DNA of 64,000 nucleotides from Candidatus Manganitrophus noduliformans. Lineage in GTDB: Bacteria > Nitrospirota > Nitrospiria > SBBL01 > Manganitrophaceae. The stretch lies in contig NZ_VTOW01000001.1 of the NCBI RefSeq assembly GCF_012184425.1, forward strand, positions 620,001 to 684,000, in the 5' to 3' direction. The translations under genes and the position numbers were made by a program. Shown here in pieces: positions 1 to 64,000 of the stretch. Under the pieces are notes generated by a model. That model searched no databases. It saw only the letters and a program-made list of their open reading frames with translations, and was not told where the DNA came from. The stretch's first letter is position 1; the number at the start of each line of letters is the position of its first letter.

Positions 1-339
1 GTTCATTATATTCACGCGGTGTGTTTCGACCGTTTTAACGCTGATACCCAGTGTTTTGGCGACATCTTTATTTCTCAGGCCGCCTGAGATCAGGCGAACG
101 ATCTCCGCTTCCCGCTTCGTAAGGGGCCTCTTGTGGGGCGTCTGCTTCTTTATCCTCGTCTTCGCTTTTTCGACGGTTTCCGTCGTCTTTTCGTTTTCTT
201 TGCCGCTGTGGTGAGACATTAAATAGGGCGTTCCCGTGATCTTGCTGTTTTTCTCTATCTCTTGACCCTGCGCAAACTTCGCGAGACTCTCCTGATGGTT
301 TTTAACTCCATCCTTAATGTCATCTGATGACATCATCAT
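1..339 (-). CDS. LuxR/NarL-type HTH regulator, C-terminus cut by window edge
   Basis: The first 113 codons of a gene that runs off the left edge. Reading starts at an ATG (one of three tandem ATGs, 339-331) behind a GAGGG ribosome site. Residues 1-70 are charged and low in complexity, with no receiver domain. They are followed by a NarL/LuxR helix-turn-helix beginning [15 protein letters not shown] and reaching [13 protein letters not shown] at the edge, so the recognition helix is present. It closely resembles the stand-alone HTH protein at 24517-24756, suggesting both belong to one family of HTH-only regulators. A 15-nt palindrome (TGTCATC-T-GATGACA, 318-332) overlaps the start codons. The target genes are unknown. 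Confidence 0.8.
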
Positions 340-579
340 TTGCCCTCTCGGTATGTTTGTTGTTCGTCGGCTCTGCCACTTCCTTCAAGTAAGGCGGCTT
401 ATCACGTTCCTGACCGGTTCCACATTCTTTCAAATCAAGACAAAAAGAAAAGGATCCAGGTTCTCATAAATCCTCTTGGTGTTTCCCCCTCAGCCCGTCT
501 CATTGAGAAAGCTTCTGTTTTAATGATTTTCTTCTTAGTTTATTTCAATGTGCATTCTATCGGGCTCGTCTAAAAAGTC

Positions 580-599
580 ACCTGTCAGTTCTAACAGGT
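580..599 (+). promoter_or_regulatory. lux box upstream of luxI
   Basis: The sequence ACCTGTCAGTTCTAACAGGT is a 20-bp inverted repeat with perfect ACCTGT/ACAGGT arms. This is the classic binding site of LuxR-family regulators (Vibrio fischeri: ACCTGTAGGATCGTACAGGT). It lies 74 bp upstream of the luxI start, where a LuxR-AHL complex would activate transcription. No strong -10 is evident downstream, which suits an activator-dependent promoter. The remaining gap between the two genes (340-673) holds no convincing coding region. Confidence 0.85.
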
Positions 600-673
600 C
601 GGCATATTCGTCATCTTCAGGTAGCCTTGCCTTGTATCACCGTCATTTCACCCTTTCACAAATGGAGGAAAAA

Positions 674-1405
674 ATGGATTATCGGACGATTCAGTTTTAT
701 GAAGATGGATGTTGGATCAGATCGATTGAATCGGAAGAAGAGTATTTGCAGGCTTACCGGCTGCGGTATGAGATTTTTTGCGAGACTCTCGGCTGGGTTC
801 CGGCCAATCCGACCGGATTGGAGATTGACCGGTACGATTCGTTTGCAACATTACTGGGGCTCTTCTCGGAAGAGAATACCCTTCTGGGAATGATCCGTCT
901 CCTCCCTCCGAACCAACCTTTTATGTTGGAGACCGATTTTTCGGATTTGGTTGCTCCCGGATACCAGATCCGCAAAGAGATCGATACCGCCGAAATCTCC
1001 AGGCTCGCGATAACACCCTCCGCAAAAGAACAAGGACTCTCTTCCCGCTATCTGAACATCCTTCTCAAAGGTCTCTATCAGTGGACCCTCGTCAACAACG
1101 TCCGGTATTCCTATCTCGAAGTCGAGAAGCGTTTTTGGAGAATTCTTCAATTTCTGGGGTTTATTTCGACGCCGATCGGTCCGGTGAAATGTCTCCCTCC
1201 GGCGGGCGCGAACTCAATGGCCGCTATTCTGGATTGGGAGGCATTTCGATCCCACAACCGGAATCGCCAACCTGAATTTCTCGACTGGATGACTACGGTC
1301 CAATCAGCCCCTGCTGTAGCGCCAGGGCAATGGCGTGTCCACGGGTCGAAGCCTGAAGTTTTGAAAGAATATTTTGGACATGAAAATTCACTGTCCGTTC
1401 GCTGA
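674..1405 (+). CDS. luxI: LuxI-family acyl-homoserine-lactone synthase
   Basis: This 243-residue protein makes an N-acyl-homoserine lactone signal from S-adenosylmethionine and an acyl carrier. All ten residues invariant in the LuxI family can be placed: R31, F35, W41, E50, D52, D55, R75, F89, E107 and R110 (in the segment EISRLAI). The start ATG at 674 was chosen because GGAGG lies just upstream at 664-668; the open frame extends further back to 548 without a ribosome site. A lux box (580-599) suggests positive autoregulation. The last 37 codons overlap the 3' end of luxR on the opposite strand, giving LuxI a C-terminal tail beyond the family core. The acyl chain cannot be predicted. Confidence 0.93.
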   Translation: MDYRTIQFYEDGCWIRSIESEEEYLQAYRLRYEIFCETLGWVPANPTGLEIDRYDSFATLLGLFSEENTLLGMIRLLPPNQPFMLETDFSDLVAPGYQIRKEIDTAEISRLAITPSAKEQGLSSRYLNILLKGLYQWTLVNNVRYSYLEVEKRFWRILQFLGFISTPIGPVKCLPPAGANSMAAILDWEAFRSHNRNRQPEFLDWMTTVQSAPAVAPGQWRVHGSKPEVLKEYFGHENSLSVR

Positions 1406-2048
1406 TATGTAAGATATGGGAGATTTCCCAGCTCGTTTTCCCTTCCTTCATCCAGTCCAGAACCTCCCGCTCGCGATGTGAGAGATCCGGATTTTGGGTG
1501 GAGGAGGGGGAAAGGGTTCGCATCAGCGCGACATGAAGGTGAGGCACAAGGTATTCGAGTATCGTGGCGTGACGGGTATGATCCGACATCGATTGGCCCG
1601 CGAAGGAGAAGATGCTCCCGACACTTCTTCGGTGACAGGCGACCCCGAGCGTAATCCCCTCCGATAGGCCGAATGTGTCCGCATCTCTAATAAATTTTAG
1701 CTCGCCTGGGGAGGTGGCTTGTCGATAGGTTTCCGACCAGATCTGAGTCTTAAATCGACCATAATGGGACTGAAGAATCGGATCGACTTCCGAATAATCC
1801 TCTTTCGTATAGAGGCGGATCCAGTCAAGGGGGTAACTGATGTTGACCATTTTCATGAAGCTTTGAAAACGGGTTTCGGCGTCGATCTTTCCAAGGCAAA
1901 TGATCGTATGTGTAGAGGGAATGAGCGCTTCGACGCGGGAGAGGAGGGATTTAAATTCTTCTTCGGTATTGACGCTCAGGGAGGCATGAATCAACTCTAG
2001 AACGGTGACCAGTTCATGTTTAGTCAAATCGGAAGGGACGCGAGTCAT
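1293..2048 (-). CDS. luxR: LuxR-family quorum-sensing transcription regulator
   Basis: A 251-residue two-domain regulator. The N-terminal autoinducer-binding domain carries the family's ligand-pocket residues W76, Y80, D89, P90 and W104 within YPLDWIRLY and YSEVDP. The C-terminal GerE/LuxR HTH runs from about residue 185 (LSHREREVLDWMKEGK) to the end. The start at 2048 is preferred over a GTG at 2078 because AAGGGAG lies 7 bp upstream of it. It is convergent with luxI and overlaps it by 113 bp, so the two are almost certainly cognate. A good promoter lies at 2138-2166. Binding of an AHL is inferred from the domain and neighbourhood. Confidence 0.92.
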   Translation of the reverse strand: MTRVPSDLTKHELVTVLELIHASLSVNTEEEFKSLLSRVEALIPSTHTIICLGKIDAETRFQSFMKMVNISYPLDWIRLYTKEDYSEVDPILQSHYGRFKTQIWSETYRQATSPGELKFIRDADTFGLSEGITLGVACHRRSVGSIFSFAGQSMSDHTRHATILEYLVPHLHVALMRTLSPSSTQNPDLSHREREVLDWMKEGKTSWEISHILHISERTVNFHVQNILSKLQASTRGHAIALALQQGLIGP

Positions 2049-2137
2049 CACTATCCACTCCCTTGCAGTTTTAAACACAAAGCTGGATTCTAGCGGAATA
2101 AATAAGGCTCTAAAAAGAAAATATAATGCCCGCTGGC

Positions 2138-2166
2138 AATATACAGAATTAAATTTGACCGGTCAA
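2138..2166 (-). promoter_or_regulatory. luxR promoter with palindromic -35
   Basis: On the minus strand TTGACC (2166-2161), a 17-bp spacer and TATATT (2143-2138) form a near-consensus sigma-70 promoter with a predicted start near 2131, 83 nt upstream of luxR. The -35 lies in a perfect 12-bp palindrome, TTGACCGGTCAA (2155-2166). That palindrome also gives a plus-strand TTGACC (2155-2160), 15 bp ahead of TACAAT (2176-2181), so it may be the shared -35 of divergent promoters or a repressor site. Confidence 0.6.
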
Positions 2167-2187
2167 GCTAATAAATACAATCGATCC

Positions 2188-2455
2188 AATCTCCTCGGCG
2201 CGTCGGTCACCCTTGTCTGAAACCAGACAATTCCGTCGCGGCGAAGGTCCGATTGTCCATCGACCGACTTGATGAGAAGAGAGAGAAATAATATGTGAAA
2301 TCAGTCCATTGTGTAATTCTGATGCCAAGTCCGCAAGCTTGGCATTCGATTTGCTCTTTAGACGTGCTGGATACAACGTTGTATTCCGAAAGCAGCGAAG
2401 GCGCTCTCTTCCATGATGAAGTGAAGTTTCTCTCATGGAGGCGGGCGTTTTTTTT
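2188..2455 (+). ncRNA. candidate structured leader/attenuator before the cyanate cluster
   Basis: No gene fits 2049-2473, but the plus strand is rich in structure. Helices seen are TTGTCTG/CAGACAA (2213-2219 with 2224-2230), ATGCCAAG/CTTGGCAT (2322-2329 with 2338-2345), an arm around the perfect palindrome ATACAACGTTGTAT (2371-2384) closed by TGCT/AGCA (2365-2368 with 2391-2394), and the terminator (2402-2455). GAAGAGAG at 2276-2283 is exactly complementary to 2404-2411, the 5' arm of the terminator. Pairing there would enclose the central hairpins and prevent termination. The 5' end is estimated from a weak promoter (2155-2181). No known riboswitch class was recognised; a free-standing small RNA is the alternative. 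Confidence 0.5.
2402..2455 (+). terminator. intrinsic terminator directly upstream of CBS gene
   Basis: The arms 2402-2416 and 2433-2447 pair over 15 positions with one mismatch and two G-U pairs. A 16-nt loop separates them and eight T residues follow (2448-2455). The next gene's ribosome site starts 5 bp later, so the terminator controls entry into the cluster rather than ending an upstream gene, since luxR reads away from it. Confidence 0.85.
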
Positions 2456-2473
2456 GTTTAAGGAGGAATCAAG

Positions 2474-2896
2474 ATGAAGCCGCACTACGCCACCGTGGGG
2501 GAGATCAAAAAGACGAATACATTATCGGCCCGGGAGGAGACGTCCGCATTCGATATCGCCCTGGCTCTCTTGGAGTCGGGCTTTCACGGAATGCCGATCG
2601 TCAATTCGAAAGACCAAGTGGTCGGAAAGGTAAGCGAGATCGATCTGATCAAAGCGCTGATGGAGGGGAAAGATCTCAAGGAAACAACGGCAGGCAAGGT
2701 AATGAAGATCTGCCCCGTTGTGATCGATGAGGCGACTCCCCTCGAAGAGGTGGCCCATTACATGATGCAGTTTCACCTTTTTCGGATCCCGGTGGTCGAT
2801 GAAGAGAATCATCTTGTCGGAACGGTGACCCGGCACGATGTCCTGCGAGGATGGATGGGGGCATTAGGGTTGACACAAGAAGGTTTTTGGGGCTGA
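2474..2896 (+). CDS. two-CBS-domain protein
   Basis: This 140-residue cytoplasmic protein consists almost entirely of a tandem CBS (Bateman) pair: the first covers about residues 10-65 (HGMPIVNSKDQVVGKVSEIDL) and the second about 75-130 (FRIPVVDEENHLVGTVTRHDVL). Such modules bind adenine nucleotides or similar ligands and sense energy state, usually by acting on a partner. The ribosome site AAGGAGG is ideal. It is the first gene after the leader terminator and stands 24 bp ahead of the first binding protein, so it is probably a regulatory subunit of the uptake system; that role is inference. Confidence 0.88.
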   Translation: MKPHYATVGEIKKTNTLSAREETSAFDIALALLESGFHGMPIVNSKDQVVGKVSEIDLIKALMEGKDLKETTAGKVMKICPVVIDEATPLEEVAHYMMQFHLFRIPVVDEENHLVGTVTRHDVLRGWMGALGLTQEGFWG

Positions 2897-2920
2897 CGCT
2901 GACCGATGAAAGGGGAAGAG

Positions 2921-4198
2921 ATGCCAACATCATCAAATAAGAAGAACGAGATCACCCGACGGCATTTTCTCGGCGCCGCCGGACTTTCGGCGCTCGGGGT
3001 GCTTCTTTCGGGTCTCCCGCCCCTGACCGGCGGACTTTTCGCCGGAACCGGCGACACCCCGGAGACGGCCAAGCTGAAGGTCGGATTCATTCCTTTGACC
3101 GATTGCGCCTCGGTCGTCATGGCGTACGAGCTGGGACTTTATAAAAAATACGGCCTGGAGGTGATCGTCTCGAAGGAAGCTTCGTGGGCGGGGGTTCGGG
3201 ACAAATTGACGATCGGCGAGCTTCAGGCGTCTCACATCCTCTATGGGATGCCGTATGCCTCCACCCTCGGGATCACCGGGGCCGAGGGGCAGAAAAAAGA
3301 GATGATCATCCCGATGGCGATCAATCACAACGGCCAGGCGATCACGTTGAGCGCCGATTTAAAGAAAAAAGGGGTGAACACGCTCGCCGATCTGAAGAAG
3401 CAGATCGACGCCGATAAGGGAAAGCGGACCTACACCTTTGCGATGACCTTCCCGCCCGGAACCCACGCGATGTGGATGCGCTACTGGCTCGCCGCGGGGG
3501 GGATCGACCCGGACAACGATATCAAGCTGATCACTATCCCCCCGCCCCAAATGGTCGCCAACATGCGGATCGGAAACATGGACGGCTTCTGCGTCGGGGA
3601 GCCGTGGAATGCGCGGGCGATCTTCGACGGCATCGGCTGGACCGCCATCACGACACAGCAGCTCTGGAAAAATCATCCCGAGAAGGTGCTGGGGATGACG
3701 AAGGAGTTTGCGGAGAAAAATCCGAAGACGGTCCAGGCGCTGCTGATGGCGATCATCGAGGCCTCTCAACACCTCGACAAGATGGAGAACCGTGCCAAGG
3801 TTGCGGAGATCATCAGCCGCAAGGAATATGTCAACGCGCCGACCGAGGTCTTCTTGGGGCGGATCCAGGGGAAGATCGACTACGGCGACGGGAAGACGGT
3901 CGACGATCCCGACTATATGAAGTTCTACCGCGACGGCGAGGTCACTTTCCCCTGCAAATCGCACGGCCTCTGGTTTCTGACGCAGCACCGCCGCTGGGGA
4001 TTCATCGACAAGCCGATCGACTATAAGAAAGTGGTCGATCAGGTCAACCGGACCGATCTCTACCGGGAAGCGGCCAAAAAACTCGGCATCCCGGTTCCGA
4101 AGGAGGAGTACAAGAAGGAGACCCTTTTCGACGGGATCGAGTTCGACCCGGCCGACCCGGAGGGATATGTCCAAAAGTTTAAGATTCGGAGGAGTTGA
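2921..4198 (+). CDS. Tat-exported NrtA/CmpA-type solute-binding protein (nitrate/bicarbonate/cyanate family)
   Basis: A 425-residue ABC-transporter binding protein of the nitrate/bicarbonate/cyanate type. A twin-arginine signal (R13-R14 in TRRHFLGAAG) leads into a hydrophobic stretch. The mature protein starts near KLKVGFIPLTDCASVVMAYELGLYKKYGLEV, the typical entry of this fold. The start at 2921 was chosen over ATG 2906 because AGGGGAAG lies just upstream. The permease and ATPase follow at once and cyanase lies downstream, so cyanate is the likely ligand, but nitrate, nitrite or bicarbonate cannot be excluded from sequence alone. A paralogue lies at 6015-7334. Confidence 0.87.
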   Translation: MPTSSNKKNEITRRHFLGAAGLSALGVLLSGLPPLTGGLFAGTGDTPETAKLKVGFIPLTDCASVVMAYELGLYKKYGLEVIVSKEASWAGVRDKLTIGELQASHILYGMPYASTLGITGAEGQKKEMIIPMAINHNGQAITLSADLKKKGVNTLADLKKQIDADKGKRTYTFAMTFPPGTHAMWMRYWLAAGGIDPDNDIKLITIPPPQMVANMRIGNMDGFCVGEPWNARAIFDGIGWTAITTQQLWKNHPEKVLGMTKEFAEKNPKTVQALLMAIIEASQHLDKMENRAKVAEIISRKEYVNAPTEVFLGRIQGKIDYGDGKTVDDPDYMKFYRDGEVTFPCKSHGLWFLTQHRRWGFIDKPIDYKKVVDQVNRTDLYREAAKKLGIPVPKEEYKKETLFDGIEFDPADPEGYVQKFKIRRS

Positions 4199-4200
4199 GG

Positions 4201-5085
4201 ATGGAGAAGGTGGAGATGGAGGTGGTGTTCCAAGCGACAGAAGAGGCGATCCGCGGGGCGGAGGAGAAACCGGCGCCGGGTCCGGAGATCACGGCGCGGA
4301 AGCGCCGGTTCCGTTTTCCGCGCCTCGATCGGCTGATCCTGCCGCTGCTTGTTTTCGCAATTGTGTTCGGAATTTGGGAGGCGATCAGCCGAACGGTCGC
4401 GCCGATGCTCCCCGGGCCGATCAAAACCTTCACGCACAGCTGGGATCTGATCCGCGACCCCTTCTTCGATCGCGGCCCCAACGATATGGGACTCGGCTGG
4501 CAGTTGCTCTACAGCTTAGGGCGGGTGGCGGTCGGGTTCGGCTTGGCCGCCGCGGTCGGTATCCCGGTCGGGTTCCTCGTCGGCGCGGTGCCGGCGTTTC
4601 ACCGGGCCGTCAACCCCCTGATCCAGATTCTAAGGCCGGTTTCGCCCCTCGCCTGGCTTCCGATCGGACTGGCCACCTTCAAAGCGGCCAACCCGGCCGC
4701 CTTTTTCGTCATCTTCATCACCGCCATCTGGCCGATCGTCTTGAACACCGCTTTCGGGGTTCAGAAGATCCCGGCCGATTATATTTCGGTGGCGCGCATT
4801 CTGAAGCTCTCCCCCTGGCGGCGGTTCACGAAGATTCTCCTGCCGGCGACCCTTCCCTATACCTTTACCGGCCTTAAGATCTCGGTCGGGATCGCCTGGC
4901 TCGTGATTGTGGCGGCGGAAATGCTGACCGGCGGAATCGGGATCGGTTTCTTCGTCTGGGATGAGTGGAACAACCTCAGCCTGGAACACATTATCCTGGC
5001 GATCTTTGTCATCGGTATCGTCGGCCTGATCTTGGATAACGCCATGGGCTGGCTTGGAAGGAGGTTTGACTATGAAGTGCGATGA
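4201..5085 (+). CDS. ABC transporter permease, nitrate/cyanate/taurine type
   Basis: A 294-residue inner-membrane permease of the NrtB/CmpB/SsuC type. A charged N-terminal tail of about 40 residues precedes roughly six membrane segments, the first around LILPLLVFAIVFGIWEA. The cytoplasmic ATPase-coupling loop can be seen around VARILKLSPWRRFTKILLPATLP. The GGAGGAG at 4188-4194 fits ATG 4201, two bases after the stop of the preceding gene; a TTG at 4195 would overlap that stop. Its 3' end overlaps the ATPase gene by 14 bp, indicating a translationally coupled transporter operon. Confidence 0.9.
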   Translation: MEKVEMEVVFQATEEAIRGAEEKPAPGPEITARKRRFRFPRLDRLILPLLVFAIVFGIWEAISRTVAPMLPGPIKTFTHSWDLIRDPFFDRGPNDMGLGWQLLYSLGRVAVGFGLAAAVGIPVGFLVGAVPAFHRAVNPLIQILRPVSPLAWLPIGLATFKAANPAAFFVIFITAIWPIVLNTAFGVQKIPADYISVARILKLSPWRRFTKILLPATLPYTFTGLKISVGIAWLVIVAAEMLTGGIGIGFFVWDEWNNLSLEHIILAIFVIGIVGLILDNAMGWLGRRFDYEVR

Positions 5086-5977
5086 AGCAACCGGTCAGGA
5101 TTTGATTAAACGGATCGAGACCAATTATCTCGAGATCAGCCGGATCGGCAAGACCTTCGAGGGGGCCAACGGCGTTTATCCCGCGGTTCAGGGAATCGAC
5201 CTCAAGATCCGCAAGGGGGAGTTCGTGACCCTGATCGGCCACTCCGGCTGCGGAAAGAGCACCCTCTTGTCGATGGTGGCCGGCCTGATTACACCGAGCG
5301 AAGGGGTCATTGTCTTGGAGGGAAAGGAGATCGACGGGCCGGGACCCGACCGGGGGGTGGTTTTTCAGAGCCATGCCTTGCTTCCATGGCTGACTTGTGC
5401 CGAGAACATTGCCCTCGCCGTCGAGTCGGTTTTTCCCCGGATGAGCCGGAAGGAGCAAAAAGATCGGGTCGGCCATTTCCTTGACATGGTTGGCCTGACC
5501 GAGGCGGCGCAGAAGCGGCCGGCCGAGCTCTCGGGCGGAATGCGCCAGCGGGTCGGGATCGCCCGGGCCCTCGCCATCCGGCCGAAAGTGCTCCTCCTCG
5601 ACGAGCCGTTCGGCGCGCTCGACGCGCTGACCCGGGGGCATCTTCAAGACGAGCTGCTCCGGATCTGGGAAAAATTCGGAACGACCGTCTTGATGGTGAC
5701 GCACGATGTCGACGAGGCGCTGTTGCTCTCCGACCGGGTCGTCATGATGACCCGGGGGCCCGCCGCCACGATCGGCCGGATCGTGCCGATTCCTTTCCGC
5801 CGTCCCCGGTCGCGGATGGAGCTGGTCCGCCAGTCGGGCTATCAGCATTGGAAGGGAGAGATCCTTGAGTTTCTCTACGGCGAGGGGGACGCCAAGCGAC
5901 GATTGGACGGAGGCGATTCTCATAAAAGCGATGCATTGGCGGAAGGCGCTGCGCTCGTTTCAAAGGCGGATAAATAA
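5072..5977 (+). CDS. ABC transporter ATP-binding protein, nitrate/cyanate type
   Basis: A 301-residue ATPase that powers the permease encoded just upstream. The Walker A is GHSGCGKST (residues 56-64), the signature is LSGGMRQRVGIARAL, and the Walker B is VLLLDEPFGALD followed by the THDVDEA switch. This order and the GALDALTR segment are typical of NrtD/CmpD/SsuB ATPases. The start ATG 5072 sits behind AAGGAGGT and lies inside the end of the permease gene. The C-terminal 45 residues are charged and variable. The second binding-protein gene begins 37 bp downstream. Confidence 0.92.
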   Translation: MKCDEATGQDLIKRIETNYLEISRIGKTFEGANGVYPAVQGIDLKIRKGEFVTLIGHSGCGKSTLLSMVAGLITPSEGVIVLEGKEIDGPGPDRGVVFQSHALLPWLTCAENIALAVESVFPRMSRKEQKDRVGHFLDMVGLTEAAQKRPAELSGGMRQRVGIARALAIRPKVLLLDEPFGALDALTRGHLQDELLRIWEKFGTTVLMVTHDVDEALLLSDRVVMMTRGPAATIGRIVPIPFRRPRSRMELVRQSGYQHWKGEILEFLYGEGDAKRRLDGGDSHKSDALAEGAALVSKADK

Positions 5978-6014
5978 ACGATACGAAAAACAATCAAAAG
6001 AAAGGGGGGATGTA

Positions 6015-7334
6015 ATGAAAAAGGAGGAGCATTTCCATCTGCAAAACCCTCACAATCATGACCCGGCTCCGGCCGGACCTGAGGAGGCGCTCGATCGCGC
6101 CGTCGAGGGGGCCGTCGTCCGGGCGGTGCTCCGCCACACGCCGCTCAGCCGCCGGCGGTTCATCGGCATGCTCGGCCAGGGGACGATCGCCGCGCTGATC
6201 GCGCAATTTCTCCCGCTGGCGGCGGTGAAGGCGGCCGCCAAAGATAAGAGCGGTCCCTTGGAGAAGACGGCGTTGAAAATCGGCTTTGTGCCGATCACCT
6301 GCGCCACCCCGATTATCATGGCCGGGCCGATGGGGTTCTACAAACGTTACGGCCTCGATGTCGCGCTGCTCAAAACCGCCGGGTGGGCGGTGATGCGCGA
6401 CAAGGCGATCGCCAAGGAGTACGAGGCGGAGCATATGTTGACCCCGATGCCGCTGGCGATCACTTTGGGGGCCGGCTCCCCCGCCGTCCCGTTCGTCATG
6501 CCGGCGGTGGAGAACATCAACGGCCAGGCGATTACCCTTCACATCAAACATAAAGATAAAAGAGACCCAAAGCAGTGGAAAGGATTTAAATTCGCCGTGC
6601 CGTTCGACTACTCGATGCACAACTTCCTCCTCCGCTACTATCTCGCGGAGCATGGCCTCGACCCGGACAAAGATGTGGAGATCCGGGTGCTGCCGCCGCC
6701 GGAGATGGTCGCCAACCTCCGGATCGAAAATCTCGACGGCTACCTCTCTCCCGACCCGTTCAACCAGCGGGCCGTTTTCGACAAGGTCGGATTTATTCAT
6801 CTGCTGACCAAAGAGATCTGGGACGGGCATCCCTGCTGCGCCTTTGCGGCGAGCCGGGAGTTTGTAACCGCCAACCCGAACACCTTCGGCGCCCTGCTGA
6901 AAGCGATCGTCGATGCCACCCACTTTTCGTCGAAGCATGAAAACCGCAAAGAGATCGCCGCCGCCATCGCGCCGAAGGCGTATCTCAATCAGCCGCTGCC
7001 GGTGGTGGAGCAGGTGTTGACCGGAAAATATGACGACGGCCTCGGCAAGGAGCATCATGTTCCCGACCGGATCGACTTCAATCCCTTCCCCTGGCATTCG
7101 ATGGGGGTCTGGATTCTGACCCAGATGAAGCGGTGGGGGTACATCAAAGGGGACATCGATTACAAAGCGGTGGCGGAGCGGGTCTATCTCGCCTCGGAGT
7201 GCGGCGAGAAGATGAAAGAGATCGGTTACCCTCCGCCGGGCAGCACCTACCAGAACCACACGATCATGAACAAAGTCTTCGATCCCGGAAAACCGGAAGA
7301 GTATATCAAGAGCTTCAGCATTAAGAGGATATAG
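6015..7334 (+). CDS. second Tat-exported NrtA/CmpA-type solute-binding protein
   Basis: A 439-residue paralogue of the 2921-4198 product. It has an unusually long, His-rich n-region (HFHLQNPHNHDP) before a twin-arginine signal at residues 46-48 (SRRRFIGML). The mature domain opens LKIGFVPITCATPIIMAGPMGFYKRYGLDV, parallel to the first protein, and shares the motifs GQAITL and PPPEMVANLRI. The start ATG 6015 follows AAAGGGGGG. With only one permease/ATPase pair present, both proteins may feed the same channel or one may be a sensor. Cyanase follows 21 bp downstream, linking this copy most closely to cyanate. Confidence 0.87.
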   Translation: MKKEEHFHLQNPHNHDPAPAGPEEALDRAVEGAVVRAVLRHTPLSRRRFIGMLGQGTIAALIAQFLPLAAVKAAAKDKSGPLEKTALKIGFVPITCATPIIMAGPMGFYKRYGLDVALLKTAGWAVMRDKAIAKEYEAEHMLTPMPLAITLGAGSPAVPFVMPAVENINGQAITLHIKHKDKRDPKQWKGFKFAVPFDYSMHNFLLRYYLAEHGLDPDKDVEIRVLPPPEMVANLRIENLDGYLSPDPFNQRAVFDKVGFIHLLTKEIWDGHPCCAFAASREFVTANPNTFGALLKAIVDATHFSSKHENRKEIAAAIAPKAYLNQPLPVVEQVLTGKYDDGLGKEHHVPDRIDFNPFPWHSMGVWILTQMKRWGYIKGDIDYKAVAERVYLASECGEKMKEIGYPPPGSTYQNHTIMNKVFDPGKPEEYIKSFSIKRI

Positions 7335-7355
7335 GACCACATACAAAAGGAGAAA

Positions 7356-7799
7356 ATGATGACGAAAGTCGAAGCCGCCGAGGCGGTCGTCTTGGCAAAA
7401 AGCGACAAAAAACTAACCTGGGAGCAAATCGCCGCGGAGGTCGGCATGTCACCCGTCTGGACCACGTCGGCCTGTTTGGGCCAGAACAGCATGCCGAAGG
7501 AGGTTGCGGACAAGCTCTGCAAGTTCCTGAACCTCGGCCCCGAAGTTTCCGCCGCGCTGCAGGCGTTTCCTTACAAGGGATCGGAGACGGTGGTGCCGAC
7601 CGATCCCCTCATCTACCGCCTTTACGAAATCGTTCAGGTCTACGGACCGACGCTGAAGGAGCTGATCCATGAAAAGTTCGGCGACGGGATCATGAGCGCC
7701 ATCGACTTTACCATGCATGTCGAAAAGGTGCCCGATCCGAAGGGAGATCGCGTCAAGCTGACGATGAACGGGAAGTTCCTTCCTTACAAGATGTGGTAG
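7356..7799 (+). CDS. cynS: cyanase (cyanate hydratase)
   Basis: A 147-residue enzyme that converts cyanate and bicarbonate to ammonia and carbon dioxide. Length and layout match the family: an N-terminal HTH-like domain (about 10-65) and a C-terminal catalytic domain. The catalytic triad is intact as R88, E91 (YRLYEIVQVYG) and S114 (DGIMSAIDF), corresponding to R96, E99 and S122 of the Escherichia coli enzyme. The ribosome site is AAAAGGAGAAA. Its place after the transporter genes supports cyanate uptake and use as a nitrogen or energy source, or detoxification. Confidence 0.97.
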   Translation: MMTKVEAAEAVVLAKSDKKLTWEQIAAEVGMSPVWTTSACLGQNSMPKEVADKLCKFLNLGPEVSAALQAFPYKGSETVVPTDPLIYRLYEIVQVYGPTLKELIHEKFGDGIMSAIDFTMHVEKVPDPKGDRVKLTMNGKFLPYKMW

Positions 7800-7956
7800 G
7801 TAGGGGTGACCCTGTCGTAACCCGTTTCGCTCACAATTAATTCAAAAAAAGGGTCGATCGACTCAACGGAGTGGTCTGTCGAGAGGTGGAATGTAAGCAA
7901 CATCCGGAACTGTTTCAAAAGGTCAACAACAACAAACACAGGGGGGAATGGAACAT

Positions 7957-9297
7957 ATGAAATCAACTTGGAGGCGCGCTGTTTTTTTTCTGTCTGTTTA
8001 TTTGCTGTTCTCGATTCCGGTTCATGCCGAAGAGGTGATGGAACTGCCTCCAATCAAAACCGCTGCCAAACAGATCACTATCGGCGGCCAGGGACGCATC
8101 CGGTACCAATCATTTCCCGCGCCGCCAAGGGAAGAGCTCGATTTTTTCACCAACTACCGCTTCCGGCTCAATGTCGATGTCGCCCTGACGGATGGGGTCT
8201 CTTTCTTCCTCCAGCCGCAAAAGGTCGGCGTTTTCGGGAATGGGGAGACGGGGGCCGGCACCGATGTTTCTCTCTCATCGGTGAACACGACCACCAATAC
8301 CGCCACCGGGAACCTCACCTTGCATCAGGGTTATCTCGACTTTAAACAGATCGGGGGGATGCCGCTCAACCTCCGGCTCGGCCGCTTCGAATATATCGTC
8401 GGCGGGCATCGGTTGATTGGGAACTTCGACTGGAGCCAGCGGGGCCGCTCATTTGACGGAGGTCTTTTAAGCTACGCGATCCCGACCGCCGGAACCCTCT
8501 CCCTTTTTACTTTCCGGTTGACCGGCGAGACGGAGGCCGGCCCTTTACCGGCGGGAGATCGGGACCTCGACACCGATCTGCTGGGGGCTCACTTCAATAC
8601 CGCCTTGATTCCGATGAGCCAGACCGAGCTGACCTTAATCAACGATCGGAAGCTGGCCGGGCTTCCCGACTCGAGCCGGTTCACCGCCGGAATCAAGATC
8701 GAGCAGACACCGAATCTTCCGCCGCTGGCGTTCGTCTCCCCACTCACCGGACCGATCTGGCGGGCGGAATATTACAAGCAGTGGGGGGACCGGACCGAGA
8801 CACAGGAGATCGACGCCTTTCTGTATGCCCTCCGGCTCGGATACCGATTCGATCTTCCCTTCAAGCCGATGGTGATGGCCGGTTATGAAGTCCTCTCCGG
8901 AGACGACAGTCTGACCGACGACGATTATGGGGTCTTTGACACGCTGTATGCGACCAATCACATCTACTACGGCTACATGGATTACTTCCTCGCCATTCCG
9001 GCCGACACACAGGGCCGCGGATTAAAAGACGCCTTTGTCCGGCTCCACCTGAGCCTTCTGGACAAAGGAGGTCTTGCGATCGATCTTCACCAATTCTCCT
9101 TGGAAGAGGATTTTGCAGGCGAGGACGCCTTGGGAACGGAGATCGATCTCACCTTCTTCGCCCAGGTGAACAAGGTCACCTCCGTCCTGGTCGGCGTTTC
9201 CAAGTTCCTCGCGGATGAAGGGATGGAACTGCTCGGCCGGATCGCGGAAGGTGAAGATCCGACCTTTGCTTTTGCCATGGTCAATGTCCTCTTTTGA
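7957..9297 (+). CDS. outer-membrane porin, alginate-export (AlgE-like) family
   Basis: A 446-residue precursor with a clear Sec signal (hydrophobic AVFFLSVYLLFSIPVHA, cleaved near residue 24). Alternating strands typical of a beta-barrel follow, ending in an aromatic-rich terminus (FAFAMVNVLF) suited to outer-membrane insertion. Motifs such as FFTNYRFRLNVDV, LRLGRFEYIVGG and RGRSFDGGLL are typical of the alginate-export porin family, which in many bacteria is a general anion channel rather than an alginate exporter. The start at 7957 is preferred to 7948 for spacing from the GGGGGG site. It lies 157 bp after cyanase and may be the outer-membrane entry for the anion. Confidence 0.78.
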   Translation: MKSTWRRAVFFLSVYLLFSIPVHAEEVMELPPIKTAAKQITIGGQGRIRYQSFPAPPREELDFFTNYRFRLNVDVALTDGVSFFLQPQKVGVFGNGETGAGTDVSLSSVNTTTNTATGNLTLHQGYLDFKQIGGMPLNLRLGRFEYIVGGHRLIGNFDWSQRGRSFDGGLLSYAIPTAGTLSLFTFRLTGETEAGPLPAGDRDLDTDLLGAHFNTALIPMSQTELTLINDRKLAGLPDSSRFTAGIKIEQTPNLPPLAFVSPLTGPIWRAEYYKQWGDRTETQEIDAFLYALRLGYRFDLPFKPMVMAGYEVLSGDDSLTDDDYGVFDTLYATNHIYYGYMDYFLAIPADTQGRGLKDAFVRLHLSLLDKGGLAIDLHQFSLEEDFAGEDALGTEIDLTFFAQVNKVTSVLVGVSKFLADEGMELLGRIAEGEDPTFAFAMVNVLF

Positions 9298-9405
9298 GGT
9301 CGGAAGAACCGTTCCGGAAGCTGTTTTAACAAGGGATTAACGTCGTTGTGATTTTCTTGTAATCAGAGACGGCTTTAATCATTGACTCTGAAGCGAGGAG
9401 AAGCA

Positions 9406-10086
9406 ATGCAGATGACGGCCGTTTCTACATCCTGGGTCCACTTCATGCCGATGGTGGAGGTCCCGATCGGCTTCACCCCCGGCGAAACAAACCGGCTCGA
9501 TCGATATCTGATTCGCGAGGTGCACTCGGTTCGGGGAGAGGCCCCGGCCGTTCTGCGGCGCGGAACCGGCATGGCCCGGGTTGAAAGCGAATCGCCGATT
9601 CAGTTCTCCGGCGGTTATCGAGAGCCTTCGGAGGGTTTTCCCCTCCGCGGCGTCGTTCAACACCTGCACTATACCAGCCGAAACGAGCAGACGGAGCTCA
9701 AAACGATCTCTCGCCCCGAGCTGGCTGCGTCTGTAGAAACCACGGCCGTCTTGATCCCCATCGGGAAATCGGCGGATTGGTGGGCGATGAGCCAGGATGA
9801 GCGGCAGATTCTTTTTAAGAAAACCGATCGGCATGAGGGACATCATGGGATCGGGCGGCGGTATGCAGACCGAATTTTTCGAAGGCTCTATCATACCCGG
9901 TATGTCGATCCGTCGACGCCCTATGATTTTCTCACCTATTTCGAGTTTCATGAATCGGATGCTCCCGAGTTCAGAAAGATGCTGGCGGAGTTGCGGGATG
10001 TAAAGAAGAATCCGGAGTGGCTCTATGTCGATTTCGAATATGAAGTCTGGATGACCAAACTTTCGTTATCCACAGATCCGGTCTAA
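9406..10086 (+). CDS. chlorite-dismutase-family heme protein
   Basis: A 226-residue protein of the Cld/HemQ superfamily. The C-terminal half carries VLIPIGKSADWWAMSQDER, then RIFRRLYHTRYV and DFLTYFEF, which align with the chlorite dismutase segments around LYHS and DFITYFE; the His of LYH is the likely proximal heme ligand. True Cld enzymes turn chlorite into chloride and oxygen, while HemQ relatives decarboxylate coproheme. The C-terminus (NPEWLYVDFEYEVW) differs from classical Cld and the distal arginine was not assigned with certainty, so the activity is open. The start ATG 9406 follows GAGGAG. It is cotranscribed with the HTH gene 16 bp downstream. Confidence 0.75.
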   Translation: MQMTAVSTSWVHFMPMVEVPIGFTPGETNRLDRYLIREVHSVRGEAPAVLRRGTGMARVESESPIQFSGGYREPSEGFPLRGVVQHLHYTSRNEQTELKTISRPELAASVETTAVLIPIGKSADWWAMSQDERQILFKKTDRHEGHHGIGRRYADRIFRRLYHTRYVDPSTPYDFLTYFEFHESDAPEFRKMLAELRDVKKNPEWLYVDFEYEVWMTKLSLSTDPV

Positions 10087-10102
10087 ATGAGGAGGGAAGA
10101 AG

Positions 10103-10867
10103 ATGTCGTCTACCTTGGCAACGGTCCCGGTCCATTCAAATGTTCGGCTTTTCTCTCAATTGAGAAAGATGATCACCAATCATATCGACCTTCTCAATGC
10201 CTCATCGAGACTGGGGGTCACCCCCTCCACCCTCCGAAAAATCCTGGCAGGGGCCCCGATTTCACGATTCATTCAGAGGAAAATCGGCCGGGTCCTCGAT
10301 GGGAGAGGGAGCGCGTTGCCGGGGAGTCCAAAGCGATCGAGGGTCGAACGGCTCCTGGAGGTCTACCATCTCTACCGGGAACATGGGACGCTTCAGCGGG
10401 TGGCGGACGAGATCGGCCTCAGCCGCGAGCGGGTGCGGCAGCTTCTCGTCAAAGGATCGGAGTGCGGGCTCTTCGAGTATAAGCCTTCGTGGGAGGTGGG
10501 AGTCTCGCGGGAGAAGATCCTCGAAGATTACCGCCGGGTTCTGACCCTCAAGGGGGTCGCGCAGGTGAACCAGATGTCGCTCTGCCGCCTTCATCGGCTT
10601 CTGAAGGTGCATGGGATTACCGAACCCGAGCTGGAGGAGATCTGGTTTAAAGAAAAGAAGGCGATTTGTATTGAACGATATCATAAAGTGGTCCTGGAAA
10701 TGGGGCATCATCCGACCACCACCGAGATGCAGCGGATCTCATCGAACCGGTATCTCACGACGCAAATCCGGCGTCTCTGGGGAACGATCGAGACCTTTCG
10801 GAAAGAGCAAGGAATCCCCCCGCCGCCGAAACGTCTGTTTCACTTGAAGGTGCTCACGCATTCGTAA
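10103..10867 (+). CDS. HTH protein with sigma-region-4-like motif
   Basis: A 254-residue putative DNA-binding protein of no recognised named family. Near residues 20-50 a first HTH-like stretch appears (ASSRLGVTPSTLRKILAGA). Near residues 92-112, LQRVADEIGLSRERVRQLL closely matches the helix-turn-helix of sigma-70 region 4. Later helices (TTTEMQRISS) hint at a third repeat of the same kind. It has no sigma region 2, so it is not a complete sigma factor. The ribosome site GAGGAGGGAAG is strong. Its position 16 bp after the Cld-family gene suggests it regulates this cluster; that is inference. Confidence 0.7.
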   Translation: MSSTLATVPVHSNVRLFSQLRKMITNHIDLLNASSRLGVTPSTLRKILAGAPISRFIQRKIGRVLDGRGSALPGSPKRSRVERLLEVYHLYREHGTLQRVADEIGLSRERVRQLLVKGSECGLFEYKPSWEVGVSREKILEDYRRVLTLKGVAQVNQMSLCRLHRLLKVHGITEPELEEIWFKEKKAICIERYHKVVLEMGHHPTTTEMQRISSNRYLTTQIRRLWGTIETFRKEQGIPPPPKRLFHLKVLTHS

Positions 10868-10900
10868 GTGGGCGGGGGATGGGAGAGGATCGGCCGGCCG

Positions 10901-12568
10901 CTACCGGGCCGAAGAGGGGACCGGCTTCCCCGCCGATTTGTGCCGGGCGACCGTTTGATAGGCTTCGATGAGGAGAAGGAGGGTGATCGCAATCAAGATC
11001 AGCGCCACGATCGGGATGGCCTCGATCTGGAATGGCCCCGCCGTCCACCCCTGGAGCCAAGGGGCGACGAATAACCCGAGAGACCAAAGGGTCATCGTGA
11101 GGACAAAAAGCATCGGGAGGAGGGCATAAAGGGGGTTTTTCCCGCTCTTGATCAGCCAGACCGAAATCCCCAAGAGGCTGAGGGCGGCCAAGAGCTGGTT
11201 GCTTGCCCCGAAGATCGGCCAGAACTTTAAATAGGCCGCTTCCTGCGTCGTCATCAAAAAGAAAAGGGGAAGGGCGAGGGTCGCCAGCGTCGCGCCGATC
11301 CGTCCGGCCGACCCTTCCCATCCGGTCAATTCCTGCAGGATATACCGTCCCAGCCGCGTCGCCACATCCAACGTGTCATAAACGAAGGTCGCGAAGGCGA
11401 GCAGGCCGAAGCTCATCGCGACCTCCATCGGAATCCCAAGAAGATTGGCAAATCGGGCCAGTCCCCCCGCGTAAATCTCCGTCGGTCCCTTCTTTAACGC
11501 CGCGTCGCCCGCCGGAAACATCATCACGGTCGCCAATGCGATCACGGCGACCAGTCCCTCCAACAGCATCCCGCCATACCCCACCGGTCCGGCATCCTCT
11601 TCTTTCGCCAGCTGCTTTGATGTCGTCCCGCTGCAGACCAAACCGTGAAAGCCGGAGCAGGCGCCGCACGCGACCGTAATGAAAAGGATCGGGAAGAGCG
11701 GCGCCCCTTTGGCATTATGGAAGCCGATGAAGGCCGGATATTCCGCGGTGTAGCCCCCGAAGAAAAGTCCGATCATGCCGACCCCCAAGGCGGCATAGAG
11801 GAAGTAGCCGCCGAGATACCCTCGCGGCTGGAGAAGGACCCAGAGGGGAAGGATCGAAGCGAAGAAGCAGTAGACGAGGATAATGACATCCCACCCCTTC
11901 GTCGGGTTTGAGAAAATCGACGCCGGAAGAGAGAGGGGAATCGCCTGGCCTCCCCAGATGATCAGGAGGAGCAGCGGCAGGGCCACCGCGGTCGCCCGGC
12001 CCAACGGCCATTGCCACCGGGTGAGGGCCAGCCCCAAGAAGATCGAAAGGAGAAGATATAAAAAAGACGAGCTGGCGACGCCGGCCCCATACTCGGCGGA
12101 GACAAATGTCGAGGCGGTCAGATCGGTGAAGGCGACGATGACATAGACTAAAGAGAGCCAGATGAAGAGGAGGAAGAGAAGATAGGCCCGCTGGCTCATA
12201 TTTTCTTTGACGACCTCTGCGATGGAGCGGGCCTTATGGCGCAGGGAGGCGGTGAGATTGGCGAAATCGTGCATCGCGCCGATGAAGATATTGCCGAAGA
12301 TAATCCAGAGGAGCGCCGGGAGCCAGCCGAACCAGAGGCCGGCCAGAATCGGTCCGACGATCGGACCGGCGGCGGCGATCGAAGAGAAATGTTGGGCGAG
12401 AAGGATGGGGAGGCGCGTTGGAACGTAATCGACCCCGTCATTGACGATACTGGCGGGGGTCGGCTGTCGGTTGTCGAGCTTAAATTCCTGTCTGAGGAAG
12501 CGGCCGTACAATCGGTAAGCGATCGAAAATAAAGCGATGACGATAAGAGCAATGGTCAGAATACTCAT
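10901..12568 (-). CDS. cstA: CstA-family carbon-starvation/peptide or pyruvate transporter
   Basis: A 555-residue polytopic membrane protein with more than a dozen hydrophobic segments. It has the CstA hallmarks RLYGRFLRQEF, the DGVDYVPT motif, FSSIAAAGPIVGPILA and GALHDF-like GAMHDFANL. CstA proteins import peptides or pyruvate during carbon limitation; this shorter type lacks the long C-terminal region of the E. coli protein. The ATG at 12568 was chosen because a perfect promoter (12576-12604) covers the longer starts, which would place transcription initiation at or one base before this codon. It faces the HTH gene tail to tail. Confidence 0.9.
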   Translation of the reverse strand: MSILTIALIVIALFSIAYRLYGRFLRQEFKLDNRQPTPASIVNDGVDYVPTRLPILLAQHFSSIAAAGPIVGPILAGLWFGWLPALLWIIFGNIFIGAMHDFANLTASLRHKARSIAEVVKENMSQRAYLLFLLFIWLSLVYVIVAFTDLTASTFVSAEYGAGVASSSFLYLLLSIFLGLALTRWQWPLGRATAVALPLLLLIIWGGQAIPLSLPASIFSNPTKGWDVIILVYCFFASILPLWVLLQPRGYLGGYFLYAALGVGMIGLFFGGYTAEYPAFIGFHNAKGAPLFPILFITVACGACSGFHGLVCSGTTSKQLAKEEDAGPVGYGGMLLEGLVAVIALATVMMFPAGDAALKKGPTEIYAGGLARFANLLGIPMEVAMSFGLLAFATFVYDTLDVATRLGRYILQELTGWEGSAGRIGATLATLALPLFFLMTTQEAAYLKFWPIFGASNQLLAALSLLGISVWLIKSGKNPLYALLPMLFVLTMTLWSLGLFVAPWLQGWTAGPFQIEAIPIVALILIAITLLLLIEAYQTVARHKSAGKPVPSSAR

Positions 12569-12575
12569 CGGCGCC

Positions 12576-12604
12576 ATTATATCGGAGGCCCCGGGGCTTG
12601 TCAA
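12576..12604 (-). promoter_or_regulatory. perfect consensus sigma-70 promoter of cstA
   Basis: On the minus strand TTGACA (12604-12599), exactly 17 bp, and TATAAT (12581-12576) match the sigma-70 consensus at every position. The predicted transcription start is about 12569, next to the ATG at 12568, so the message would be leaderless. No Shine-Dalgarno site precedes that ATG. Confidence 0.75.
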
Positions 12605-12656
12605 AAAAAAGCCTTACGAGGCGACGTGTTGACGCCGAAAGCCGTCCGGGGATCAT

Positions 12657-12685
12657 TTGACGCTCTTTCCTTTTTTTGTTATATA
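12657..12685 (+). promoter_or_regulatory. promoter of the Rieske gene
   Basis: TTGACG (12657-12662), a 17-bp T-rich spacer and TATATA (12680-12685) form a good sigma-70 promoter. The predicted start near 12692 lies about 32 nt before the Rieske start codon. It diverges from the cstA promoter. Confidence 0.6.
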
Positions 12686-12723
12686 AGGAACGCCTCACGC
12701 CACTTTTCATTTATGGAGAAGAG

Positions 12724-13029
12724 ATGTCATTCGTACCGGTTGCAAAGGCCAGTGAAATTCCGCCGGGATCGGCTATACTGGTAGAGATCAACAACCTCGA
12801 GATCGCCCTTTTTCGATTGGGCGATGAGTTTTACGCCACCTCGAACCTCTGCATCCATCAGGGGGGGCCGCTCGCGGAGGGGAGGATTGACGGGGAGCAG
12901 GTGATCTGTCCCTGGCATCACTGGCGTTTCAACATCAAGGATGGAACCTCCCCGCTCAGCCCAAAGCTGAAATTGAGGACCTTTCCGGTCAAAAGAGAGG
13001 AAGATCAAATCTTGATCGACCTTCCCTGA
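12724..13029 (+). CDS. Rieske [2Fe-2S] ferredoxin-like protein (NirD type)
   Basis: A 101-residue soluble Rieske protein. The cluster ligands are C43 and H45 (LCIHQGG) and C62 and H65 (VICPWHHW), with the spacing of NirD-like and dioxygenase ferredoxin components. There is no membrane segment, so it acts in the cytoplasm as an electron carrier or redox sensor. The start ATG 12724 follows GGAGAAGAG; the frame opens earlier but has no ribosome site there. No oxygenase or nitrite reductase partner is adjacent, so its redox partner is unknown. Confidence 0.9.
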   Translation: MSFVPVAKASEIPPGSAILVEINNLEIALFRLGDEFYATSNLCIHQGGPLAEGRIDGEQVICPWHHWRFNIKDGTSPLSPKLKLRTFPVKREEDQILIDLP

Positions 13030-13052
13030 CGCCGCCACATAAAGGATCGTGC

Positions 13053-13661
13053 ATGAGTAAACGGTTTTTCACCCCGATTGGGATTCGCGGAGGGGGAATC
13101 CTCTTACTGCTCGCCTTTCTGCTCGGGGGGTGTTCTTCGTTTCGGGGCCGCTCCTCCATGCCGGGGGTCAGTCAGGAGGCGGCCCGGCAGGTTTATGAGA
13201 TCCGCTTGGCGACGGAAAAATACCGGGACATCGAGAAAGCGCAGGCCGACGGCTATTTCCGGTTTACCGGATATATTCCGAACATGGGGTATCAATTTGC
13301 GAATCCGAAGCTCTTCTCCGGATTCAATCTCCGCCAGCCGCCGATTTTGATCTATGATGAACGGGATGGGCGTTATGAGTTGACCGGCGTGATCTTCATC
13401 GCCCCCATCGATAAGAGTCCCGGGAGTGTTCTTCCTTTCAAGGGGGCCGAATTCATGAAGCACCCGATGAAATGTCACTACCGGGACGGGACCAACCTGA
13501 ATCTGGAGAAGGCGGAGCAATGTCCCCAGGAACACCCGCTGACCCAGTCGGCGCTTGTCTTCTGGCACCCCGATCTCTGGATGATGTCGGCCTGGGTCTG
13601 GTATCCCAACCCGAACGGCCTCTTCTCCCTCTACAATCCGCTGCTGAATTTCGCGAGATAA
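13053..13661 (+). CDS. conserved hypothetical lipoprotein
   Basis: A 202-residue protein with a lipoprotein signal: a hydrophobic run (GGGILLLLAFLLGG) ends in a lipobox LLGGC with the lipidated Cys near residue 27. The mature part begins with a helical stretch (ATEKYRDIEKAQADGYF), followed by a conserved-looking core (GYIPNMGYQFANP, PPILIYDERDGRYELTGVIF) and an end rich in Trp and Pro (VWYPNPNGLFSLYNP). It is probably anchored to the outer membrane or the periplasmic face. No function is recognised. It lies 23 bp after the Rieske gene and may share its promoter. Confidence 0.72.
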   Translation: MSKRFFTPIGIRGGGILLLLAFLLGGCSSFRGRSSMPGVSQEAARQVYEIRLATEKYRDIEKAQADGYFRFTGYIPNMGYQFANPKLFSGFNLRQPPILIYDERDGRYELTGVIFIAPIDKSPGSVLPFKGAEFMKHPMKCHYRDGTNLNLEKAEQCPQEHPLTQSALVFWHPDLWMMSAWVWYPNPNGLFSLYNPLLNFAR

Positions 13662-13678
13662 TCGAATGATTGTTTTTC

Positions 13679-13706
13679 GTAGGGGCGTATTGCAATACGC
13701 CCCTAC
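13679..13706 (+). repeat. GTAG-type REP palindrome
   Basis: A perfect 28-bp palindrome with arms GTAGGGGCGTATTG and its exact complement. It lies between two convergent genes, where its RNA hairpin could end transcription on both strands. The ends GTAGGGGCG resemble those of the palindromes at 16616, 23539 and 48360. Confidence 0.85.
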
Positions 13707-13721
13707 AATTTGTACCGCAAT

Positions 13722-14750
13722 TTACGGCGTCAGGACCACCTTCCCGAAAAGATCCCGCGACTGCATCTTCTCCTGCGCTTCTCTTGCCTTGGAGAGGGGA
13801 TAAACCGAATCGACAATCGGTTTCAGTTTCCACTCGCCGACGAGACGGGCGACCGTCTCCATCTCGGCCCGGGTTCCGGTTCGCGCCCCTAAAATCGAGA
13901 GGTCTTTCCAGAAGACGTGGCGGAGATCGAGCTCGGTCGTCGGCCCGGTCGTCGCGCCGCAGGTGACGAGGGTCCCGTTCTTCGCAAGGGAGACGATGCT
14001 TTTGCCGAAGGTGGCGGGGCCGACATGCTCGAAGACGACATCGACCCCTCGCCCCTGTGTCATCTTGAACACCTCCCGCGAGAAGTCGCGCTCCGCATAG
14101 TTGATCAAGAGATCGGCCCCCAGCTGGCGGGCCTGGTCGAGCTTCTTCCGGGTGCTGGCCGTCGCAATCACCCGCGCCCCGGCGAGCTTGCCGATCTGAA
14201 CGGCGGCGCTCCCGACCCCGCTTCCCCCCGCGAGAACCAAGAGATCCTGTCCCGGCTTCAGGGCGGCGCGGGTGATCAACATGTGCCAGGCGGTGACAAA
14301 GGTGATCGGAAAGGCGGCGGCCTCTTCAAAAGAAATCCCATCCGGAATGGGGATGAGATTCGCCGCGGGCGCTTTCGCAAACTCGGCGTAGCCGCCGTCG
14401 GTTCCCGCCCCGAAGATCCGGTATTGATCGCAAAGATTGTCCCGTCCCGAGAGGCAGTAAGCGCAGCGAAAGCAGGAGAGGCCCGGCGCGATGACCACCC
14501 GCTGCCCGACGGAGATTCCCTCCACCCCGGGGCCGACCTCCGCCACAATCCCGGCGACATCGGAGCCGGGGATATGCGGAAGCTGGATCTTATACGCCGG
14601 AACGCCTTGGCGGATCCAGAGATCGAGATAATTCAAGGCGCAGGCCTTGACCTGCACGACCGCCTCCCCCGGTCCCGCCTTGGGTGTGGGGACCTCTTCA
14701 TAAACCAGGGTATCGATCTCTCCGAATTGGTGGAAACGGACCGCTTTCAT
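13722..14750 (-). CDS. zinc-type alcohol dehydrogenase/quinone oxidoreductase (MDR family)
   Basis: A 342-residue medium-chain dehydrogenase/reductase. The N-terminal GroES-like domain includes HIPGSDVAGIVAEVGPGV and a four-cysteine structural-zinc loop (CFRCAYCLSGRDNLC). The Rossmann domain follows with VLAGGSGVGSAAVQIGKLAGARVIATAST. It probably uses NADPH to reduce quinones or enals or to oxidise alcohols. The start 14750 follows AAGGAGGT. It is the last gene of a three-gene minus-strand operon after the SDR (15754-16485) and the kinase (14768-15757), so the three may act in one catabolic route. Confidence 0.9.
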   Translation of the reverse strand: MKAVRFHQFGEIDTLVYEEVPTPKAGPGEAVVQVKACALNYLDLWIRQGVPAYKIQLPHIPGSDVAGIVAEVGPGVEGISVGQRVVIAPGLSCFRCAYCLSGRDNLCDQYRIFGAGTDGGYAEFAKAPAANLIPIPDGISFEEAAAFPITFVTAWHMLITRAALKPGQDLLVLAGGSGVGSAAVQIGKLAGARVIATASTRKKLDQARQLGADLLINYAERDFSREVFKMTQGRGVDVVFEHVGPATFGKSIVSLAKNGTLVTCGATTGPTTELDLRHVFWKDLSILGARTGTRAEMETVARLVGEWKLKPIVDSVYPLSKAREAQEKMQSRDLFGKVVLTP

Positions 14751-14767
14751 CGACAAACCTCCTTGGA

Positions 14768-15757
14768 TCAAAACGGTTCCATCGGATTTTTCCCCTCCGC
14801 CAACAGGCGAAGTCTCTCGTCATGTCGGGCGATGAGATCCCAATTCGGCTCCGGTGCCATTTCATAACCGACGGCGAGAACCTGGAGCGAGTGGAGGGTC
14901 CGATAGACCTTCAACGACTCGGCCGGCCAGTCCGCTTTCTCATAGCCCGACAGAAACGGGGCGCGATCTTGAGGATAGAAGAAAAAAGCTTCTTCCAGAT
15001 GAAGTAGATCGGCGGTGGCATCCCCCCACCAAGCCCATTCAAGATCGAACACCCCTGAGATCCGCGGCACGCCCGAATCGCTTTCCATAAAGAGAAGATT
15101 ATCATAATGGAAGTCCCCATGGAGGAAGACCGGCTCAATACGCTCGGGAAGCGCTTGCAGCTCCTCGGTAAAACGGAGTGTCAGGGCTTCTTTCCAGGTC
15201 GGAGCGCCGCCGAGATCTTTCTCGCAGCGTGAGAGCGCTTGGTCGAACCGCTCCCGAAAATAGTCGCGCCAGGAGGCTTCTTTCGGAAAGACGCGCGGGT
15301 CATCGAGCCGATTGCCGAAGAAGGGGACCCGAATTCGATGGAATCGCCGCAGCAGCCGGCCGATCTCTTCCAAGAGGGCATTCCGTTTCGGTTTCGGAAG
15401 CGACTCGATCGCTTCACCCACGCCGCGCCCTTCCAGAAAAGGGATCAGCGCGTAGTCGAACGGCAGCAATTCTCTAGAACAGTCGGAGAGGTAATCGAGG
15501 GCGAGCGGGAGATCGGGGGCGACCTGGTGAAGCCAGCGGTAGTTTTTCGCCTCTCGGTTAATTTTATCGAGCTCCCGATCGTGGACATTGATCCGGCAGA
15601 CCCATCGCCGGCCGTTCTCCATCAAAAAAAGAGAACTCTCATTGACCGCGCCCCCCATCGGCTCCGAGACCCAGACCGGCCGGCCGATCCGGTGCCGGCG
15701 GCAGATCTCCCGCGCCAGCGGAAGATCGATCCGGGGGGGCGCTTGGGGCGGGGTCAT
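14768..15757 (-). CDS. phosphotransferase-family (APH-type) kinase
   Basis: A 329-residue kinase of the aminoglycoside phosphotransferase fold. The catalytic loop FLHGDFHYDNLLF and the metal-binding FDLEWAWWGD are clear in the C-terminal half, and an N-terminal lobe begins around VSEPMGGAVNESSLF. The start ATG at 15757 overlaps the SDR stop by four bases (ATGA), indicating coupled translation; the longer open frame upstream only shadows the SDR gene. Members of this family phosphorylate small alcohols such as choline, homoserine, sugars or antibiotics; the substrate here is unknown and nothing points to resistance. Confidence 0.85.
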   Translation of the reverse strand: MTPPQAPPRIDLPLAREICRRHRIGRPVWVSEPMGGAVNESSLFLMENGRRWVCRINVHDRELDKINREAKNYRWLHQVAPDLPLALDYLSDCSRELLPFDYALIPFLEGRGVGEAIESLPKPKRNALLEEIGRLLRRFHRIRVPFFGNRLDDPRVFPKEASWRDYFRERFDQALSRCEKDLGGAPTWKEALTLRFTEELQALPERIEPVFLHGDFHYDNLLFMESDSGVPRISGVFDLEWAWWGDATADLLHLEEAFFFYPQDRAPFLSGYEKADWPAESLKVYRTLHSLQVLAVGYEMAPEPNWDLIARHDERLRLLAEGKNPMEPF

Positions 15758-16485
15758 TTTGCCTCGTCGGGGAGATCGGACATGTCGAGCGACTTCCCAT
15801 GGAGATGCGGGTCGGCATCGGCCGCCATGGCAAGGAAGAGGAGCGCTTTTGCGACCCGGGCCGGATCTTGGAGCCGGCTCGGATCTTCTTTGGGGTAGGC
15901 GGCGGCGCGCATCCTCGTCCGTGTGCCGCCGGGATTCAGCGTCACGACGCGGAGATTGAATGGAGCGACCTCCTCGGCGAGCGTCTGCATCATCCCTTCG
16001 AGCGCGAACTTCGAAACGGAGTAAGCCCCCCAGGTGGCCCGCCCGATTCTTCCGACGCTGGAGGTGACCGAGAGGATCGTTCCGGCCCGGCGCGGAATCA
16101 TCGTCCGGACGACCGCCTGCGTGACATAGAAGGTTCCGTTGACATTGACCCGAATCACCTCTTCCCAGGCCTCGGGGGGATAGGTGGCGATCGGCTCGGA
16201 GGGGCCGAGGACCGAGGCGTTGTTGATCAGGAAATCGATCGCCCCCCAATCGGAAACGGTCTGGGCCACCATCCGCTGGACATCCCTGCGAACCGAAATA
16301 TCGAGCCGGAAGGGCCGGACCAAGCCGCCGGCCTCTTCGATCACCTTCGCCGTTCCGAAGAGCTCCCCCTCGCTCCGGGCGCAGATCGCGATCTTGCACC
16401 CTTCGGCGGCGAATCGCTCCGCCGCCGCCCGCCCGATGCCGCGGCCTCCCCCGGTGATCAGGACGACCTTGTCTTTCAATTGCAT
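15754..16485 (-). CDS. short-chain dehydrogenase/reductase
   Basis: A 243-residue classical SDR. The cofactor motif TGGGRGIG is at residues 11-18, NNAS marks the stabilising loop, and the catalytic set is S-SVG followed by YSVSK. The R15 after the glycines favours NADP(H). The start ATG 16485 follows GGAGGT, while the open frame upstream has none. It is the first gene of the SDR/kinase/oxidoreductase operon and shares an ATGA overlap with the kinase. The substrate is unknown; fatty acyl, sugar or alcohol reductions are all possible. Confidence 0.9.
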   Translation of the reverse strand: MQLKDKVVLITGGGRGIGRAAAERFAAEGCKIAICARSEGELFGTAKVIEEAGGLVRPFRLDISVRRDVQRMVAQTVSDWGAIDFLINNASVLGPSEPIATYPPEAWEEVIRVNVNGTFYVTQAVVRTMIPRRAGTILSVTSSVGRIGRATWGAYSVSKFALEGMMQTLAEEVAPFNLRVVTLNPGGTRTRMRAAAYPKEDPSRLQDPARVAKALLFLAMAADADPHLHGKSLDMSDLPDEAK

Positions 16486-16615
16486 ATTGAACCTCCGGAA
16501 GTTAGGATAATGGAAACGACCGATCAATTCAATGGCAAACCCGGATCGGTCGCTCTGTTCATTGATTTGAACGCCGTTGCTGTGGTAGATTGCCCCAACG
16601 ATTTAATTTTTTCGT

Positions 16616-16644
16616 GTAGAGACGTCCCGCCGGGACGTCTCTAC
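16616..16644 (+). repeat. GTAG-type REP palindrome, copy 1 of an identical pair
   Basis: A 29-bp palindrome: arms GTAGAGACGTCCCG and its complement around a single C. An identical copy is at 23539-23567. It lies in the 191-bp gap between divergent genes (SDR and methyltransferase), 32 bp before the methyltransferase start. Confidence 0.9.
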
Positions 16645-16676
16645 AGAGAATGAATTTTCAATGGAAAGGAATTTCG

Positions 16677-17534
16677 ATGGCGCAGATGAGTCCCGAAGAG
16701 ATCATTGAGCAGCAACGGCAAGATTGGAGCCGGGTTGCCCCGGCGTGGGAGAAGTGGGATGCGCTGCTTCACCGAAACCTCTCCTTTCTCAATTACCGGC
16801 TTGTCGGCGATGCCCGGATTCGGCCGGGGCAGCGGGTGTTGGATCTCGGCTCCGGGACCGGCTATCCGGCGATTGTCGCCGCCGATGCGGCCGGGAACGA
16901 AGGAGAGGTGCTCGGCCTCGATCTCTCCGAGGAGATGCTCGACCGGGCCAAGCGGAAAGCATACGGCTTGGGACTCTTTCAGCTCGACTTCCGCGTCGCC
17001 GATGTGACGCACCTATCGGAAGCGGACCATTCCTTCGACGCGGTCATCAGTCGATTCTGCCTGATGTTCCTTCCCGACGTTGCGAAGGCGGTCGGCGAAA
17101 TCGCGCGGGTGATGAAGCCGGGGGGTTATTTCGCGGCGGCGGTCTGGTCGGGGCCGGACCAAAACCCCTTCGTCAAAATTCCGGTCGATGTTCTCAAGCG
17201 GTTTATCGAGATCCCGCAACCTCCGCCCGATCAGCCGGGGATTTTCCGGTTGGCGAAACCGGGGGATCTCTCGGGGATGGCCGAGAAGGCGGGACTTCGT
17301 AAATTGACGGACGAAGAGATTCAAGCAGAATCGTTTTACGATTCGCCGGAGACCTATTGGACCAACCTCATCGATATGGCCGCCCCGCTCCAGCCGCTTT
17401 TTGCCAAGCTCTCGTCGAAAGATCGGGGAGAGGCGGAGCGTCAGATCAAAGAAGCGGTGGAGCCGTATCGAAGGGGAGAAGAAATCGCCCTGCCGATGGC
17501 GATCCGGATTGTCGTTGCGCGCAAGCCGTCTTAA
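16677..17534 (+). CDS. class I SAM-dependent methyltransferase (UbiE-like)
   Basis: A 285-residue methyltransferase. Motif I is VLDLGSGTGYPAI, the acidic residue of motif II lies in GLDLSEEML, and VADVTHL and FDAVISRFCLMF follow, with MKPGGYFAAAVW as motif III. The C-terminal 100 residues are a lid-like helical region. The layout resembles menaquinone/ubiquinone and small-molecule methyltransferases, but no pathway neighbours fix the substrate. The start ATG 16677 follows GGAAAGGA; the ATG at 16650 has no ribosome site. Confidence 0.88.
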   Translation: MAQMSPEEIIEQQRQDWSRVAPAWEKWDALLHRNLSFLNYRLVGDARIRPGQRVLDLGSGTGYPAIVAADAAGNEGEVLGLDLSEEMLDRAKRKAYGLGLFQLDFRVADVTHLSEADHSFDAVISRFCLMFLPDVAKAVGEIARVMKPGGYFAAAVWSGPDQNPFVKIPVDVLKRFIEIPQPPPDQPGIFRLAKPGDLSGMAEKAGLRKLTDEEIQAESFYDSPETYWTNLIDMAAPLQPLFAKLSSKDRGEAERQIKEAVEPYRRGEEIALPMAIRIVVARKPS

Positions 17535-17563
17535 TCTTGCCGATGGAAAGAGATCACGCCGAA

Positions 17564-17989
17564 ATGAAAACGCCGCTCCGATTCAGCGACAGCCGAGAGA
17601 TCGATCCGAAAGCGGTCTTGGCGCTCTACCGTTATGCCGATTGGTCCAAAGATCGGACGCTGGAGGAGACGCAACAGGTTCTCTCACAGTCGAGTCTGGT
17701 CTTTTCCCTCTGGGAGGGGCCGCGCCTGGTCGCCTTTGGGCGGGTGTTGACCGATTTCATTTTTCGCGCGGCGGTCTATGACGTCATCGTCCACCCCGAT
17801 GTGCAGAAACAGGGGGTCGGGCGCGCGCTGATCTATAAAATTCTGACCCATCCTTCTTTAAAGAAGGTTCCGGTCTTTTATCTGCTGACCAGGGACAAGC
17901 GCCCGTTCTATGAAAAACTCGGCTTTGTGACGACGGAAGAGGAAGGATACAGCTCGATGATCTTTGTTCGAAAGGAGACGAAGCCGTGA
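17564..17989 (+). CDS. GNAT-family acetyltransferase
   Basis: A 141-residue GNAT protein. The acetyl-CoA binding motif A is seen as VYDVIVHPDVQKQGVGRALIYKIL (Q/R-x-x-G-x-G form) and the C-terminal motif B as RPFYEKLGFVTTEE. The family moves acetyl groups to amines of small molecules or proteins; the target is unknown. The start at 17564 is the better of two close ATGs, since GGAAAGAG lies upstream. The stop overlaps the GTG of the next gene by three bases, so the pair is coupled. Confidence 0.85.
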   Translation: MKTPLRFSDSREIDPKAVLALYRYADWSKDRTLEETQQVLSQSSLVFSLWEGPRLVAFGRVLTDFIFRAAVYDVIVHPDVQKQGVGRALIYKILTHPSLKKVPVFYLLTRDKRPFYEKLGFVTTEEEGYSSMIFVRKETKP

Positions 17990-18423
17990 CGTCTGCGCTC
18001 CGATCCCCCCGCGAGCGGCTCGGCGGCTATCTCCTCCTCCCCCGGCTGATCGACAAGGTCCGGCTGCACGCGCAGGGGACTCTTCCGCCGGAGTATGTCG
18101 GCAATCTTCTCAAGCCGACGGGATCGACCCTCGACAGCCGATTTCTCGCCTTCACCGGACTTGATGCGGAGAAATTAAGAGAGGCGATTCTAACGGCAAA
18201 GAATGACGACGCGGTTCTCGCCTGGGTCGAACGACACGCCATTTCCCACAACCCTTCGGAAAAGGAGGCCTGGGCCGAAGAGATTGCGACCTACCGCCCC
18301 ACGCCGGAGATGGCGGAATATCGTAAGAAGATTTATCCGGAACTGGCGGGCAAGGTCGATCTGGCCTCGATCAGCGTCCTCGACATGATCGATCTGGATG
18401 AGGGGCGGATTCCGACGAGATGA
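17986..18423 (+). CDS. DUF5069-family protein
   Basis: A 145-residue soluble protein whose N-terminus (LRSPRERLGGYLLLPRLIDKVRLHAQGTLP) matches the characteristic opening of DUF5069, a family of unknown function. It has no membrane segment or catalytic motif that I recognise. The GTG start at 17986 overlaps the acetyltransferase stop and is preceded by AAAGGAGACG. Its own stop overlaps the next gene by four bases (ATGA at 18420-18423), placing it in the middle of a three-gene coupled operon. Confidence 0.82.
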   Translation: MTSALRSPRERLGGYLLLPRLIDKVRLHAQGTLPPEYVGNLLKPTGSTLDSRFLAFTGLDAEKLREAILTAKNDDAVLAWVERHAISHNPSEKEAWAEEIATYRPTPEMAEYRKKIYPELAGKVDLASISVLDMIDLDEGRIPTR

Positions 18424-19304
18424 AGCCGGTCTCGCAGCGCGCCGCTTCGCTCCTGCTGATGCTCGCCGCCTTTCTCTGGGGCGGCTCGGTGATCGCTCAA
18501 AAATGGGGGGTGACCCACTTTCCGCCGCTTCGTCTCGCCCTCCTGCGCGGGGTCGGGGCGACCCTCTGCCTCCTGCCGTTCTGGTGGGGGTCGAACGACC
18601 GGCGGCCGTTCAAACGGGGGGAGCTTCCGCTCCTCTTCTCTCTCGCCTTCCTGTCGATGATCGGAAATCAACTCGCGAACTACTACGGCCTTCGAACGAT
18701 TCCCGCTTCGGAGGCGGGTATCATCATGGGCTCGACGCCGGTTTTGACCGCCCTTCTCTCGGCGCTTTTTTTCCGAGAGCCGCTGACCCGGCGACGGACG
18801 GCCGGATGCCTCCTCTCCTTCATCGGGATAGTCCTGGTCGTGGCGCGACCTCCTCAGGCGCAAGCGGTCGCTTCCTGGCGGGGAGATCTCTTTGTTTGCC
18901 TCGGTGTTCTCTCCTGGGTCTCCTACACCCTCTTGGCGCGATCCATTCTAAAGGAGCACTCTTCCCTCGCCCTCACCATGGCGACCTTTTCGATCGGCAC
19001 GATGCTGATCGTTCCCCTGGCGATCTGGGAAACGGCGCCGCTGCAATCGGTCCCACCGTCGGCCTGGGGGGCGCTGACCTATCTGATCCTCTTTGCTTCC
19101 GTCATTGCCTTCTTTGCCTGGAACATCGGTCTTCAGGCGGTCGGCCCGACCCGGGCGTCGATCTTCAGCAACCTGATCCCGGTGACGGCATTGGTATTGG
19201 GCGTGGTTCTCCTTTCGGAAACGATCTCGATCAAACAATTGGCGGGGATGGGATTGATTTTGGTCAGCGTCTGGATGGTGAACCGGCGGGAAGGAGAAAG
19301 TTAA
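18420..19304 (+). CDS. EamA/DMT-family transporter
   Basis: A 294-residue membrane protein with about ten hydrophobic helices in two EamA repeats. The first begins SLLLMLAAFLWGGSVIAQKWGV and the second GDLFVCLGVLSWVSYTLLARS, each with the typical small-residue helices. The family exports amino acids and related metabolites; the substrate is unknown. The start overlaps the DUF5069 stop. Its 3' end overlaps the convergent thioredoxin gene by four bases. Confidence 0.9.
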   Translation: MKPVSQRAASLLLMLAAFLWGGSVIAQKWGVTHFPPLRLALLRGVGATLCLLPFWWGSNDRRPFKRGELPLLFSLAFLSMIGNQLANYYGLRTIPASEAGIIMGSTPVLTALLSALFFREPLTRRRTAGCLLSFIGIVLVVARPPQAQAVASWRGDLFVCLGVLSWVSYTLLARSILKEHSSLALTMATFSIGTMLIVPLAIWETAPLQSVPPSAWGALTYLILFASVIAFFAWNIGLQAVGPTRASIFSNLIPVTALVLGVVLLSETISIKQLAGMGLILVSVWMVNRREGES

Positions 19305-20158
19305 AAAAGAATCTGCGCCAGCTTCTCCCGATATTTTTCGGCCAAGGGGGAGCGGGGGCCGATCACCTCGAAGAGTTGGAGCATCGCCTTGCGGGCGCCG
19401 TCATCTTTGAAGCGGCGGTCTTTCCGGACGATTGCAAGGTAGGTTTCCAGCGCTTTCTCATATTCTCCGTCGGCGGCAAGCCGGTGGGCCAGATCGAATG
19501 CATGTTGCAGATTCTCCGGCTCGCGCGCCGCGCGGGCCTGTAACTCGGCCAGCGACGGGCCGCTCTTTTGGGAAAGGGCGAGGTCGAGTCGAATCTGCAG
19601 CCGACGGGTCTCTTCATGAAATTGAAGGGCGGCCGGAAGATGATTGAAGAAGAGGCGGGCTTCTTCAACCCGGCCCAGCGCCAGGAGGAGCCGGAGCTTT
19701 CCGAGCAGGGACGCGGCATGTTGCGGCTCGTGCTTGAGCGCCTCTTCGTAGAGACCGAGCGCTTCGCGCGGCTGTTTCTCTTCTAGAGGGCGCGCTTTCT
19801 GCGCGATGAGATCGGCCTCGGAGGGGACGAGGTTATCGACAAACTCCCGAATCTGCCTTTCCGGAAGAACGCCGACGAATTCATCGGCCATGTGGCCGTC
19901 CACAAAGGCTTTCACCGCCGGGATCCCCTGAATCCGATACCGGCCCGCGAGGCTCGGATTTTCATCGGTGTTCACCTTGACGAGTTGAACTTTCCCCTGA
20001 TAGGCGTTCACCACCCGCTCCAGGATCGGGGCGAGCATCCGGCAGGGGCCGCACCACTCCGCCCAGAAATCGACCAGCACCGGCGTTGTCTTCGAAGCGG
20101 CGATGACCTTCTCTTCAAAATCGGCTTCGTTCGCTTCTTTCATCCAAATAGAATCCAT
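19301..20158 (-). CDS. thioredoxin-TPR protein, CnoX/YbbN-like
   Basis: A 285-residue cytoplasmic protein with an N-terminal thioredoxin domain (active site WCGPC, C36 and C39) and a C-terminal half of TPR-like helices (ARPLEEKQPREALGLYEEALKHEPQH and following). This matches CnoX/YbbN, a redox-linked holdase that hands clients to GroEL. The E. coli protein has an altered active site, whereas the full CXXC here suggests true thiol-disulfide activity. It is a single gene between a convergent transporter and the PpsR gene downstream of it on the same strand. Confidence 0.88.
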   Translation of the reverse strand: MDSIWMKEANEADFEEKVIAASKTTPVLVDFWAEWCGPCRMLAPILERVVNAYQGKVQLVKVNTDENPSLAGRYRIQGIPAVKAFVDGHMADEFVGVLPERQIREFVDNLVPSEADLIAQKARPLEEKQPREALGLYEEALKHEPQHAASLLGKLRLLLALGRVEEARLFFNHLPAALQFHEETRRLQIRLDLALSQKSGPSLAELQARAAREPENLQHAFDLAHRLAADGEYEKALETYLAIVRKDRRFKDDGARKAMLQLFEVIGPRSPLAEKYREKLAQILF

Positions 20159-20236
20159 CGCTACGCTCCCTTTTCTCGATACTCATTCTAGCACAGGATG
20201 AATCGTGCGGGGATGGGGCGGTTTTAAGGGGGGTTT

Positions 20237-21067
20237 TTATCGAAGGGGATCGGATCGACGGATCCAGCCCATAATGTCGGTGGCGACCTCTTCGACGGCG
20301 CGCCCGGTCACATCGATGATTCCCCACCGCGGATTCTGGCGATAGAGCTCGCGGCAGTAGCTGAGCTCCTGAATGATCGGCTCCATGTCGGCATAACCGG
20401 CGACCCGCCGGTTCAGCTTCATCAGTCGCGCCTCACGGATTTCCATGAGGCGCTGGGGTTCGATGATCAGGGCGACGACCTTGGCCGGATCGACCCGCTG
20501 CAGCTCTTTCGGGAGGGGAATATTCAAGATAATGGGAATATTTGCCACCTTGTAGCCGAACTGCGCAAGATAGATAGAGAGGGGCGTTTTCGCCGTTCGG
20601 GAAGGGCCGACCAGGACAATATCGGCCTGAACGATCCCCTGGATGCTCTGGCCGTCGTCGTGCTTCACCGTAAACTGCACCGCCTCCACGCGGCTGAAGT
20701 AGTCGGTATCGATCCGGTGAAGCCGTCCCGGTTCGGAGCGGGGCCGGCTATTGAGAAAATGGCTCATTGCGGTCAAAAGCGGCCCAAGGAGATCGACGGC
20801 GAGCAGCCCCGACTGGAGGGCCTCTTCGCGCATTTTGAGCCGAAGCGACTCGGAGACGAAGGTAAAGATGATCAGCCCCTGGCGCGACTTTGCTTCCTGA
20901 AGCACCTCTTGTATCTGGGTTTCCGAGCGGATGTAGTGGCGGCGGGCCAGGATGGTTTTATCTTGAGAAAACTGGGAAAGGGCGGCCTGGCAGATTTTTT
21001 CCGCAGTTTCTCCCGTGGCGTCGGAGACGACGAAGATGGGACGGACCTCGGCGGGACGTTCGGGCAT
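20237..21067 (-). CDS. ppsR: pyruvate,phosphate dikinase / PEP synthase regulatory protein (DUF299)
   Basis: A 276-residue bifunctional kinase/pyrophosphorylase that switches PEP synthase or pyruvate phosphate dikinase by phosphorylating the threonine next to the catalytic histidine. The N-terminus (IFVVSDATGETAEKI) and the P-loop GPSRTAKT (residues 154-161) are typical of the family. The start is uncertain: ATG 21067 gives a family-length protein but a weak ribosome site, and a GTG at 21121 in the same frame is possible. The target enzyme is not in this window. Glucan phosphorylase lies divergently upstream, giving a loose link to carbon storage. Confidence 0.9.
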   Translation of the reverse strand: MPERPAEVRPIFVVSDATGETAEKICQAALSQFSQDKTILARRHYIRSETQIQEVLQEAKSRQGLIIFTFVSESLRLKMREEALQSGLLAVDLLGPLLTAMSHFLNSRPRSEPGRLHRIDTDYFSRVEAVQFTVKHDDGQSIQGIVQADIVLVGPSRTAKTPLSIYLAQFGYKVANIPIILNIPLPKELQRVDPAKVVALIIEPQRLMEIREARLMKLNRRVAGYADMEPIIQELSYCRELYRQNPRWGIIDVTGRAVEEVATDIMGWIRRSDPLR

Positions 21068-21208
21068 GGCGACATGATAACCGATTTCTTTGAAAAAACC
21101 AATCTTGAAGATCGAAAACACCGGAGGCGTGAGGCGAAAATGCCTAAAATATTTTGAATTTACCCCTTACGCCATACCCCACACACTCCCGTGTTTCCAT
21201 GTCTTTCG

Positions 21209-21237
21209 TTGATCTTTGGAGCCGATTTTGTTAAGCT
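21209..21237 (+). promoter_or_regulatory. putative glucan phosphorylase promoter
   Basis: TTGATC (21209-21214), 17 bp and TAAGCT (21232-21237) form a moderate sigma-70 promoter with a start near 21244, about 127 nt before glgP. The 303-bp gap 21068-21370 between the divergent ppsR and glgP genes also contains a small inverted repeat (GGTGA/TCACC, near 21247-21258). I see no other feature there. Confidence 0.4.
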
Positions 21238-21370
21238 GGCACACGGTGACTTCACCCCGTCTGTTTCGCCCCGGTGAGGAGATGCTCAGACGCGTCTGTC
21301 CGGTTCTATCGGGCGCCGGGAGCCCTCATTAGATACGCTCATACAGAATGAAAGAAAGGAATGCCGTTCA

Positions 21371-23512
21371 ATGAAACAACTGTTAGAAATCCCGCAACGG
21401 ATCAATCGCCTGGAAGAGCTTGCTTACAATCTTTGGTGGAGTTGGCATCCGGAGGCGCGGTCCCTTTTTGAGGCCCTCGATCGTCCCCTCTGGAAGCAGA
21501 CCAATCACAACCCGGTGAAGGTGTTGCAAGGGTTGGCGAAGGAGCGATTCAAAGAGGTGGCCGAAGACCCGACCTTCCTTCGCCGTTATGACGCGGTGAT
21601 TAAGGCGTTGGACACCGATCTCGGTTCTCGCCCGACCTGGTTTGGAGAGAGATTCCCCGATCTTTCTTCCGCTTCGATCGCCTACTTTTCGGCGGAGTTT
21701 GGACTGCATAACTCGCTGCCGATCTACTCCGGCGGGTTGGGCCTCTTGGCCGGAGACCACTGTAAGGAAGCGGGGGATCTCGGGATCCCTCTCATCGGCG
21801 TCGGCTTTCTATATCCCCAAGGTTATTTTCATCAGAAGATCCAGGCGGACGGATGGCAGGAGCCGATCTACCGACCGCTCGACCTCAACGCGGTGGCGAT
21901 TCGGCCGGCCCAGTTCCCCTCCGGTCAGGCGCTCGTTGAAGTTCCTGTCGGTCCGCGAAGTATCTATATCAAAGTCTGGGAGGTTCGGGTCGGCCGTGTC
22001 CGGCTTTATTTGATGGATACCGATGTTCCGGAGAATGCCCCATGGGATCGGGAGCTTTCCGCCCGTCTTTACGGTGGGGACCAGGAGCTGCGGATCCGCC
22101 AGGAAATCGTCCTCGGCATCGGGGGGGTTCGCCTCTTGCGCGCCCTCGGCATCCATCCGACCGTCTGGCACTGCAACGAGGGACATACTTCGTTCCAGAT
22201 GCTGGAGCGAATCCGCGAGGGGGTCGCCGCCGGAAAGCGCTTCGAGGAAGCGGCCGAGTCGGTCCGGAAGAGCAGCATCTTCACCACCCATACGCCGGTC
22301 CCCGCCGGACATGACGCCTTTCCCGCCGCGCTGATCGAAAAATACTTTTCAAATTATTGGCCGATGTTGGGGCTGGACCAGGCCCGCTTTTGGGAGTTGG
22401 GACGCCATCCGGAGCCGTGGGGGGAGGCGTTCAACATGACCGTTCTCGCCTTTCATCTCACAGAGGGGCGCAACGCCGTCAGCCAGCTCCATGGAGAGGT
22501 CTCGCGAAAGATGTGGCAGCATCTTTGGCCGAATACCGACGTCGAGAAGGTCCCGATCATTTCGATCACCAATGGAATCCATACGCCGACCTGGGTCGCG
22601 CCGGAGATGAACGAGCTCTATAAAAAGTATCTCTCCCCCGATTGGGTCCACCATCATGACGAGCCGACCCTCTGGCAGCGGGTGATGGATGTTCCGGACG
22701 ACCTTCTCTGGGAGACGCGGCAACAGCTGAAGCGAAAGTTGCTCGGATTCATCCGGGAGCGGGCGCGGACCTCTTGGACGGAAGATCGCGCCGATCCGAT
22801 TCAGCTTCTGGCGGCCGGCACCCTCCTTGATCCGGAGGCGCTGACGATCGGCTTTGCCAGACGCTTCACCGCGTATAAGCGGGCGACGCTCCTTTTTCAG
22901 AATCTGGAGCGGCTCAAGAAGATCTTGGGAAACCGATGGCGGCCGGTTCAAATCGTCTTTGCCGGCAAGGCCCATCCGGCCGATGAGGTCGGCAAGCGCT
23001 ACATCCAGCAGATCTACACTCTCGCCAAAGATTCGGGGCTGGCCGGGCATATCGCTTTCGTCGAGAATTACGACATGCACGTCGCCCACTTTTTTATACA
23101 GGGGGTCGATATCTGGATGAATACTCCCCGGGCGCCCCTGGAGGCGAGCGGCACGAGCGGGATGAAGGCTTCCCTCAACGGCGTCCCCCAGCTGAGTATC
23201 TTCGATGGGTGGTGGCCGGAAGGGTACAACGGCTCGAATGGATGGACCTTTGGAGTGAAACCGGGACCCTCCCTTCAGAATCTTTCTCCCGAAATGCAAG
23301 ATACGTCCGACGCGGAGGAGCTCTACTCGATCTTGGAGAACGAGGTGATCCCCCTCTACTACCGGCGGGACGCGGATGGTGTTCCGCGCGGTTGGATTCA
23401 GACGGTCAAAGAGGCGATTCGCACCGTGGCCCCTTTCTTCTGCGCCAGACGGATGGTCAAAGAGTACGCCGATAAACTTTATGCGCCGGCCGCGAGGCAA
23501 TCGAAGGAGTAG
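21371..23512 (+). CDS. glgP: alpha-glucan phosphorylase
   Basis: A 713-residue phosphorylase that releases glucose 1-phosphate from glycogen or maltodextrin. The N-terminus (LEELAYNLWWSWHPEARSLF) and YFSAEFGLHNSLPIYSGGLGLLAGDH mark the shorter alpha-glucan phosphorylase type rather than the 800-residue muscle-like type. The C-terminal domain has the PLP-binding segment EASGTSGMKASLNG, with its active-site lysine, followed by LSIFDGWWPEGYNG. No glycogen synthase or debranching gene is adjacent. The Nudix gene follows after a REP palindrome. Confidence 0.93.
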   Translation: MKQLLEIPQRINRLEELAYNLWWSWHPEARSLFEALDRPLWKQTNHNPVKVLQGLAKERFKEVAEDPTFLRRYDAVIKALDTDLGSRPTWFGERFPDLSSASIAYFSAEFGLHNSLPIYSGGLGLLAGDHCKEAGDLGIPLIGVGFLYPQGYFHQKIQADGWQEPIYRPLDLNAVAIRPAQFPSGQALVEVPVGPRSIYIKVWEVRVGRVRLYLMDTDVPENAPWDRELSARLYGGDQELRIRQEIVLGIGGVRLLRALGIHPTVWHCNEGHTSFQMLERIREGVAAGKRFEEAAESVRKSSIFTTHTPVPAGHDAFPAALIEKYFSNYWPMLGLDQARFWELGRHPEPWGEAFNMTVLAFHLTEGRNAVSQLHGEVSRKMWQHLWPNTDVEKVPIISITNGIHTPTWVAPEMNELYKKYLSPDWVHHHDEPTLWQRVMDVPDDLLWETRQQLKRKLLGFIRERARTSWTEDRADPIQLLAAGTLLDPEALTIGFARRFTAYKRATLLFQNLERLKKILGNRWRPVQIVFAGKAHPADEVGKRYIQQIYTLAKDSGLAGHIAFVENYDMHVAHFFIQGVDIWMNTPRAPLEASGTSGMKASLNGVPQLSIFDGWWPEGYNGSNGWTFGVKPGPSLQNLSPEMQDTSDAEELYSILENEVIPLYYRRDADGVPRGWIQTVKEAIRTVAPFFCARRMVKEYADKLYAPAARQSKE

Positions 23513-23538
23513 CAATTCGATTTCAGGATGCGGAACCG

Positions 23539-23567
23539 GTAGAGACGTCCCGCCGGGACGTCTCTAC
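23539..23567 (+). repeat. GTAG-type REP palindrome, copy 2 of an identical pair
   Basis: All 29 bases match the palindrome at 16616-16644 (arms GTAGAGACGTCCCG around one C). It stands in the gap between glgP and the Nudix gene, 27 bp after the glgP stop. Confidence 0.9.
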
Positions 23568-23593
23568 TTCATTCTCCGTATTGACCCTGTGGG

Positions 23594-24145
23594 GTGTTCT
23601 TGGATCTGGAAGAAAAGTTAATTCGGAAAACGGTGGTTTATCAGGGAAAGTATATTCGGACCGAGGAGCAAATCGTCCGGCTTCCCGATGGGACGGAGGC
23701 GCTTCGGGAGATTGTCTCCCCGCCGGACGCGGTCGGTATTCTTCCGATCGATTCGGAAGGGAAGGTTTACCTGGTCCGACAATATCGGCCGGCGATCGGT
23801 CAGGTCACGCTGGAGATTCCCGCCGGGATCTTAGAGCCGGGGGAGAGTTCGTCCGAAACGGCGCGGCGGGAGTGCGAAGAAGAGGTGGGGATGCGGCCGG
23901 AGCGGCTTGATTTCCTCTTCGGCTATTACCATTCGGTCGGTTTTTCGACCGGCAAGATTGAAGTTTTTCTCGGCCGCGATCTTCGCCCCAATCCCCATGC
24001 GCATACCGACCCCGGCGAGTTCATCGAAGTGGTGCTCCTTCCATTTGCCGAAATCTATCAGCAGGGACTTTCAGGAAAGATCATCGACAGCAAGACGCTC
24101 TTGGCGCTTCTCTGGTATCGACAGACCGTTCTAAAAGCGGTTTAG
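23594..24145 (+). CDS. Nudix hydrolase, ADP-ribose pyrophosphatase type
   Basis: A 183-residue Nudix protein. The Nudix box is complete: G-x5-E-x7-RE-x-EE-x-G, seen in GILEPGESSSETARRECEEEVGM. The upstream segment DAVGILPIDSEGKVYLVRQYRPAIG and the downstream Y-H-S-V-G-F are typical of ADP-ribose pyrophosphatases, which salvage ADP-ribose to AMP and ribose 5-phosphate. The GTG at 23594 is the first usable start; a TTG at 23600 is also possible. It is convergent with the receiver gene, three bases apart. Confidence 0.9.
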   Translation: MFLDLEEKLIRKTVVYQGKYIRTEEQIVRLPDGTEALREIVSPPDAVGILPIDSEGKVYLVRQYRPAIGQVTLEIPAGILEPGESSSETARRECEEEVGMRPERLDFLFGYYHSVGFSTGKIEVFLGRDLRPNPHAHTDPGEFIEVVLLPFAEIYQQGLSGKIIDSKTLLALLWYRQTVLKAV

Positions 24146-24148
24146 AAG

Positions 24149-24517
24149 TTAAACCGACTGAAAAAGCTGGTCGAGGACGGCTTTGAATTCCTTTATCGTA
24201 AACGGTTTGTGAAGATGGAGATTGCCGGTCTCCTGAATGAATTCGGTCGTCGACTGGTTTGCGATATCGCCCGTTAAGAAAATGATCCGCTTTGCCATAT
24301 CGGGAAAGTGGGCCTGAACCTTCTCATAGAATCCCTTCCCATCCATAAATGGCATCTTCATATCGAGGAAGATGGCATCATATCCTTTTTCCTTCAATTT
24401 CCCGGCAGCCTCGCGGCAATCGATCGCCTGATCGACCTGATAACCGATTTTGGAAAGAAGATGTGATACAAGGTCAAGGAGGAGTTGTTCGTCATCGACG
24501 ACGAGAATTCGCTTCAT
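24149..24517 (-). CDS. stand-alone response-regulator receiver domain
   Basis: A 122-residue protein that is a receiver domain only. It has the acidic pair (VVDDEQ), the phospho-acceptor Asp near residue 52 (IFLDMKMPFMDG), the switch Thr (IFLTGD) and the conserved Lys (LHKPFT). The ATG 24517 overlaps the stop of the preceding HTH gene (TGATG), so HTH and receiver are made from one message as separate chains. It probably takes phosphate from a kinase in the region, such as the large kinase at 25598-31048. Confidence 0.9.
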   Translation of the reverse strand: MKRILVVDDEQLLLDLVSHLLSKIGYQVDQAIDCREAAGKLKEKGYDAIFLDMKMPFMDGKGFYEKVQAHFPDMAKRIIFLTGDIANQSTTEFIQETGNLHLHKPFTIKEFKAVLDQLFQSV

Positions 24518-24756
24518 CAACGGATCGATTCCTCAAAAGCCTCTTGATCGATTTTAACCAATCCTTTTTGAATGGCATACCGGATCAACTGGGCCACGTT
24601 TCGGAGGGCAAGTTTATTCATGATATTGGCCCGGTGGGTCTCTACGGTCTTGACTCGGATCCCGAGTTTTTCCGCGACCTCTCGATTCTTGAATCCTTCT
24701 GCGACCAAACGGATCACTTCTTGTTCTCGCTTGGTCAACGCCCTTGCTTCCGGCAT
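24517..24756 (-). CDS. stand-alone LuxR/NarL-type HTH protein
   Basis: A 79-residue protein consisting of a LuxR/NarL HTH ([43 protein letters not shown]) plus a short acidic tail. The start 24756 follows AGGAGGGACG; the longer frame to 24822 lacks a ribosome site. Unlike classical NarL regulators the receiver is not fused but encoded by the next, overlapping gene. Sequence likeness to the partial gene at the left window edge is high through the whole HTH. The 212-bp gap upstream (24757-24968) holds two direct repeats (24908-24922 and 24932-24946). Confidence 0.85.
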   Translation of the reverse strand: MPEARALTKREQEVIRLVAEGFKNREVAEKLGIRVKTVETHRANIMNKLALRNVAQLIRYAIQKGLVKIDQEAFEESIR

Positions 24757-24968
24757 TTCTCGTCCCTCCTGGTTGTTTATTGACAATGGTCGGCGTCCGA
24801 CCCTTCGGATAACATCCCCCATTGATATAGCTAGTCAGAAATATAGAAGGGAAGGCTTGAAATGAGTATCGGATTCGGTCTGTTTATTTTGTGGGACGCC
24901 GACTGGTATGTTCGTAGGTGTTTGTCCTACAATGTCTACAGGTGTTGAGGGGGCTAGGGAGGTCAGCG

Positions 24969-25601
24969 CTATTCAACCAGCTTTTGTTGGATGGCGTAGT
25001 GGGTCATCTCCGCATTGTTTTTCATCTTCATCTTCTCGAGAATGCGGGTTCGATAAGTGCTGATGGTTTTTACGCTGAGTGAGAGCTCTTCGCCGATTTC
25101 TTTGACCGTTTTCCCGGAGGCGATGAGCCGGAGCACTTGAAATTCACGGTCGGAAAGCGCTTCGTGAAGCGGCCGCTCGGAAATAGACTCCAGGTTGAAG
25201 GCAAGCCGCTCCGCCAGATGCGGGCTGATATATTTCCCCCCTCGGGCGACTTTCCGGATCGCCTCGACGAGGTGATCCGGGGCGCTCTCCTTCGTCAAAT
25301 AGCCGGACGCCCCCGCCCGGAGCACGCGGACGGCGTATTGATCTTCCGGGTGAATGGTCAGCATGAGAACCGGGAGCTTCGGCCGCTCGCTCTTCAACTG
25401 CTTCAAGATGTCGAGGCCTCCGCGGCCCGGCATCGAAATATCCAGAACGATCACGTCCCACTGATCGCTCCTCATCTTTTCGAGCAGTTCCTGACCGTTG
25501 TGCGCTTCCCCCGCGACCACCATATCGGAGGTTTCCGTGAGGATCTGTTTCAATCCTCTCCGGACGATTGCGTGATCGTCTGCAATGAGAATCTTGATCA
25601 T
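24969..25601 (-). CDS. NarL/FixJ-type response regulator
   Basis: A 210-residue regulator with a receiver (D8-D9, phospho-acceptor D54 in VIVLDISMPG, T-and-K switch residues in MLTIHP and LTKES) and a C-terminal LuxR-type HTH (LSDREFQVLRLIASGKTVKEIGEELSLSVKTISTYRTRI). It overlaps the stop of the giant kinase gene by four bases (ATGA), so it is that kinase's cognate regulator. The HTH binds DNA after phosphorylation-driven dimerisation in this family. Targets are unknown. Confidence 0.95.
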   Translation of the reverse strand: MIKILIADDHAIVRRGLKQILTETSDMVVAGEAHNGQELLEKMRSDQWDVIVLDISMPGRGGLDILKQLKSERPKLPVLMLTIHPEDQYAVRVLRAGASGYLTKESAPDHLVEAIRKVARGGKYISPHLAERLAFNLESISERPLHEALSDREFQVLRLIASGKTVKEIGEELSLSVKTISTYRTRILEKMKMKNNAEMTHYAIQQKLVE

Positions 25602-28600
25602 ACTTCCTTTCCAACGTCGGTCGGTTGCTGAAGCGGAATCCGCACGGTGATGGTGGTCCCTTTTCCGGGGACGCCGCCGATCTGTACGGTTCCTCCCCAG
25701 AGGAGCGCCCGCTCACGGATTCCCAAGAGTCCGAGCGACTTCGAATTCGTAATTTGGTTTTGCGTGATCCCTCTTCCGTTGTCTCTGACCTCCAAGGTCA
25801 AGACTTCCTCGGTTTTTTCCAGGAGAATGGCGACCTCATCGGCATTGGCATGCCGGACGATATTGGTGAGCGTCTCCTGGAAAATCCGAAAAACCGCGGT
25901 GGACCGGTCGGGGTCAAGCAGAATCTCCTCCGGCCGAACGGTGAACCGGCAGCGCATCCCCGTTCGGTTTTGAAATTCCGAAACCTGCCATTCAATGGCG
26001 GCGGTCAGCCCGAGGTCGTCCAATACGCCGGGTCTCAATTCCGTCGAGATCTTCCGGAGGGTCTGAACGGTCGTGTCGACCAGCTTTGCCATCGATTTCG
26101 TTCTGTCCCGCAGCAGCGCTTCTTTTTTCGGCAGCCGTTTTTTCAGCCATGATAGTTCCATTTTTAGAATTGTCAATAGCTGTCCCAGTTCGTCGTGAAT
26201 TTCGCGCGAGATGCGGGTCCGCTCTTCCTCCACCATGGAGTGAAGCCGGCTGGAGAGGCTTCGGAGCTGCTCCTGGGATCGCCGCAGCTCCTTCTCGACG
26301 TTCCTTTGCTGATTTTCCAGGGCGATCTCCCTTTCTCTCCGGCGATAGCTATCGTATAGGACCCCCGTGGCGTGGGAGAGAATTTCTAAACCCGCTTGCT
26401 CCGTCCCGCTGTATCCGCCGGGGCGATTCGCAATGCCGATCATTCCGACCACCTCGTTTGCACGGACGATCGGAACGCCGAGGAAGTTGCGCATGGCGGG
26501 GTGTCCGGGAGGGATCCCTCCGGAGCGGGGATCGGCGGCGGCATCGTTGGAAATGACGACCTTCCCGCTTTCGATGACTTTTCCGAAGAGATTGTCGAAG
26601 CGGTAGAGTTCAAGATATTCCTGCTTTCCGTCCATCCGGAGGGCGTCTTTATAGAATGGACGGATCTGGATCGGTCCGACGTCAATTCCTTCGATGGCGA
26701 GAATCCGGAAGGCCGGCCCTTCCACGACCACGCCGATAAAGCCGTATTCGCTTTCCGTTTGGCGGAGGGCCGAGCGCAGAAGAAGCGAGCTGGTCTCGTT
26801 CCAGTCTCGGCTGTCGAGATAGGCGGTCATCGCGTCGGTGACCGCCGCCAGCTGGTCCGTCTTGATTCGGAGCGCTTCCTCCGCATGATTTCTCTCGGTG
26901 ATGTCCATCATCGCCCCGATCATCCGGACCGGCGTCCCCGCCGCGTCCCGAACGATATAGCCGCGGTCGAGGAGGGTCGCATAACTTCCATCGCCTCGCC
27001 GGAAACGATACTCCCCCGACCAGAGCTGATCGCCGCCGGCGATTGCACTGTGAATCCCCGAGAGGACCCGCTCTTTATCTTCCGGATGAAGCCGGTTTGT
27101 CCAAGACTCGATCCCCGGCTCGATCTCCTCCGGTTTGTAGCCGAAGAGGGTTTGAAGGTTCTCATTCCACCAAAGCGTGTTCGTGATCAGATCCCAATCC
27201 CAGACGGCGTCGTTGGTGGCGCGTGTGGCGAGATGAAAACGCTCTTCGCTCTTCCGGAGCGCCTCCTCCGTTTTTTTGCGATCCGAAATATCGGCCACGA
27301 CGGCGACAATTCCGGTCATCGTCGGCTCCGAGCCGGGGAGGGGGGCGACGGAGATGCTGATGTCGACCGACGATCCGTCCTTTCGGGAATGGCACGTCTC
27401 CAATCCGGTAAACCCTTTCCCTTCGCAGACCAGTTTTTGAAGAAGATCCAGCTCTTCCTCTTGATCCACGGGAAGGATCGGGAATCGCTGATTGAAAATT
27501 TCATACTCTCTCCAGCCGAAGAGCCGCTCCGCCGCGGGGTTCCACATCTTCACCTTTCCTTCCGAGTCGAGGGCGAAGATCGCCAAGGGAGAGGCATGAA
27601 TCAAAGCGCGAAGTGTCTCATTCGTTTCACGCAAGGCCTGTTCGGCTTGGCGGCGCTCGGTAATATCTTCGGCCACCCCGGCCACGCGGTAGACCTTTCC
27701 CGATCCGTCTTTGATCGGAAAGCCCCGATCCCGAATCCAGCGAACGGAGCCGTCGGTCCGAATGATACGATATTCGGTGTCGGTCGGCTCTCCCCGGCCT
27801 TGTTGCTCCATGGCGTCGAGAACACGGACCCGGTCTTCGGGATAAACCGCATCCAGAAACGATTTCGGCTGATCATACAGGCTCTGACAGGCGCGTCCCC
27901 AGATCTGCTCGTAGGCGGGACTGATGTAGAGCAGTCGGAAAGGATCGCGCTCCACGATCCAGAAGATCTCATGGATGTTCTCCGCCAGCTGTCGGAACCG
28001 GCGCTCTGAATCTTGCAGCTCCCGTTCGGTTTTTCTCGATTCTGTGACATCCTCCGCCAAAACGAGCCGGGCCTCCTTTCCCCGGAAGAGGATCAGATTC
28101 CAAGTGATCTCGGCCTCAATGAGGCTTCCATCTTTTTTTCTGTGCGTCCAGACCCCGCCCATAACCGGGTCCGAAGATGTTTCCCGATGCGCAGCCTCTT
28201 GGAGATAGCCCAGTAGGAGAGGAATTTCTTCCGGCGGGCGGATGTCGCAAATCGTCATCCGAAGGAACGCTTCTCTCGAATAACCATAATGACGGATCGC
28301 CGCTTCGTTGACCGCCAAGAAAGTATGCGTTGAAGGGTCGACGACCCACATCGGGTGGGGATTTCGATCAAACAGGAGCCGGTACTGTTCCTCGCTTTGC
28401 CGGAGCGCTTCTTCCGCGCGGAGGCGCTCGGTCACATCGTTGGCCAGGACAAGTTTGGCCTTCCTTCCGGAGAAGGAGATCAGATCCGATGTGATCTCCA
28501 CGTCGATTACCGTCCCGTCTTTTTTTCTATTTCGCCAGATCCCCCCCGGGCCGACACGGGTGCTGATCTGCGGAAGATTCTTAAGGAGGGTCGGAATATC

Positions 28601-31048
28601 TTCGGCGGGGCAGAGATCTGTGATCGTCATCGAGAGAAACTCCTCCCGATGATAGCCGTAGCGGGACACAGTCGCTTCGTTGACCGCCAGAAAAGCGAGC
28701 GTCTCCAGATCGAACACCCACATCGGGTACGGATTGTTCTCGAACAAAAGCCGATATTTTTCTTCGCTTTCCCGCAGCCGTTCGTCGGCCCGTTTGCGGT
28801 CGGTAATATCGACGACAAAACCGACCGTCTTCTCCCGGGAGGCTTCGAGGAAGGCGGCGCCGATCATCACAGGGATCCTGCTTCCGTCTTTGCGGATAAA
28901 TTCTTTCTCAAACGGAGCGCAGACCCCGGTGGCGGCCATCTCATCGAGGCCTTTGACGTCCAGAAGGCGATATTCGGAGGGGGTCATCTCTTTCCAGCTG
29001 ATTTCCCCCGAGCGAAGCTCCTCGCGGGTATATCCGACCATTTGAAGAAAAGCGTCATTGGCCTCCGTGATATTTCCGTTGACGTCCGAGAAAACAATGC
29101 CGATCATGTTGGAATCAATGACCCGCCGGAAGCGGCTTTCACTATTCCGCAGCGCTTCCTCCGCCCGCTTCTGCACCGTCATGTCGGCCAGAATGCCGAC
29201 GATCCCTCGGATATGACCTTGCCCGTCCCGCAACGGTGCGGTGGATAAGCTGACATCGACCTGGGAGCCGTTCTTTCTTTGGCGGCTGACTTCGAGGTTG
29301 GAAAAAACTTTCCCTTGCAGAAGCGCCTGCACCAATCCTTTAAACTCATTCTCTTTCTCTTTGGGGACGATGGGGTTGAAGCGGCCGATGGCCTCTTCCG
29401 GACTCCATCCGAAAATCTGTCGGGCGGCGGGATTCCATGTTGTTACTTTTCCATTCAGATCGAGGGTGATGATGGCCAGGGGGGAGGCCTGGATGAGGGC
29501 TTGAAGGGTGTGGTTGGTCTCGCGCAGCGCTTCTTCCATCTGTTTCCGCTCGGTGATGTCGTCCACGACCGCGACAAAATACTTCGGCTTTCCCGAGGGG
29601 TCGTTGATTTGAGAGACCGTGATATCGCCCCAAACGATCCGGCCATCTTTGCGGATATAGCGTTTTTCAAACCGATGTTTATCAGTCTTTCCGGCCGCCA
29701 GCTCCTCTCTCACCCTCATGCTCGCCGCCAGGTCGTCCGGATGGGTCATCTCTTGGAAGGTCCGTCCCGTCAGCTCTTCCCGCGTATAGCCGAGGAAGGC
29801 GGCATAACTCTGATTCACCTGAATAAAACGTCCTTCCAGATCGACCACGCCGATTCCGGAAGGGGCCCGGTCGAAAATGGCACGGAATCTTTCCTCGCTC
29901 TCCCGAAGATCGACGGTCATGCTCTCCGCGAGGTCGATGGCGCGCCGGCGCGCGGTCGTCGTCGACCAGGTAATGTAAGAGAGCAACAGGGAGAACGTCG
30001 CCCCGCCGAAAAGAATGAGGAAAGGAAGGGTTTCTTCTATTTCCGATAGGAAGGAGGCATGGGTGGAAAAGTAGATGTGCCAATGGCGACCTGCGATATC
30101 CAAAGAGGCGATTTGTGTGTATCTGGGGGGATTGTTGCCGGTGTTGGCGCCCAGGATGTCATTGCTGTCGTAAAGCAGGCTCTCTTTCGTTAGGAGGGGA
30201 AGGGGATTGGTTGTCTTCTCCATTCCACCGTCGAAAATCTCAAACTGAAAGTCGAGCCTGGAATTGCCGCCGAGGACCTCCTGCATGAGATCCTTCATGT
30301 TGAACGCGGAGGCGACGAATCCGATCAGGGCGCGGCGTTTCTCCTCCACCGTGGTCTGAGGCAGCCCATTGCGGTAGACCGGGACCCGAATGGAAAATCC
30401 GACCTCCTCGGTCCCGACCAGGATAATCCGTCCGGTCGAGACGGGATGACCGGTATCGCGCGCTTGTTCGAGGGCTTGCCGTCGGACCGGCTCGCTTCCG
30501 ATATCGAAGCCGAACTGTACCGGAATGGGTGAGAACGGCTCTGTAAATTCAATCGGGAAGTACTCGGGGCGATCTCCTTCGGGATGGATTGAAAAATCGG
30601 GATAACCTTTTGGACCGATGCTCGTATCGTTGCGCACCTGTCTTTCGAATGCAGCCCGTTCCGATTTAGGCACGTATCTGACAAAGATCAGATCGTAAAT
30701 GCCGGGATAACGTTTTTGTAACTGGAGCGATTCGATATATCTTCTCCAGTCGGCCCGGGTGATGTTTTGGTTCACCGCAAAGAGACCGCGCACGGACAGG
30801 AGGATATCTGTATACGTCTGAATGCGTCCTTCAATCGCCCTGGATGCCCTTGCGACGCGTCTGTCAAAACGAGTATGTGCTTTATTCTCAATGTTTTGTT
30901 GAGTAAAGTGCCAGGCGATCCCGGTGAGGGTCAGGGTCACTGAGAGGACAACGAAAGCCGAAGGGGCTAGGAAAAGAGAATGGATGAATTTCTGCAGAGG
31001 GTGAATGGATGCTCCTGGTGTCCTCTTCTGAAGAGGGGCTGCCTTCAA
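25598..31048 (-). CDS. giant membrane sensor histidine kinase: CHASE, eight PAS, GAF, NarX-type kinase core
   Basis: A 1816-residue sensor. A membrane helix near residues 28-50 and a second near 341-360 bracket a periplasmic CHASE-like domain. Eight PAS modules follow, beginning near residues 379, 508, 633, 757, 880, 1010, 1136 and 1262, each opened by a linker of the type LRESEERFR. A GAF domain (about 1389-1560) precedes the HisKA_3 dimerisation helix with the phospho-accepting His in ISREIHDELGQLL (near 1610) and an HATPase domain (about 1690-1810). The TTG start has AAGGAG 11 bp upstream. It is coupled to the NarL-type regulator. The periplasmic ligand and PAS cofactors are unknown. Confidence 0.93.
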   Translation of the reverse strand: MKAAPLQKRTPGASIHPLQKFIHSLFLAPSAFVVLSVTLTLTGIAWHFTQQNIENKAHTRFDRRVARASRAIEGRIQTYTDILLSVRGLFAVNQNITRADWRRYIESLQLQKRYPGIYDLIFVRYVPKSERAAFERQVRNDTSIGPKGYPDFSIHPEGDRPEYFPIEFTEPFSPIPVQFGFDIGSEPVRRQALEQARDTGHPVSTGRIILVGTEEVGFSIRVPVYRNGLPQTTVEEKRRALIGFVASAFNMKDLMQEVLGGNSRLDFQFEIFDGGMEKTTNPLPLLTKESLLYDSNDILGANTGNNPPRYTQIASLDIAGRHWHIYFSTHASFLSEIEETLPFLILFGGATFSLLLSYITWSTTTARRRAIDLAESMTVDLRESEERFRAIFDRAPSGIGVVDLEGRFIQVNQSYAAFLGYTREELTGRTFQEMTHPDDLAASMRVREELAAGKTDKHRFEKRYIRKDGRIVWGDITVSQINDPSGKPKYFVAVVDDITERKQMEEALRETNHTLQALIQASPLAIITLDLNGKVTTWNPAARQIFGWSPEEAIGRFNPIVPKEKENEFKGLVQALLQGKVFSNLEVSRQRKNGSQVDVSLSTAPLRDGQGHIRGIVGILADMTVQKRAEEALRNSESRFRRVIDSNMIGIVFSDVNGNITEANDAFLQMVGYTREELRSGEISWKEMTPSEYRLLDVKGLDEMAATGVCAPFEKEFIRKDGSRIPVMIGAAFLEASREKTVGFVVDITDRKRADERLRESEEKYRLLFENNPYPMWVFDLETLAFLAVNEATVSRYGYHREEFLSMTITDLCPAEDIPTLLKNLPQISTRVGPGGIWRNRKKDGTVIDVEITSDLISFSGRKAKLVLANDVTERLRAEEALRQSEEQYRLLFDRNPHPMWVVDPSTHTFLAVNEAAIRHYGYSREAFLRMTICDIRPPEEIPLLLGYLQEAAHRETSSDPVMGGVWTHRKKDGSLIEAEITWNLILFRGKEARLVLAEDVTESRKTERELQDSERRFRQLAENIHEIFWIVERDPFRLLYISPAYEQIWGRACQSLYDQPKSFLDAVYPEDRVRVLDAMEQQGRGEPTDTEYRIIRTDGSVRWIRDRGFPIKDGSGKVYRVAGVAEDITERRQAEQALRETNETLRALIHASPLAIFALDSEGKVKMWNPAAERLFGWREYEIFNQRFPILPVDQEEELDLLQKLVCEGKGFTGLETCHSRKDGSSVDISISVAPLPGSEPTMTGIVAVVADISDRKKTEEALRKSEERFHLATRATNDAVWDWDLITNTLWWNENLQTLFGYKPEEIEPGIESWTNRLHPEDKERVLSGIHSAIAGGDQLWSGEYRFRRGDGSYATLLDRGYIVRDAAGTPVRMIGAMMDITERNHAEEALRIKTDQLAAVTDAMTAYLDSRDWNETSSLLLRSALRQTESEYGFIGVVVEGPAFRILAIEGIDVGPIQIRPFYKDALRMDGKQEYLELYRFDNLFGKVIESGKVVISNDAAADPRSGGIPPGHPAMRNFLGVPIVRANEVVGMIGIANRPGGYSGTEQAGLEILSHATGVLYDSYRRREREIALENQQRNVEKELRRSQEQLRSLSSRLHSMVEEERTRISREIHDELGQLLTILKMELSWLKKRLPKKEALLRDRTKSMAKLVDTTVQTLRKISTELRPGVLDDLGLTAAIEWQVSEFQNRTGMRCRFTVRPEEILLDPDRSTAVFRIFQETLTNIVRHANADEVAILLEKTEEVLTLEVRDNGRGITQNQITNSKSLGLLGIRERALLWGGTVQIGGVPGKGTTITVRIPLQQPTDVGKEV

Positions 31049-31256
31049 GAGCGTGTGTACTCCTTATGTCAGAGATTTTCAACCTGATGGTCTCGGAATC
31101 CCCTCGTGGGAAGGGAGCGAAATGCTCTATGGTACCATCCTGAGCGGTAAAATCAAGTACATTTTGGTCAGTGTTCGGGGAGATGTGGGAAATGGCTGAG
31201 GGGAAAGACGGGAAGGGGAGGATCCGCCTGAAGACGCTGTTTCGTCGATGCGCGCC

Positions 31257-31841
31257 TTAATCGGCGAAGTGCTGCTTGATCATTTGGTAAGCCTCGACCA
31301 CTTTTCGAAGCTCGGCTTCCGTGCTTCGATCCCCTCCGCGGGCATCGGGGTGATACTCCTTTGCGTAGCGGCGAAATGCGGCGGTCACTTCAGTCATGCC
31401 GGTTCCCTCCTCCACCCCCAGGATTTGGTAGGCCTGTGTCAGAGAGGAAATCTCTCCATGGGAAGCGGTTTCCGAGCCATTTTGGCTGAACTGGCTGAAA
31501 AAATCGGCGAGGTTGAACGGCCGCCGGCGTTTCCTTCGGGGCCGGTTATAGAGCTGGCTTTCCAACTCGTCGAGGCGATCTTCTACGTAGGAGACGCGTC
31601 CTGCGGTCCGGTCGAGGTCGGCGAGGGTCGTCGCCTCGTCCACCTGGTCTAAGATTTTTTGGAAGAGGATTTGATAGTCTTGGAGCCGTTCCTCCAGGGT
31701 GAAGAAGGAGTGACCCCGGGCATCGTCGTATCGGTCGACCGCGAAGGCGAGATCGATTTCGATCGTTTCATTCAACTCGACCAGACGGCGCTTGAGGCGG
31801 CCTTTTCGGTCTCCCAGTTTTTTAAGGAAATCTTCATCCAT
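31257..31841 (-). CDS. protein with C-terminal J domain
   Basis: A 194-residue protein whose last 55 residues form a J domain, from AYQILGVEEGTGMTEVTAAFRRYAKEYHPD onward, with the HPD motif intact. It should therefore stimulate an Hsp70 ATPase. The first 110 residues are charged and helical, probably coiled coil (LERRLQ-like repeats around 50-90), followed by a basic stretch (RPRRKRRRP). Most DnaJ proteins carry the J domain at the N-terminus, so this is a specialised co-chaperone. The 208-bp gap upstream (31049-31256) shows no further gene. Confidence 0.85.
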   Translation of the reverse strand: MDEDFLKKLGDRKGRLKRRLVELNETIEIDLAFAVDRYDDARGHSFFTLEERLQDYQILFQKILDQVDEATTLADLDRTAGRVSYVEDRLDELESQLYNRPRRKRRRPFNLADFFSQFSQNGSETASHGEISSLTQAYQILGVEEGTGMTEVTAAFRRYAKEYHPDARGGDRSTEAELRKVVEAYQMIKQHFAD

Positions 31842-31864
31842 GGCATGCGATCATTTCGAGAAGA

Positions 31865-32182
31865 TTACGCCTTGACGAAGCTGCAGCAATAATCGGTCAG
31901 ACTGTGGACCTTCAGCTTAAATGTGGTTCGGGCGGGGACGGTAAACTGCGCTCCCCCTTTGATCCGCTTCCAGCCGTTCTCTCCCTCCAGAAACACTTCC
32001 AGATCGCCGGAGAGAATCTCCATGATTTCTTGATCGCCGATTTTAAATTCGAACTCCCCCGGCTGCATGATGCCGAGGGTCTTGCGGCTGCCGTCCGGAA
32101 AAAGGACTGTCCGGCTGGTGACCTTTCCGTCAAAGAAGACGTTCGCCGCTTTTTTTACCGTGACGTTTTTAAATTCGCTCAT
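31865..32182 (-). CDS. ppnP: pyrimidine/purine nucleoside phosphorylase (YaiE/DUF1255 family)
   Basis: A 105-residue single-domain cupin. Segments such as FFDGKVTSRTVLFPDG, TLGIMQPGEFEF, MEILSGDLEVFL and FTVPARTTFKLKV match the PpnP family, which phosphorolyses several nucleosides in salvage. The start 32182 follows AGAGGACAA; the longer frame has no ribosome site. It precedes the J-domain gene by 23 bp and may be cotranscribed with it. The C-terminal YCCSF with two cysteines is a small variation. Confidence 0.9.
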   Translation of the reverse strand: MSEFKNVTVKKAANVFFDGKVTSRTVLFPDGSRKTLGIMQPGEFEFKIGDQEIMEILSGDLEVFLEGENGWKRIKGGAQFTVPARTTFKLKVHSLTDYCCSFVKA

Positions 32183-32190
32183 TTGTCCTC

Positions 32191-32270
32191 TATATCTTAT
32201 GTGGGGCCGGCGCCGGAGGAACCCCATTGGTTTTAGATCTTTTCACCAGGTGCGCCATGCCCCATGCCCC
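32191..32270 (-). repeat. dispersed GTGGGGC repeat, copy A
   Basis: Read on the minus strand this 80-bp stretch runs from GGGGCATGGCGCACCTGGTG through AAGATCT to CGCCGGCCCCACATAAGATA. It aligns closely to 37333-37413, including the blocks GGGGCAT-GCGCA-CTGGTG, AAGATCT and GGCCCCACAT. It fills most of the gap between metH and ppnP. Confidence 0.7.
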
Positions 32271-32353
32271 ATCCTACTTAAATTTTATCCGGGACCGGCG
32301 CTACGTACTTCCCGGTTGCCTTTAGGCTCTCATCAGGAGCGCTATGCTCTGGA

Positions 32354-35300
32354 TTATGTGTCGGTCCGGAAGTATTTTGCCTCGGGGTGGTGGAAGACGA
32401 GGGCGGAGACCGACGCCTCCGGGTCCATCATGTCGCCGTCGGTCAGCTCCACGCCGATTTTGGCGGTGGCGTCGAGCAGCCGGAAGAGCTTTCGCTGGTC
32501 GGCGAGATTCGGACATGCGGGGTAGCCGAAGCTGACCCGGATGCCGCGATAGCGGTTCTTCAGGACGTCTTGAATCGTCATCTCCGGCGGGTCGGGAATT
32601 CCCCAGTCGTTTCGAATTTTTTGGTGCACCCACTCGGCGAAGCCTTCGGCCCCCTCGATCGCGATCGCTTGAAGCAGATGCGAGCGAAGATATTCCCCCG
32701 CCTCCTTCAGCTGCGTGGAGAGGGCGCGGACCCCTTTCCCCATCGTCACGACGAAAAGGGCGACCGAGTCGATCTCATTCGAGTCCACATCGCGGCAGTA
32801 GTCGGAAAGACAAAGCCGCTCCCCCGCCGGCTGCCGGGGGAAGGTAAAGGTTTCGAGCAGGCGGGCCGGATCGGCCGGATCGTAGATCAGCAGATCCTCT
32901 CCCCGCGCCCGGCAGGGAAGATAGCGGTAGACCCCCTGGGCGGTGAGGGTTCGCTTTGCGAGAATCTCCTCCTGCATCGCCACCACGGAGGCATGAAGCT
33001 TCTCCGCCCGCTCGTCGCGGTCGGCCAGGAGCCGTTCGAGATTTCCTTTCAACCCCAAGTGCTTTCCGTAGAGCATCGACGGGTTGATGTACGCGAAGAT
33101 CTCCCGGAGCGGCCCCTCTTCGATTGCGTGAAAATCAAAATCAGGGGCCTTCGGCAGGGGGAGATCGCGCCGGACGTTCGATCGGGCGCGGACCTCCGAC
33201 GCCGGCTGCGGCTTCTTCTCCATCCCCTCGGCGATCTTCACCATCGCGCTCCGCTCCGTCTCGGTCTTCTTCAGAAGCCCGGGGCGCTGGGTCTCATCGA
33301 TCCATTGGTTCGCGAGATCAAGCCCGTTCATCGCATCCTTGGCGTAGAAGACCGGTCCCGGATATTCCGCGGCGATCTTCGTGTCGGTGAAGCGCTTGGT
33401 GAGGGCCGCTCCGCCGACCAGGATCGGTATGGTGACGCCGGCGGTCTTGAAGTCCTGGGCGGTGATCACCATCTGCTGGGCCGATTTCACCAGCAAGCCG
33501 GAGAGGCCGACCATATCGGGCCGCTCCTTCCGGATCGCCTCGATCAGCGTCTCCGGCGGGACCTTGATCCCGAGATTGACCACCTTGTAGCCGTTGTTGC
33601 TCAGGATGATCTCGACCAGATTCTTCCCGATGTCGTGGACATCCCCTTTCACCGTCGCAAGGAGGATCGTCCCGCGCGCAGCGGTATCGCTCTTTTCCAT
33701 GAACTGCTCCAGGTGCCTTACCGCCGCCTTCATCGCTTCGGCCGACTGCAGCACCTCCGCCACGATCAGCTCGTTATTATTGAAGAGCCGTCCGACCTCA
33801 TCCATGCCGGTCATCAGGGGGCCATTGATAATTTCAAGCGGCGTCGCTTCCTTCCGCTTCAGCTCCAAATCTTCAATAAGACCCTCTTTGGAGCCTTCGA
33901 CGATGTAGCGGGCGAGCCGCCCATCGAGGGGAAGATCGGCGCGGGTTTTCTTGGCGATCCCCTTCTTGTCCTTGAAGTGGGCGGCGAAGGCGGCGACCGG
34001 GTCCGCTCCCCGCCAGAAGATTAAATCTTCGGCGAGACGGCGCTCCTCCTCCGGGATGGAGGGATAACGCTCCAGCTTCTCGGCGTTGACGATGGCATAG
34101 TCGAGCCCCGCTTTGACGGTATGATAGAGAAAAACGGAGTTGAGGATTTCGCGACCGGCGGTCGGAAGACCGAAGGAGACGTTGCTGACCCCCAGGATCG
34201 TTTTGGATTCCGGGAAGGTCTCCTTGATCAGCCGGATTCCTTCAATCGTCTCCGGGGCAGAGCCGATGTAGTTGGCGTCGCCGGTTCCGACCGGAAAGAC
34301 GAGGGCGTCGAAGATCAGATCCCGCGGGGCCAGGCCGTATTTGTTCACGAGCAAGTCGTAGGAGCGTTTTGCGATCTCGATCTTCCGCTGGCGCGTGACC
34401 CCCATCCCCTGGACGGGGTCTTCATCGATGCAACCGACGACCACGGCGCCGCCGTATTTCTTCAAGAGCGGGACGACCAGCTCGAAGCGTTCCTCGCCGT
34501 CTTCCAGATTGATCGAGTTGACGATGCACTTTCCCTGACAGAGCTTGAGCGCCGCTTCGATCACCCGATGATCGGTCGAGTCGATCATGATCGGCGCTTT
34601 CACCTTCTTATTCAGGATCTGGAGAAAGGCCTCCAGGTCGGCCAATTCATTCCGGTCCGGATTGGCCATGCAGACGTCGATCACCTGTGCGCCGTTTCGG
34701 ACCTGCGCCCGGCCGATCTCGGCCCCCTCTTCGATTTTCCCGTCGACGATCAGCTCTTTGAATTTCCGGCTTCCGATCACGTTGGTCCGCTCGCCGACGA
34801 TCACCGGACGGTTCTCTTCCTCGATCAGAAGAAAGTCGATCCCGGACACGGCCGGTTTCAGCGCGCCCTTCGGGGTGCGCGGTTTTCTCCCTTCGACCAT
34901 TTTTGAGATCGCCGTGATATGCGCCGGGGTGGTCCCGCAGCAGCCGCCGATCAGATTGATCCACCCCTCCTCGACGAACCGGGAAAGCTTGGCGGCGAGC
35001 GATTCGGGGGTTTCTTCGTACTTTCCTTCTTCATTCGGAAGGCCCGCGTTGGGGTAGACCGAGACGAGGCAGGTCGCCATGTTGGCGAGCGAGCGAATGT
35101 GGTCTGTCATAAACTCCGGACCGGTGGCGCAGTTCAGGCCGATCGAGAGAATCGGGAGATGCTCCAGCGAGGCATAAAGCGCCTCCACCCCCTGACCCGC
35201 GAGCATCGTTCCGGTCCGCTCGATGGTGGCCGAGATCATGATCGGGATCTCGATCCCCATCTCTTTCTGGGCCTGGAGGATGCCGATCGCGGCGGCTTTC

Positions 35301-35809
35301 AGATTGATGGTGTCCTGGGCCGTTTCCAACAAGAGAAGATCGACCCCGCCTTCGATTAATCCTTTGGTCTGAAGGGCAAAGGCCTCGACCAATTGATCGA
35401 AAGTGACCCCGCCGGTGACGGTGATCGCTTTGGTCGTCGGCCCCATCGAGGCGGCGACGAGCCGGGGCTTGGCAGGGGTGGAATATTTCTTTGCGGCAGC
35501 CTTCGCGACCTGCGCCCCCGCGCGGTTGATCTCCAAGACCTTGTCCTGAAGGCCATACTCCGCCAGAACGATTCCGGTGCCGCCGAAGGTGTTGGTCTCG
35601 ACGATATCGGCTCCCGCGGCATAATAGGCCTCATGAATCGATTGGATGACGTCGGGGCGGGTGAGATTCAAGTTCTCATTGCATCCTTCCAGCTCCGGCC
35701 CTCCGAAATCGGCGGCGGTCAAATTTCTGGCCTGGATCATCGTCCCCATCGCCCCGTCCAGGACCAAGATTCGCTCGCGCAGCAGGGCTTTTATTTGATC
35801 GCTTCCCAA
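32354..35809 (-). CDS. metH: cobalamin-dependent methionine synthase
   Basis: A 1151-residue full-length MetH that methylates homocysteine from methyltetrahydrofolate through cobalamin. Domains in order: homocysteine-binding barrel ending in the zinc-ligand GGCCGTTPAHI (about residue 290), pterin-binding domain (about 330-610), cobalamin cap and Rossmann domain with the B12 motif DVHDIG (near 720) and the reactivation domain ending in RVSFGYPACP (near 1095). The start is TTG 35809 behind GGAGG. No cobalamin or SAM riboswitch was recognised in the 176-bp gap shared with serS. Confidence 0.97.
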   Translation of the reverse strand: MGSDQIKALLRERILVLDGAMGTMIQARNLTAADFGGPELEGCNENLNLTRPDVIQSIHEAYYAAGADIVETNTFGGTGIVLAEYGLQDKVLEINRAGAQVAKAAAKKYSTPAKPRLVAASMGPTTKAITVTGGVTFDQLVEAFALQTKGLIEGGVDLLLLETAQDTINLKAAAIGILQAQKEMGIEIPIMISATIERTGTMLAGQGVEALYASLEHLPILSIGLNCATGPEFMTDHIRSLANMATCLVSVYPNAGLPNEEGKYEETPESLAAKLSRFVEEGWINLIGGCCGTTPAHITAISKMVEGRKPRTPKGALKPAVSGIDFLLIEEENRPVIVGERTNVIGSRKFKELIVDGKIEEGAEIGRAQVRNGAQVIDVCMANPDRNELADLEAFLQILNKKVKAPIMIDSTDHRVIEAALKLCQGKCIVNSINLEDGEERFELVVPLLKKYGGAVVVGCIDEDPVQGMGVTRQRKIEIAKRSYDLLVNKYGLAPRDLIFDALVFPVGTGDANYIGSAPETIEGIRLIKETFPESKTILGVSNVSFGLPTAGREILNSVFLYHTVKAGLDYAIVNAEKLERYPSIPEEERRLAEDLIFWRGADPVAAFAAHFKDKKGIAKKTRADLPLDGRLARYIVEGSKEGLIEDLELKRKEATPLEIINGPLMTGMDEVGRLFNNNELIVAEVLQSAEAMKAAVRHLEQFMEKSDTAARGTILLATVKGDVHDIGKNLVEIILSNNGYKVVNLGIKVPPETLIEAIRKERPDMVGLSGLLVKSAQQMVITAQDFKTAGVTIPILVGGAALTKRFTDTKIAAEYPGPVFYAKDAMNGLDLANQWIDETQRPGLLKKTETERSAMVKIAEGMEKKPQPASEVRARSNVRRDLPLPKAPDFDFHAIEEGPLREIFAYINPSMLYGKHLGLKGNLERLLADRDERAEKLHASVVAMQEEILAKRTLTAQGVYRYLPCRARGEDLLIYDPADPARLLETFTFPRQPAGERLCLSDYCRDVDSNEIDSVALFVVTMGKGVRALSTQLKEAGEYLRSHLLQAIAIEGAEGFAEWVHQKIRNDWGIPDPPEMTIQDVLKNRYRGIRVSFGYPACPNLADQRKLFRLLDATAKIGVELTDGDMMDPEASVSALVFHHPEAKYFRTDT

Positions 35810-35924
35810 GTAAATAATCCCTCCGTGAAAAATGAATTTTAATTCTAACAGAAAGAGAGGTCCACCTCCATCTTTTTTTACGATTTTCTAGGCAAAAGCG
35901 GGGGGTGTTCCCTCGTTCTTCCGA

Positions 35925-35953
35925 TTGACTCTCTCCCATCAACATGTTAGATT
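35925..35953 (+). promoter_or_regulatory. serS promoter
   Basis: TTGACT (35925-35930), 17 bp and TAGATT (35948-35953) form a good sigma-70 promoter with a start near 35960, about 26 nt before serS. No T-box leader is present. Confidence 0.6.
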
Positions 35954-35955
35954 GA

Positions 35956-37269
<1,314 letters not shown>

Positions 37270-37281
37270 CGAGGCAACGGA

Positions 37282-37413
37282 TGTGGGCCAAGGTTCACCG
37301 GGTGAGAAGATCTGAGATCAGAAGACTCGATTGTAGGGTGTGGGGCATCGCGCATCTGGTGTGAAGATCTGGAATCAACAGGCAGCACTTAGCGCGGGCC
37401 CCACATCATATAG
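37282..37413 (+). repeat. dispersed GTGGGGC repeat, tandem copies B1 and B2
   Basis: B1 (37282-37324) starts TGTGGGCCAAGG and contains GGTGAGAAGATCTGAGATCA. B2 (37333-37413) starts GTGGGGCATCGCGCATCTGG, contains GTGAAGATCTGGAATCA and ends GGGCCCCACATCATATAG. The two agree at about 31 of 43 aligned positions. B2 also matches copy A over its whole length. The ends of B2 are complementary (GTGGGGC and GCCCCAC). B2 stops one base before tRNA-Ser(UGA). Confidence 0.65.
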
Positions 37414-37414
37414 T

Positions 37415-37500
37415 GGAGGGGTGGCCGAGTGGCCTAAGGCGGCGGTCTTGAAAACCGTTACCCGAAAGGGTCGTGGGTTCGAATCCTACCCCCTCCGCCA
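37415..37500 (+). tRNA. tRNA-Ser (anticodon UGA)
   Basis: An 86-nt class II tRNA with a 7-bp acceptor stem GGAGGGG/CCCCTCC, discriminator G37497 and encoded CCA. The D-arm is GTGGCCGAGTGG, the anticodon loop CTTGAAA has TGA at 37449-37451, a long variable arm follows, and the T-arm is GGGTTCGAATCC. It reads UCA-type serine codons. Confidence 0.97.
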
Positions 37501-37656
37501 ATCTTAAAACTTGAAATGCGCCTCGCGCGCGATTAGAATACGCAGGTCAACTGAGCGACGGGTTCTTCACAGCGCGAGCGCAAGCAGGGAGATAATAAAG
37601 CTCGAGGACAGTTATAGAAATAAAGCGAGCAGCCGGCTTTGCCGGTGCGAGCGCGG

Positions 37657-37711
37657 GCGTGGGGCATCGGAGGACCTTCTCTCTTCCTTTGCCGCACGGG
37701 CCCCACATATA
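37657..37711 (+). repeat. dispersed GTGGGGC repeat, shortened copy C
   Basis: This segment keeps both ends of the family, GCGTGGGGCATCGG at the left and CGGGCCCCACATATA at the right, but a different and shorter middle. Like copy B2 it ends just before a tRNA-Ser gene. The complementary ends (GTGGGGC/GCCCCAC) could form a stem in the tRNA precursor. Confidence 0.5.
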
Positions 37712-37714
37712 AAT

Positions 37715-37808
37715 GGAGAGGTGGCCGAGCGGCTGAAGGCAACGGTTTGCTAAACCGTCATAGGGGCTTAAACCTCTATCCAGGGTTCAAATCCCTGCCT
37801 CTCCGCCA
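37715..37808 (+). tRNA. tRNA-Ser (anticodon GCU)
   Basis: A 94-nt class II tRNA with acceptor stem GGAGAGG/CCTCTCC, discriminator G37805 and encoded CCA. The anticodon GCT is at 37749-37751 within GTTTGCTAAAC, a large variable arm follows, and the T-arm is AGGGTTCAAATCC. It reads AGC/AGU serine codons and lies 214 bp after tRNA-Ser(UGA). Confidence 0.97.
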
Positions 37809-37853
37809 AATTCCCCAGGCGCATTTGGGGATGTTGATGAATGAAGGAGTATT

Positions 37854-38390
37854 ATGAAACAGAAAGAGACCGCCCTGCTTCTCATCCTCTTCCTTCTCTT
37901 TGCTGCATGCAATAAGAAGGAAGCGAATTACATGGAGGAGGTTTCCGGACCGCCGCCGGCTCCGCAGGCGCAGCAGGTTCAAAGAGGCGACCATCCTTCC
38001 ACGAATCGACCTTCCGATGTCCCTGATCTGAGCAATGCCGAGATTTTCATCCCCGATTCGGTGAAGGGGAAGTGGAAGGCGGTGAAATTGATGGTCGAAG
38101 ACAAACAGACCCATCAGATCACCGAGCACACCATCAATTTGGGGGAGGAGTATACCCTTCCCGATTCGACGGTGAAGGTGAAGGTCGGCGAGTTTCTTCC
38201 CGATTTGATTATTCAGGGGACGGTGTTTACCTCGGTGAGCAACGAGCTGAAGAATCCCGCCGTCCGCGTCATCATTTCGGAGAACGGCAAAGAGCTGTTC
38301 AAGGGATGGCTCTTCTCTCTCTTTCCAACGATGCACCCCTTCCAGCATCCCCGCTTCGCCGTCACCCTCAAGGATGTGGTTTCCGCTTAA
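37854..38390 (+). CDS. DUF2155-family lipoprotein
   Basis: A 178-residue envelope protein. A lipoprotein signal with lipobox FAAC places the lipidated Cys near residue 19, followed by a Pro/Gln-rich linker (PPPAPQAQQVQ). The core from about residue 70 (KGKWKAVKLMVEDKQTHQITEHTINLGEEYTL, VKVGEFLPDL, TSVSNELKNPAVRV, GWLFSLFPTMHPFQHPRF) matches the DUF2155 domain of unknown function. It lies between tRNA genes with its own weak ribosome site (AAGGAGTATT). No partner is evident. Confidence 0.82.
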   Translation: MKQKETALLLILFLLFAACNKKEANYMEEVSGPPPAPQAQQVQRGDHPSTNRPSDVPDLSNAEIFIPDSVKGKWKAVKLMVEDKQTHQITEHTINLGEEYTLPDSTVKVKVGEFLPDLIIQGTVFTSVSNELKNPAVRVIISENGKELFKGWLFSLFPTMHPFQHPRFAVTLKDVVSA

Positions 38391-38402
38391 GATCGTTCCA
38401 TC

Positions 38403-38479
38403 GCGCCCATAGCTCAGCTGGATAGAGCACTTGACTACGAATCAAGGGGTCGGGAGTTCAAATCTCTCTGGGCGCACCA
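38403..38479 (+). tRNA. tRNA-Arg (anticodon ACG)
   Basis: A 77-nt tRNA with acceptor stem GCGCCCA/TGGGCGC, discriminator A38476 and encoded CCA. The D-arm is AGCTCAGCTGGATAGAGC, the anticodon ACG is at 38437-38439 (loop CTACGAA), and the T-arm is GGGAGTTCAAATCTCTC. It reads CGU and, after A-to-I editing, CGC/CGA. Confidence 0.97.
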
Positions 38480-38607
38480 TCCTTTTCCTCTTTTACGACT
38501 GCACGCACCCGGGTTCCACCCAAAGGAATAATCCGCACCGAATCCTTTAAGAGTCCACTGTAAACGCTTCGACCTTCCTTTCTATCTTGCATCCGTTTTG
38601 CCGTTCG

Positions 38608-38635
38608 TTGACAAGAAGACAATCTATGTTACATT
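38608..38635 (+). promoter_or_regulatory. promoter of the 38.8-45.3 kb signalling operon
   Basis: TTGACA (38608-38613), 16 bp and TACATT (38630-38635) form a good sigma-70 promoter with a start near 38642, about 148 nt before the first kinase gene. The 310-bp gap 38480-38789 after tRNA-Arg holds a T-rich stretch right after the tRNA and this promoter; I see no gene in it. Confidence 0.55.
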
Positions 38636-38789
38636 TTCTCTTGGATGTCTTCCTTGATATATCCCAATGAGGTAGAGCATTCCCGGAGGAGAGGTGTCCG
38701 AGAAAGAATATAATCCTCCGTAGGTCGATCACGGCCCGCGTTGCCTCGCGTAATCGCTATTTTATTTTCCTGCAAACGAGAAGGTGAGG

Positions 38790-39557
38790 ATGACCCCTAT
38801 CCCGAACGGCCAGGCCTGTCCGAAATGTGCTCCTCTGCAGACGGAGTGCGAGGCGTTGCGTCAAAAGCTCGATCGAAACAGGGCGGAGCTCGATACCTTC
38901 GTTTATCGGGTCTCGCACGATTTGAAGGCCCCGGTCGTTTCCCTTTACGGGATGGCATCGGTCGTCTCCGAAGATTACGGCGAAAAGCTGGGCGAGCAGG
39001 GAAAGCACTACCTGAGCCGGCTGATGGCGAACGCGGGGATGATCGAGCGCCTTTTGGCCGATCTGCTTGCCTACTCCAGAGTCGGAAGAAAAGAGGCAAA
39101 CCCGGAGCGGCTTCAAGCCGATGCCGTCGTCCGGGATGTCTTGGGGAAGTTTTCGAAGGAGATCACGCAAAGAAAGATCCGTGTGGAAATTCACTCGCCG
39201 TTGCCGGAGATTTTTTTCGCTCGGACGCAGTTGGAGCAGCTCTTCTCGAATCTGATCGGCAACGCCGTCCGATTTATGGGCGATCAGCCCGATCCGGTGA
39301 TCGAGATCGGCGCCGTTGCGGCCGATGCAGGCATTACCTTCTACGTCCGGGACAACGGCATCGGAATCGATCCGCAGCATCACCAGATCATTTTCGGCGT
39401 CTTCGAACGTCTTAAAGAGATTGAGACGGATGGGACGGGGATGGGTCTTGCGCTTGTCCGGAAGATCCTGGATCTGGCAGGCGGCAATATATGGATCGAG
39501 TCAAACAAAGGAGAAGGGGCCGTTTTTTACTTCACGCTGCCCGTCGGTCGATGTTAG
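38790..39557 (+). CDS. soluble histidine kinase with N-terminal CPKC motif
   Basis: A 255-residue cytoplasmic kinase without a sensor domain. The N-terminus has closely spaced cysteines (C10-P-K-C13 and C20), which could bind metal. A short coiled coil leads to the HisKA box (VSHDLKAPV, phospho-acceptor H43). The HATPase domain has the N box (NLIGNAVRFM), G1 box (VRDNGIGID) and G2 box (GTGMGLALV). The start 38790 follows GAGAAGGTGAGG. It is a paralogue of the kinase core at 43850-45325. The CheY-like gene follows directly, as in Rcp1-type pairs. Confidence 0.9.
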   Translation: MTPIPNGQACPKCAPLQTECEALRQKLDRNRAELDTFVYRVSHDLKAPVVSLYGMASVVSEDYGEKLGEQGKHYLSRLMANAGMIERLLADLLAYSRVGRKEANPERLQADAVVRDVLGKFSKEITQRKIRVEIHSPLPEIFFARTQLEQLFSNLIGNAVRFMGDQPDPVIEIGAVAADAGITFYVRDNGIGIDPQHHQIIFGVFERLKEIETDGTGMGLALVRKILDLAGGNIWIESNKGEGAVFYFTLPVGRC

Positions 39558-39568
39558 GAGAATGGGAA

Positions 39569-40006
39569 ATGGAGCCGATCGAAATTCTATTGGTGGAAGA
39601 CAATCCCGACCATGCCGAATTGACCCGCCGTTCACTGATGAGCGGAAGCGTGGCGAACAGAGTGGCTTGGGTCAAAGACGGCCAAGAGGCGCTGGATTAT
39701 CTCTTTAAAAAAGAGCCTTATGCGAACGCCCCCCGGCCCGGGCTGATCCTCCTCGACATCAATCTTCCCAAGGTTAACGGCCTTGAGGTCCTAAAAAAAA
39801 TAAAAGAGACCGAAGATCTCCGTGTCATTCCGGTCATCATGTTGACGACATCGGATCGAGATGAAGAAGCGCTCAAATGTTACAACTTCGGCGCCAACAG
39901 CTTCATCACCAAGCCGGTGAAATTTACTGAATTTTCGGAGAAGGTCAAATCGCTGAAGCTCTATTGGCTGCTGGTCAATCGGCCGCCGAAATCGGACGCG
40001 TCGTAA
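39569..40006 (+). CDS. CheY-like response regulator (Rcp1 type)
   Basis: A 145-residue single receiver. It has the acidic pocket (LVEDNPDHAE), phospho-acceptor D63 (LILLDINLPKVNG), the switch Thr (MLTTSD) and the Lys of ITKPVKF. The opening IEILLVEDNPDHAELTRRSL and long loop after beta 3 are typical of the small regulators that pair with phytochrome-like kinases. The start 39569 follows AGGAGAATGG; upstream frame shadows the kinase gene. It lies 11 bp after the soluble kinase and presumably takes its phosphate. Confidence 0.92.
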   Translation: MEPIEILLVEDNPDHAELTRRSLMSGSVANRVAWVKDGQEALDYLFKKEPYANAPRPGLILLDINLPKVNGLEVLKKIKETEDLRVIPVIMLTTSDRDEEALKCYNFGANSFITKPVKFTEFSEKVKSLKLYWLLVNRPPKSDAS

Positions 40007-40048
40007 AGAACGGAATATTGGCGGGGTCGTCTTTGGATGGAGAACGGC

Positions 40049-42073
40049 ATGGAGAATGAGCCGGTCAAGATTTTACTTGTGGAAGACAATGTCGATCAAA
40101 GGGAGTTGACCCTGCGCGCGTTTCAGAAAAAGGAGCCCGACATCCGCATTACCCCCGTCGAAACCGGTCCGGCCTGCCTGGAGGCGCTGGGGAAAGGGCG
40201 TTTCGATGCGGTCATTCTCGACTACAGTCTTCCGATGATGAACGGAATCGAAGTCTTGAGCGAAATTCAGACGAAGGGCTATACCGCTCCGGTGATCATG
40301 GTGACCGGACAAGGGGATGAGAAGATTGCGGTAGAGGCGATGAAGCGGGGAGCGTGCGACTACATCATTAAGAGCCAAAACTATCACCAGACCCTCCCCC
40401 CCGCGGCCCGCAAAGTCATCGACCAAAACAGGCTGAAACGCCGTCTGGAGAAGAACGCGCAACGGGTTCACCGTCTGTATGAACTTTCCCTCTCTTTGGC
40501 GACCGAGCGAAAAACGACGGTTTTAAGCGATACCTTGGTCGAAGGGGCAAAAGAGCTGATGGATGCGGAAGGAGCGCTCCTCTTTCTCATCGATGCGGAA
40601 CAAGGGGAGATTCTCCAGACCGCCTTTGCCGGCGTGTCGTTCGAGGGTGGGATTCCACAGGGGCCCCTTTCGAAGCTCGGTCTCTTCGGGTTGGCGTGCC
40701 AGGAAAAACGACCGATCCTGATCGAAGACCCTCAAAAGCATCCTTTAAAAGGAGCCACCCCGGCGCTCCAAACTCCGCTTCGCCAAATTTTCTCGATTCC
40801 GCTCGTCCGCGAGGCCCGAAATTTAGGGGTGTTGAACCTGATCAATCAGAAGCAGGGGAGCTTTTCTTCCGAGGACCGAGATTTCCTATCGACCCTCTGC
40901 GTCAATGCCGCCGTGGCCCTGGACAATGCCCGCTTTCTGGAGGAGGTGGAAAAAAGGGCGGCCACCGACAGCCTCACCGGCCTCTACAACCATCGGGAGT
41001 TTCAGAAGCGATTGGGTGAGGAGACCGAGCGGGCGAGCCGATATGGGAAAGCGTTTTCGCTGCTGATGCTCGACATTGATCATTTTAAAGTTTTTAACGA
41101 CACCCATGGCCATCCGGTCGGGGATGCGATCCTGAAAGAAATCGTGAAGGTAATCCAAAAGTGCATCCGTAACGTCGACTTTCCGGCCCGGTATGGAGGA
41201 GAGGAGTTTTCAGTCATTCTCCCCGAGACGATCGGCATTCATGCCGCGAAAGTCGCCGAGAGAATCCGAAAAGCGATCGACGACGGCCCCTTCGTCACGC
41301 CGACAGGCCATCGGGTCCACCTCTCGATCAGCATCGGGGTTGCATCTTTCCCGGAAGACGGAAGGCGTCGGGAGGAATTGATCCTCTCCGCCGATCAGGC
41401 CCTCTACTTCGCGAAAAAAGACGGCCGCAATCGGGTCTGCCGCTACTGCGATACGCTCAAGGCGGCGATCGAGAAGGATCAGAACAAGTTGACCGAGCTT
41501 CTGCGCAATCCGGAGATAAAAACCATCCGCGATCTGGCCGCCGTGATCGATGCGAAGAGCCCCTACACGCGGGGTCATTCCGAGGGGGTGATCGAATATG
41601 CCCTTCTTCTTGCCGATGCGTTGAACCTCGGCGAGCAGGAAAAGCAAAGCTTGCAGCTCGCGAGCCTCCTTCACAACATCGGCATTGTCAGCATCCCCGA
41701 CAGCATTCTGAATAAACCGGGCCCCCTCTCGACCGAGGAGCGGAAAATCATTCAAGCCCATCCCGGCCTGGCGCAGATGCTGATCAAAGAATCACACAAT
41801 CTGGATTCTGTTCTTCCGGCCATTCTCTACCATCACGAACGCTACGACGGCAAAGGTTATCCGAACGGGTTAACAGGAGAGGAGATTCCTTTTCTCGCCC
41901 GCGTCCTGGGCGTGGTCGAGGCGTATCATGCGATGATTTCGGTTCGCCCCTACCGACCGAAGATGTCGCATGAGGAGGCGGTCCAAGAGCTCCGGAAGAA
42001 CGCCGGCACCCAATTTGATCCGGGAGTGGTGAAAACTTTCCTCGAAATCTTGGATAAAAGAAATCCGGCCTGA
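40049..42073 (+). CDS. REC-GAF-GGDEF-HD-GYP protein with degenerate HD motif
   Basis: A 674-residue cyclic-di-GMP-type signalling protein. Domains in order: receiver (about 1-120, phospho-acceptor near 57 in VILDYSLPMMNG), GAF (about 150-310), GGDEF (about 310-470) with an active-looking signature GGEEF near 382, and HD-GYP (about 490-660). In the last domain GYP is present (HHERYDGKGYP), but the HD pair reads HN (LLHNIGIVSIPD) and the usual IGK lysine is missing, so phosphodiesterase activity is doubtful. The start 40049 follows GGAG. Its stop overlaps the ATG of the decayed TonB receptor (TGATG). Confidence 0.92.
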   Translation: MENEPVKILLVEDNVDQRELTLRAFQKKEPDIRITPVETGPACLEALGKGRFDAVILDYSLPMMNGIEVLSEIQTKGYTAPVIMVTGQGDEKIAVEAMKRGACDYIIKSQNYHQTLPPAARKVIDQNRLKRRLEKNAQRVHRLYELSLSLATERKTTVLSDTLVEGAKELMDAEGALLFLIDAEQGEILQTAFAGVSFEGGIPQGPLSKLGLFGLACQEKRPILIEDPQKHPLKGATPALQTPLRQIFSIPLVREARNLGVLNLINQKQGSFSSEDRDFLSTLCVNAAVALDNARFLEEVEKRAATDSLTGLYNHREFQKRLGEETERASRYGKAFSLLMLDIDHFKVFNDTHGHPVGDAILKEIVKVIQKCIRNVDFPARYGGEEFSVILPETIGIHAAKVAERIRKAIDDGPFVTPTGHRVHLSISIGVASFPEDGRRREELILSADQALYFAKKDGRNRVCRYCDTLKAAIEKDQNKLTELLRNPEIKTIRDLAAVIDAKSPYTRGHSEGVIEYALLLADALNLGEQEKQSLQLASLLHNIGIVSIPDSILNKPGPLSTEERKIIQAHPGLAQMLIKESHNLDSVLPAILYHHERYDGKGYPNGLTGEEIPFLARVLGVVEAYHAMISVRPYRPKMSHEEAVQELRKNAGTQFDPGVVKTFLEILDKRNPA

Positions 42074-42947
42074 TGTTTTTCGGTAAAAAGAAACGATGGA
42101 GAAACGGTTGCAGTAAAATCATCGGGCCGTTTTTGCTCTTCAGCGCGGCGGCCTCGGTCTCGGCGGCCAAAGAGGGGCGTTCGGAGTTGGAGTTCTTTGC
42201 GCACGAAGCGCAGACGGTATAACGGCTTCCCGGCGCTTGCAGCCGGTGCGGGAAGCCCCGGTGGCGGTGGAGGTGATCACCGGCGAAGAAGTCCGGACCT
42301 CGGGGGCGACGAACCTCTGGGACCTCCTGCGATTTCGCGTCGGAATGGACGTCCTCGATGGCCGGTCGGTCGACGGGAACCGAGCGATTGTTTCGAGGAA
42401 CGGAGCCGGCCTATCAGATTGCAACCCTCTATGCACTGGGAACCGACCATGCTTTACGTGCGTCGTATTCAGCGGCACCGACGGTCCCTTCTTTGTGGGA
42501 AGTCCGGGTCGACCGGCAGTCGGACTTCACCGTGATCATGGAAGGGAACCCCGATTTGAAGCCGTCGAAACTTCACTCCAATGAGATCGGCTATCACGGC
42601 GTCTATTTCGACCGGCGTCTCCAGGCCGAAGGGAGCCTCTTTTACATGCAGTCCGACGATCTCACTGCAAGTTTCGTGAAGCAGCAAGGCGCTTTCTTCC
42701 CTTTCCCAACCCCCACCACCTTCTCATTCGACAACAGCAGAAAGGCAACGGCGAAAGGGGCTGAGCTGAAGTGGACCTACCGCTTCGCCCCGGCGCGGTG
42801 GGTCTATGTCAACTATACCTATGAAACAATCGATGACGATGGATCGACCTTCAGGGGAAAAATCTTGCGAGTCCGAATCATCGCGAGTTCCCCGACTTCC
42901 TCGAAATCCCGAAGACGTACTACGGCGTCGTCTCGGTCATCTATTGA
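42073..42947 (+). pseudogene. TonB-dependent receptor, frameshifted and internally deleted
   Basis: An ATG at 42073 in the stop codon of the preceding gene opens a signal-peptide-like sequence (FLLFSAAASVSAAKEG) that hits a stop after QTV. The reading resumes in another frame with a plug domain (APVAVEVITGEEVRTSGATNLWDLLRFRVGMDV). Soon after NRAIVS the sequence jumps to C-terminal barrel strands (GNPDLKPSKLHSNEIGYHG, FDNSRKATAKGAELKWTYRF), so most of the barrel is missing. A last frame change before NHREFPDFLEIPKTYYGVVSVIY ends the gene. With at least three lesions it cannot make a working receptor. An intact one normally has 650 or more residues. Confidence 0.85.
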
Positions 42948-42962
42948 GTCATGAGTCGATGA

Positions 42963-43853
42963 ATGAGGCAAACTTCCGGAAAATGGGTTCGAATCACCTG
43001 CCTGATCGGTTTTTTCCTCGCCGTTCCCGGAGCGGCGTCTTCTCAAGAGGTCGTGGCGATCCTCAGCGCCGAATGGGGCCCCTATCGCGAGGCGTTTGAG
43101 GGATTTCAAGAAGCGTTCGGCCGTCCCGTCCCTTCCATTTCCATCATGGAAGGCCCTCCGCGGATCTCTCTGGAGACCCGCGTTGTCGTCGCCTTCGGGG
43201 GGAAGGCGGCGCAATGGGATTATCCCGACAGAGTCGTCCTGATCTACGGCATGGCGCCCGGGACGAAGCTGGGATTGCGGGATCGGAAAGGGCTCTCCGT
43301 CGAAGTGAATATCCTCCCGCGGGCCGCGACCGTCCTCGCGAGACTCAAGGAAATGCAGCCGAACCTTAAGCGGCTGGCGGTTCTCTGGTCTTCAGAATCG
43401 GTTGAAGCGTACCTCCAGGAGATCCGAAAGGCATCGGAGTCGATCGGGATCGACATTTTGTCGGAACGGTTGAACAGCCCGGTTGATCTTCCCGATCGCC
43501 TTCGGAATCTTTTTCGGAAGGCCGATGCCATTTGGCTTCTTCCGGACCCCGTCCTCGTCAGCGCTCAGAATCTTTCCATTTTGAAAGAGTATTCCTGGTC
43601 CAACCGGATTCCCTTTTACGCCCCCACGGCGGGATTCGTTCAGCAGGGGGCCACCGCATCGGTATCGAGCAGCTTTCGCGAGGTGGGCCGCGCAGCCGGC
43701 CTTGCGGCTCAAGAGGTGCTCTCGGGGGAGTGGACGCTCGAAACGATTTACCCCGGAAAGGCAGAAGTAACGATCAATGTAAAGGCGGCTGAAAAAGCAG
43801 GGCTGGATATTCCGAAAGAAGCCCTTCAGAAGGCCGACAGAGTGCTTCCATGA
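42963..43853 (+). CDS. ABC-type substrate-binding protein (TrpX-like family), no transporter nearby
   Basis: A 296-residue exported protein with a Sec signal (ITCLIGFFLAVPGAASS). The fold and motifs (VVVAFGGKAAQW, LKRLAVLWSSESVEAYLQEIRKASESIGIDI, ADAIWLLPDPVLVS, RIPFYAPTAGFVQQGATASVSSSF) fit the ABC_sub_bind family, which binds small organic ligands such as aromatic amino acids. No permease or ATPase is adjacent. Its stop overlaps the start of the sensor kinase by four bases, so it may present ligand to that kinase instead of a transporter. Confidence 0.85.
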   Translation: MRQTSGKWVRITCLIGFFLAVPGAASSQEVVAILSAEWGPYREAFEGFQEAFGRPVPSISIMEGPPRISLETRVVVAFGGKAAQWDYPDRVVLIYGMAPGTKLGLRDRKGLSVEVNILPRAATVLARLKEMQPNLKRLAVLWSSESVEAYLQEIRKASESIGIDILSERLNSPVDLPDRLRNLFRKADAIWLLPDPVLVSAQNLSILKEYSWSNRIPFYAPTAGFVQQGATASVSSSFREVGRAAGLAAQEVLSGEWTLETIYPGKAEVTINVKAAEKAGLDIPKEALQKADRVLP

Positions 43854-45325
43854 CGCTTCGAACGAAGTTTCTGATCTTTATCATCTCCATTGCGCTCCTT
43901 TCCGGGGGCGCCAGTATCTTTTTTTCGAAGAGAGGGGTGCATTCCATTCTCGTGGGAGAGGTGGCCAAGCGGGGGATTTTAAAGACCACCGGCCTGCCGG
44001 GCGAGATCGCGTCGGCCTTCGAAGAAGAGGATGAAGATCTGCTTCTAGCCTTTTTGCAAGAGGCGATGGAACGAACCGAGGCGCTTTATGCCGTCGCGCT
44101 CGATGAACGGGGCCGTGTCTTGGCCCACACCAATGTGGTCGAGAAGGGGAAGGTCTATCAAGATCGTGCGACGCAGGAAGCCCTTCGATCGGAACAGCCG
44201 GGATACCGCGAACTTCAGACGGCCGGCCAAACGGTGGTCGATGTCTCATTTCCGGTCTGGTCGGTTCAAACGGCCTCCACGGAGGAAGAGTTTCTTCTGT
44301 TCGGCGGGAAAGAGCTGAAGGAGACGACCCGCCTGGGGACGTTGAGATTGGGGCTGTCGATGGCGGAGATGATGGAGACCGAGAAACGGATCACCTTGCA
44401 GTTGGCCTGGATCTTGGCGGTGACCGGCTTGATCGCCTTCGGAATTTCCCTGGTGTCGATGAAGAAAGTTCTCCGGCGGGTTCGGATTTTGGTCGAAGGG
44501 ACGGAGAAGATCGGCCGGGGGGAATATGGGGCGATGGTGCAGGCCTTCTCCAACGATGAATTGGGTGTCCTGGCGCGCAGCTTCAATCAGATGAGTGAAG
44601 GGTTGGACCGGGCGCATACGCATTTGGAAAAAGAGGTCAAGCTGCGGACGCAAGAGTTGGAATCGGTCATTTATACCATCTCCCATGACCTGAAGTCGCC
44701 GGTGGTCTCCATGCAAGGAATGGCCTCGATTCTCATGGAGGACTATGCCGGGCAACTCGATGAGAAGGGGAAACACTACCTGCAGCGGGTGATCGAGAAC
44801 GCCAATTACATGGAACAGATGATTATGGATCTGCTGACGCTCTCCCGCGTGGGCGCGCAGAAAGGGTCGGAGCCGGTCGAGGTTCGATCGGTCGTTGAGA
44901 GAATTCTCGATATCCATCAAGAGCGCTTTGCGAAGAAGGGGATCGAGATCATTATCCAACCGACATTTCCACGTCTCCTATTCGATCGCGCACAAATTAC
45001 GGAGTTGTTTCAAAATCTAATCACCAATGCGGCAAAATTTATGGGAGATCAGCCCTGTCCGCGAATTGAGATCGGCGGGAGGGAGAGCGGCGAGTGGGTG
45101 GAGCTTTATGTGAAGGACAATGGGATCGGAATTGACCCAGAGTACCATGACAGGATTTTCGGCGTTTTCCAACGGCTGAAGGATGTGGAGGTGGAAGGAA
45201 CCGGGGTCGGGCTGTCGATCGTAAAAAAGATCGTCGATCTTGCTCACGGCACGATCTGGATCGAATCGAGAAAGGGCGAAGGAACGACATTTTTTATTCG
45301 ATTTCCGAAAGCGGAGGAAGCTTAG
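43850..45325 (+). CDS. membrane sensor histidine kinase with HAMP domain
   Basis: A 491-residue kinase. A membrane helix at residues 6-26 and another near 182-202 (LAWILAVTGLIAFGISLV) bracket a periplasmic Cache-like sensor domain of about 150 residues. HAMP follows (about 203-255), then the HisKA box (ISHDLKSPVVSMQGMAS, phospho-acceptor near 279) and HATPase with VKDNGIGIDPEY and GTGVGLSIV. The kinase core is closely similar to the soluble kinase at 38790-39557. The ATGA overlap with the binding-protein gene suggests that protein is its ligand receptor. No regulator gene follows. Confidence 0.93.
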   Translation: MTLRTKFLIFIISIALLSGGASIFFSKRGVHSILVGEVAKRGILKTTGLPGEIASAFEEEDEDLLLAFLQEAMERTEALYAVALDERGRVLAHTNVVEKGKVYQDRATQEALRSEQPGYRELQTAGQTVVDVSFPVWSVQTASTEEEFLLFGGKELKETTRLGTLRLGLSMAEMMETEKRITLQLAWILAVTGLIAFGISLVSMKKVLRRVRILVEGTEKIGRGEYGAMVQAFSNDELGVLARSFNQMSEGLDRAHTHLEKEVKLRTQELESVIYTISHDLKSPVVSMQGMASILMEDYAGQLDEKGKHYLQRVIENANYMEQMIMDLLTLSRVGAQKGSEPVEVRSVVERILDIHQERFAKKGIEIIIQPTFPRLLFDRAQITELFQNLITNAAKFMGDQPCPRIEIGGRESGEWVELYVKDNGIGIDPEYHDRIFGVFQRLKDVEVEGTGVGLSIVKKIVDLAHGTIWIESRKGEGTTFFIRFPKAEEA

Positions 45326-45439
45326 GAGGAGTACAATATTCCATGTAGCATTGGAAGTAAACCCCGCGATGATGCAGTCATCATCCCTTATTTCCCGGCG
45401 TAGGTTCAATCGATCGGCCTGGTTTTGGCATCATTTTTC

Positions 45440-45467
45440 TTGACAATCATCGAAAACTGGGTAATAA
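45440..45467 (+). promoter_or_regulatory. rpsU leader promoter
   Basis: TTGACA (45440-45445), 16 bp and TAATAA (45462-45467) give a strong sigma-70 promoter with a start near 45474. The gap 45326-45590 also holds a small hairpin after the kinase gene (GATGATG/CATCATC, 45368-45385). Confidence 0.6.
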
Positions 45468-45496
45468 TTGCGTTCACTCTTCACCATCGGCTCTGC

Positions 45497-45531
45497 CCCC
45501 AGAGAGCTCCTCACGTTCTGGGGGTTTTTTA
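45497..45531 (+). terminator. intrinsic terminator inside the rpsU leader
   Basis: CCCCCAGA (45497-45504) pairs perfectly with TCTGGGGG (45518-45525) across a 13-nt loop, and six T residues follow. It sits between the promoter at 45440-45467 and the rpsU start at 45591, so it would stop most transcripts after about 55 nt unless relieved. Confidence 0.8.
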
Positions 45532-45590
45532 ATTTAACACTGTTTTGGATTGATCCGTCGGGATTCCATCCGGTCGGAAAGGAGAACTGT

Positions 45591-45788
45591 TTGATCAAAG
45601 TCTACGAGAACCAGATCGAGAAAGCATTAAAAGCCCTGAAACGGCAATTGGCCAAAGAGGGTCTTTTAAAAGAACTCAAGCGCAGAAGCTTCTACGAAAA
45701 ACCCTCCGTCAAAAGAAAGAGAAAGCAGAAAGAGGCGAGGAAAAAACGGCTGAAGGCGCAACGTCTCTCCTCCACGATGAATCCATAA
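45591..45788 (+). CDS. rpsU: ribosomal protein bS21
   Basis: A 65-residue basic protein of the small ribosomal subunit. The family core is clear: IEKALKALKRQLAKEGLLKELKRRSFYEKPSVKRKRK followed by a lysine/arginine-rich tail. bS21 helps base-pairing of the message's Shine-Dalgarno region with 16S rRNA. The start is TTG 45591, preceded by AAAGGAGAACTG; the open frame upstream contains the terminator and cannot be coding. The rare start and leader terminator suggest tight control of its amount. Confidence 0.93.
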   Translation: MIKVYENQIEKALKALKRQLAKEGLLKELKRRSFYEKPSVKRKRKQKEARKKRLKAQRLSSTMNP

Positions 45789-45952
45789 AACCTCTCTTTC
45801 TCTTCACGTCAAAAGGGAAAGCCCGGTCGCATCCCTCTCAGAGAATCATCATTCGAAGAGAACACGGGACTCTCTAATCCACTCGGCAGGCCGATCCCTT
45901 ATCGCCGACTTTGTGCGCTCGACAAACCATCCTCCGGGCGCCATCTTCCAAC

Positions 45953-45981
45953 TTGACCTCCGTGAGACGACCTGTTAAAAT
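45953..45981 (+). promoter_or_regulatory. promoter of the small Arg-rich gene and queE
   Basis: TTGACC (45953-45958), 17 bp and TAAAAT (45976-45981) form a good sigma-70 promoter with a start near 45988, just before the GGAGG ribosome site at 45993-45997. Confidence 0.6.
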
Positions 45982-46002
45982 CTCAACGGTTTGGAGGCAG
46001 GC

Positions 46003-46200
46003 GTGGAGCGACGAAATCAAGAGCGGCGGCAGATGACGCGCGGCTACGGCCCCGATCGTCGGACGCAGGTTTTTCCCATCGCCGGTTTGGACCGCCGTCA
46101 CGATCAACGGCGGATCAAAGATCGGCGCCAGGTCGAGCGCCGGAGAGCAGACCTTCCTACCCTTTATTCCCTCGACGAAAGCACCCTCAATAATTTATGA
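46003..46200 (+). CDS. small Arg-rich protein coupled to queE
   Basis: A predicted 65-residue protein, very rich in arginine with repeated DRR/ERR units (ERRNQERR, PDRRTQ, LDRRHDQRRIKDRRQVERRR). The case for a real gene rests on the promoter at 45953-45981, GGAGG six bases before GTG 46003 and a four-base ATGA overlap between its stop and the queE start. No family was recognised. It may bind RNA or another polyanion; that is a guess from charge. A shorter product from a later start is possible. Confidence 0.6.
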   Translation: MERRNQERRQMTRGYGPDRRTQVFPIAGLDRRHDQRRIKDRRQVERRRADLPTLYSLDESTLNNL

Positions 46201-46832
46201 AAGTAAATGAAATCTTCAAGAGCATTCAGGGAGAATCGACCTATGCCGGACTCCCCTGTGTGTTCGTGCGAACCGCCTTTTGCAATCTTCGGTGCGGCTG
46301 GTGCGACACGACTTATGCTTTCTATGAAGGAGCGGATCGGTCCGTTGAATCGGTTCTCCAAGAAGTCCGCGGTCACGCGTGCCGCCTGGTCGAAGTCACC
46401 GGAGGAGAGCCGCTGCTTCAGGAAGAGGTCTATCCCCTCGTGACCCGGCTGCTCGATGAAGGGTACGTTGTCTTAATCGAGACCAGCGGAAGCATTCCGA
46501 TCGATCGGGTCGATCCTCGCGCCGTGATCGTCATGGATATCAAATGCCCCGGCAGCAAGATGAGCCATGCCGTCCATTGGGAGAACCTGGGCCGGTTAAA
46601 AAAAGGGGATGAAGTCAAATTCGTCATTGCCGATCGGGCCGATTATGATTGGGCCAAGGAGGTCTTGTCGCAACATCCCCGTTTGTTCGATCACCCCGTT
46701 CTTTTTTCCCCCGTCTTCAATCAAATGGATTCGCGGCAGCTGGCCGAGTGGATCCTGGAAGAGAAACTCCCGGTTCGATTTCAATTGCAATTGCACAAAT
46801 ACATCTGGGACCCGGCGATGCGGGGGGTCTAA
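46197..46832 (+). CDS. queE: 7-carboxy-7-deazaguanine synthase
   Basis: A 211-residue radical-SAM enzyme that makes 7-carboxy-7-deazaguanine in queuosine/preQ0 synthesis. The cluster cysteines are C29, C33 and C36 (FCNLRCGWCDTTYAF), in the CX3CX2C spacing that holds the 4Fe-4S cluster here. The Gly-rich SAM motif VEVTGGEPLLQ follows, and the N-terminal FKSIQGESTYAGLP is diagnostic. Other queuosine genes (queC, queD, queF) are not in the window. The start overlaps the small Arg-rich gene. Confidence 0.95.
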   Translation: MKVNEIFKSIQGESTYAGLPCVFVRTAFCNLRCGWCDTTYAFYEGADRSVESVLQEVRGHACRLVEVTGGEPLLQEEVYPLVTRLLDEGYVVLIETSGSIPIDRVDPRAVIVMDIKCPGSKMSHAVHWENLGRLKKGDEVKFVIADRADYDWAKEVLSQHPRLFDHPVLFSPVFNQMDSRQLAEWILEEKLPVRFQLQLHKYIWDPAMRGV

Positions 46833-46846
46833 AATAGGGAGCGTGA

Positions 46847-48376
46847 ATGGAATTTAAGGTTCAAAGGGGACCCCTCACGAAGCAAACCACGGAGATCCTT
46901 GTCCTCGGTCATTATGAAGGAGAGGGGCTCCTGCCCGAGGTGATGTCGATTGATAAAGCCATCGGCGGAAAGATCCGAGAGGTCCTCTCCACAGAGGAGT
47001 TCGGCGGGAAATTTCTTCAGACGCTCCTGGTCCGAACCGATCGAAAGATCGCGTCGCCGCGGCTTCTTCTGTTGGGGCTCGGCAAGCGGGCCGAGGCGAC
47101 CCTTGATCGGATCCGTCAAGCGATGGGACGGGCGGCCACGCAGATTCGCGAGATGGGCTTCCGCCAGTTCGCGACCCAGATTCACGGCAAGGGACTTCCC
47201 AGAACGTCGGTCCAGGATCTGGCGCAGGCGATGGTGGAGGGGGTGGTATTGGGGCTGTATCAGTTCCAGGTTTACAAAACCGACCGGCAGATCCCGCCGA
47301 AGGAGGTCCGGGAATGCGCCCTGATCGAGCCGGACGACAAAAAGGTCGTCGAGGTCCAGATGGGGGCCCTCCGGGGGAAGTTGATTGCCGAGGCGGCCAA
47401 TTACGTCCGGGATCTCTGCAACACCCCTTCGAATGTCGTCACGCCGAGCCGCCTGGCGGAGGAGGCGAAGAAGATCGCCTCCGATTACCACCTTCGCTTG
47501 GAGGTGCTCGAGCGCGCCGACATGGAACGGCTCGGGATGGGGGCCCTCCTCGGCGTCGCCCGCGGGACGGTCGAGCCGCCGAAGTTCATCGTTTTGGAGT
47601 ACGACGGCGCCAAGAAAAAAGGACGCCCGGTCGCCCTCATCGGCAAGTCGGTCACATTCGATTCCGGCGGCATTTCGCTGAAGCCGGCGGAGAACATGGA
47701 GCAGATGAAATACGATATGAGCGGCGGCGCCACCGTCCTTGGGACGATGCGGGTCGCCGCCCAGCTGAAGCTTCCCCTCAACATCATCGGCGTTCTCCCG
47801 GCCACCGACAACATGCCGAGCGGGACCGCCATGCATCCGGGCGACGTCCTCACGACCCTCTCCGGAAAGACGGTGGAGGTGATCAATACCGATGCCGAAG
47901 GGCGTCTCTGTCTCGCCGATGCGCTCGCTTATGCTAAGCGCTACGAGCCGGCGGCGATGATCGATCTGGCCACCCTGACCGGCGCCTGCGTCATTGCCCT
48001 CGGCCATCATGCGATGGCCCTCTTCGGAAATGATCCGAAGCTGACCGCCCAAATTCAGAAAGCAAGCGACGAGACCGGAGAGCGGGTCTGGGAGATGCCG
48101 CTCTGGGAGGAGTATCACGATCAGATCAAGAGCGAGATCGCCGACCTGAAAAATACCGGCGGCCGTCCCGGCGGAAGCATCACCGCCGCCCTCTTCCTGA
48201 AGCAGTTCGTCGGGGAGACGCCGTGGGTTCATCTCGATATCGCCGGAACCTCGTGGAACGGCGAGAAGCCGCGCCCCTATATTCCCAAAGGATCGACCGG
48301 AACCGGCCTTCGCCTGTTGGTCCAGTATCTGGCGAACCTCGCCAAGCAGCAGAAAAGAAGTAGGGGCGCAATTTAA
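46847..48376 (+). CDS. pepA: leucyl aminopeptidase (M17 family)
   Basis: A 509-residue cytosolic aminopeptidase with an N-terminal macro-like domain and a C-terminal dizinc catalytic domain. The active-site segments are VALIGKSVTFDSGGISLKP, MKYDMSGGA and the M17 signature NTDAEGRL, which supply the metal ligands and catalytic Lys/Arg. The last five codons and the stop (TAA 48374-48376) lie in a GTAG-type REP palindrome starting at 48360, so the C-terminus SRGAI is encoded by the repeat. PepA proteins can also bind DNA in some bacteria; nothing here shows that. Confidence 0.96.
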   Translation: MEFKVQRGPLTKQTTEILVLGHYEGEGLLPEVMSIDKAIGGKIREVLSTEEFGGKFLQTLLVRTDRKIASPRLLLLGLGKRAEATLDRIRQAMGRAATQIREMGFRQFATQIHGKGLPRTSVQDLAQAMVEGVVLGLYQFQVYKTDRQIPPKEVRECALIEPDDKKVVEVQMGALRGKLIAEAANYVRDLCNTPSNVVTPSRLAEEAKKIASDYHLRLEVLERADMERLGMGALLGVARGTVEPPKFIVLEYDGAKKKGRPVALIGKSVTFDSGGISLKPAENMEQMKYDMSGGATVLGTMRVAAQLKLPLNIIGVLPATDNMPSGTAMHPGDVLTTLSGKTVEVINTDAEGRLCLADALAYAKRYEPAAMIDLATLTGACVIALGHHAMALFGNDPKLTAQIQKASDETGERVWEMPLWEEYHDQIKSEIADLKNTGGRPGGSITAALFLKQFVGETPWVHLDIAGTSWNGEKPRPYIPKGSTGTGLRLLVQYLANLAKQQKRSRGAI

Positions 48377-48415
48377 TTGTGCCTCGGGGCGGGCGGGATC
48401 AATCACGCCCCTTAC
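48360..48415 (+). repeat. GTAG-type REP element overlapping the pepA stop
   Basis: The element opens GTAGGGGCG (48360-48368) and closes CGCCCCTTAC (48406-48415), complementary except for one extra T, with imperfect inner repeats around AATTTAATT. The left end matches the palindrome at 13679. It carries the last codons and the stop of pepA and could act as a 3'-end hairpin. Confidence 0.7.
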
Positions 48416-48443
48416 ACCATTTTACCAGCGGGGGAGGACTCAT

Positions 48444-49550
48444 ATGAAAGTGACCCATAAGATCGGCCAACTCCTGATGGTGGGGTTTGATGGAACCGCC
48501 CCTTCCGCAGGGGTGGAGGAATTGATTCGAAAACACCACATCGGCGGCGTCATTCTCTTCTCCCGGAACATCAAAGATCCGGCCCAATGCGCCAAGCTGA
48601 CCGAATCGTTACAGAAGGCGGCGCCCGATGCGCCCCTCTTCATCTCCGTCGATCAAGAAGGAGGCCGGGTTTCGCGCCTCGCCCCCCCCTTCACCCAGTT
48701 TCCGCCGGCGCGGACGCTCGGCCACTGCGACTCGGTCGATCTCACTTACAGTTGCGCGGAAGCGATGGCGAAGGAGCTGGCGGCGGTCGGCATCAATATG
48801 AATTTCGCTCCGGTGCTTGATGTCGATACCAATCCGAAGAACCCGATCATCGGAGACCGCGCCTTCGGGGCCAGCCCGACCCTTGTCTCGAAACATGGGC
48901 TTGCGACGATCGCCGCCCTGCACGATCAGCGGGTGATCGCCTGCGGCAAACACTTCCCCGGCCACGGGGATACCGCCGCCGACTCGCACAAGACCCTGCC
49001 GCGCGTCGACCATTCTCTCCACCGGATGGCCGATTTGGAGCTGAAGCCGTTTATTCATGCGGTCGAAAACCGTCTCCATGCCGTCATGACGGCCCACGTC
49101 CTCTACACGAAGCTAGACGAAAAATACCCCGCTTCCCTTTCTAAAAAGATCATCTCTCAACTGCTCCGCAAAACGATTCAGTTCGAGGGGCTCGTGGTGA
49201 CCGACGATCTGGAGATGAAGGGGATCACCGACGGTTTCACCGTCCCCGAAGCGGCGGTGAGGGCGGTCCAGGCGGGATCGGATTTGATTTTGGTCTGTCA
49301 TTCGCTCGATCAGCAGAAAGCGGTCCTCGAGGCATTGATTCACGCCGTGGAGAAGGGGACGATTACCCAGGAGCGCCTCAACCAGTCGCTGAGTCGCATC
49401 CTCAGCCTGAAAGAGCGGTTCCTTCTTCCCCATCAGGCGCCGCAGCCGAAGAAGATCAAGCAGGTCGTCGGCTGCGAGGCGCATCGATCCTTGGTCGAGG
49501 AGATCGAGAAGAGAAGCGAAACGATGCCGGTCCGCGGGGTGAAGAGATAA
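48444..49550 (+). CDS. nagZ: beta-N-acetylhexosaminidase (GH3, cell-wall recycling)
   Basis: A 368-residue glycoside hydrolase family 3 enzyme that removes N-acetylglucosamine from peptidoglycan fragments in the cytoplasm. The barrel signatures are VDQEGGRVSRLAPPFTQFP, NMNFAPVLDVDTNPKNPIIG and KHFPGHGDTAADSHKTLP, whose His-Asp pair is the NagZ acid/base dyad. DDLEMKGI contains the catalytic Asp. There is no signal peptide. The ribosome site is GGGGGAGGA. The gene stands alone after pepA. Confidence 0.95.
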   Translation: MKVTHKIGQLLMVGFDGTAPSAGVEELIRKHHIGGVILFSRNIKDPAQCAKLTESLQKAAPDAPLFISVDQEGGRVSRLAPPFTQFPPARTLGHCDSVDLTYSCAEAMAKELAAVGINMNFAPVLDVDTNPKNPIIGDRAFGASPTLVSKHGLATIAALHDQRVIACGKHFPGHGDTAADSHKTLPRVDHSLHRMADLELKPFIHAVENRLHAVMTAHVLYTKLDEKYPASLSKKIISQLLRKTIQFEGLVVTDDLEMKGITDGFTVPEAAVRAVQAGSDLILVCHSLDQQKAVLEALIHAVEKGTITQERLNQSLSRILSLKERFLLPHQAPQPKKIKQVVGCEAHRSLVEEIEKRSETMPVRGVKR

Positions 49551-49665
49551 GACTTATTCTTTGCCTGTCCGCTTTTAGGATGTCTTCAGTTTCCATCCAA
49601 TCGGATCATGCTGCTTTGGAACGGAAACCTGGGCCCGCAATATTGACCCCCCCCCATGGATTGTC

Positions 49666-50310
49666 GTGGAACTGATTCAGACTTTCATCGATCTCTTCCT
49701 CCACCTTGATCAACATCTTACCTGGGTCTTCGAGAACTACGGCCTCTGGACCTATCTCATTCTCTTTTTAATTATTTTTTGCGAGACCGGTTTGGTGGTG
49801 ACCCCTTTTCTTCCGGGCGACTCCCTCCTCTTCGGGGTCGGTGCCCTCGCCGCCGGGAGTTCGCTGAATGTCGGGTGGCTCTTCATCCTTCTGAGTATTG
49901 CGGCGATTGTCGGGGATGCGGTGAACTACTGGATCGGCTACAAGATCGGTTCCAAGCTCCTTCAGAGAGAAGACAGCCGATTCATCAAAAAGGAATATAT
50001 CGATCGAACGCACCGGTTTTATGAGAAATACGGCGGCAAGACGATTATTTTCGCCCGATTCGTCCCGATCATCCGGACCTTCGCCCCCTTCGTCGCGGGG
50101 ATCGGCCGGATGCGCTACTGGCACTTCGCCGTATACAACGTCGTCGGCGGGCTGGTTTGGATCAGCTCGTTTTTATATGCGGGGTACTTCTTCGGAAACA
50201 TTCCGGTGGTGAAGAAGAACTTCACCCTGGTGATTCTCGGCATCATCGTGGTCTCGATTTTACCCGGGGTCATCGAGTTGGTTCGGGCGCGGCGCGCTCG
50301 GGCGGTCTAG
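49666..50310 (+). CDS. DedA-family membrane protein
   Basis: A 214-residue inner-membrane protein with about five hydrophobic segments and the DedA motifs [17 protein letters not shown], then [39 protein letters not shown] with the conserved acidic and arginine residues. The family flips membrane lipids such as undecaprenyl phosphate or phosphatidylethanolamine. The GTG start at 49666 is the only candidate giving the full N-terminus. A run of nine C residues (49647-49655) lies just before it, and no clear Shine-Dalgarno site is seen. Confidence 0.9.
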
Positions 50311-50320
50311 GTTTATCCCC

Positions 50321-51094
50321 TCAATCCGGTCCCGGCACGACCCTGTTGCCTTCTCCCTCAATATAAGGCTCCCGAAGCTTGACCGGCGCCGCGGCGCGTC
50401 CCCGCATCTTTAAGTTCAGCATCTCGACAAAAACGGAGAAAGCCATGGCGAAATAAATGTACCCTTTGGGGAAGTGTTGATCGAGCCCTTCGGCGACCAG
50501 CGTCACCCCGATCAAGAGAAGAAAGCTTAAGGCGAGCATCTTCACGGTCGGATGGCGGTGGACGAAATCGCTGATCGCGCCCGCGAAGCAGATCATGAAG
50601 ACGACGGCGATCATCACCGCGACGATCATAATCGAGATCCGATCGACCATCCCGACCGCCGTGATCACCGAGTCGAGCGAGAAGACGATGTCGAGCAAAA
50701 GAATTTGAACAATCACGCTGGCGAATGAGGCGGCCGCTTTGGACGAAGCGCGCCCCTCCTCCCCCTCCAGCTTCTCATGAATTTCGTGCGTGCTCTTGGC
50801 GAGAAGGAAGAGGCCGCCGGCCAGCAGGATGACATCGCGTCCCGAAATCTCGTTGGAAAAGATCGTCACGATCGGAGCGGTCAGGCGCATGATCCAGGAA
50901 AGAGAGAAGAGAAGCCCGACCCGGGTGATCATCGCCAGCATCAAGCCGATGGTGCGGGCTTTGGGCTGCTCGCTCTCGGGGAGCTTTCCGGCGAGGATGG
51001 AGATAAAGATGATGTTGTCGATCCCGAGGACGATCTCCAGCGCCGTAAGGGTCGTTAAAGCAATCCACGCCTGAGGATCAGCGAGCCAGTCCAC
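50321..51094 (-). CDS. TerC-family membrane protein
   Basis: A 257-residue inner-membrane protein with about seven hydrophobic helices. The TerC-family signatures LEIVLGIDNIIFISIL and LLDIVFSLDSVITAVGM, each with acidic residues in a membrane helix, are intact. The family is linked to manganese export and tellurite resistance. The start is GTG 51094 behind GGAGG. A strong promoter is present at 51152-51180. It faces dedA tail to tail. Confidence 0.93.
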   Translation of the reverse strand: MDWLADPQAWIALTTLTALEIVLGIDNIIFISILAGKLPESEQPKARTIGLMLAMITRVGLLFSLSWIMRLTAPIVTIFSNEISGRDVILLAGGLFLLAKSTHEIHEKLEGEEGRASSKAAASFASVIVQILLLDIVFSLDSVITAVGMVDRISIMIVAVMIAVVFMICFAGAISDFVHRHPTVKMLALSFLLLIGVTLVAEGLDQHFPKGYIYFAMAFSVFVEMLNLKMRGRAAAPVKLREPYIEGEGNRVVPGPD

Positions 51095-51151
51095 AGATGA
51101 GAGCCTCCGTAATAAAAAGTGGTTCGATAGAGTTGTTTTCTAAGCCGGGAA

Positions 51152-51180
51152 TTTATAATATGAAACCGAGCGTAAGTCAA
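51152..51180 (-). promoter_or_regulatory. terC promoter
   Basis: On the minus strand TTGACT (51180-51175), 17 bp and TATAAA (51157-51152) form a near-consensus sigma-70 promoter with a start near 51145, about 50 nt before the gene. I saw no yybP-type manganese riboswitch in the short leader. Confidence 0.65.
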
Positions 51181-51250
51181 TCGTCCGGTGTTGACTGAAA
51201 TCGGAAATGAGACGATACAGAGAACGGTTGTCGGACGGGAGGGAGCGATC

Positions 51251-51985
51251 ATGTCGGAGCGGGTTGCGGTAATCGCGGGGGGGGCGAAGGGGATCGGTCG
51301 CGCCGTCGGGCTCGATCTCGCCGAGCGGGGATGGTCGGTGGCGCTCTGTTATCGGACGAGCGAGAAGGAGGGGAGCGAGACGGCGGAGGCGATCCGGAAG
51401 AAGGGGGCGCGGGCCCTTTCGGTCCGGGCCGATGTCTCCGATCCGAAAGCGGCCGAGGCCTTTGTAAAACAGGTCGAAGGGGAGTGGGGGCGGATCGATG
51501 CCCTCATCAACGCGGCGGGCCCCTACCATCGGGTGAATCTCCTGGAGGAGACGATCGAGGGATGGCATGCCATGTTCGATCACAATCTTCATCCTCTCTT
51601 TTATCTCAGCCGGCTGGTCGCCCCCGGGATGAGGGAACGCCGGTGGGGACGGATCGTCAGCTTCAGCATGGCGAACGCCGACCAGATGATCGGTCAGCCG
51701 CAGATCACGGGGCACTACATCGCCAAGGTCGGCGTTTTGATACTGACCCGATCTCTTGCGAAGCTTTTGGCGCCGCATGGGATCACCGTCAACGCGATCT
51801 CCCCCGGCTTCATCCGATCGGGGAGCGCCCCGGAGTCGGAGATGGCCGGGATGATCAAAAATATTCCGGCCGGCTACGTCGGGGAGCTCTCCGACGCGGT
51901 GTCGGTCGCCCGTTTCCTCCTCTCCGACGAAGCCCGCTATGTGACCGGGGGAAATATCCATCTGAGCGGGGGATGGGGAGTATAA
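51251..51985 (+). CDS. short-chain dehydrogenase/reductase, FabG-like
   Basis: A 244-residue SDR with the cofactor motif GGAKGIGRA near residue 10, NAAGPY as the stabilising loop and the catalytic Ser-Tyr-Lys set (SFSMANADQ then HYIAKVG). The C-terminal VTGGNIHLSGGWGV is typical of FabG-type ketoacyl reductases and of pteridine reductase-like enzymes. R/K after the first glycines suggests NADPH. The start at 51251 follows GGGAGGGAG; the longer frame to 51188 has no ribosome site. It stands before the DUF502 gene, 86 bp away. Confidence 0.88.
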   Translation: MSERVAVIAGGAKGIGRAVGLDLAERGWSVALCYRTSEKEGSETAEAIRKKGARALSVRADVSDPKAAEAFVKQVEGEWGRIDALINAAGPYHRVNLLEETIEGWHAMFDHNLHPLFYLSRLVAPGMRERRWGRIVSFSMANADQMIGQPQITGHYIAKVGVLILTRSLAKLLAPHGITVNAISPGFIRSGSAPESEMAGMIKNIPAGYVGELSDAVSVARFLLSDEARYVTGGNIHLSGGWGV

Positions 51986-52071
51986 AGGAAATGCGGGGTG
52001 CGGATTTCGGATGGGGAGTTAAAATATAAAGATGAAAGAATAACGCCGCATTCCGATTTATGGAGAAGATA

Positions 52072-52689
52072 ATGATGAAGCAACTTCGGAATACCATGTT
52101 GACGGGGCTGCTCGCCCTGTTGCCCCTTTACCTCACCGTGACCCTGCTGATCTGGCTCTTCCATGCGGTCGACAGCGTGGCCCAGCCTTGGCTCCGCCGT
52201 GTTATCGGGGTCGAGGTCTGGGGGCTCGGGGTCCTTGCGACGGCGGCGATCATTTTGATCGCCGGCTTGATCGTTCCCAGTGTGGGCGGCGCGTTGTTCA
52301 TCGGGTGGATGGATCGGTTCTTGGATCGCCTTCCGATCGTGAAAGGGCTCTACCGCGGCATCAAGCAGATCGTCGACAGCTTCAACCCCTCCAATCCTTC
52401 CGGTTTTAAAGAGTTCGTTCTGATCAAACAGCTCAATGGAGAAGGTTTCAACGCCGGGTTCCTGACCAGCGAGTTCAGCCTGCTGCAAGAAGATGGATCG
52501 AGGCGTGACCTCGCCTCCGTTTTCATTCCGAGCAATCACCTTTATCTCGGCGCCGTTCACATCGTCGATCGAGCCCGCATTGTCCGGACGGAGATGACGC
52601 TGCAGGAAGGGGCGACATTCGCCCTCTCCGCCGGGGGTTCAGTCAAAGGGGACATTCGACAGGCGGCCGCCTCGAAGGTGCTGCCGTAA
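52072..52689 (+). CDS. DUF502-family membrane protein
   Basis: A 205-residue protein with two N-terminal membrane helices (TGLLALLPLYLTVTLLIWLF and WGLGVLATAAIILIAGLIV) and a C-terminal soluble domain. The motifs IPSNHLYLGAVHIVDRARIVRTEMTLQEGATFALSAGG and LPIVKGLYRGIKQIVDSF are the DUF502 hallmarks. The function of the family is unknown. The start at 52072 follows GGAGAAG; an ATG at 52060 lacks a ribosome site. It may be cotranscribed with the SDR gene. Confidence 0.9.
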   Translation: MMKQLRNTMLTGLLALLPLYLTVTLLIWLFHAVDSVAQPWLRRVIGVEVWGLGVLATAAIILIAGLIVPSVGGALFIGWMDRFLDRLPIVKGLYRGIKQIVDSFNPSNPSGFKEFVLIKQLNGEGFNAGFLTSEFSLLQEDGSRRDLASVFIPSNHLYLGAVHIVDRARIVRTEMTLQEGATFALSAGGSVKGDIRQAAASKVLP

Positions 52690-52768
52690 CAGGGTGGTAT
52701 TCACGCCGAACCTGTAATAGAATATCTTTTTAGGATGCATATGATGGGTCATTTGTTCAGGGAGAAGC

Positions 52769-55099
52769 ATGTCTGCCGAAACGCAGGGTGAAAAGGCGAA
52801 AAAAACCTTTACCGATCCGATCTGCCTGATGGAGATCACGCCGGAAGAGTCGGTGGGAACGTTTGACTATCAGGGGAAGACCTATTATTTCTGCTCTCAG
52901 TTCTGTCTCGACCGGTTCCGGGAGTCACCCGCTCAGTTTTTGGAGGGGGCGCCGGCGGCCGTGCCCTCTCCTCCCCCCCCGCCGGGGACCGAATATATCT
53001 GTCCGATGGACCCGGAGGTCCGGCAGCTCGGTCCGGGCGCTTGCCCGAAGTGTGGGATGGCGCTGGAGCCGAGGACGGTCACGGTCGAAGAGGAGGTCAA
53101 CCCCGAACTGGTCGATATGACCCGCCGCTTCCGGATCAGCGCTGTTCTAACCCTCCCGCTGGTGCTGCTGTCGATGTCGGAGATGATTCCGGGAAATCCG
53201 CTCGGGGGAATCGCGTCGCCTCGGATCCTTGCCTGGATTCAATTTCTCCTTGCGACGCCGGTTGTTCTCTGGGGGGGATGGCCCTTCTTTCAGCGGGGCT
53301 GGAGCTCGATCGTCAACCGCTCGCTCAATATGTTCACCCTCATCGCCATCGGAACCGGGATCGCCTACCTCTACAGTGTCGCGGCGATCCTTTTCCCGGA
53401 GCTCTTTCCGGAAACGCTCCGTGGACACCATGGCCAGGTTCCGGTTTATTTCGAGGTTTCCGCGGCGATTATCGTTCTGGTTCAGCTCGGTCAGGTATTG
53501 GAGCTGCGCGCCCGAAGCCAAACGAGCAGCGCCATCCGCGCGCTCCTCGGCTTGACCCCGAAGACCGCACGGCGGCTTCGGGGTCAGACGGAGGAAGATG
53601 TTCCGCTGGAGCGGGTGCAACCGGGGGATCTCCTCCGGGTCCGGCCGGGGGAGCGGATTCCGGTCGACGGGGTGATTGTGGAAGGAAGCAGCTCCGTCGA
53701 TGAGTCGATGATCACCGGCGAGCCAATCCCGGTCGAAAAAGGGCCGGGGAGCCGTGTGACGGCGGGAACGGTCAACGCGACCGGCGGCTTCATCATGCGG
53801 GCCGAGCGGGTCGGCGCCGACACGCTGCTCGCCCAGATCGTCCGGATGGTGAGCGAAGCGCAGCGGAGCCGCGCCCCGATACAGCGGCTCGCCGATGTCG
53901 TCTCGGCCTATTTCGTTCCGATCGTGGTAGGGGTGGCCGCCGTCACGTTTGTCGTCTGGTGGGCGATCGGGCCCGAGCCGCGATTGGCCTACGCGATCGT
54001 CAATGCCGTCGCCGTTTTGATCATCGCCTGCCCCTGCGCGTTGGGGTTGGCGACGCCGATGTCGATCATGGTCGCCACCGGGCGCGGCGCGACCGCCGGG
54101 GTCCTCTTCAAGAATGCCGAAGCGCTCGAGGTTTTGGAGAAGGTGGATACCCTCGTCTGCGACAAAACCGGGACCCTCACTGAAGGGCGTCCCCGTTTGA
54201 TGACGATTCTCCCGGAAGCGGGATGGGACGAGGCCGACCTTCTCCGGCTTGCCGCGAGTCTGGAGCGGGGGAGCGAGCACCCGCTCGCCGGCGCGATTGT
54301 GGCGGGGGCGACGGAAAGAGGGCTCCGTCTGACGGAAGCAAAGGACTTCCGGTCGATCACCGGAAAAGGGGTGGCGGCGACCGTCGACGGCCGGAAGGTG
54401 GCGCTCGGCAACCGGGCCCTCTTCGAGGAGCTGAAGCTGCCGCTCGATCATCTGGCCGAGCAGGCCGAAATTCTCCGCCGCGACGGCCAGACGGTGATTT
54501 TTGTGGCGGTCGACGACAAACCGGCGGGGCTGCTGGGCCTGGCCGATCCGATCAAAGAATCCACCCCCGAGGCGATCGCCGCGTTGAAGGGGGAGGGAAT
54601 TCGAACGGTGATGCTCACCGGAGACAGCCGGACGACGGCCGAAGCGGTTGCCCGGAAGCTTGGGATCGACGAAGTGATCGCCGAGGTTCTCCCCGATCAG
54701 AAACGGGAGAGGATCAAACGTCTTCAAGCAGAGGGGCATCGCGTGGCGATGGCCGGCGACGGGATCAACGATGCTCCTGCATTGGCGCAAGCCGACGTCG
54801 GGATCGCGATGGGAACGGGGACCGATGTGGCGATCGAGAGCGCCGCTGTGACCCTGGTGAAGGGAGACCTTCGCGGGGTGGTCCGCGCCTTCAGGCTCAG
54901 CCGCGCGACGATGCGGAACATCCGGCAGAATCTGGTCTTCGCCTTCATTTATAATGTCCTGGGGGTTCCGATCGCCGCCGGGGTCCTCTATCCTTTCTTC
55001 GGCATCCTCCTCAGCCCGATGATCGCCGCCGCGGCGATGAGCTTGAGCTCGGTCTCCGTCATCGGCAACGCGCTGCGGCTGCGGAAGGTCCCGCTCTAG
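52769..55099 (+). CDS. copA: heavy-metal (copper-type) P1B ATPase with YHS and HMBD domains
   Basis: A 776-residue metal pump. The N-terminus has a YHS domain (about 14-57, with the metal-site Cys pair in YFCSQFC) and a heavy-metal-binding domain (YICPMDPEV near 76 and CPKCGM near 92), then eight membrane helices. The ion-path motif CPC lies near 421, the phosphorylation site DKTGT near 464 and [10 protein letters not shown] in the P domain. CPC indicates Cu(I) or Ag(I) export. The ribosome site is CAGGGAGAAGC. No CopZ or CueR gene is adjacent. Confidence 0.94.
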
Positions 55100-55214
55100 C
55101 CGACGTCGGCTTCCAGTTCTTCTTTGTTACCGTCTCGTTCCGTTTTTGTCTTTTTCCTTTTCTTTCTCCCCATGAAAACTTATAATCCATTGTTCTTTAT
55201 AAAAAGGAGAGAGA

Positions 55215-56108
55215 ATGCATCTTTTCCGGCCCTTCCTTCTAATGGTTTTCTTTCTTCAATTCTCCTGCGCCTCTGTTCCGAAAGAGGCCCCCTCCGCTCA
55301 GAAGAGCTTTCTCTGGTCGGTCCGGTCGGAGACCGCCGCGGTTTACCTTCTCGGCTCCATCCATGTCGCCAAGCCGGAGATCTATCCGCTCCATCCATCC
55401 ATCGAAGCGGCTTTCGACCAATCCGACACGCTGGTGGTCGAAATCGATCCCGACGAATTCGACATGGACCGGCTTCAATCGCTCTTCGTCCAATACGGAA
55501 GTTATCCTCCGCCGGAAACGCTCGACCGGAAGATTTCAACGGAGACCTACGCGCTGGTGGAGAAGAAGTTTCAAGAGGCCGGCATGCCGATGGAGCCGTT
55601 CAAGCGGTTCAAGCCGTGGGTCCTGGCGGTCATGCTTCAATCGGTCGAGCTGCAGCGTCTGGGGTTCGACAAAAAATATGGGATCGATGACCATTTTCTC
55701 ACCCGGGCCAAGGGGAAGAAGCAGATCACGGCGTTCGAGACGGTGGAATATCAGGTCGGCCTCTTCGACAGCTTCTCCGATCGCCTCCAGGAGCTCTTTC
55801 TCCGTTACACCCTCTCCGATATGGACCTGCTTGCCGAGCAGATGGATTCGATCATGAAAGGGTGGCAGGTCGGGGATGGGGGCGCGATTGAGGCGCTGAT
55901 CTTCCAGAGCATGACCGACGAGCCGGAATTAACGCCGGTTTACGATAAGCTGATCTACGAGCGGAACGCCCAAATGACGTCCGATATCGAAGCGTTCCTC
56001 GAAACAAAGCATCGTTATTTTGTCGTCGTCGGGGCCGGGCACCTGGTCGGCAAGGGGAGCATCGTCGATCTTCTTCGGAAGAAGGGCTACGTTGTCGAAC
56101 AGATGTAA
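55215..56108 (+). CDS. TraB/GumN-family lipoprotein
   Basis: A 297-residue envelope protein with a lipoprotein signal (LMVFFLQFSC, lipidated Cys near 18). The GumN/TraB core begins FLWSVRSETAAVYLLGSIHVAKPEIYPLHPSIEAAF, with the conserved GSIH, followed by LVVEID and a C-terminal VVVGAGHLVGKGSIVDLLRKKGY with GxxH. The conserved Glu and His residues resemble a metal-dependent protease related to Tiki proteins. Its natural substrate is unknown. AAAAAGGAGAG precedes the start. The end overlaps the nuclease gene by 17 bp. Confidence 0.9.
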   Translation: MHLFRPFLLMVFFLQFSCASVPKEAPSAQKSFLWSVRSETAAVYLLGSIHVAKPEIYPLHPSIEAAFDQSDTLVVEIDPDEFDMDRLQSLFVQYGSYPPPETLDRKISTETYALVEKKFQEAGMPMEPFKRFKPWVLAVMLQSVELQRLGFDKKYGIDDHFLTRAKGKKQITAFETVEYQVGLFDSFSDRLQELFLRYTLSDMDLLAEQMDSIMKGWQVGDGGAIEALIFQSMTDEPELTPVYDKLIYERNAQMTSDIEAFLETKHRYFVVVGAGHLVGKGSIVDLLRKKGYVVEQM

Positions 56109-56946
56109 ACCGCAGGCCGGCCCGCGGGGGGATCGAAGCCGACTGATTCTCTTTTTCCTCTCCTTTCTTTTTCTCCTTTTCCCCCACGCTCTTTATGCCT
56201 GGGGCGAGACGGGGCATCGGATCGTCGCCGATGTGGCGGAGCGCTTACTGGGCGAGCAGGCGCGCAAAGAGACCCGGGTGTTGATCGGAGAGGCCTCCCT
56301 TGCATCGGTCGCAGACTGGGCCGACCGGGTTCGGGGGGACCGTCCCGAGACCGCCCCCTGGCACTTCGTCGATATCCCATTCAAAGCATCGGGCTATGAT
56401 CCGAAGCGGGACTGCGCCGGAGGCGACTGTGTGATTGCCGTGATCGAGCGGTTCCGGCGGATTCTTTCCGATCGGGATCGTCCTGCGGAAGAGCGGGCCG
56501 AAGCGTTAAAATTTCTCGTCCACTTCGTCGCCGATCTCCACCAGCCGCTCCACACGGCCGACCGGGGAGACCGCGGCGGGAACGATGTGCAGGTCATCTT
56601 TTTCGGAGAGAAAATTTATCCTTTCAGTGAGAGGCCGTGGAACCTCCACACGGTTTGGGATTCGGGCCTGATCGATCAGACCGGCTTGAGCGAGGCGGCC
56701 TACGTCGCGCATCTTCAACTGTGGCTGAAGAAGCGGTCGATCCCGGATCTTCGAAAAGGAACGGTGGTCGATTGGGCGCTGGAGGCCCATCGCGCCGCGG
56801 TCGACGTGGCGTATCGCCTCCCGAAGAATCGAAGACTTTCCAAGAACTATCTTGAAAAGAGTCGTCCGGTGATGGACGAACTTCTCGCCAAGGCCGGCGT
56901 GCGGCTGGCGCGGGTGTTGAACGAGACGTTCCAAACCGGAAAATAA
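56092..56946 (+). CDS. S1/P1-family secreted nuclease
   Basis: A 284-residue zinc nuclease that cleaves single-stranded nucleic acids outside the cytoplasm. A Sec signal (LILFFLSFLFLLFPHALYA) should be cut just before WGETGHR, exposing the N-terminal Trp that ligates zinc in this family. The other metal-site segments are present: WADRVR, HFVDIPF, HFVADLHQPLH and DRGGND. The TTG at 56092 was chosen because it lies after the AAGGG site and inside the TraB 3' end; the longer frame only shadows TraB. It may serve phosphate or nucleoside scavenging. Confidence 0.87.
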   Translation: MSNRCKPQAGPRGDRSRLILFFLSFLFLLFPHALYAWGETGHRIVADVAERLLGEQARKETRVLIGEASLASVADWADRVRGDRPETAPWHFVDIPFKASGYDPKRDCAGGDCVIAVIERFRRILSDRDRPAEERAEALKFLVHFVADLHQPLHTADRGDRGGNDVQVIFFGEKIYPFSERPWNLHTVWDSGLIDQTGLSEAAYVAHLQLWLKKRSIPDLRKGTVVDWALEAHRAAVDVAYRLPKNRRLSKNYLEKSRPVMDELLAKAGVRLARVLNETFQTGK

Positions 56947-56958
56947 AAAGGAGCGGTG

Positions 56959-57321
56959 ATGACCGAAGATCGACAGGAGATGGGGCTGAAAGCGGCGATG
57001 CAGATCGGAATGTATTATGCTTATCTCGCGCAGGCGCTCCGGATGGTGATCAACCCGGAGGGTCCGGTCGAATTGCCGGAAGATCTTCTCAACCAGCAGC
57101 TCGATCAGCTCCGAGATCATTTGGCGGTTCCCCTCGCAAAGAACCACGTCGTGAAACAAAACATAGAGCAGATCGAAAAAGAGGTCTCGCGGATTCGCCA
57201 GGAGGCCGGCCATCCGGAGACGTGGGGCGCCGCGGTGAAAGACGCAAAGCGGATGCTCCCGGAGCTGGAAATCCGCGCCAAAACGGTGAGCGATCTGGTG
57301 GCGTTGCTGCGCGGCGGGTGA
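56959..57321 (+). CDS. conserved small helical protein, unknown function
   Basis: A 120-residue soluble protein, mostly helical by composition (YYAYLAQALRMVINPEGPVELPEDLLNQQLDQLRDHLAV, then KQNIEQIEKEVSRIRQEAG). No domain is recognised. The ATG 56959 is preceded by AAAAGGAGCGG, and it lies 12 bp after the nuclease gene, so it belongs to the TraB/nuclease operon. A GTG at 56956 is an alternative start. Confidence 0.72.
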   Translation: MTEDRQEMGLKAAMQIGMYYAYLAQALRMVINPEGPVELPEDLLNQQLDQLRDHLAVPLAKNHVVKQNIEQIEKEVSRIRQEAGHPETWGAAVKDAKRMLPELEIRAKTVSDLVALLRGG

Positions 57322-57337
57322 CGGAGCGGTGACATCT

Positions 57338-57775
57338 TTAGGAAGAAAATTTTTTTAGAAAGGTGTCGAGGGACAGAATGGGGCAGCGGCCGATTCTTTT
57401 GATGATCAGGAGGTCATGATCCCCGGTCACGAGGGCGTCAGCCTTGCCGGAAACGGCGCAGGACAGAAAATGATCATCGGCAGGATCGCGGGAAGTGGGT
57501 GGAAAGGGCGCTATTATTTTGACAACTTCGGAAAAAAGGAGGATCTCTTCATGAAACAGAGTGTGAATCTCCGGTTCGGTAAGGGAAAATTTTGGATAAG
57601 ATAAGACCCGAAGGTATTCTTGAATGATCTCTTTGGAAACAAGTGGAACGATCCGCTCTTCCCGCCAAAGCGGGACAAGGGATGATGCTCTTCCGGTGAA
57701 AAGAAGGGCGGAGATCAATATGTTCGTGTCGAGGACGACCCGAAGCCGCTTTGTTAGCCTTTTTTTCGGGCCCAC
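57338..57775 (-). CDS. PIN-domain toxin
   Basis: A 145-residue PIN nuclease of the type paired with AbrB antitoxins. The acidic active-site residues lie in VVLDTNILISALLF, KEIIQEY, DPADDHFLSCA and TGDHDLLII, consistent with a magnesium-dependent RNase. The GTG start at 57775 overlaps the antitoxin stop by 22 bp; the ribosome site is weak, as is common when translation is coupled. The RNA target is unknown. Confidence 0.9.
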   Translation of the reverse strand: MGPKKRLTKRLRVVLDTNILISALLFTGRASSLVPLWREERIVPLVSKEIIQEYLRVLSYPKFSLTEPEIHTLFHEEILLFSEVVKIIAPFPPTSRDPADDHFLSCAVSGKADALVTGDHDLLIIKRIGRCPILSLDTFLKKFSS

Positions 57776-57990
57776 TGAACGGCATCCTTTACATCTTTCT
57801 CGGTTAATCCGAGATCTTCGATCTTCTTTCTTATTTTCTCAAGAGAGGCCCCGGCGGAGCCGACCTTCACCGGCCTGAGCTCAATCTTATTTCCCTCAAC
57901 GGAAACCTCAAAGTAGTCAATTCCGGGAAATTTCTGAACCGCTTCCTTCGGAAGGGTGATTTGGTTTTTCGATGTTTTCTTGGCCAGCAT
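57754..57990 (-). CDS. AbrB/SpoVT-type antitoxin
   Basis: A 78-residue DNA-binding antitoxin. The N-terminal swapped-hairpin domain (KTSKNQITLPKEAVQKFPGIDYFEVSVEGNKIELRPV) is typical of AbrB. The C-terminal helix (EKIRKKIEDLGLTEKDVKDAVQWARKK) should bind the PIN toxin. The ribosome site AAGGAGGTAAGG is strong, favouring excess antitoxin. The 291-bp gap upstream (57991-58281) shows no convincing gene. Confidence 0.9.
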   Translation of the reverse strand: MLAKKTSKNQITLPKEAVQKFPGIDYFEVSVEGNKIELRPVKVGSAGASLEKIRKKIEDLGLTEKDVKDAVQWARKKG

Positions 57991-58281
57991 TCCTTACCTC
58001 CTTACTTTACGATAAAAAGAATACCAGAAAGTAGATCCGCCGGCAAGCCCCTTTAACAGGGCGGTCGAAGTAGGGCTGCCCGCTTCTCTTGATCCCCTTC
58101 GACCCAATCCGCTAGAATATTCTTAACATCATTCAAGTGAAATGTTCCCACGCGTAAACCAGATACATCCTTCAGATCCTCCCTCGCCGCCCCGTCGGTC
58201 AAACACTGATCGAACGGAAGCGGGATCGAGATTGCCGTAGCGCCACGCTGCTTAACCACTTGTTGTAAGGAGGAAAACCCG

Positions 58282-58719
58282 ATGCGACATCTCACCGCAA
58301 TATTCATCTTCATTGCCGTCCTGGCTGCAACGCCCTGGTCCGCCCTCGCCGCGGAGAAAGATCCCTGCGCCCCGCGGGCGCCGGCGGGCGAGCTGGCGCA
58401 GTTAAAGGGGATGAAGCCTCCGGTTCCAGAAACACCGGAGACGATTCAAAAAGGAAAAGAGATCTACAATGGAAAGGGGGCCTGCGCGGGCTGTCACGGG
58501 CCGGCGGGGAAAGGAGATGGAATGCTGGCGGCCTCCCTGAACCCCTCCCCCCGGAACTTTACCAATCCGCAATTCAAACAGTGTAAGTCCATCGGGGAGA
58601 TGTTCTGGGCGGTGAAGAATGGAATTCCCGGCACCGGAATGATCGCCGCCGTCGACACCGGCCTGATCAGCGAGGAAGAGGCCTGGCAGGCGGTTCTCTA
58701 CGAGAGGAGCTTGAAGTAG
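58282..58719 (+). CDS. exported class I c-type cytochrome
   Basis: A 145-residue periplasmic monoheme cytochrome. A Sec signal (FIFIAVLAATPWSALAA) is followed by a Pro-rich segment and the heme site CAGCH (C68, C71, H72). A likely distal Met is in PGTGMIAAV. Two further cysteines (C29 and one in QFKQCKS) might pair. It would carry electrons between periplasmic donors and an oxidase. AAGGAGG precedes the start. It is a single gene, convergent with mreB. Confidence 0.92.
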   Translation: MRHLTAIFIFIAVLAATPWSALAAEKDPCAPRAPAGELAQLKGMKPPVPETPETIQKGKEIYNGKGACAGCHGPAGKGDGMLAASLNPSPRNFTNPQFKQCKSIGEMFWAVKNGIPGTGMIAAVDTGLISEEEAWQAVLYERSLK

Positions 58720-58723
58720 CCGT

Positions 58724-59773
58724 TCAGCTGTTGGAGATCGCTTCGAGCAGCTCCGGGTCCTCGATCGCTTTGCCGCCCCCGAGGGCGACGCTCAGCAGGG
58801 CGTCCTTGTCGATGAGGATCGGGAGCCCCGTTTCGCGCTGAAGGCGAATATCCATGTTTCGGATGAGGGCACCGCCGCCGGTCATGATGATCCCCCGCTC
58901 GACGATGTCGCCCGCCAGCGCGGGGGGGGTGTTTGCGAGGGCCGTTTTGATCGCATTGACGACGGCGCGCAGGGGGACGGCGATCGCCTCCGCGATCTCT
59001 TCCGAGGTGACCTCCACGATTTTCGGAAGGCCGGAGACCGAATCGCGCCCCTTGATGCGCGCCCGGTAGACGGTGCCGTCGGAGCAGGCGCTCCCGAGGG
59101 CGATTTTCACCTTCTCCGCGGTCTGCTCGCCGATATAGAGGCGATGCTTCCGCTTCACCATCTCGATGATCTTCTCATCCATCGCGTCCCCCCCGACCCG
59201 AACCGAGTGGCAGTAGACGATGCCGGCGAGGGAGAGGACCGCCACCTCCGTCGTCCCGCCGCCGATGTCGACGAGCATGTTCCCGATCGGTTCCAGCACC
59301 GGAAGACCGGCGCCGATCGCCGCCGCGATCGGCTCTTTGATCAGAAGGATCCTTTTTGCGCCGATCGAATAACCGGCCTCTTCGACGGCCCGCTTCTCGA
59401 TTTCGGTCACGCCGTGAGGAAGGGTGACGACAATCGAGGGCTTCGCGAGTTGCCACGGCCGCCGGGACCGGCGGATGAAGTGCTCCAACATCTCCTTGGC
59501 GAGATCGTAATCGGCGATCACCCCCTCTTTGATCGGGCGGATGGTGGTGATCGAATGAGGCGTTTTTCCGACGAGCGCTTTCGCCTCCAGTCCGACGGCG
59601 ACGACCTCTTGTTTTCCGCCGGCGACTTCTCGGACCGCCACCACCGACGGCTCATTGAGAACAATCCCGCGCCCCCGAATATAAACGAGGGTGTTCGCCG
59701 TTCCCAAATCGATCGAGATGTCCGCCGTCCCGTAAGGTCGCGACCAGGGTGTCCGTCCGTTAAAACGTGTCAT
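58724..59773 (-). CDS. mreB: rod-shape-determining protein MreB
   Basis: A 349-residue actin-like ATPase that forms filaments under the membrane and directs cell-wall growth. The phosphate-1 segment is ISIDLGTANTLVYIRGRGIVLNEPSVVA, the phosphate-2 segment MLVDIGGGTTEVAVLSL and the adenosine motif IIMTGGGALIRNMD. The start 59773 follows GAGGAAAGGT; ATG 59785 is less well placed. MreC, MreD and RodA genes are not adjacent, so this is an isolated mreB. Confidence 0.97.
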   Translation of the reverse strand: MTRFNGRTPWSRPYGTADISIDLGTANTLVYIRGRGIVLNEPSVVAVREVAGGKQEVVAVGLEAKALVGKTPHSITTIRPIKEGVIADYDLAKEMLEHFIRRSRRPWQLAKPSIVVTLPHGVTEIEKRAVEEAGYSIGAKRILLIKEPIAAAIGAGLPVLEPIGNMLVDIGGGTTEVAVLSLAGIVYCHSVRVGGDAMDEKIIEMVKRKHRLYIGEQTAEKVKIALGSACSDGTVYRARIKGRDSVSGLPKIVEVTSEEIAEAIAVPLRAVVNAIKTALANTPPALAGDIVERGIIMTGGGALIRNMDIRLQRETGLPILIDKDALLSVALGGGKAIEDPELLEAISNS

Positions 59774-59906
59774 ACCTTTCCTCATTCAAAAAAGTTCCGA
59801 GAATCCGGGAGAGGCCATTATAACCGCAAATGTCCCTCGGAGCAATGTGGGAGACGATACGCTTTGCATCCTAGGTGCGATTTCCGGACGAATTAAGGCG
59901 TCTTCG

Positions 59907-60902
59907 TCAAATCCTCTTGGATCGGATTCCCAAGAGCTTCATTTCATGAAGGAGCGTTTCACACAGCCCCTCCTCCAGCGGCCGCGCCGTAAAGCCAAGC
60001 TCCCGTTGGGCCTTTTTGCCGCTCCCGATATAGGTCACCCCGGCGATGGCGCGAATGCTCTCGGACCGATAAAATTCGGGAAGAGGAAGAATCGGTTCGA
60101 TCCAGCGTACGATTTGAGCGAGCCTCCGCAGGAGCGCCGGCGAGGGGTGAAGCCGCGGGGCGTTGATGCCGGTAATTTGCTCGGCGATTGCCAGAGCCTC
60201 CTGCAAGGTATGTGTCGGACCGGCGAGGATATAGCGCTCCCCCGGCCGTCCCTTCTCCATGGCGAGGAGATGGCCTTCGGCGATATCTTCAACATGTCCC
60301 CAAGCGTAGGCCGTTTTCTGGGGCGAGATCGGGAGCCGTCCTTTCAAATATTGGATGAGGAGATTCCGGACCGAGCTGGTGTCGCCCGGTCCGTAAACCA
60401 GGCCGGGCAGCACGATGATCAGCGGCAGGCCTTCTTTCATCATCGGCTCGGCGATTTGGGTGTGGGCCATCCACTTGGTTCGCTCGTATTCCGAAAGCCA
60501 CGGCCCCTCGTAATGGGTCGCCTCATCCACGAGCTTTCCCCGCGTGTCCGAGAAGACGAGCAGGGTGCTGGTGTAGACCCCTCTCGGAATACGAAGCTCT
60601 CTCATCAACTCGAGGACATTTCGCGTCCCATCGACGTTGATTTTCTTTCCCAAGGCGGGTGTTTTGGAGCCGATCTTGTACCACCCGGCCACGTGAAAGA
60701 TCCCGTCGGCGCCGGTCATCGGGGCGCGCATGCTCTCTTTGTCGGTGATATCCCCGGGATGGAGCGCGATGCCGAGGCGGGCGAGGTGGTGCGCTCGGTC
60801 AGTATGGCGGACGAGTGCTGTGACCTGGTGTCCCGCCGCCGCCAGTTGGCGCGCGATCGCGCCGCCGACAAAGCCGGTTGCGCCGGTGATGAAGTACCGC
60901 AT
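59907..60902 (-). CDS. NAD-dependent epimerase/dehydratase, HpnA-like
   Basis: A 331-residue extended SDR. The N-terminal Rossmann motif is MRYFITGATGFVGGAIARQLAAAGH. The catalytic Tyr-Lys pair lies in SEYERTKWMAH and the substrate segment VLPGLVYGPGD follows. Overall similarity is to hopanoid-associated sugar epimerases and dihydroflavonol-reductase-like proteins; no other hopanoid genes are nearby, so the substrate is uncertain. The start 60902 follows GGGAGC; the frame further upstream has no ribosome site. Confidence 0.87.
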   Translation of the reverse strand: MRYFITGATGFVGGAIARQLAAAGHQVTALVRHTDRAHHLARLGIALHPGDITDKESMRAPMTGADGIFHVAGWYKIGSKTPALGKKINVDGTRNVLELMRELRIPRGVYTSTLLVFSDTRGKLVDEATHYEGPWLSEYERTKWMAHTQIAEPMMKEGLPLIIVLPGLVYGPGDTSSVRNLLIQYLKGRLPISPQKTAYAWGHVEDIAEGHLLAMEKGRPGERYILAGPTHTLQEALAIAEQITGINAPRLHPSPALLRRLAQIVRWIEPILPLPEFYRSESIRAIAGVTYIGSGKKAQRELGFTARPLEEGLCETLLHEMKLLGIRSKRI

Positions 60903-61105
60903 CGATGCTCCCGAAGGGAATGGGTGCTCGATGATAACAAGGGAAATCGAAAGGATCAAGCAAATGTGATTTAGATCACCTTATTTTTATTAGGGTTTTT
61001 GGGGCTGAGAGAAGGAACAATCGGCTTCGCAAACGCGCTTGACGCCGGTCCCTCCGAATCGTTATCCTGCTGCTATCGAGCGGGGTTGAGCAAGGGGGCT
61101 GATCG

Positions 61106-61543
61106 ATGGAGGGGGTGATCTTTCATCTCGCCTTTCCGGTTTCCGATCTGGAGGAGGCGAAGCGGTTTTATGTCGACGGCCTCGGCTGTGCCCTGGGGCG
61201 GGAGTCGTCCAGGGCGATCACGCTGGAGTTGGCGGGGCATCAACTGGTCGGCCATCTTGCGCCGGCGGCCGAGGGGCAAAAGGGGATCTACCCGCGGCAT
61301 TTCGGCCTGATCTTCAAGGAGGAAAGCGCCTGGCAGGCGCTGGTCGACCGGGCGAAAGAGAAGGGGCTTCGGTTTTATCAATCGCCCCGCCGGCGGTTCG
61401 AAGGAACCCGGCTGGAGCATGCCACCGTTTTTCTGGAAGATCCTTCGCACAATCTTCTCGAATTTAAATGGTACCGGCACAACTCGGCGATCTTCGGCGA
61501 GCGGGAATTCGGGGAGGTCGGCGATACGGGCGGAGAACCGTAG
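61106..61543 (+). CDS. VOC (glyoxalase/bleomycin-resistance-like) protein
   Basis: A 145-residue vicinal-oxygen-chelate protein with one pair of beta-alpha-beta-beta-beta modules. The first metal-ligand position is in IFHLAFPVSDLEEAKRFYVDGLGC, the second module begins KGIYPRHFGLIF, and the end has FLEDPSHNLLEFKWY with the conserved Glu. The layout resembles dioxygenase-like VOC proteins. The substrate is not predicted. It is a single gene with ribosome site GGGGGC and converges on the cupredoxin gene. Confidence 0.87.
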   Translation: MEGVIFHLAFPVSDLEEAKRFYVDGLGCALGRESSRAITLELAGHQLVGHLAPAAEGQKGIYPRHFGLIFKEESAWQALVDRAKEKGLRFYQSPRRRFEGTRLEHATVFLEDPSHNLLEFKWYRHNSAIFGEREFGEVGDTGGEP

Positions 61544-61562
61544 CGGTCTGCCCGATGTTTCC

Positions 61563-61991
61563 TCACGCGGCACCGACCGAGAGAAGAAGGACCTCTCCCT
61601 TCATATTCGGATGGATATCGCAGTTAAAAGTAAACTTCCCCGCCCGCGGCGGGATGAAGCGGATCGCGATTTCCTTCTCCGGGGTGAGATGGACCCCCTT
61701 GATTCCCCGGCCGAAGGTGGTTGCTCCGCCGCTCTCCACCTGAACGTCGACCTCCTGAAAGAAGGGGGAGACAAAGCCATGTTCGACCCGATCCAGGTTC
61801 CGAAGGACGATTGTGGCCGGCACGCCAGGGGGAAGCGTCCCCCCCTGAACCTCATAGGCAAAGTTTCGGATGATCACCTCGACCCGCTCCGGCCCCTGCG
61901 CATGAAGGGTCGAGTCGGCATCGCCGAAGATGAAGAAGGAAGCAACGAAGAAAAAAGAGAGTAAAATTCGATCCCGTCGTATTGTCTGCAT
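61563..61991 (-). CDS. exported cupredoxin-like copper protein
   Basis: A 142-residue precursor with a signal peptide (ILLSFFFVASFFIFG) and a plastocyanin-like fold. The type 1 copper ligands are all placed: H71 (VEHGF), C124, H127 and M130 (NCDIHPNMKG). It should carry single electrons in the periplasm. Its middle (PRAGKFTFNCDIHP) is typical of small cupredoxins and of oxidase-like cupredoxin domains. It is monocistronic and convergent with the VOC gene. Confidence 0.88.
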   Translation of the reverse strand: MQTIRRDRILLSFFFVASFFIFGDADSTLHAQGPERVEVIIRNFAYEVQGGTLPPGVPATIVLRNLDRVEHGFVSPFFQEVDVQVESGGATTFGRGIKGVHLTPEKEIAIRFIPPRAGKFTFNCDIHPNMKGEVLLLSVGAA

Positions 61992-62237
61992 GTCCCTCCT
62001 CCCGTTGATCTGTGCGATCGGCCCAGCTTGAGACGCGGGCTGATCTCTACCTCCAGCATACCCAAGTTGGGGAGTGATTGGAAGCCTCTTGATGGGCCTC
62101 CATATTCCCCTGCGCCGAGTCGGTGGTGAGAGGTAACCGCTTGAAAAACAATTCCCTTGACGAGGGCGGGGCGGGCCGGTATTCTGCTTAAAGTTGGAAT
62201 GGAATCGCTCATTCCGGAGGGTCCAAGGAGCGCTGCC

Positions 62238-62675
62238 GTGGCAGGAAAAAAGAAGAAATCGGCTTCAAGAGATTTGACGCCGAACGTCGGCGCCGCGACC
62301 GATGTGGCGCCGATGGGACGGGGAAAAACCAAACCGCCGCACGAACGGACGGCGGATGAGGATGTCGATGTCGTCGATTGGGAAAAGGTGGCCGCGATGG
62401 CGGAGTTCAAAGCGCTGCTGGCCGCCAAGCGGAAGTTTATTCTTCCCACCACGATTTTCTTCGTTGTTTACTACTTTGCCCTCCCGATCCTGGTCGGCTA
62501 TGCGCCGGAATTGATGAAGACCAAAGTGATCGGCTCGGTCAACCTCGCCTACCTTTTCGCCCTCTCCCAGTTTTTCATGGCCTGGATCGTCGCCGCGCTT
62601 TACATGCGGGCGGCGGGGCGGTTCGACGGGATGATCGGGATGGTCCTGGCCAAATTGAAGAAGCGGCGGAGGTAG
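62238..62675 (+). CDS. DUF485-family membrane protein, symporter partner (YjcH-like)
   Basis: A 145-residue membrane protein. An unusually long, Lys-rich N-terminal extension (about 45 residues) precedes the DUF485 core with two membrane helices (FILPTTIFFVVYYFALPILVGY and VNLAYLFALSQFFMAWIVAALYM). DUF485 proteins such as YjcH are always encoded before ActP-type symporters, as here, with a three-base gap. GTG 62238 behind AAGGAG was chosen over an ATG at 62200, which has no ribosome site. The exact role beside the symporter is not established. Confidence 0.88.
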   Translation: MAGKKKKSASRDLTPNVGAATDVAPMGRGKTKPPHERTADEDVDVVDWEKVAAMAEFKALLAAKRKFILPTTIFFVVYYFALPILVGYAPELMKTKVIGSVNLAYLFALSQFFMAWIVAALYMRAAGRFDGMIGMVLAKLKKRRR

Positions 62676-62678
62676 ACC

Positions 62679-64000
62679 ATGTCGACGGCGCTTCTTCTCT
62701 TTTTGATCTTCATCGCAGTTACGCTGGCGATTACTTATTGGGCGGCCAAGCGGTCGAGCGGGGCGTCGGCGTTCTTTACGGCGAATCGGCAGATCACCGG
62801 CTGGCAGAACGGGCTCGCCGTCGCCGGCGATTACATGAGCGCCGCTTCCTTCCTCGGAATCGCCGGGATGATTGCGTTTCAGGGATACGACGGCTTCATG
62901 TATTCGGTCGGATTTCTGGTTGCCTACCTCACCGTCCTGTTGATTGTGGCGGAGCCGCTCCGGAACGCGGGGAAATATACGATGGCCGACGTCCTCGCCT
63001 ATCGCCTCAGCCCGCGCCCGGTCCGGGCGATGGCGTCGCTCTCCACCCTGACCGTCAGCACTTTTTATATGATCGCGCAGATGGTCGGCGCGGGGGCGCT
63101 GGTGAGCCTCTTGTTGAAAGACTCCGGGCTCAGCTATCAGACCGCCGTCATCGGGGTCGGGGTGTTGATGATTATTTATGTCGTTTTCGGCGGGATGCTG
63201 GCGACAACCTGGGTGCAGATCATCAAGGCGGTGCTGCTGATGGGGGGGACCCTTCTCTTGAGCTTTTTCGTCCTCGCCCATTTCGATTTCAGCTTCGGGA
63301 ATTTCTTCGAGGCGATCTCTCGCGTCACTTATCATGACAAAAACGGGGTGGCGGTGACGCAAGACTTTCTCCAGCCGGGGCTGAAATTCAAGCCGCCCTA
63401 TGGGGCGCTCGACCTGATCTCGCTCGGGATGGCGCTTCTTTTCGGCACCGCCGGGCTGCCGCACATCCTGGTCCGTTTTTATACCGTCCCTGACGCCAAG
63501 ACGGCCCGGGTCAGCGTCGTCTGGGCGATGGTGATCATCGGCGCTTTTTACATCTTGACGACCTTTCTCGGGTTCGGCGCGGCGACGATCGTCGGGCGGG
63601 ATCAAATTGCGGTCAACGGCGGCACCAACATGAGCGCGCCGATTCTGGCACAGGTGCTCGGCGGCGAGATCTTCTTCGCCTTTATCTCGGCGATCGCCTT
63701 TGCGACGATCCTGGCCGTCGTCGCCGGTCTGACGATCAGCGCGTCGACCTCGTTCGCCCACGATTTTTATACCAACGTCCTGCACCACGGGAAGGAGCGT
63801 CGCCCCGGCGAAGAGGTCCGTGTCGCGCGGATCACCACCTTTGTGGTTGGGGCGGTCTCGATTGCGATTGCGATTGTGCTCGGCCCGACCGCCAACGTCG
63901 CCTTCTTGGTCGGGCTTGCTTTTGCAGTGGCCGCTTCCGCGAACCTGCCGGTGATCGTCCTGTCGCTCTTCTGGAAGCGGTTCAACACGTCGGGCGCGGT
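62679..64000 (+). CDS. ActP-type sodium:solute symporter, cut by right window edge
   Basis: The first 440 codons of a sodium:solute symporter that runs past the window. It starts at ATG 62679 behind CGGAGGTAG. About ten membrane helices are visible, with the family motifs [28 protein letters not shown] and [27 protein letters not shown], which are diagnostic of the ActP acetate/glycolate permease branch. With the DUF485 gene it forms the usual yjcH-actP pair. Acetate, pyruvate or another small carboxylate is the likely substrate. Confidence 0.93.

Follow-up and report, generated by a model that had tools for sequence, protein, structure and literature searches.

The leader that precedes the CBS/NrtABC/cynS cluster of Candidatus Manganitrophus noduliformans is very probably an ANTAR-type antitermination switch carried on a sigma-54 transcript. 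It lies in a 64,000-nucleotide stretch of contig NZ_VTOW01000001.1, referred to here as the window, and the coordinates given below are those of the window unless another locus is named. In the proposed mechanism, sigma-54 RNA polymerase, activated from 2213-2237, would start near 2366. In the default state, the nascent RNA would fold into a hairpin, P1, and an intrinsic terminator, and transcription would stop at 2448-2455. An active GAF-GAF-ANTAR protein would bind the hexaloop of P1 and then that of a second hairpin, P2. The bound protein would hold P2, the terminator would be blocked because the P2 3' strand (2403-2405) belongs to the terminator 5' arm, and the cluster would be transcribed. 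The signal for the switch is probably nitrogen supply. The elements of the leader are as follows.

2213-2237, forward strand: enhancer-like site TTGTCTGAAACCAGACAATTCCGTC (TTGTC-N8-GACAA plus AATTCNGTC), recognised by its conservation
2340-2355, forward strand: sigma-54 promoter TGGCATTCGATTTGCT (GG-N10-GC), conserved in related leaders; rpoN is present
2366, forward strand: predicted transcription start, 12 nt past the -12 C, placed from the sigma-54 elements
2369-2386, forward strand: P1 hairpin, GGATAC[AACGTT]GTATTC, with hexaloop 2375-2380, A1 and G4, closed by C-G
2394-2405, forward strand: P2 hairpin, AGC[GAAGGC]GCT, with hexaloop 2397-2402, G1 and G4, closed by C-G, overlapping the terminator 5' arm
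2397-2455, forward strand: intrinsic terminator, with 5' arm 2397-2411, 3' arm to about 2451-2452 and T-tract 2448-2455
2461-2466, forward strand: ribosome binding site AGGAGG, read from the sequence

The genes proposed to be controlled by this leader encode a CBS protein, Nrt-type ABC transport components and a cyanate lyase.

2474-2896, forward strand: protein with two CBS domains, encoded by the first gene of the cluster (Pfam CBS, 2e-23)
2906-4198, forward strand: NrtA-type substrate-binding protein (Pfam NMT1_2)
4201-5085, forward strand: NrtB-type ABC permease (open reading frame and sequence motifs, read by eye)
5072-5977, forward strand: NrtC/D-type ABC ATPase (open reading frame, Walker A and signature motifs read by eye)
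5865-7334, forward strand: second NrtA-type protein (Pfam NMT1_2), whose real start is probably internal
7356-7799, forward strand: CynS cyanate lyase (Pfam Cyanate_lyase, 7.5e-39)

The cyanate cluster is adjoined by two convergent genes with overlapping 3' ends, which encode a LuxI-type autoinducer synthase (Pfam Autoind_synth, 3e-11) and a LuxR-type autoinducer receptor (662-1405, forward strand, and 1293-2078, reverse strand); other species of the genus also have the LuxR-type gene at this position. Elsewhere in the window, the reverse strand carries two very long open reading frames, one of 1816 aa (25598-31048) and one of 1151 aa (32354-35809). A comparison with a plasmid collection returned no match.

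The presence of a strong terminator ahead of the CBS gene, claimed in the original prediction, was confirmed: the stem begins at 2397-2398, and 18 bp lie between the eight T residues at 2448-2455 and the ATG at 2474. The 286-nt region folds more stably than all of 200 shuffled versions (z -4.2), the terminator stem covaries across the aligned leaders, and outside P2 the terminator is invariant at 19 of 51 positions in five species. The minimum-energy fold of the leader (-35.0 kcal/mol) includes the terminator, whereas the best fold with P1 and P2 enforced reaches -24.9 and lacks the terminator base. Given this modelled difference, termination would be the default outcome, and a protein would be needed to hold P2.

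The antiterminator initially proposed was a long-range helix between 2276-2283 and the 5' arm of the terminator (2404-2411), in the manner of a riboswitch, with cyanate, an anion or a nucleotide as possible signals. The pairing itself exists, as GAAGAGAG at 2276-2283 is the exact complement of 2404-2411. Among shuffled sequences, about 0.4% contain this exact 8-mer, and about 1.8% contain some 8-base complement of the arm. The complement was, however, found in only two of 12 leaders, namely that of the window and one relative that is 95% identical to it, and in none of the ten others, which is an outright failure of conservation. It is situated in an unconserved stretch (2238-2339, 9 of 102 positions invariant in five species) upstream of the conserved sigma-54 promoter, and it very probably is not part of the transcript, since the predicted start at 2366 lies about 83 bases downstream of it. 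Moreover, a search of Rfam at gathering and relaxed thresholds gave no family reaching its gathering score in the leader. We therefore regard this explanation as scarcely credible, and the direct action of cyanate or another anion on the RNA, or of any small molecule through a riboswitch, is without support. The other option offered by the same prediction, an ON-type attenuator with a protein-dependent antiterminator, is well supported. That no known class was recognised is corrected here, as the leader fits the ANTAR-target RNAs; judged from its sequence, the leader is such an RNA and not an undescribed riboswitch.

The defining features of ANTAR-target RNAs are two hexaloop hairpins in tandem, whose loops carry A in the first position and G in the fourth, and the location of the second hairpin inside a terminator (PMC3369931, PMC8934654). 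In vitro selection (SELEX) with NasR added a C-G pair closing the loops (PMC7496416), and published searches also use a relaxed form, with the same loops and a single point variation permitted (PMC8164766). In the window, two tandem stem-loops with stems of at least 3 bp (6 bp in P1, 3 bp in P2) and hexanucleotide loops are present, each closed by a C-G pair. They are separated by a linker of 7 nt (2387-2393), within the accepted range of 2-25 nt (5-12 in the eut leaders of E. faecalis). P2, whose 3' strand is inside the terminator 5' arm (2397-2411), overlaps the terminator and is predicted to be mutually exclusive with it. The strict form, A1 and G4 in both loops, is found in homologues of the leader from other members of the class; in the window, P1 (AACGTT) conforms to it, but P2 (GAAGGC), which carries G instead of A at position 1 on a stem of three pairs, does not. 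Three of the four key loop bases are thus present, as the relaxed form allows, and the leader was placed among the ANTAR targets because published searches accept one variation. The window P2 is homologous to the GGAC[AAAGGC]GUCC hairpin of Nitrospira-family leaders, and a fully canonical pair, GAGGC[AATGGC]GCCTC with ACGGAC[AAAGGC]GTCCGT, occurs in relatives of that family. Of the 62 covariance-model hits, a dual-hexaloop descriptor recognised 22 in the strict form and 53 when either A or G was accepted at position 1; dinucleotide shuffles gave 0.4 and 1.9 on average. The test is partly circular because the 62 hits had been chosen by a model containing P1 and the terminator.

The conservation of the two hairpins follows the pattern expected of RNA helices. 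In five species, P1 is invariant at 16 of 21 positions and P2 at 10 of 12. The first alignment of the region revealed only P1 and the terminator, and P2 became apparent once distant relatives were added. When the pairing of P1 and P2 was laid over 17 leaders, aligned with MAFFT by sequence alone and with no fitting to structure, 90.6% of the cells held standard pairs and six of the ten pairs showed changes on both sides; in the slid controls, the maximum was 64% paired and three both-side-changed pairs. The closing pairs C2374-G2381 (P1) and C2396-G2403 (P2) are invariant in the 17 leaders. In the diverged leaders, the P1 stem appears as ATAC/GTAT, ACAC/GTGT or GCAC/GTGC, and its loop as AGTGTT, AAAGCT, GTGGGT, AACGAT or GAAGAT. 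The loop G4 persists while stems and other loop bases vary (AACGTT, AGTGTT, AAAGCT, AACGAT, GAAGAT, AAAGTC). These changes also bear on the possibility that P1 is a DNA operator, bound by a repressor or activator at +6 to +19, with attenuation at the terminator working by a different route. The palindrome ATACAACGTTGTAT is indeed perfect in the window, but in most relatives it is broken by loops such as AGCGTT, AGTGTT or AAAGCT while the RNA stem is kept. The stem pairs change jointly (A-U to G-C, U-A to C-G), as in an RNA helix, and the P2 sequence, too, is conserved. An operator at this site is therefore improbable.

Some relatives depart from this plan. In the group C relatives, the P2 loop is a pentaloop as aligned. 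At loci L044, L043 and L045 and at the group C loci, an additional A1/G4 hexaloop hairpin, for example TCCAC[AATGAT]GTGGG, is carried in the terminator apex, so that such leaders may offer three ANTAR sites. Because of this extra hexaloop in several relatives, the exact P2 of each individual leader is uncertain.

A single ANTAR protein is encoded in the host genome, a GAF-GAF-ANTAR protein of 422 aa (E 4.8e-22), and its gene is unlinked to the leaders. The ANTAR domain aligns with those of EutV (E 6e-11), Rv1626 (3e-10; structure entry 1S8N, PMC8934654) and NasR (1e-5). Of the 11 residues through which EutV is said to contact RNA (PMC8934654), seven are identical in the host protein (R142, K143, K149, E160, M172, N173 and R175) and two are conservatively changed (K147 to R, Y164 to F), while Q and T stand in place of R168 and R177. 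For the first GAF domain, the best solved relatives are the GAF domains of a phosphoenolpyruvate-protein phosphotransferase. The two-hairpin leader could in principle be used by another antiterminator family, such as BglG/LicT, or by another RNA-binding protein, and a weak Rfam match to bglG-cis-reg (RF03530) does extend over 2361-2472. The match scores 18.6 bits, however, where the gathering score is 80, which leaves the leader outside the BglG/LicT class. The loops match the ANTAR consensus, and the leaders track ANTAR genes over 270 genomes and adjoin them in five, which makes a regulator of another family quite unlikely.

Sigma-54 promoters follow the consensus TGGCACG-N4-TTGCW (also written TGGCAC-N5-TTGCW), which is matched by TGGCATTCGATTTGCT in the window. 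The promoter is invariant at 11 of 16 positions in five species, and all 14 leaders of the genus (groups A, B and C) have a GG-N10-GC element about 30 bp ahead of the P1 core; the rpoN gene is present in the genome. From the conserved position of this element upstream of P1, the RNA is expected to start near 2366. A simple promoter scan gave no sigma-70 site on the forward strand of the window leader; in the f10 and f14 relatives, sigma-70-like hexamers stand at the equivalent place, immediately before P1. Farther upstream, about 110-130 bp from the promoter, the block TTGTC-N8-GACAATTCNGTC (2213-2237) is kept in nearly all leaders of the genus and is invariant at 20 of 25 positions in five species. 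With up to two mismatches allowed, its occurrences in the whole genome are confined to the three leader loci. The site, which differs from the NtrC site, is probably bound by a sigma-54 activator. A PAS-AAA-Fis sigma-54 activator gene adjoins the group C leader.

A DNA search of the same genome identified two further leaders of like build. The group B leader stands upstream of formamidase (FmdA), behind which lie an FmdB-like gene and urea-type ABC genes. The group C leader precedes a circularly permuted ATP-grasp/alpha-E/transglutaminase operon that is accompanied by the divergent PAS-AAA-Fis gene (L006 2025-3515, reverse strand, and 3846-5267, forward strand); the presence of the leader suggests a nitrogen-related role for this operon. 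Orthologues of the leaders were found in five other genomes of the genus. A covariance model (R1) built from 11 leaders added six, mostly much more diverged, to give the total of 17: one more locus of the genus, three genomes of the same order and two of other families in the class. In 20 genomes (L019, L020, L052-L070), R1 run with filters off gave only weak matches near the ANTAR genes, and the ANTAR-linked leaders were found in genomes outside that set.

In a class-wide search of 270 genomes with a wider model (R2), leaders were detected in 35. Among the weaker hits, several (L099, L100, G022) resemble ordinary terminators. An ANTAR protein is encoded in 189 of the 270 genomes, in nearly all cases a single GAF-GAF-ANTAR protein. 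A leader was present in 34 of these 189, compared with 1 of the 81 ANTAR-less genomes (Fisher p 2.5e-5, a value that overstates independence because the genomes are related); the sole exception, G431, is 87% complete. In five genomes (G390, G410, G411, G412 and G211), no more than about 130 bp separates the end of the ANTAR domain from the start of the leader, and in G390 and G412 this linkage was also read from the upstream sequence. In several others, the leader lies 2-29 kb from the ANTAR gene on the same contig. The genes downstream of the leaders, named from sequence where there was no Pfam hit, are mostly nitrogen-supply genes; they include the following.

G027, G036, G034, G038: PII
G390, G410, G411, G412, G211: NAD synthetase
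G054: NirC then CynS, behind glutamine synthetase
G364: CynS then nitrite reductase
G213: NrtA-type protein resembling the second NrtA-type protein of the window (5865-7334)
G031: GAF-containing protein resembling NifA-type regulators
G011, G012: porins

Several additional arrangements were observed. Two leaders in series occur in several genomes; in the Nitrospira family, tandem ANTAR leaders are placed between glnA and nirC-cynS (L104), and a leader is placed between glnA and cynS-nitrite reductase (L102). In the host genome, two tandem leaders with the canonical P2 loops AAAGGC and AAGGGC, and the sigma-54-like element TGGCATACCAGTTGCT in front, lie upstream of an outer-membrane beta-barrel protein (L110, G000:C1:200101-200181, reverse strand). 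A weak host leader with the hairpins GGAAGAC[AATGGC]GTCTTC and GGAC[AATGTC]GTCC precedes NAD synthetase (L111, G000:C3:368353-368417, forward strand), a recurrent leader target throughout the class. A further sigma-54-like leader (TGGCCTGCACTTTGCT) is found at L096 (G004:C1:264971-265044, forward strand), where the first downstream open reading frame with a ribosome site encodes a possible membrane protein of 73 aa.

Taken together, these comparisons of sequences indicate that the same switch very probably stands ahead of many nitrogen-supply genes throughout the class, Nitrospira included. More tentatively, and with the odds somewhat against it, one soluble GAF-GAF-ANTAR protein could sense internal nitrogen status (e.g. 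glutamine or 2-oxoglutarate), not nitrate, and gate the cyanate, nitrite, urea/formamide, PII and NAD synthetase genes across Nitrospiria. The results provide a candidate regulator and a defined RNA target for the choice among cyanate, nitrite and urea by Nitrospira and Ca. Manganitrophus, and draw NAD synthetase into a nitrogen regulon, together with genes whose role is unclear (a porin and the circularly permuted ATP-grasp operon). Within the open-access literature, no account of ANTAR RNAs from Nitrospirota was found; the phylum is unnamed in the main text of PMC3369931, and a 2025 comparison of Nitrospirales genomes treats cynS, nirC and transporters without using the word ANTAR (PMC12342949). 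The leader is very probably an ANTAR-target RNA, a known kind of element, in a phylum for which this search returned no report of it.

Among the closest known systems is NasR/nasF of Klebsiella oxytoca, in which a nitrogen-assimilation operon is likewise served by sigma-54, a one-component ANTAR protein and two hexaloops. The nas genes undergo Ntr activation at low nitrogen (NtrA being sigma-54) together with leader antitermination by NasR (PMC5424462), and the nasF leader has two hexaloop hairpins with a C-G closing pair and a preference for A1 and G4 (PMC7496416). The two-layer control by sigma-54 and antitermination is therefore not new in kind, because Klebsiella nas combines both (PMC5424462). 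The sensor of NasR is, however, a NIT nitrate domain, whereas the host protein carries GAF-GAF, and the target set here comprises cyanate, formamide/urea, PII, NAD synthetase and nitrite genes. In Enterococcus faecalis, the eut leaders also have P1 and P2 hexaloops with P2 inside the 5' side of the terminator, and the AC/GU closing pairs of eutP are the same as in the window P1; EutV, in contrast, is a phosphorylated response regulator, and the window P2 loop begins with G. NasS-NasT and AmiC-AmiR use ANTAR antitermination for nitrate or amide use, and the group B leader precedes formamidase; the host ANTAR protein differs in carrying its own GAF domains, and no NasS/AmiC-like partner was identified. 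A covariance search in Desulfotomaculum and other bacteria described multi-operon ANTAR regulons with PII and urea, nitrate and nitrite transporters (PMC3369931), the same kinds of nitrogen genes as those that follow the leaders described here.

Follow-up and report, generated by a model that had tools for sequence, protein, structure and literature searches.

A TrpX-like binding protein coupled to a membrane histidine kinase: a candidate ligand-binding subunit in a signalling locus of Candidatus Manganitrophus noduliformans

LuxP-LuxQ is an example of a receptor stimulated by a substrate-binding protein (SBP), and in the polyamine system NspS-MbaA of Vibrio cholerae an SBP acts on a transducer of cyclic-di-GMP (c-di-GMP) signalling. 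The locus described here would resemble NspS-MbaA in this respect, but there the transducer is itself a c-di-GMP enzyme, whereas here a kinase stands in between (a relative of the locus in genome G004 does have a GGDEF-EAL output). The FecA-FecR-FecI system is similar in that a TonB-dependent receptor is genetically tied to signalling; however, the intact receptor gene of our locus, found in the sister species G005, encodes the plug and barrel families only and is without a FecA-type N-terminal signalling domain. SBP-stimulated receptors are of several kinds and comprise chemoreceptors, sensor kinases and cyclases/phosphodiesterases (PMC9602780). With these systems our locus shares a periplasmic SBP encoded beside a membrane transducer with a Cache-type domain, and the lack of a dedicated permease; unlike them, it adds an SBP of the PF04392 family, a TonB-dependent receptor and several outputs on one input. 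PF04392 is also the SBP family of the TrpXYZ tryptophan importer, and the top structure match of our SBP (3lft) carries L-Trp. In contrast to TrpXYZ, the locus is without permease and ATPase, its SBP scores 64.1 bits against the TrpX equivalog profile (cut-off 390), and the PF04392 copies of Nitrospirota adjoin transducers.

The window (the whole stretch of 64,000 nucleotides that was analysed) comes from a relative of manganese-oxidising bacteria. All the genes named by the initial annotation, i.e. a soluble kinase, a regulator, a c-di-GMP protein, a binding protein and a membrane kinase, are present (Table 1), and the ATGA by which it had coupled the TrpX-like protein to the membrane kinase is seen as a 4-bp overlap of the two genes. 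Nine ORFs scanned at 37854-45785 include none of an ABC permease or ATPase family. In the profile scan no sensor domain was found in HKsol, whose architecture is HisKA-HATPase_c only. The ATG at 39569, read off the sequence, is the likely start of the response regulator gene.

Table 1. Features of the signalling locus (positions within the window).
Feature	Coordinates	Strand	Evidence
HKsol, soluble histidine kinase	38790..39557	+	HisKA 3.4e-9, HATPase_c 2.7e-26
Single-domain response regulator (RR), REC only	39569..40006	+	Response_reg 3.1e-24
REC-GAF-GGDEF-HD-GYP protein (cyclase)	40037..42073	+	profile matches and motif reading
TonB-dependent receptor remnant	42074..42947	+	plug and barrel fragments, frames broken
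PF04392 (TrpX-like) periplasmic substrate-binding protein (SBP)	42963..43853	+	PF04392 1.7e-18
HKmem, membrane kinase	43850..45325	+	sCache_3_2, HAMP, HisKA, HATPase_c

We consider it probable, at roughly 0.68, that the SBP is a detachable ligand-binding subunit of HKmem; ligand capture, docking, phosphotransfer and the direction of the output are what we infer. Ancestrally, the TonB-dependent receptor would have admitted or concentrated a scarce ligand at the outer membrane. The periplasmic SBP would capture this ligand and, once loaded, dock on the sCache domain of HKmem, shifting the kinase/phosphatase balance across HAMP. Phosphate would then pass to the single-domain regulator and/or to the REC domain of the GGDEF protein, and c-di-GMP synthesis would change, with HKsol serving as a second input to the same regulator-cyclase pair. 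Now that the receptor gene is a pseudogene, either the ligand must reach the SBP in some other way or the front end is on its way out, as has already happened in GAC4 and G001. In its AlphaFold model (pLDDT 95.7) the SBP has both lobes of a complete binding protein, and HKmem combines HAMP with an sCache_3_2 domain predicted to be extracytoplasmic.

The conservation of this arrangement was surveyed in 78 PF04392 loci of Nitrospirota, namely the 18 nearest and 60 sampled by hand among the matches listed (roughly one row in two down to row 80, more sparsely after that, same-cluster neighbours being skipped), a sample of loci that are not independent and among which high scores and near relatives have too large a share. 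The first pass found the SBP in 73 of the loci (missing L041, L080, L081, L091 and L114) and a forced pass in all 78. With genes called mechanically, so that starts and gaps are rough, a same-strand gene lies directly 3' of the SBP in 73 of 78 loci and within 100 bp in 71, and in many of them the two genes overlap by 4 bp. HAMP was found in 64 of the 71 downstream partners scanned (HKmem of the window and 70 others; L066, whose neighbour is an ATPase, was left out). The neighbourhood conservation suggested as a check on the initial proposal is observed. As counts of Pfam families rather than of joint architectures, the outputs of these 71 partners are HATPase_c (50), MCP of chemoreceptors (6), GGDEF (3), EAL (3) and HD (2), and the recurring Cache families are sCache_3_2 (12), sCache_4 (9) and dCache_1 (7). 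Outputs are swapped even behind similar sensors: that of the G004 relative (L038) is 55% identical to the sensor of HKmem, yet its output is GGDEF-EAL. The SBP and the sensor also co-vary, SBP distances giving a partial r of 0.650 with the sensor vs 0.317 with the kinase in 46 of the 78 loci (only those with a kinase as partner and in which both SBP and sensor are long; relatedness partly controlled). The same cassette, TonB-dependent receptor-SBP-HAMP kinase-RR, is present on a Geobacter plasmid, and a Rhizobium plasmid carries an SBP followed by a dCache-HAMP-cyclase. Judged by their gene neighbours, the PF04392 proteins in much of Nitrospirota are wired to membrane sensor proteins, not to an importer.

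Convergence of the two kinases on one output, as originally proposed, is supported by gene order, because other genomes have just one of the kinases next to this RR-cyclase pair: HKsol-RR-cyclase occurs without HKmem in G004, and HKmem-RR-cyclase without HKsol in G026 and G027. The best genome matches of the cyclase lie behind HKmem in G026 and G027 and behind HKsol in G004. Orthologues of the response regulator occur in G005, G003, G004, G001, G026 and G027, and HKsol is 97% identical in G005 and G003, 69% in G001 and 67% in G004. Both kinases carry V, S, G and M at His+7, +8, +11 and +12; V, S and G are also found in three further kinases of the same genome (L126, L127 and L128), and these letters are therefore no proof of an exclusive common partner. 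It is rather unlikely that HKsol and HKmem belong to separate circuits and were brought together by chance when a single Manganitrophus lineage underwent a rearrangement. The unit with HKsol and that with receptor and SBP do lie on different contigs in G004 and are separated by 240 bp in G005, but the kinases are found separately next to the orthologous RR and cyclase, and the DHp specificity letters are common to both. The assignment of all these genes to one operon is uncertain in view of G005, in which the 240-bp gap and the intact receptor gene split the halves. The kinases had also been taken for a pair of local duplicates, a view that has to be abandoned: they fall into separate clades in the tree, and HKsol is 52%, 52% and 47% identical to its own paralogues elsewhere in the genome vs 48% to HKmem. 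No SBP gene was found beside any of these HKsol paralogues.

The sensor of HKmem (model pLDDT 80) has the periplasmic domains of DcuS and CitA as its closest folds, and the list of matches further includes the LuxQ periplasmic domain and entries of citrate-bound CitA. DcuS and CitA bind small acids directly; LuxQ acts together with a binding protein. HKmem is still open in G001 and GAC4, where the SBP is gone or reduced to 164 aa, and may therefore have tasks in which the SBP takes no part; dN/dS of 0.09-0.15 in pairs including G001 indicates purifying selection on HKmem. Both the nearest folds and this persistence would suit a kinase that senses its ligand directly through sCache, the SBP being a scavenger or inhibitor that merely shares the operon. 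We regard this as unlikely, since the coupling of SBP and transducer is kept over the phylum while outputs swap, SBP distances follow the sensor in the 46 loci, and LuxQ, the partner of a binding protein, is among the fold matches.

The initial annotation overlooked the receptor remnant between the cyclase and SBP genes. Its plug (6e-5) and barrel (8.8e-19) matches lie in broken frames, and in G005 both are encoded in one open frame of 680 aa; the receptor gene of the window genome is a recent pseudogene. A second, intact copy was sought in G000 and none close was found, the next best having 28% identity. Ligand prediction named no ligand, as no NCBIfam family matched the receptor above cut-off (the best, the TOL_0244 family, at 212 vs 645 bits). 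Among the 64 upstream neighbours of SBP genes scanned, 21 contain the barrel and 19 the plug. The natural partner of the SBP is a TonB-dependent receptor, and the ancestral cassette is receptor-SBP-kinase.

The broken receptor in the window genome, together with the damage to both receptor and SBP in GAC4 and G001, could mean that the locus is a dying relic, which lost first the receptor and then the function of SBP and HKmem, so that only HKsol-RR-cyclase would still work. Along the branch to GAC4, 7 synonymous and 12 nonsynonymous changes are counted in HKmem vs 10 and 3 in HKsol (Fisher p 0.036). These counts are small, however, and the comparison of HKmem in GAC4 with HKmem in G005 gives p 0.15; moreover, both frames, SBP and HKmem, are unbroken in the window genome, the SBP has a dN/dS of 0.18 vs G005, and HKmem is open in 5/5 genomes compared, which makes such decay improbable. 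Sequencing errors are possible in GAC4, in which the cyclase gene is split as well.

A remote ABC partner is unlikely, and that the SBP serves an importer encoded elsewhere in the genome is highly improbable: PF02653 permeases are present somewhere in 8/8 genomes searched and the SBP precedes permease and ATPase in 4/6 plasmid contexts read, but among the 78 Nitrospirota loci these genes adjoin PF04392 in just one (L066), and the TrpX score is low. An SBP without a transporter, as first described, is supported by this count, and a permease/ATPase that always travels with it, named beforehand as contrary evidence, was not encountered in these loci.

The database label "ABC transporter substrate-binding protein" seems mistaken in almost every Nitrospirota locus of the sample. 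Tentatively, and at somewhat less than even odds, we extend this to the family: PF04392 proteins in Nitrospirota and in scattered members of other phyla may mostly serve not transport but Cache-HAMP transducers, as exchangeable subunits that bind the ligand and often come with a TonB-dependent receptor of their own. Such a relay would sense from the outer membrane to the cytoplasm, keeping its input while its outputs are swapped (kinase, chemoreceptor, GGDEF-EAL, HD-GYP, class III cyclase), and it could lose its front end with the kinase surviving. If true, the family would offer a set of natural experiments, in which the same type of binding protein and sensor is joined to differing outputs, the outer receptor is present in some cases and absent in others, and sister species show recent losses. 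How binding proteins drive transducers could then be tested directly, as could the idea that a TonB-dependent receptor may exist to supply a sensor and not an uptake system. In the open PMC full text we recognised no paper on PF04392 together with TonB-dependent receptors and kinases, a prior mention in reviews being possible; the six signalling or assembly terms sought are absent from PMC9040806.

The cyclase of the window contains GGEEF and RNVD (RxxD), the motifs of GGDEF diguanylate cyclases. The metal-ligand motif of its HD-GYP part is HN, in the window as well as in five orthologues and L043; L045 keeps HDIG. Since the HD-GYP part is degenerate, the output of the locus is likely to be c-di-GMP synthesis, and this half of the protein probably serves for binding or regulation, not for hydrolysis.

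The locus under study lies in a window (G000:C1:620001-684000) of the 5.17-Mb, 22-contig genome of Candidatus Manganitrophus noduliformans. Its TrpX-like substrate-binding protein (SBP) has named relatives in Candidatus Manganitrophus GAC4 and in one Manganitrophaceae MAG, and its gene overlaps by ATGA that of a membrane kinase (HKmem; sCache_3_2-HAMP-HisKA-HATPase_c). All genes listed in the initial annotation are present, but fragments of a TonB-dependent receptor between the cyclase and SBP genes were overlooked.

Features of the locus (38790-45325) and its upstream flank, in gene order
Feature	Coordinates	Strand	Remark
tRNA-Arg	38403-38479		upstream of locus
Soluble kinase (HKsol)	38790-39557	+	
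Response regulator (RR)		+	single-domain
Cyclase		+	REC-GAF-GGDEF-HD-GYP
Receptor remnant	42074-42947		TonB-dependent receptor
SBP	42963-43853	+	PF04392
HKmem	43850-45325	+	

A phylum-wide search detected PF04392 in 206 of 295 Nitrospirota genomes, and 78 loci (the 18 nearest and 60 chosen from this search) were sampled. The proposal that the SBP acts without a transporter is supported, as an adjoining ABC permease and ATPase were seen at a single locus of the 78. There (L066, G165:C90), a single open frame of 1271 aa combines repeated matches to PF04392 with a PF02653-like permease, and an ATPase comes next; this may be a fused importer, and it is the sole ABC case of the sample. In 73/78 loci the next gene after the SBP lies on the same strand, with a gap of ≤100 bp in 71. 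Among 71 downstream proteins scanned (HKmem and 70 partners), HAMP occurs in 64, HATPase_c in 50, HisKA in 49, MCPsignal in 6, GGDEF and EAL in 3 each, HD in 2 and a second binding domain (Phosphonate-bd) in 4; ABC permease/ATPase families are absent from the 25 families listed out of 37. As a yardstick, 110 places in the window genome match the HKsol kinase region. The 64 upstream neighbours scanned include TonB barrels (21), plugs (19), response-regulator domains (17) and weak MtrB/PioB porin matches (4).

Outside Nitrospirota, six plasmid contexts were read from 67 records with a match. Four have the order SBP-permease-ATPase, and therefore an importer form of PF04392 exists, rare in the Nitrospirota sample. 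A Geobacter plasmid carries receptor-SBP-HAMP kinase-RR, and a Rhizobium plasmid an SBP followed by a dCache-HAMP-cyclase. Stimulation of chemoreceptors, kinases and c-di-GMP enzymes by SBPs is an established idea (PMC9602780). Our searches of open-licence papers met neither PF04392 in this role nor any report of its predominance in a Nitrospirota sample, of the linked TonB-dependent receptor or of output swapping.

In G005, whose gene order is identical, an intact 680-aa receptor occupies the place of the remnant (plug 1.2e-23, barrel 7.1e-33). Relative to it, the window copy lacks about 290 bp at the intergenic gap and gene start, about 887 bp from plug to mid-barrel and about 229 bp in the late barrel, and its first piece has a 2-bp insertion; no second close copy was found in the window genome. 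The longest surviving piece differs from G005 by 15 synonymous and 11 nonsynonymous changes (pN/pS 0.22), and the receptor was therefore probably under selection until recently. GAC4 retains only receptor codons 619-680 and, after an in-frame 396-bp deletion, 164 aa of the SBP, while in G001 the stretch from the cyclase to HKmem, itself open, holds 42-residue receptor and 33-residue SBP matches, with stops. Thus, three of the genomes compared show decay of the outer parts, with the kinase still open. In G002, the final 226 receptor residues, SBP and HKmem are all open up to the contig end.

HKmem dN/dS is 0.09-0.16 in 9/10 pairs, G005-G003 being higher at 0.30. Along the branch to GAC4, 7 synonymous and 12 nonsynonymous changes fall in HKmem versus 10 and 3 in HKsol (p 0.036); against the G005 branch of HKmem (9 and 4), p is 0.15. 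These counts give a hint that HKmem may have been relaxed after SBP loss.

The mature SBP model (pLDDT 95.7) has PF04392 structures as its first matches: 3lft (with L-Trp), 3lkv and 6hnj/6hni. DcuS and CitA are nearest to the HKmem sensor model (pLDDT 80). In a set of 46 loci, the correlation of SBP distances is 0.929 with sensor distances and 0.887 with kinase distances (partial correlations 0.650 and 0.317); both exceed all 2000 permutations. Shared descent is removed only in part, so the correlation supports, rather than proves, SBP-sensor contact.

The two kinases are 48% identical in the kinase region; a local duplication is ruled out by a tree in which HKsol clusters with G005, G003, G001 and G004 orthologues and HKmem forms a separate group with its own. 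At His+7, +8, +11 and +12 both kinases, L126 and L128 carry V, S, G and M (L127 nearly the same), in a comparison covering the best 30 of the 110 own-genome places, some rows of which gave no motif. At the serS side in G004, HKsol, RR and cyclase occur with neither SBP nor HKmem, the receptor-SBP pair lying elsewhere; in G026 and G027, RR and cyclase (the best cyclase matches there) directly follow HKmem. These arrangements show that either kinase can own the RR-cyclase pair, which favours the suggestion that both may converge on one output. The window cyclase has intact GGEEF and RxxD sites; its HD motif reads HN, as in the G005, G004, G001, G026 and G027 orthologues and L043 (HDIG is kept in L045). 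From these motifs, its net activity is likely c-di-GMP synthesis.

The G004 receptor-SBP cassette (L038, G004:C16, 6868-9348) has an sCache-HAMP-PAS-GGDEF-EAL partner and no kinase, an output swap inside one genus. A second cassette in the window genome (L050, G000:C1:1061000-1080500) encodes a TonB-dependent receptor, peptidase M1-like protein, SBP, HAMP kinase and sigma-54 response regulator. At L117 (7060-9033) and L087 (3927-5888), proteins of 645-666 aa with weak MtrB/PioB porin matches replace the receptor upstream, and the downstream partners are chemoreceptors; L118 and L122 have upstream proteins of similar size. Synonymous divergence from G005 (L035) rises along the locus (HKsol 0.09, RR 0.07, cyclase 0.17, SBP 0.20, HKmem 0.40), a pattern that recombinational replacement of the HKmem end would give. 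Finally, at L102 (3240-8576), L095 and L108 the SBP has trpE, which encodes anthranilate synthase component I, on one side and another SBP, of the phosphonate type, on the other, followed in L102 and L095 by a kinase; this setting hints at an aromatic ligand for the subfamily.
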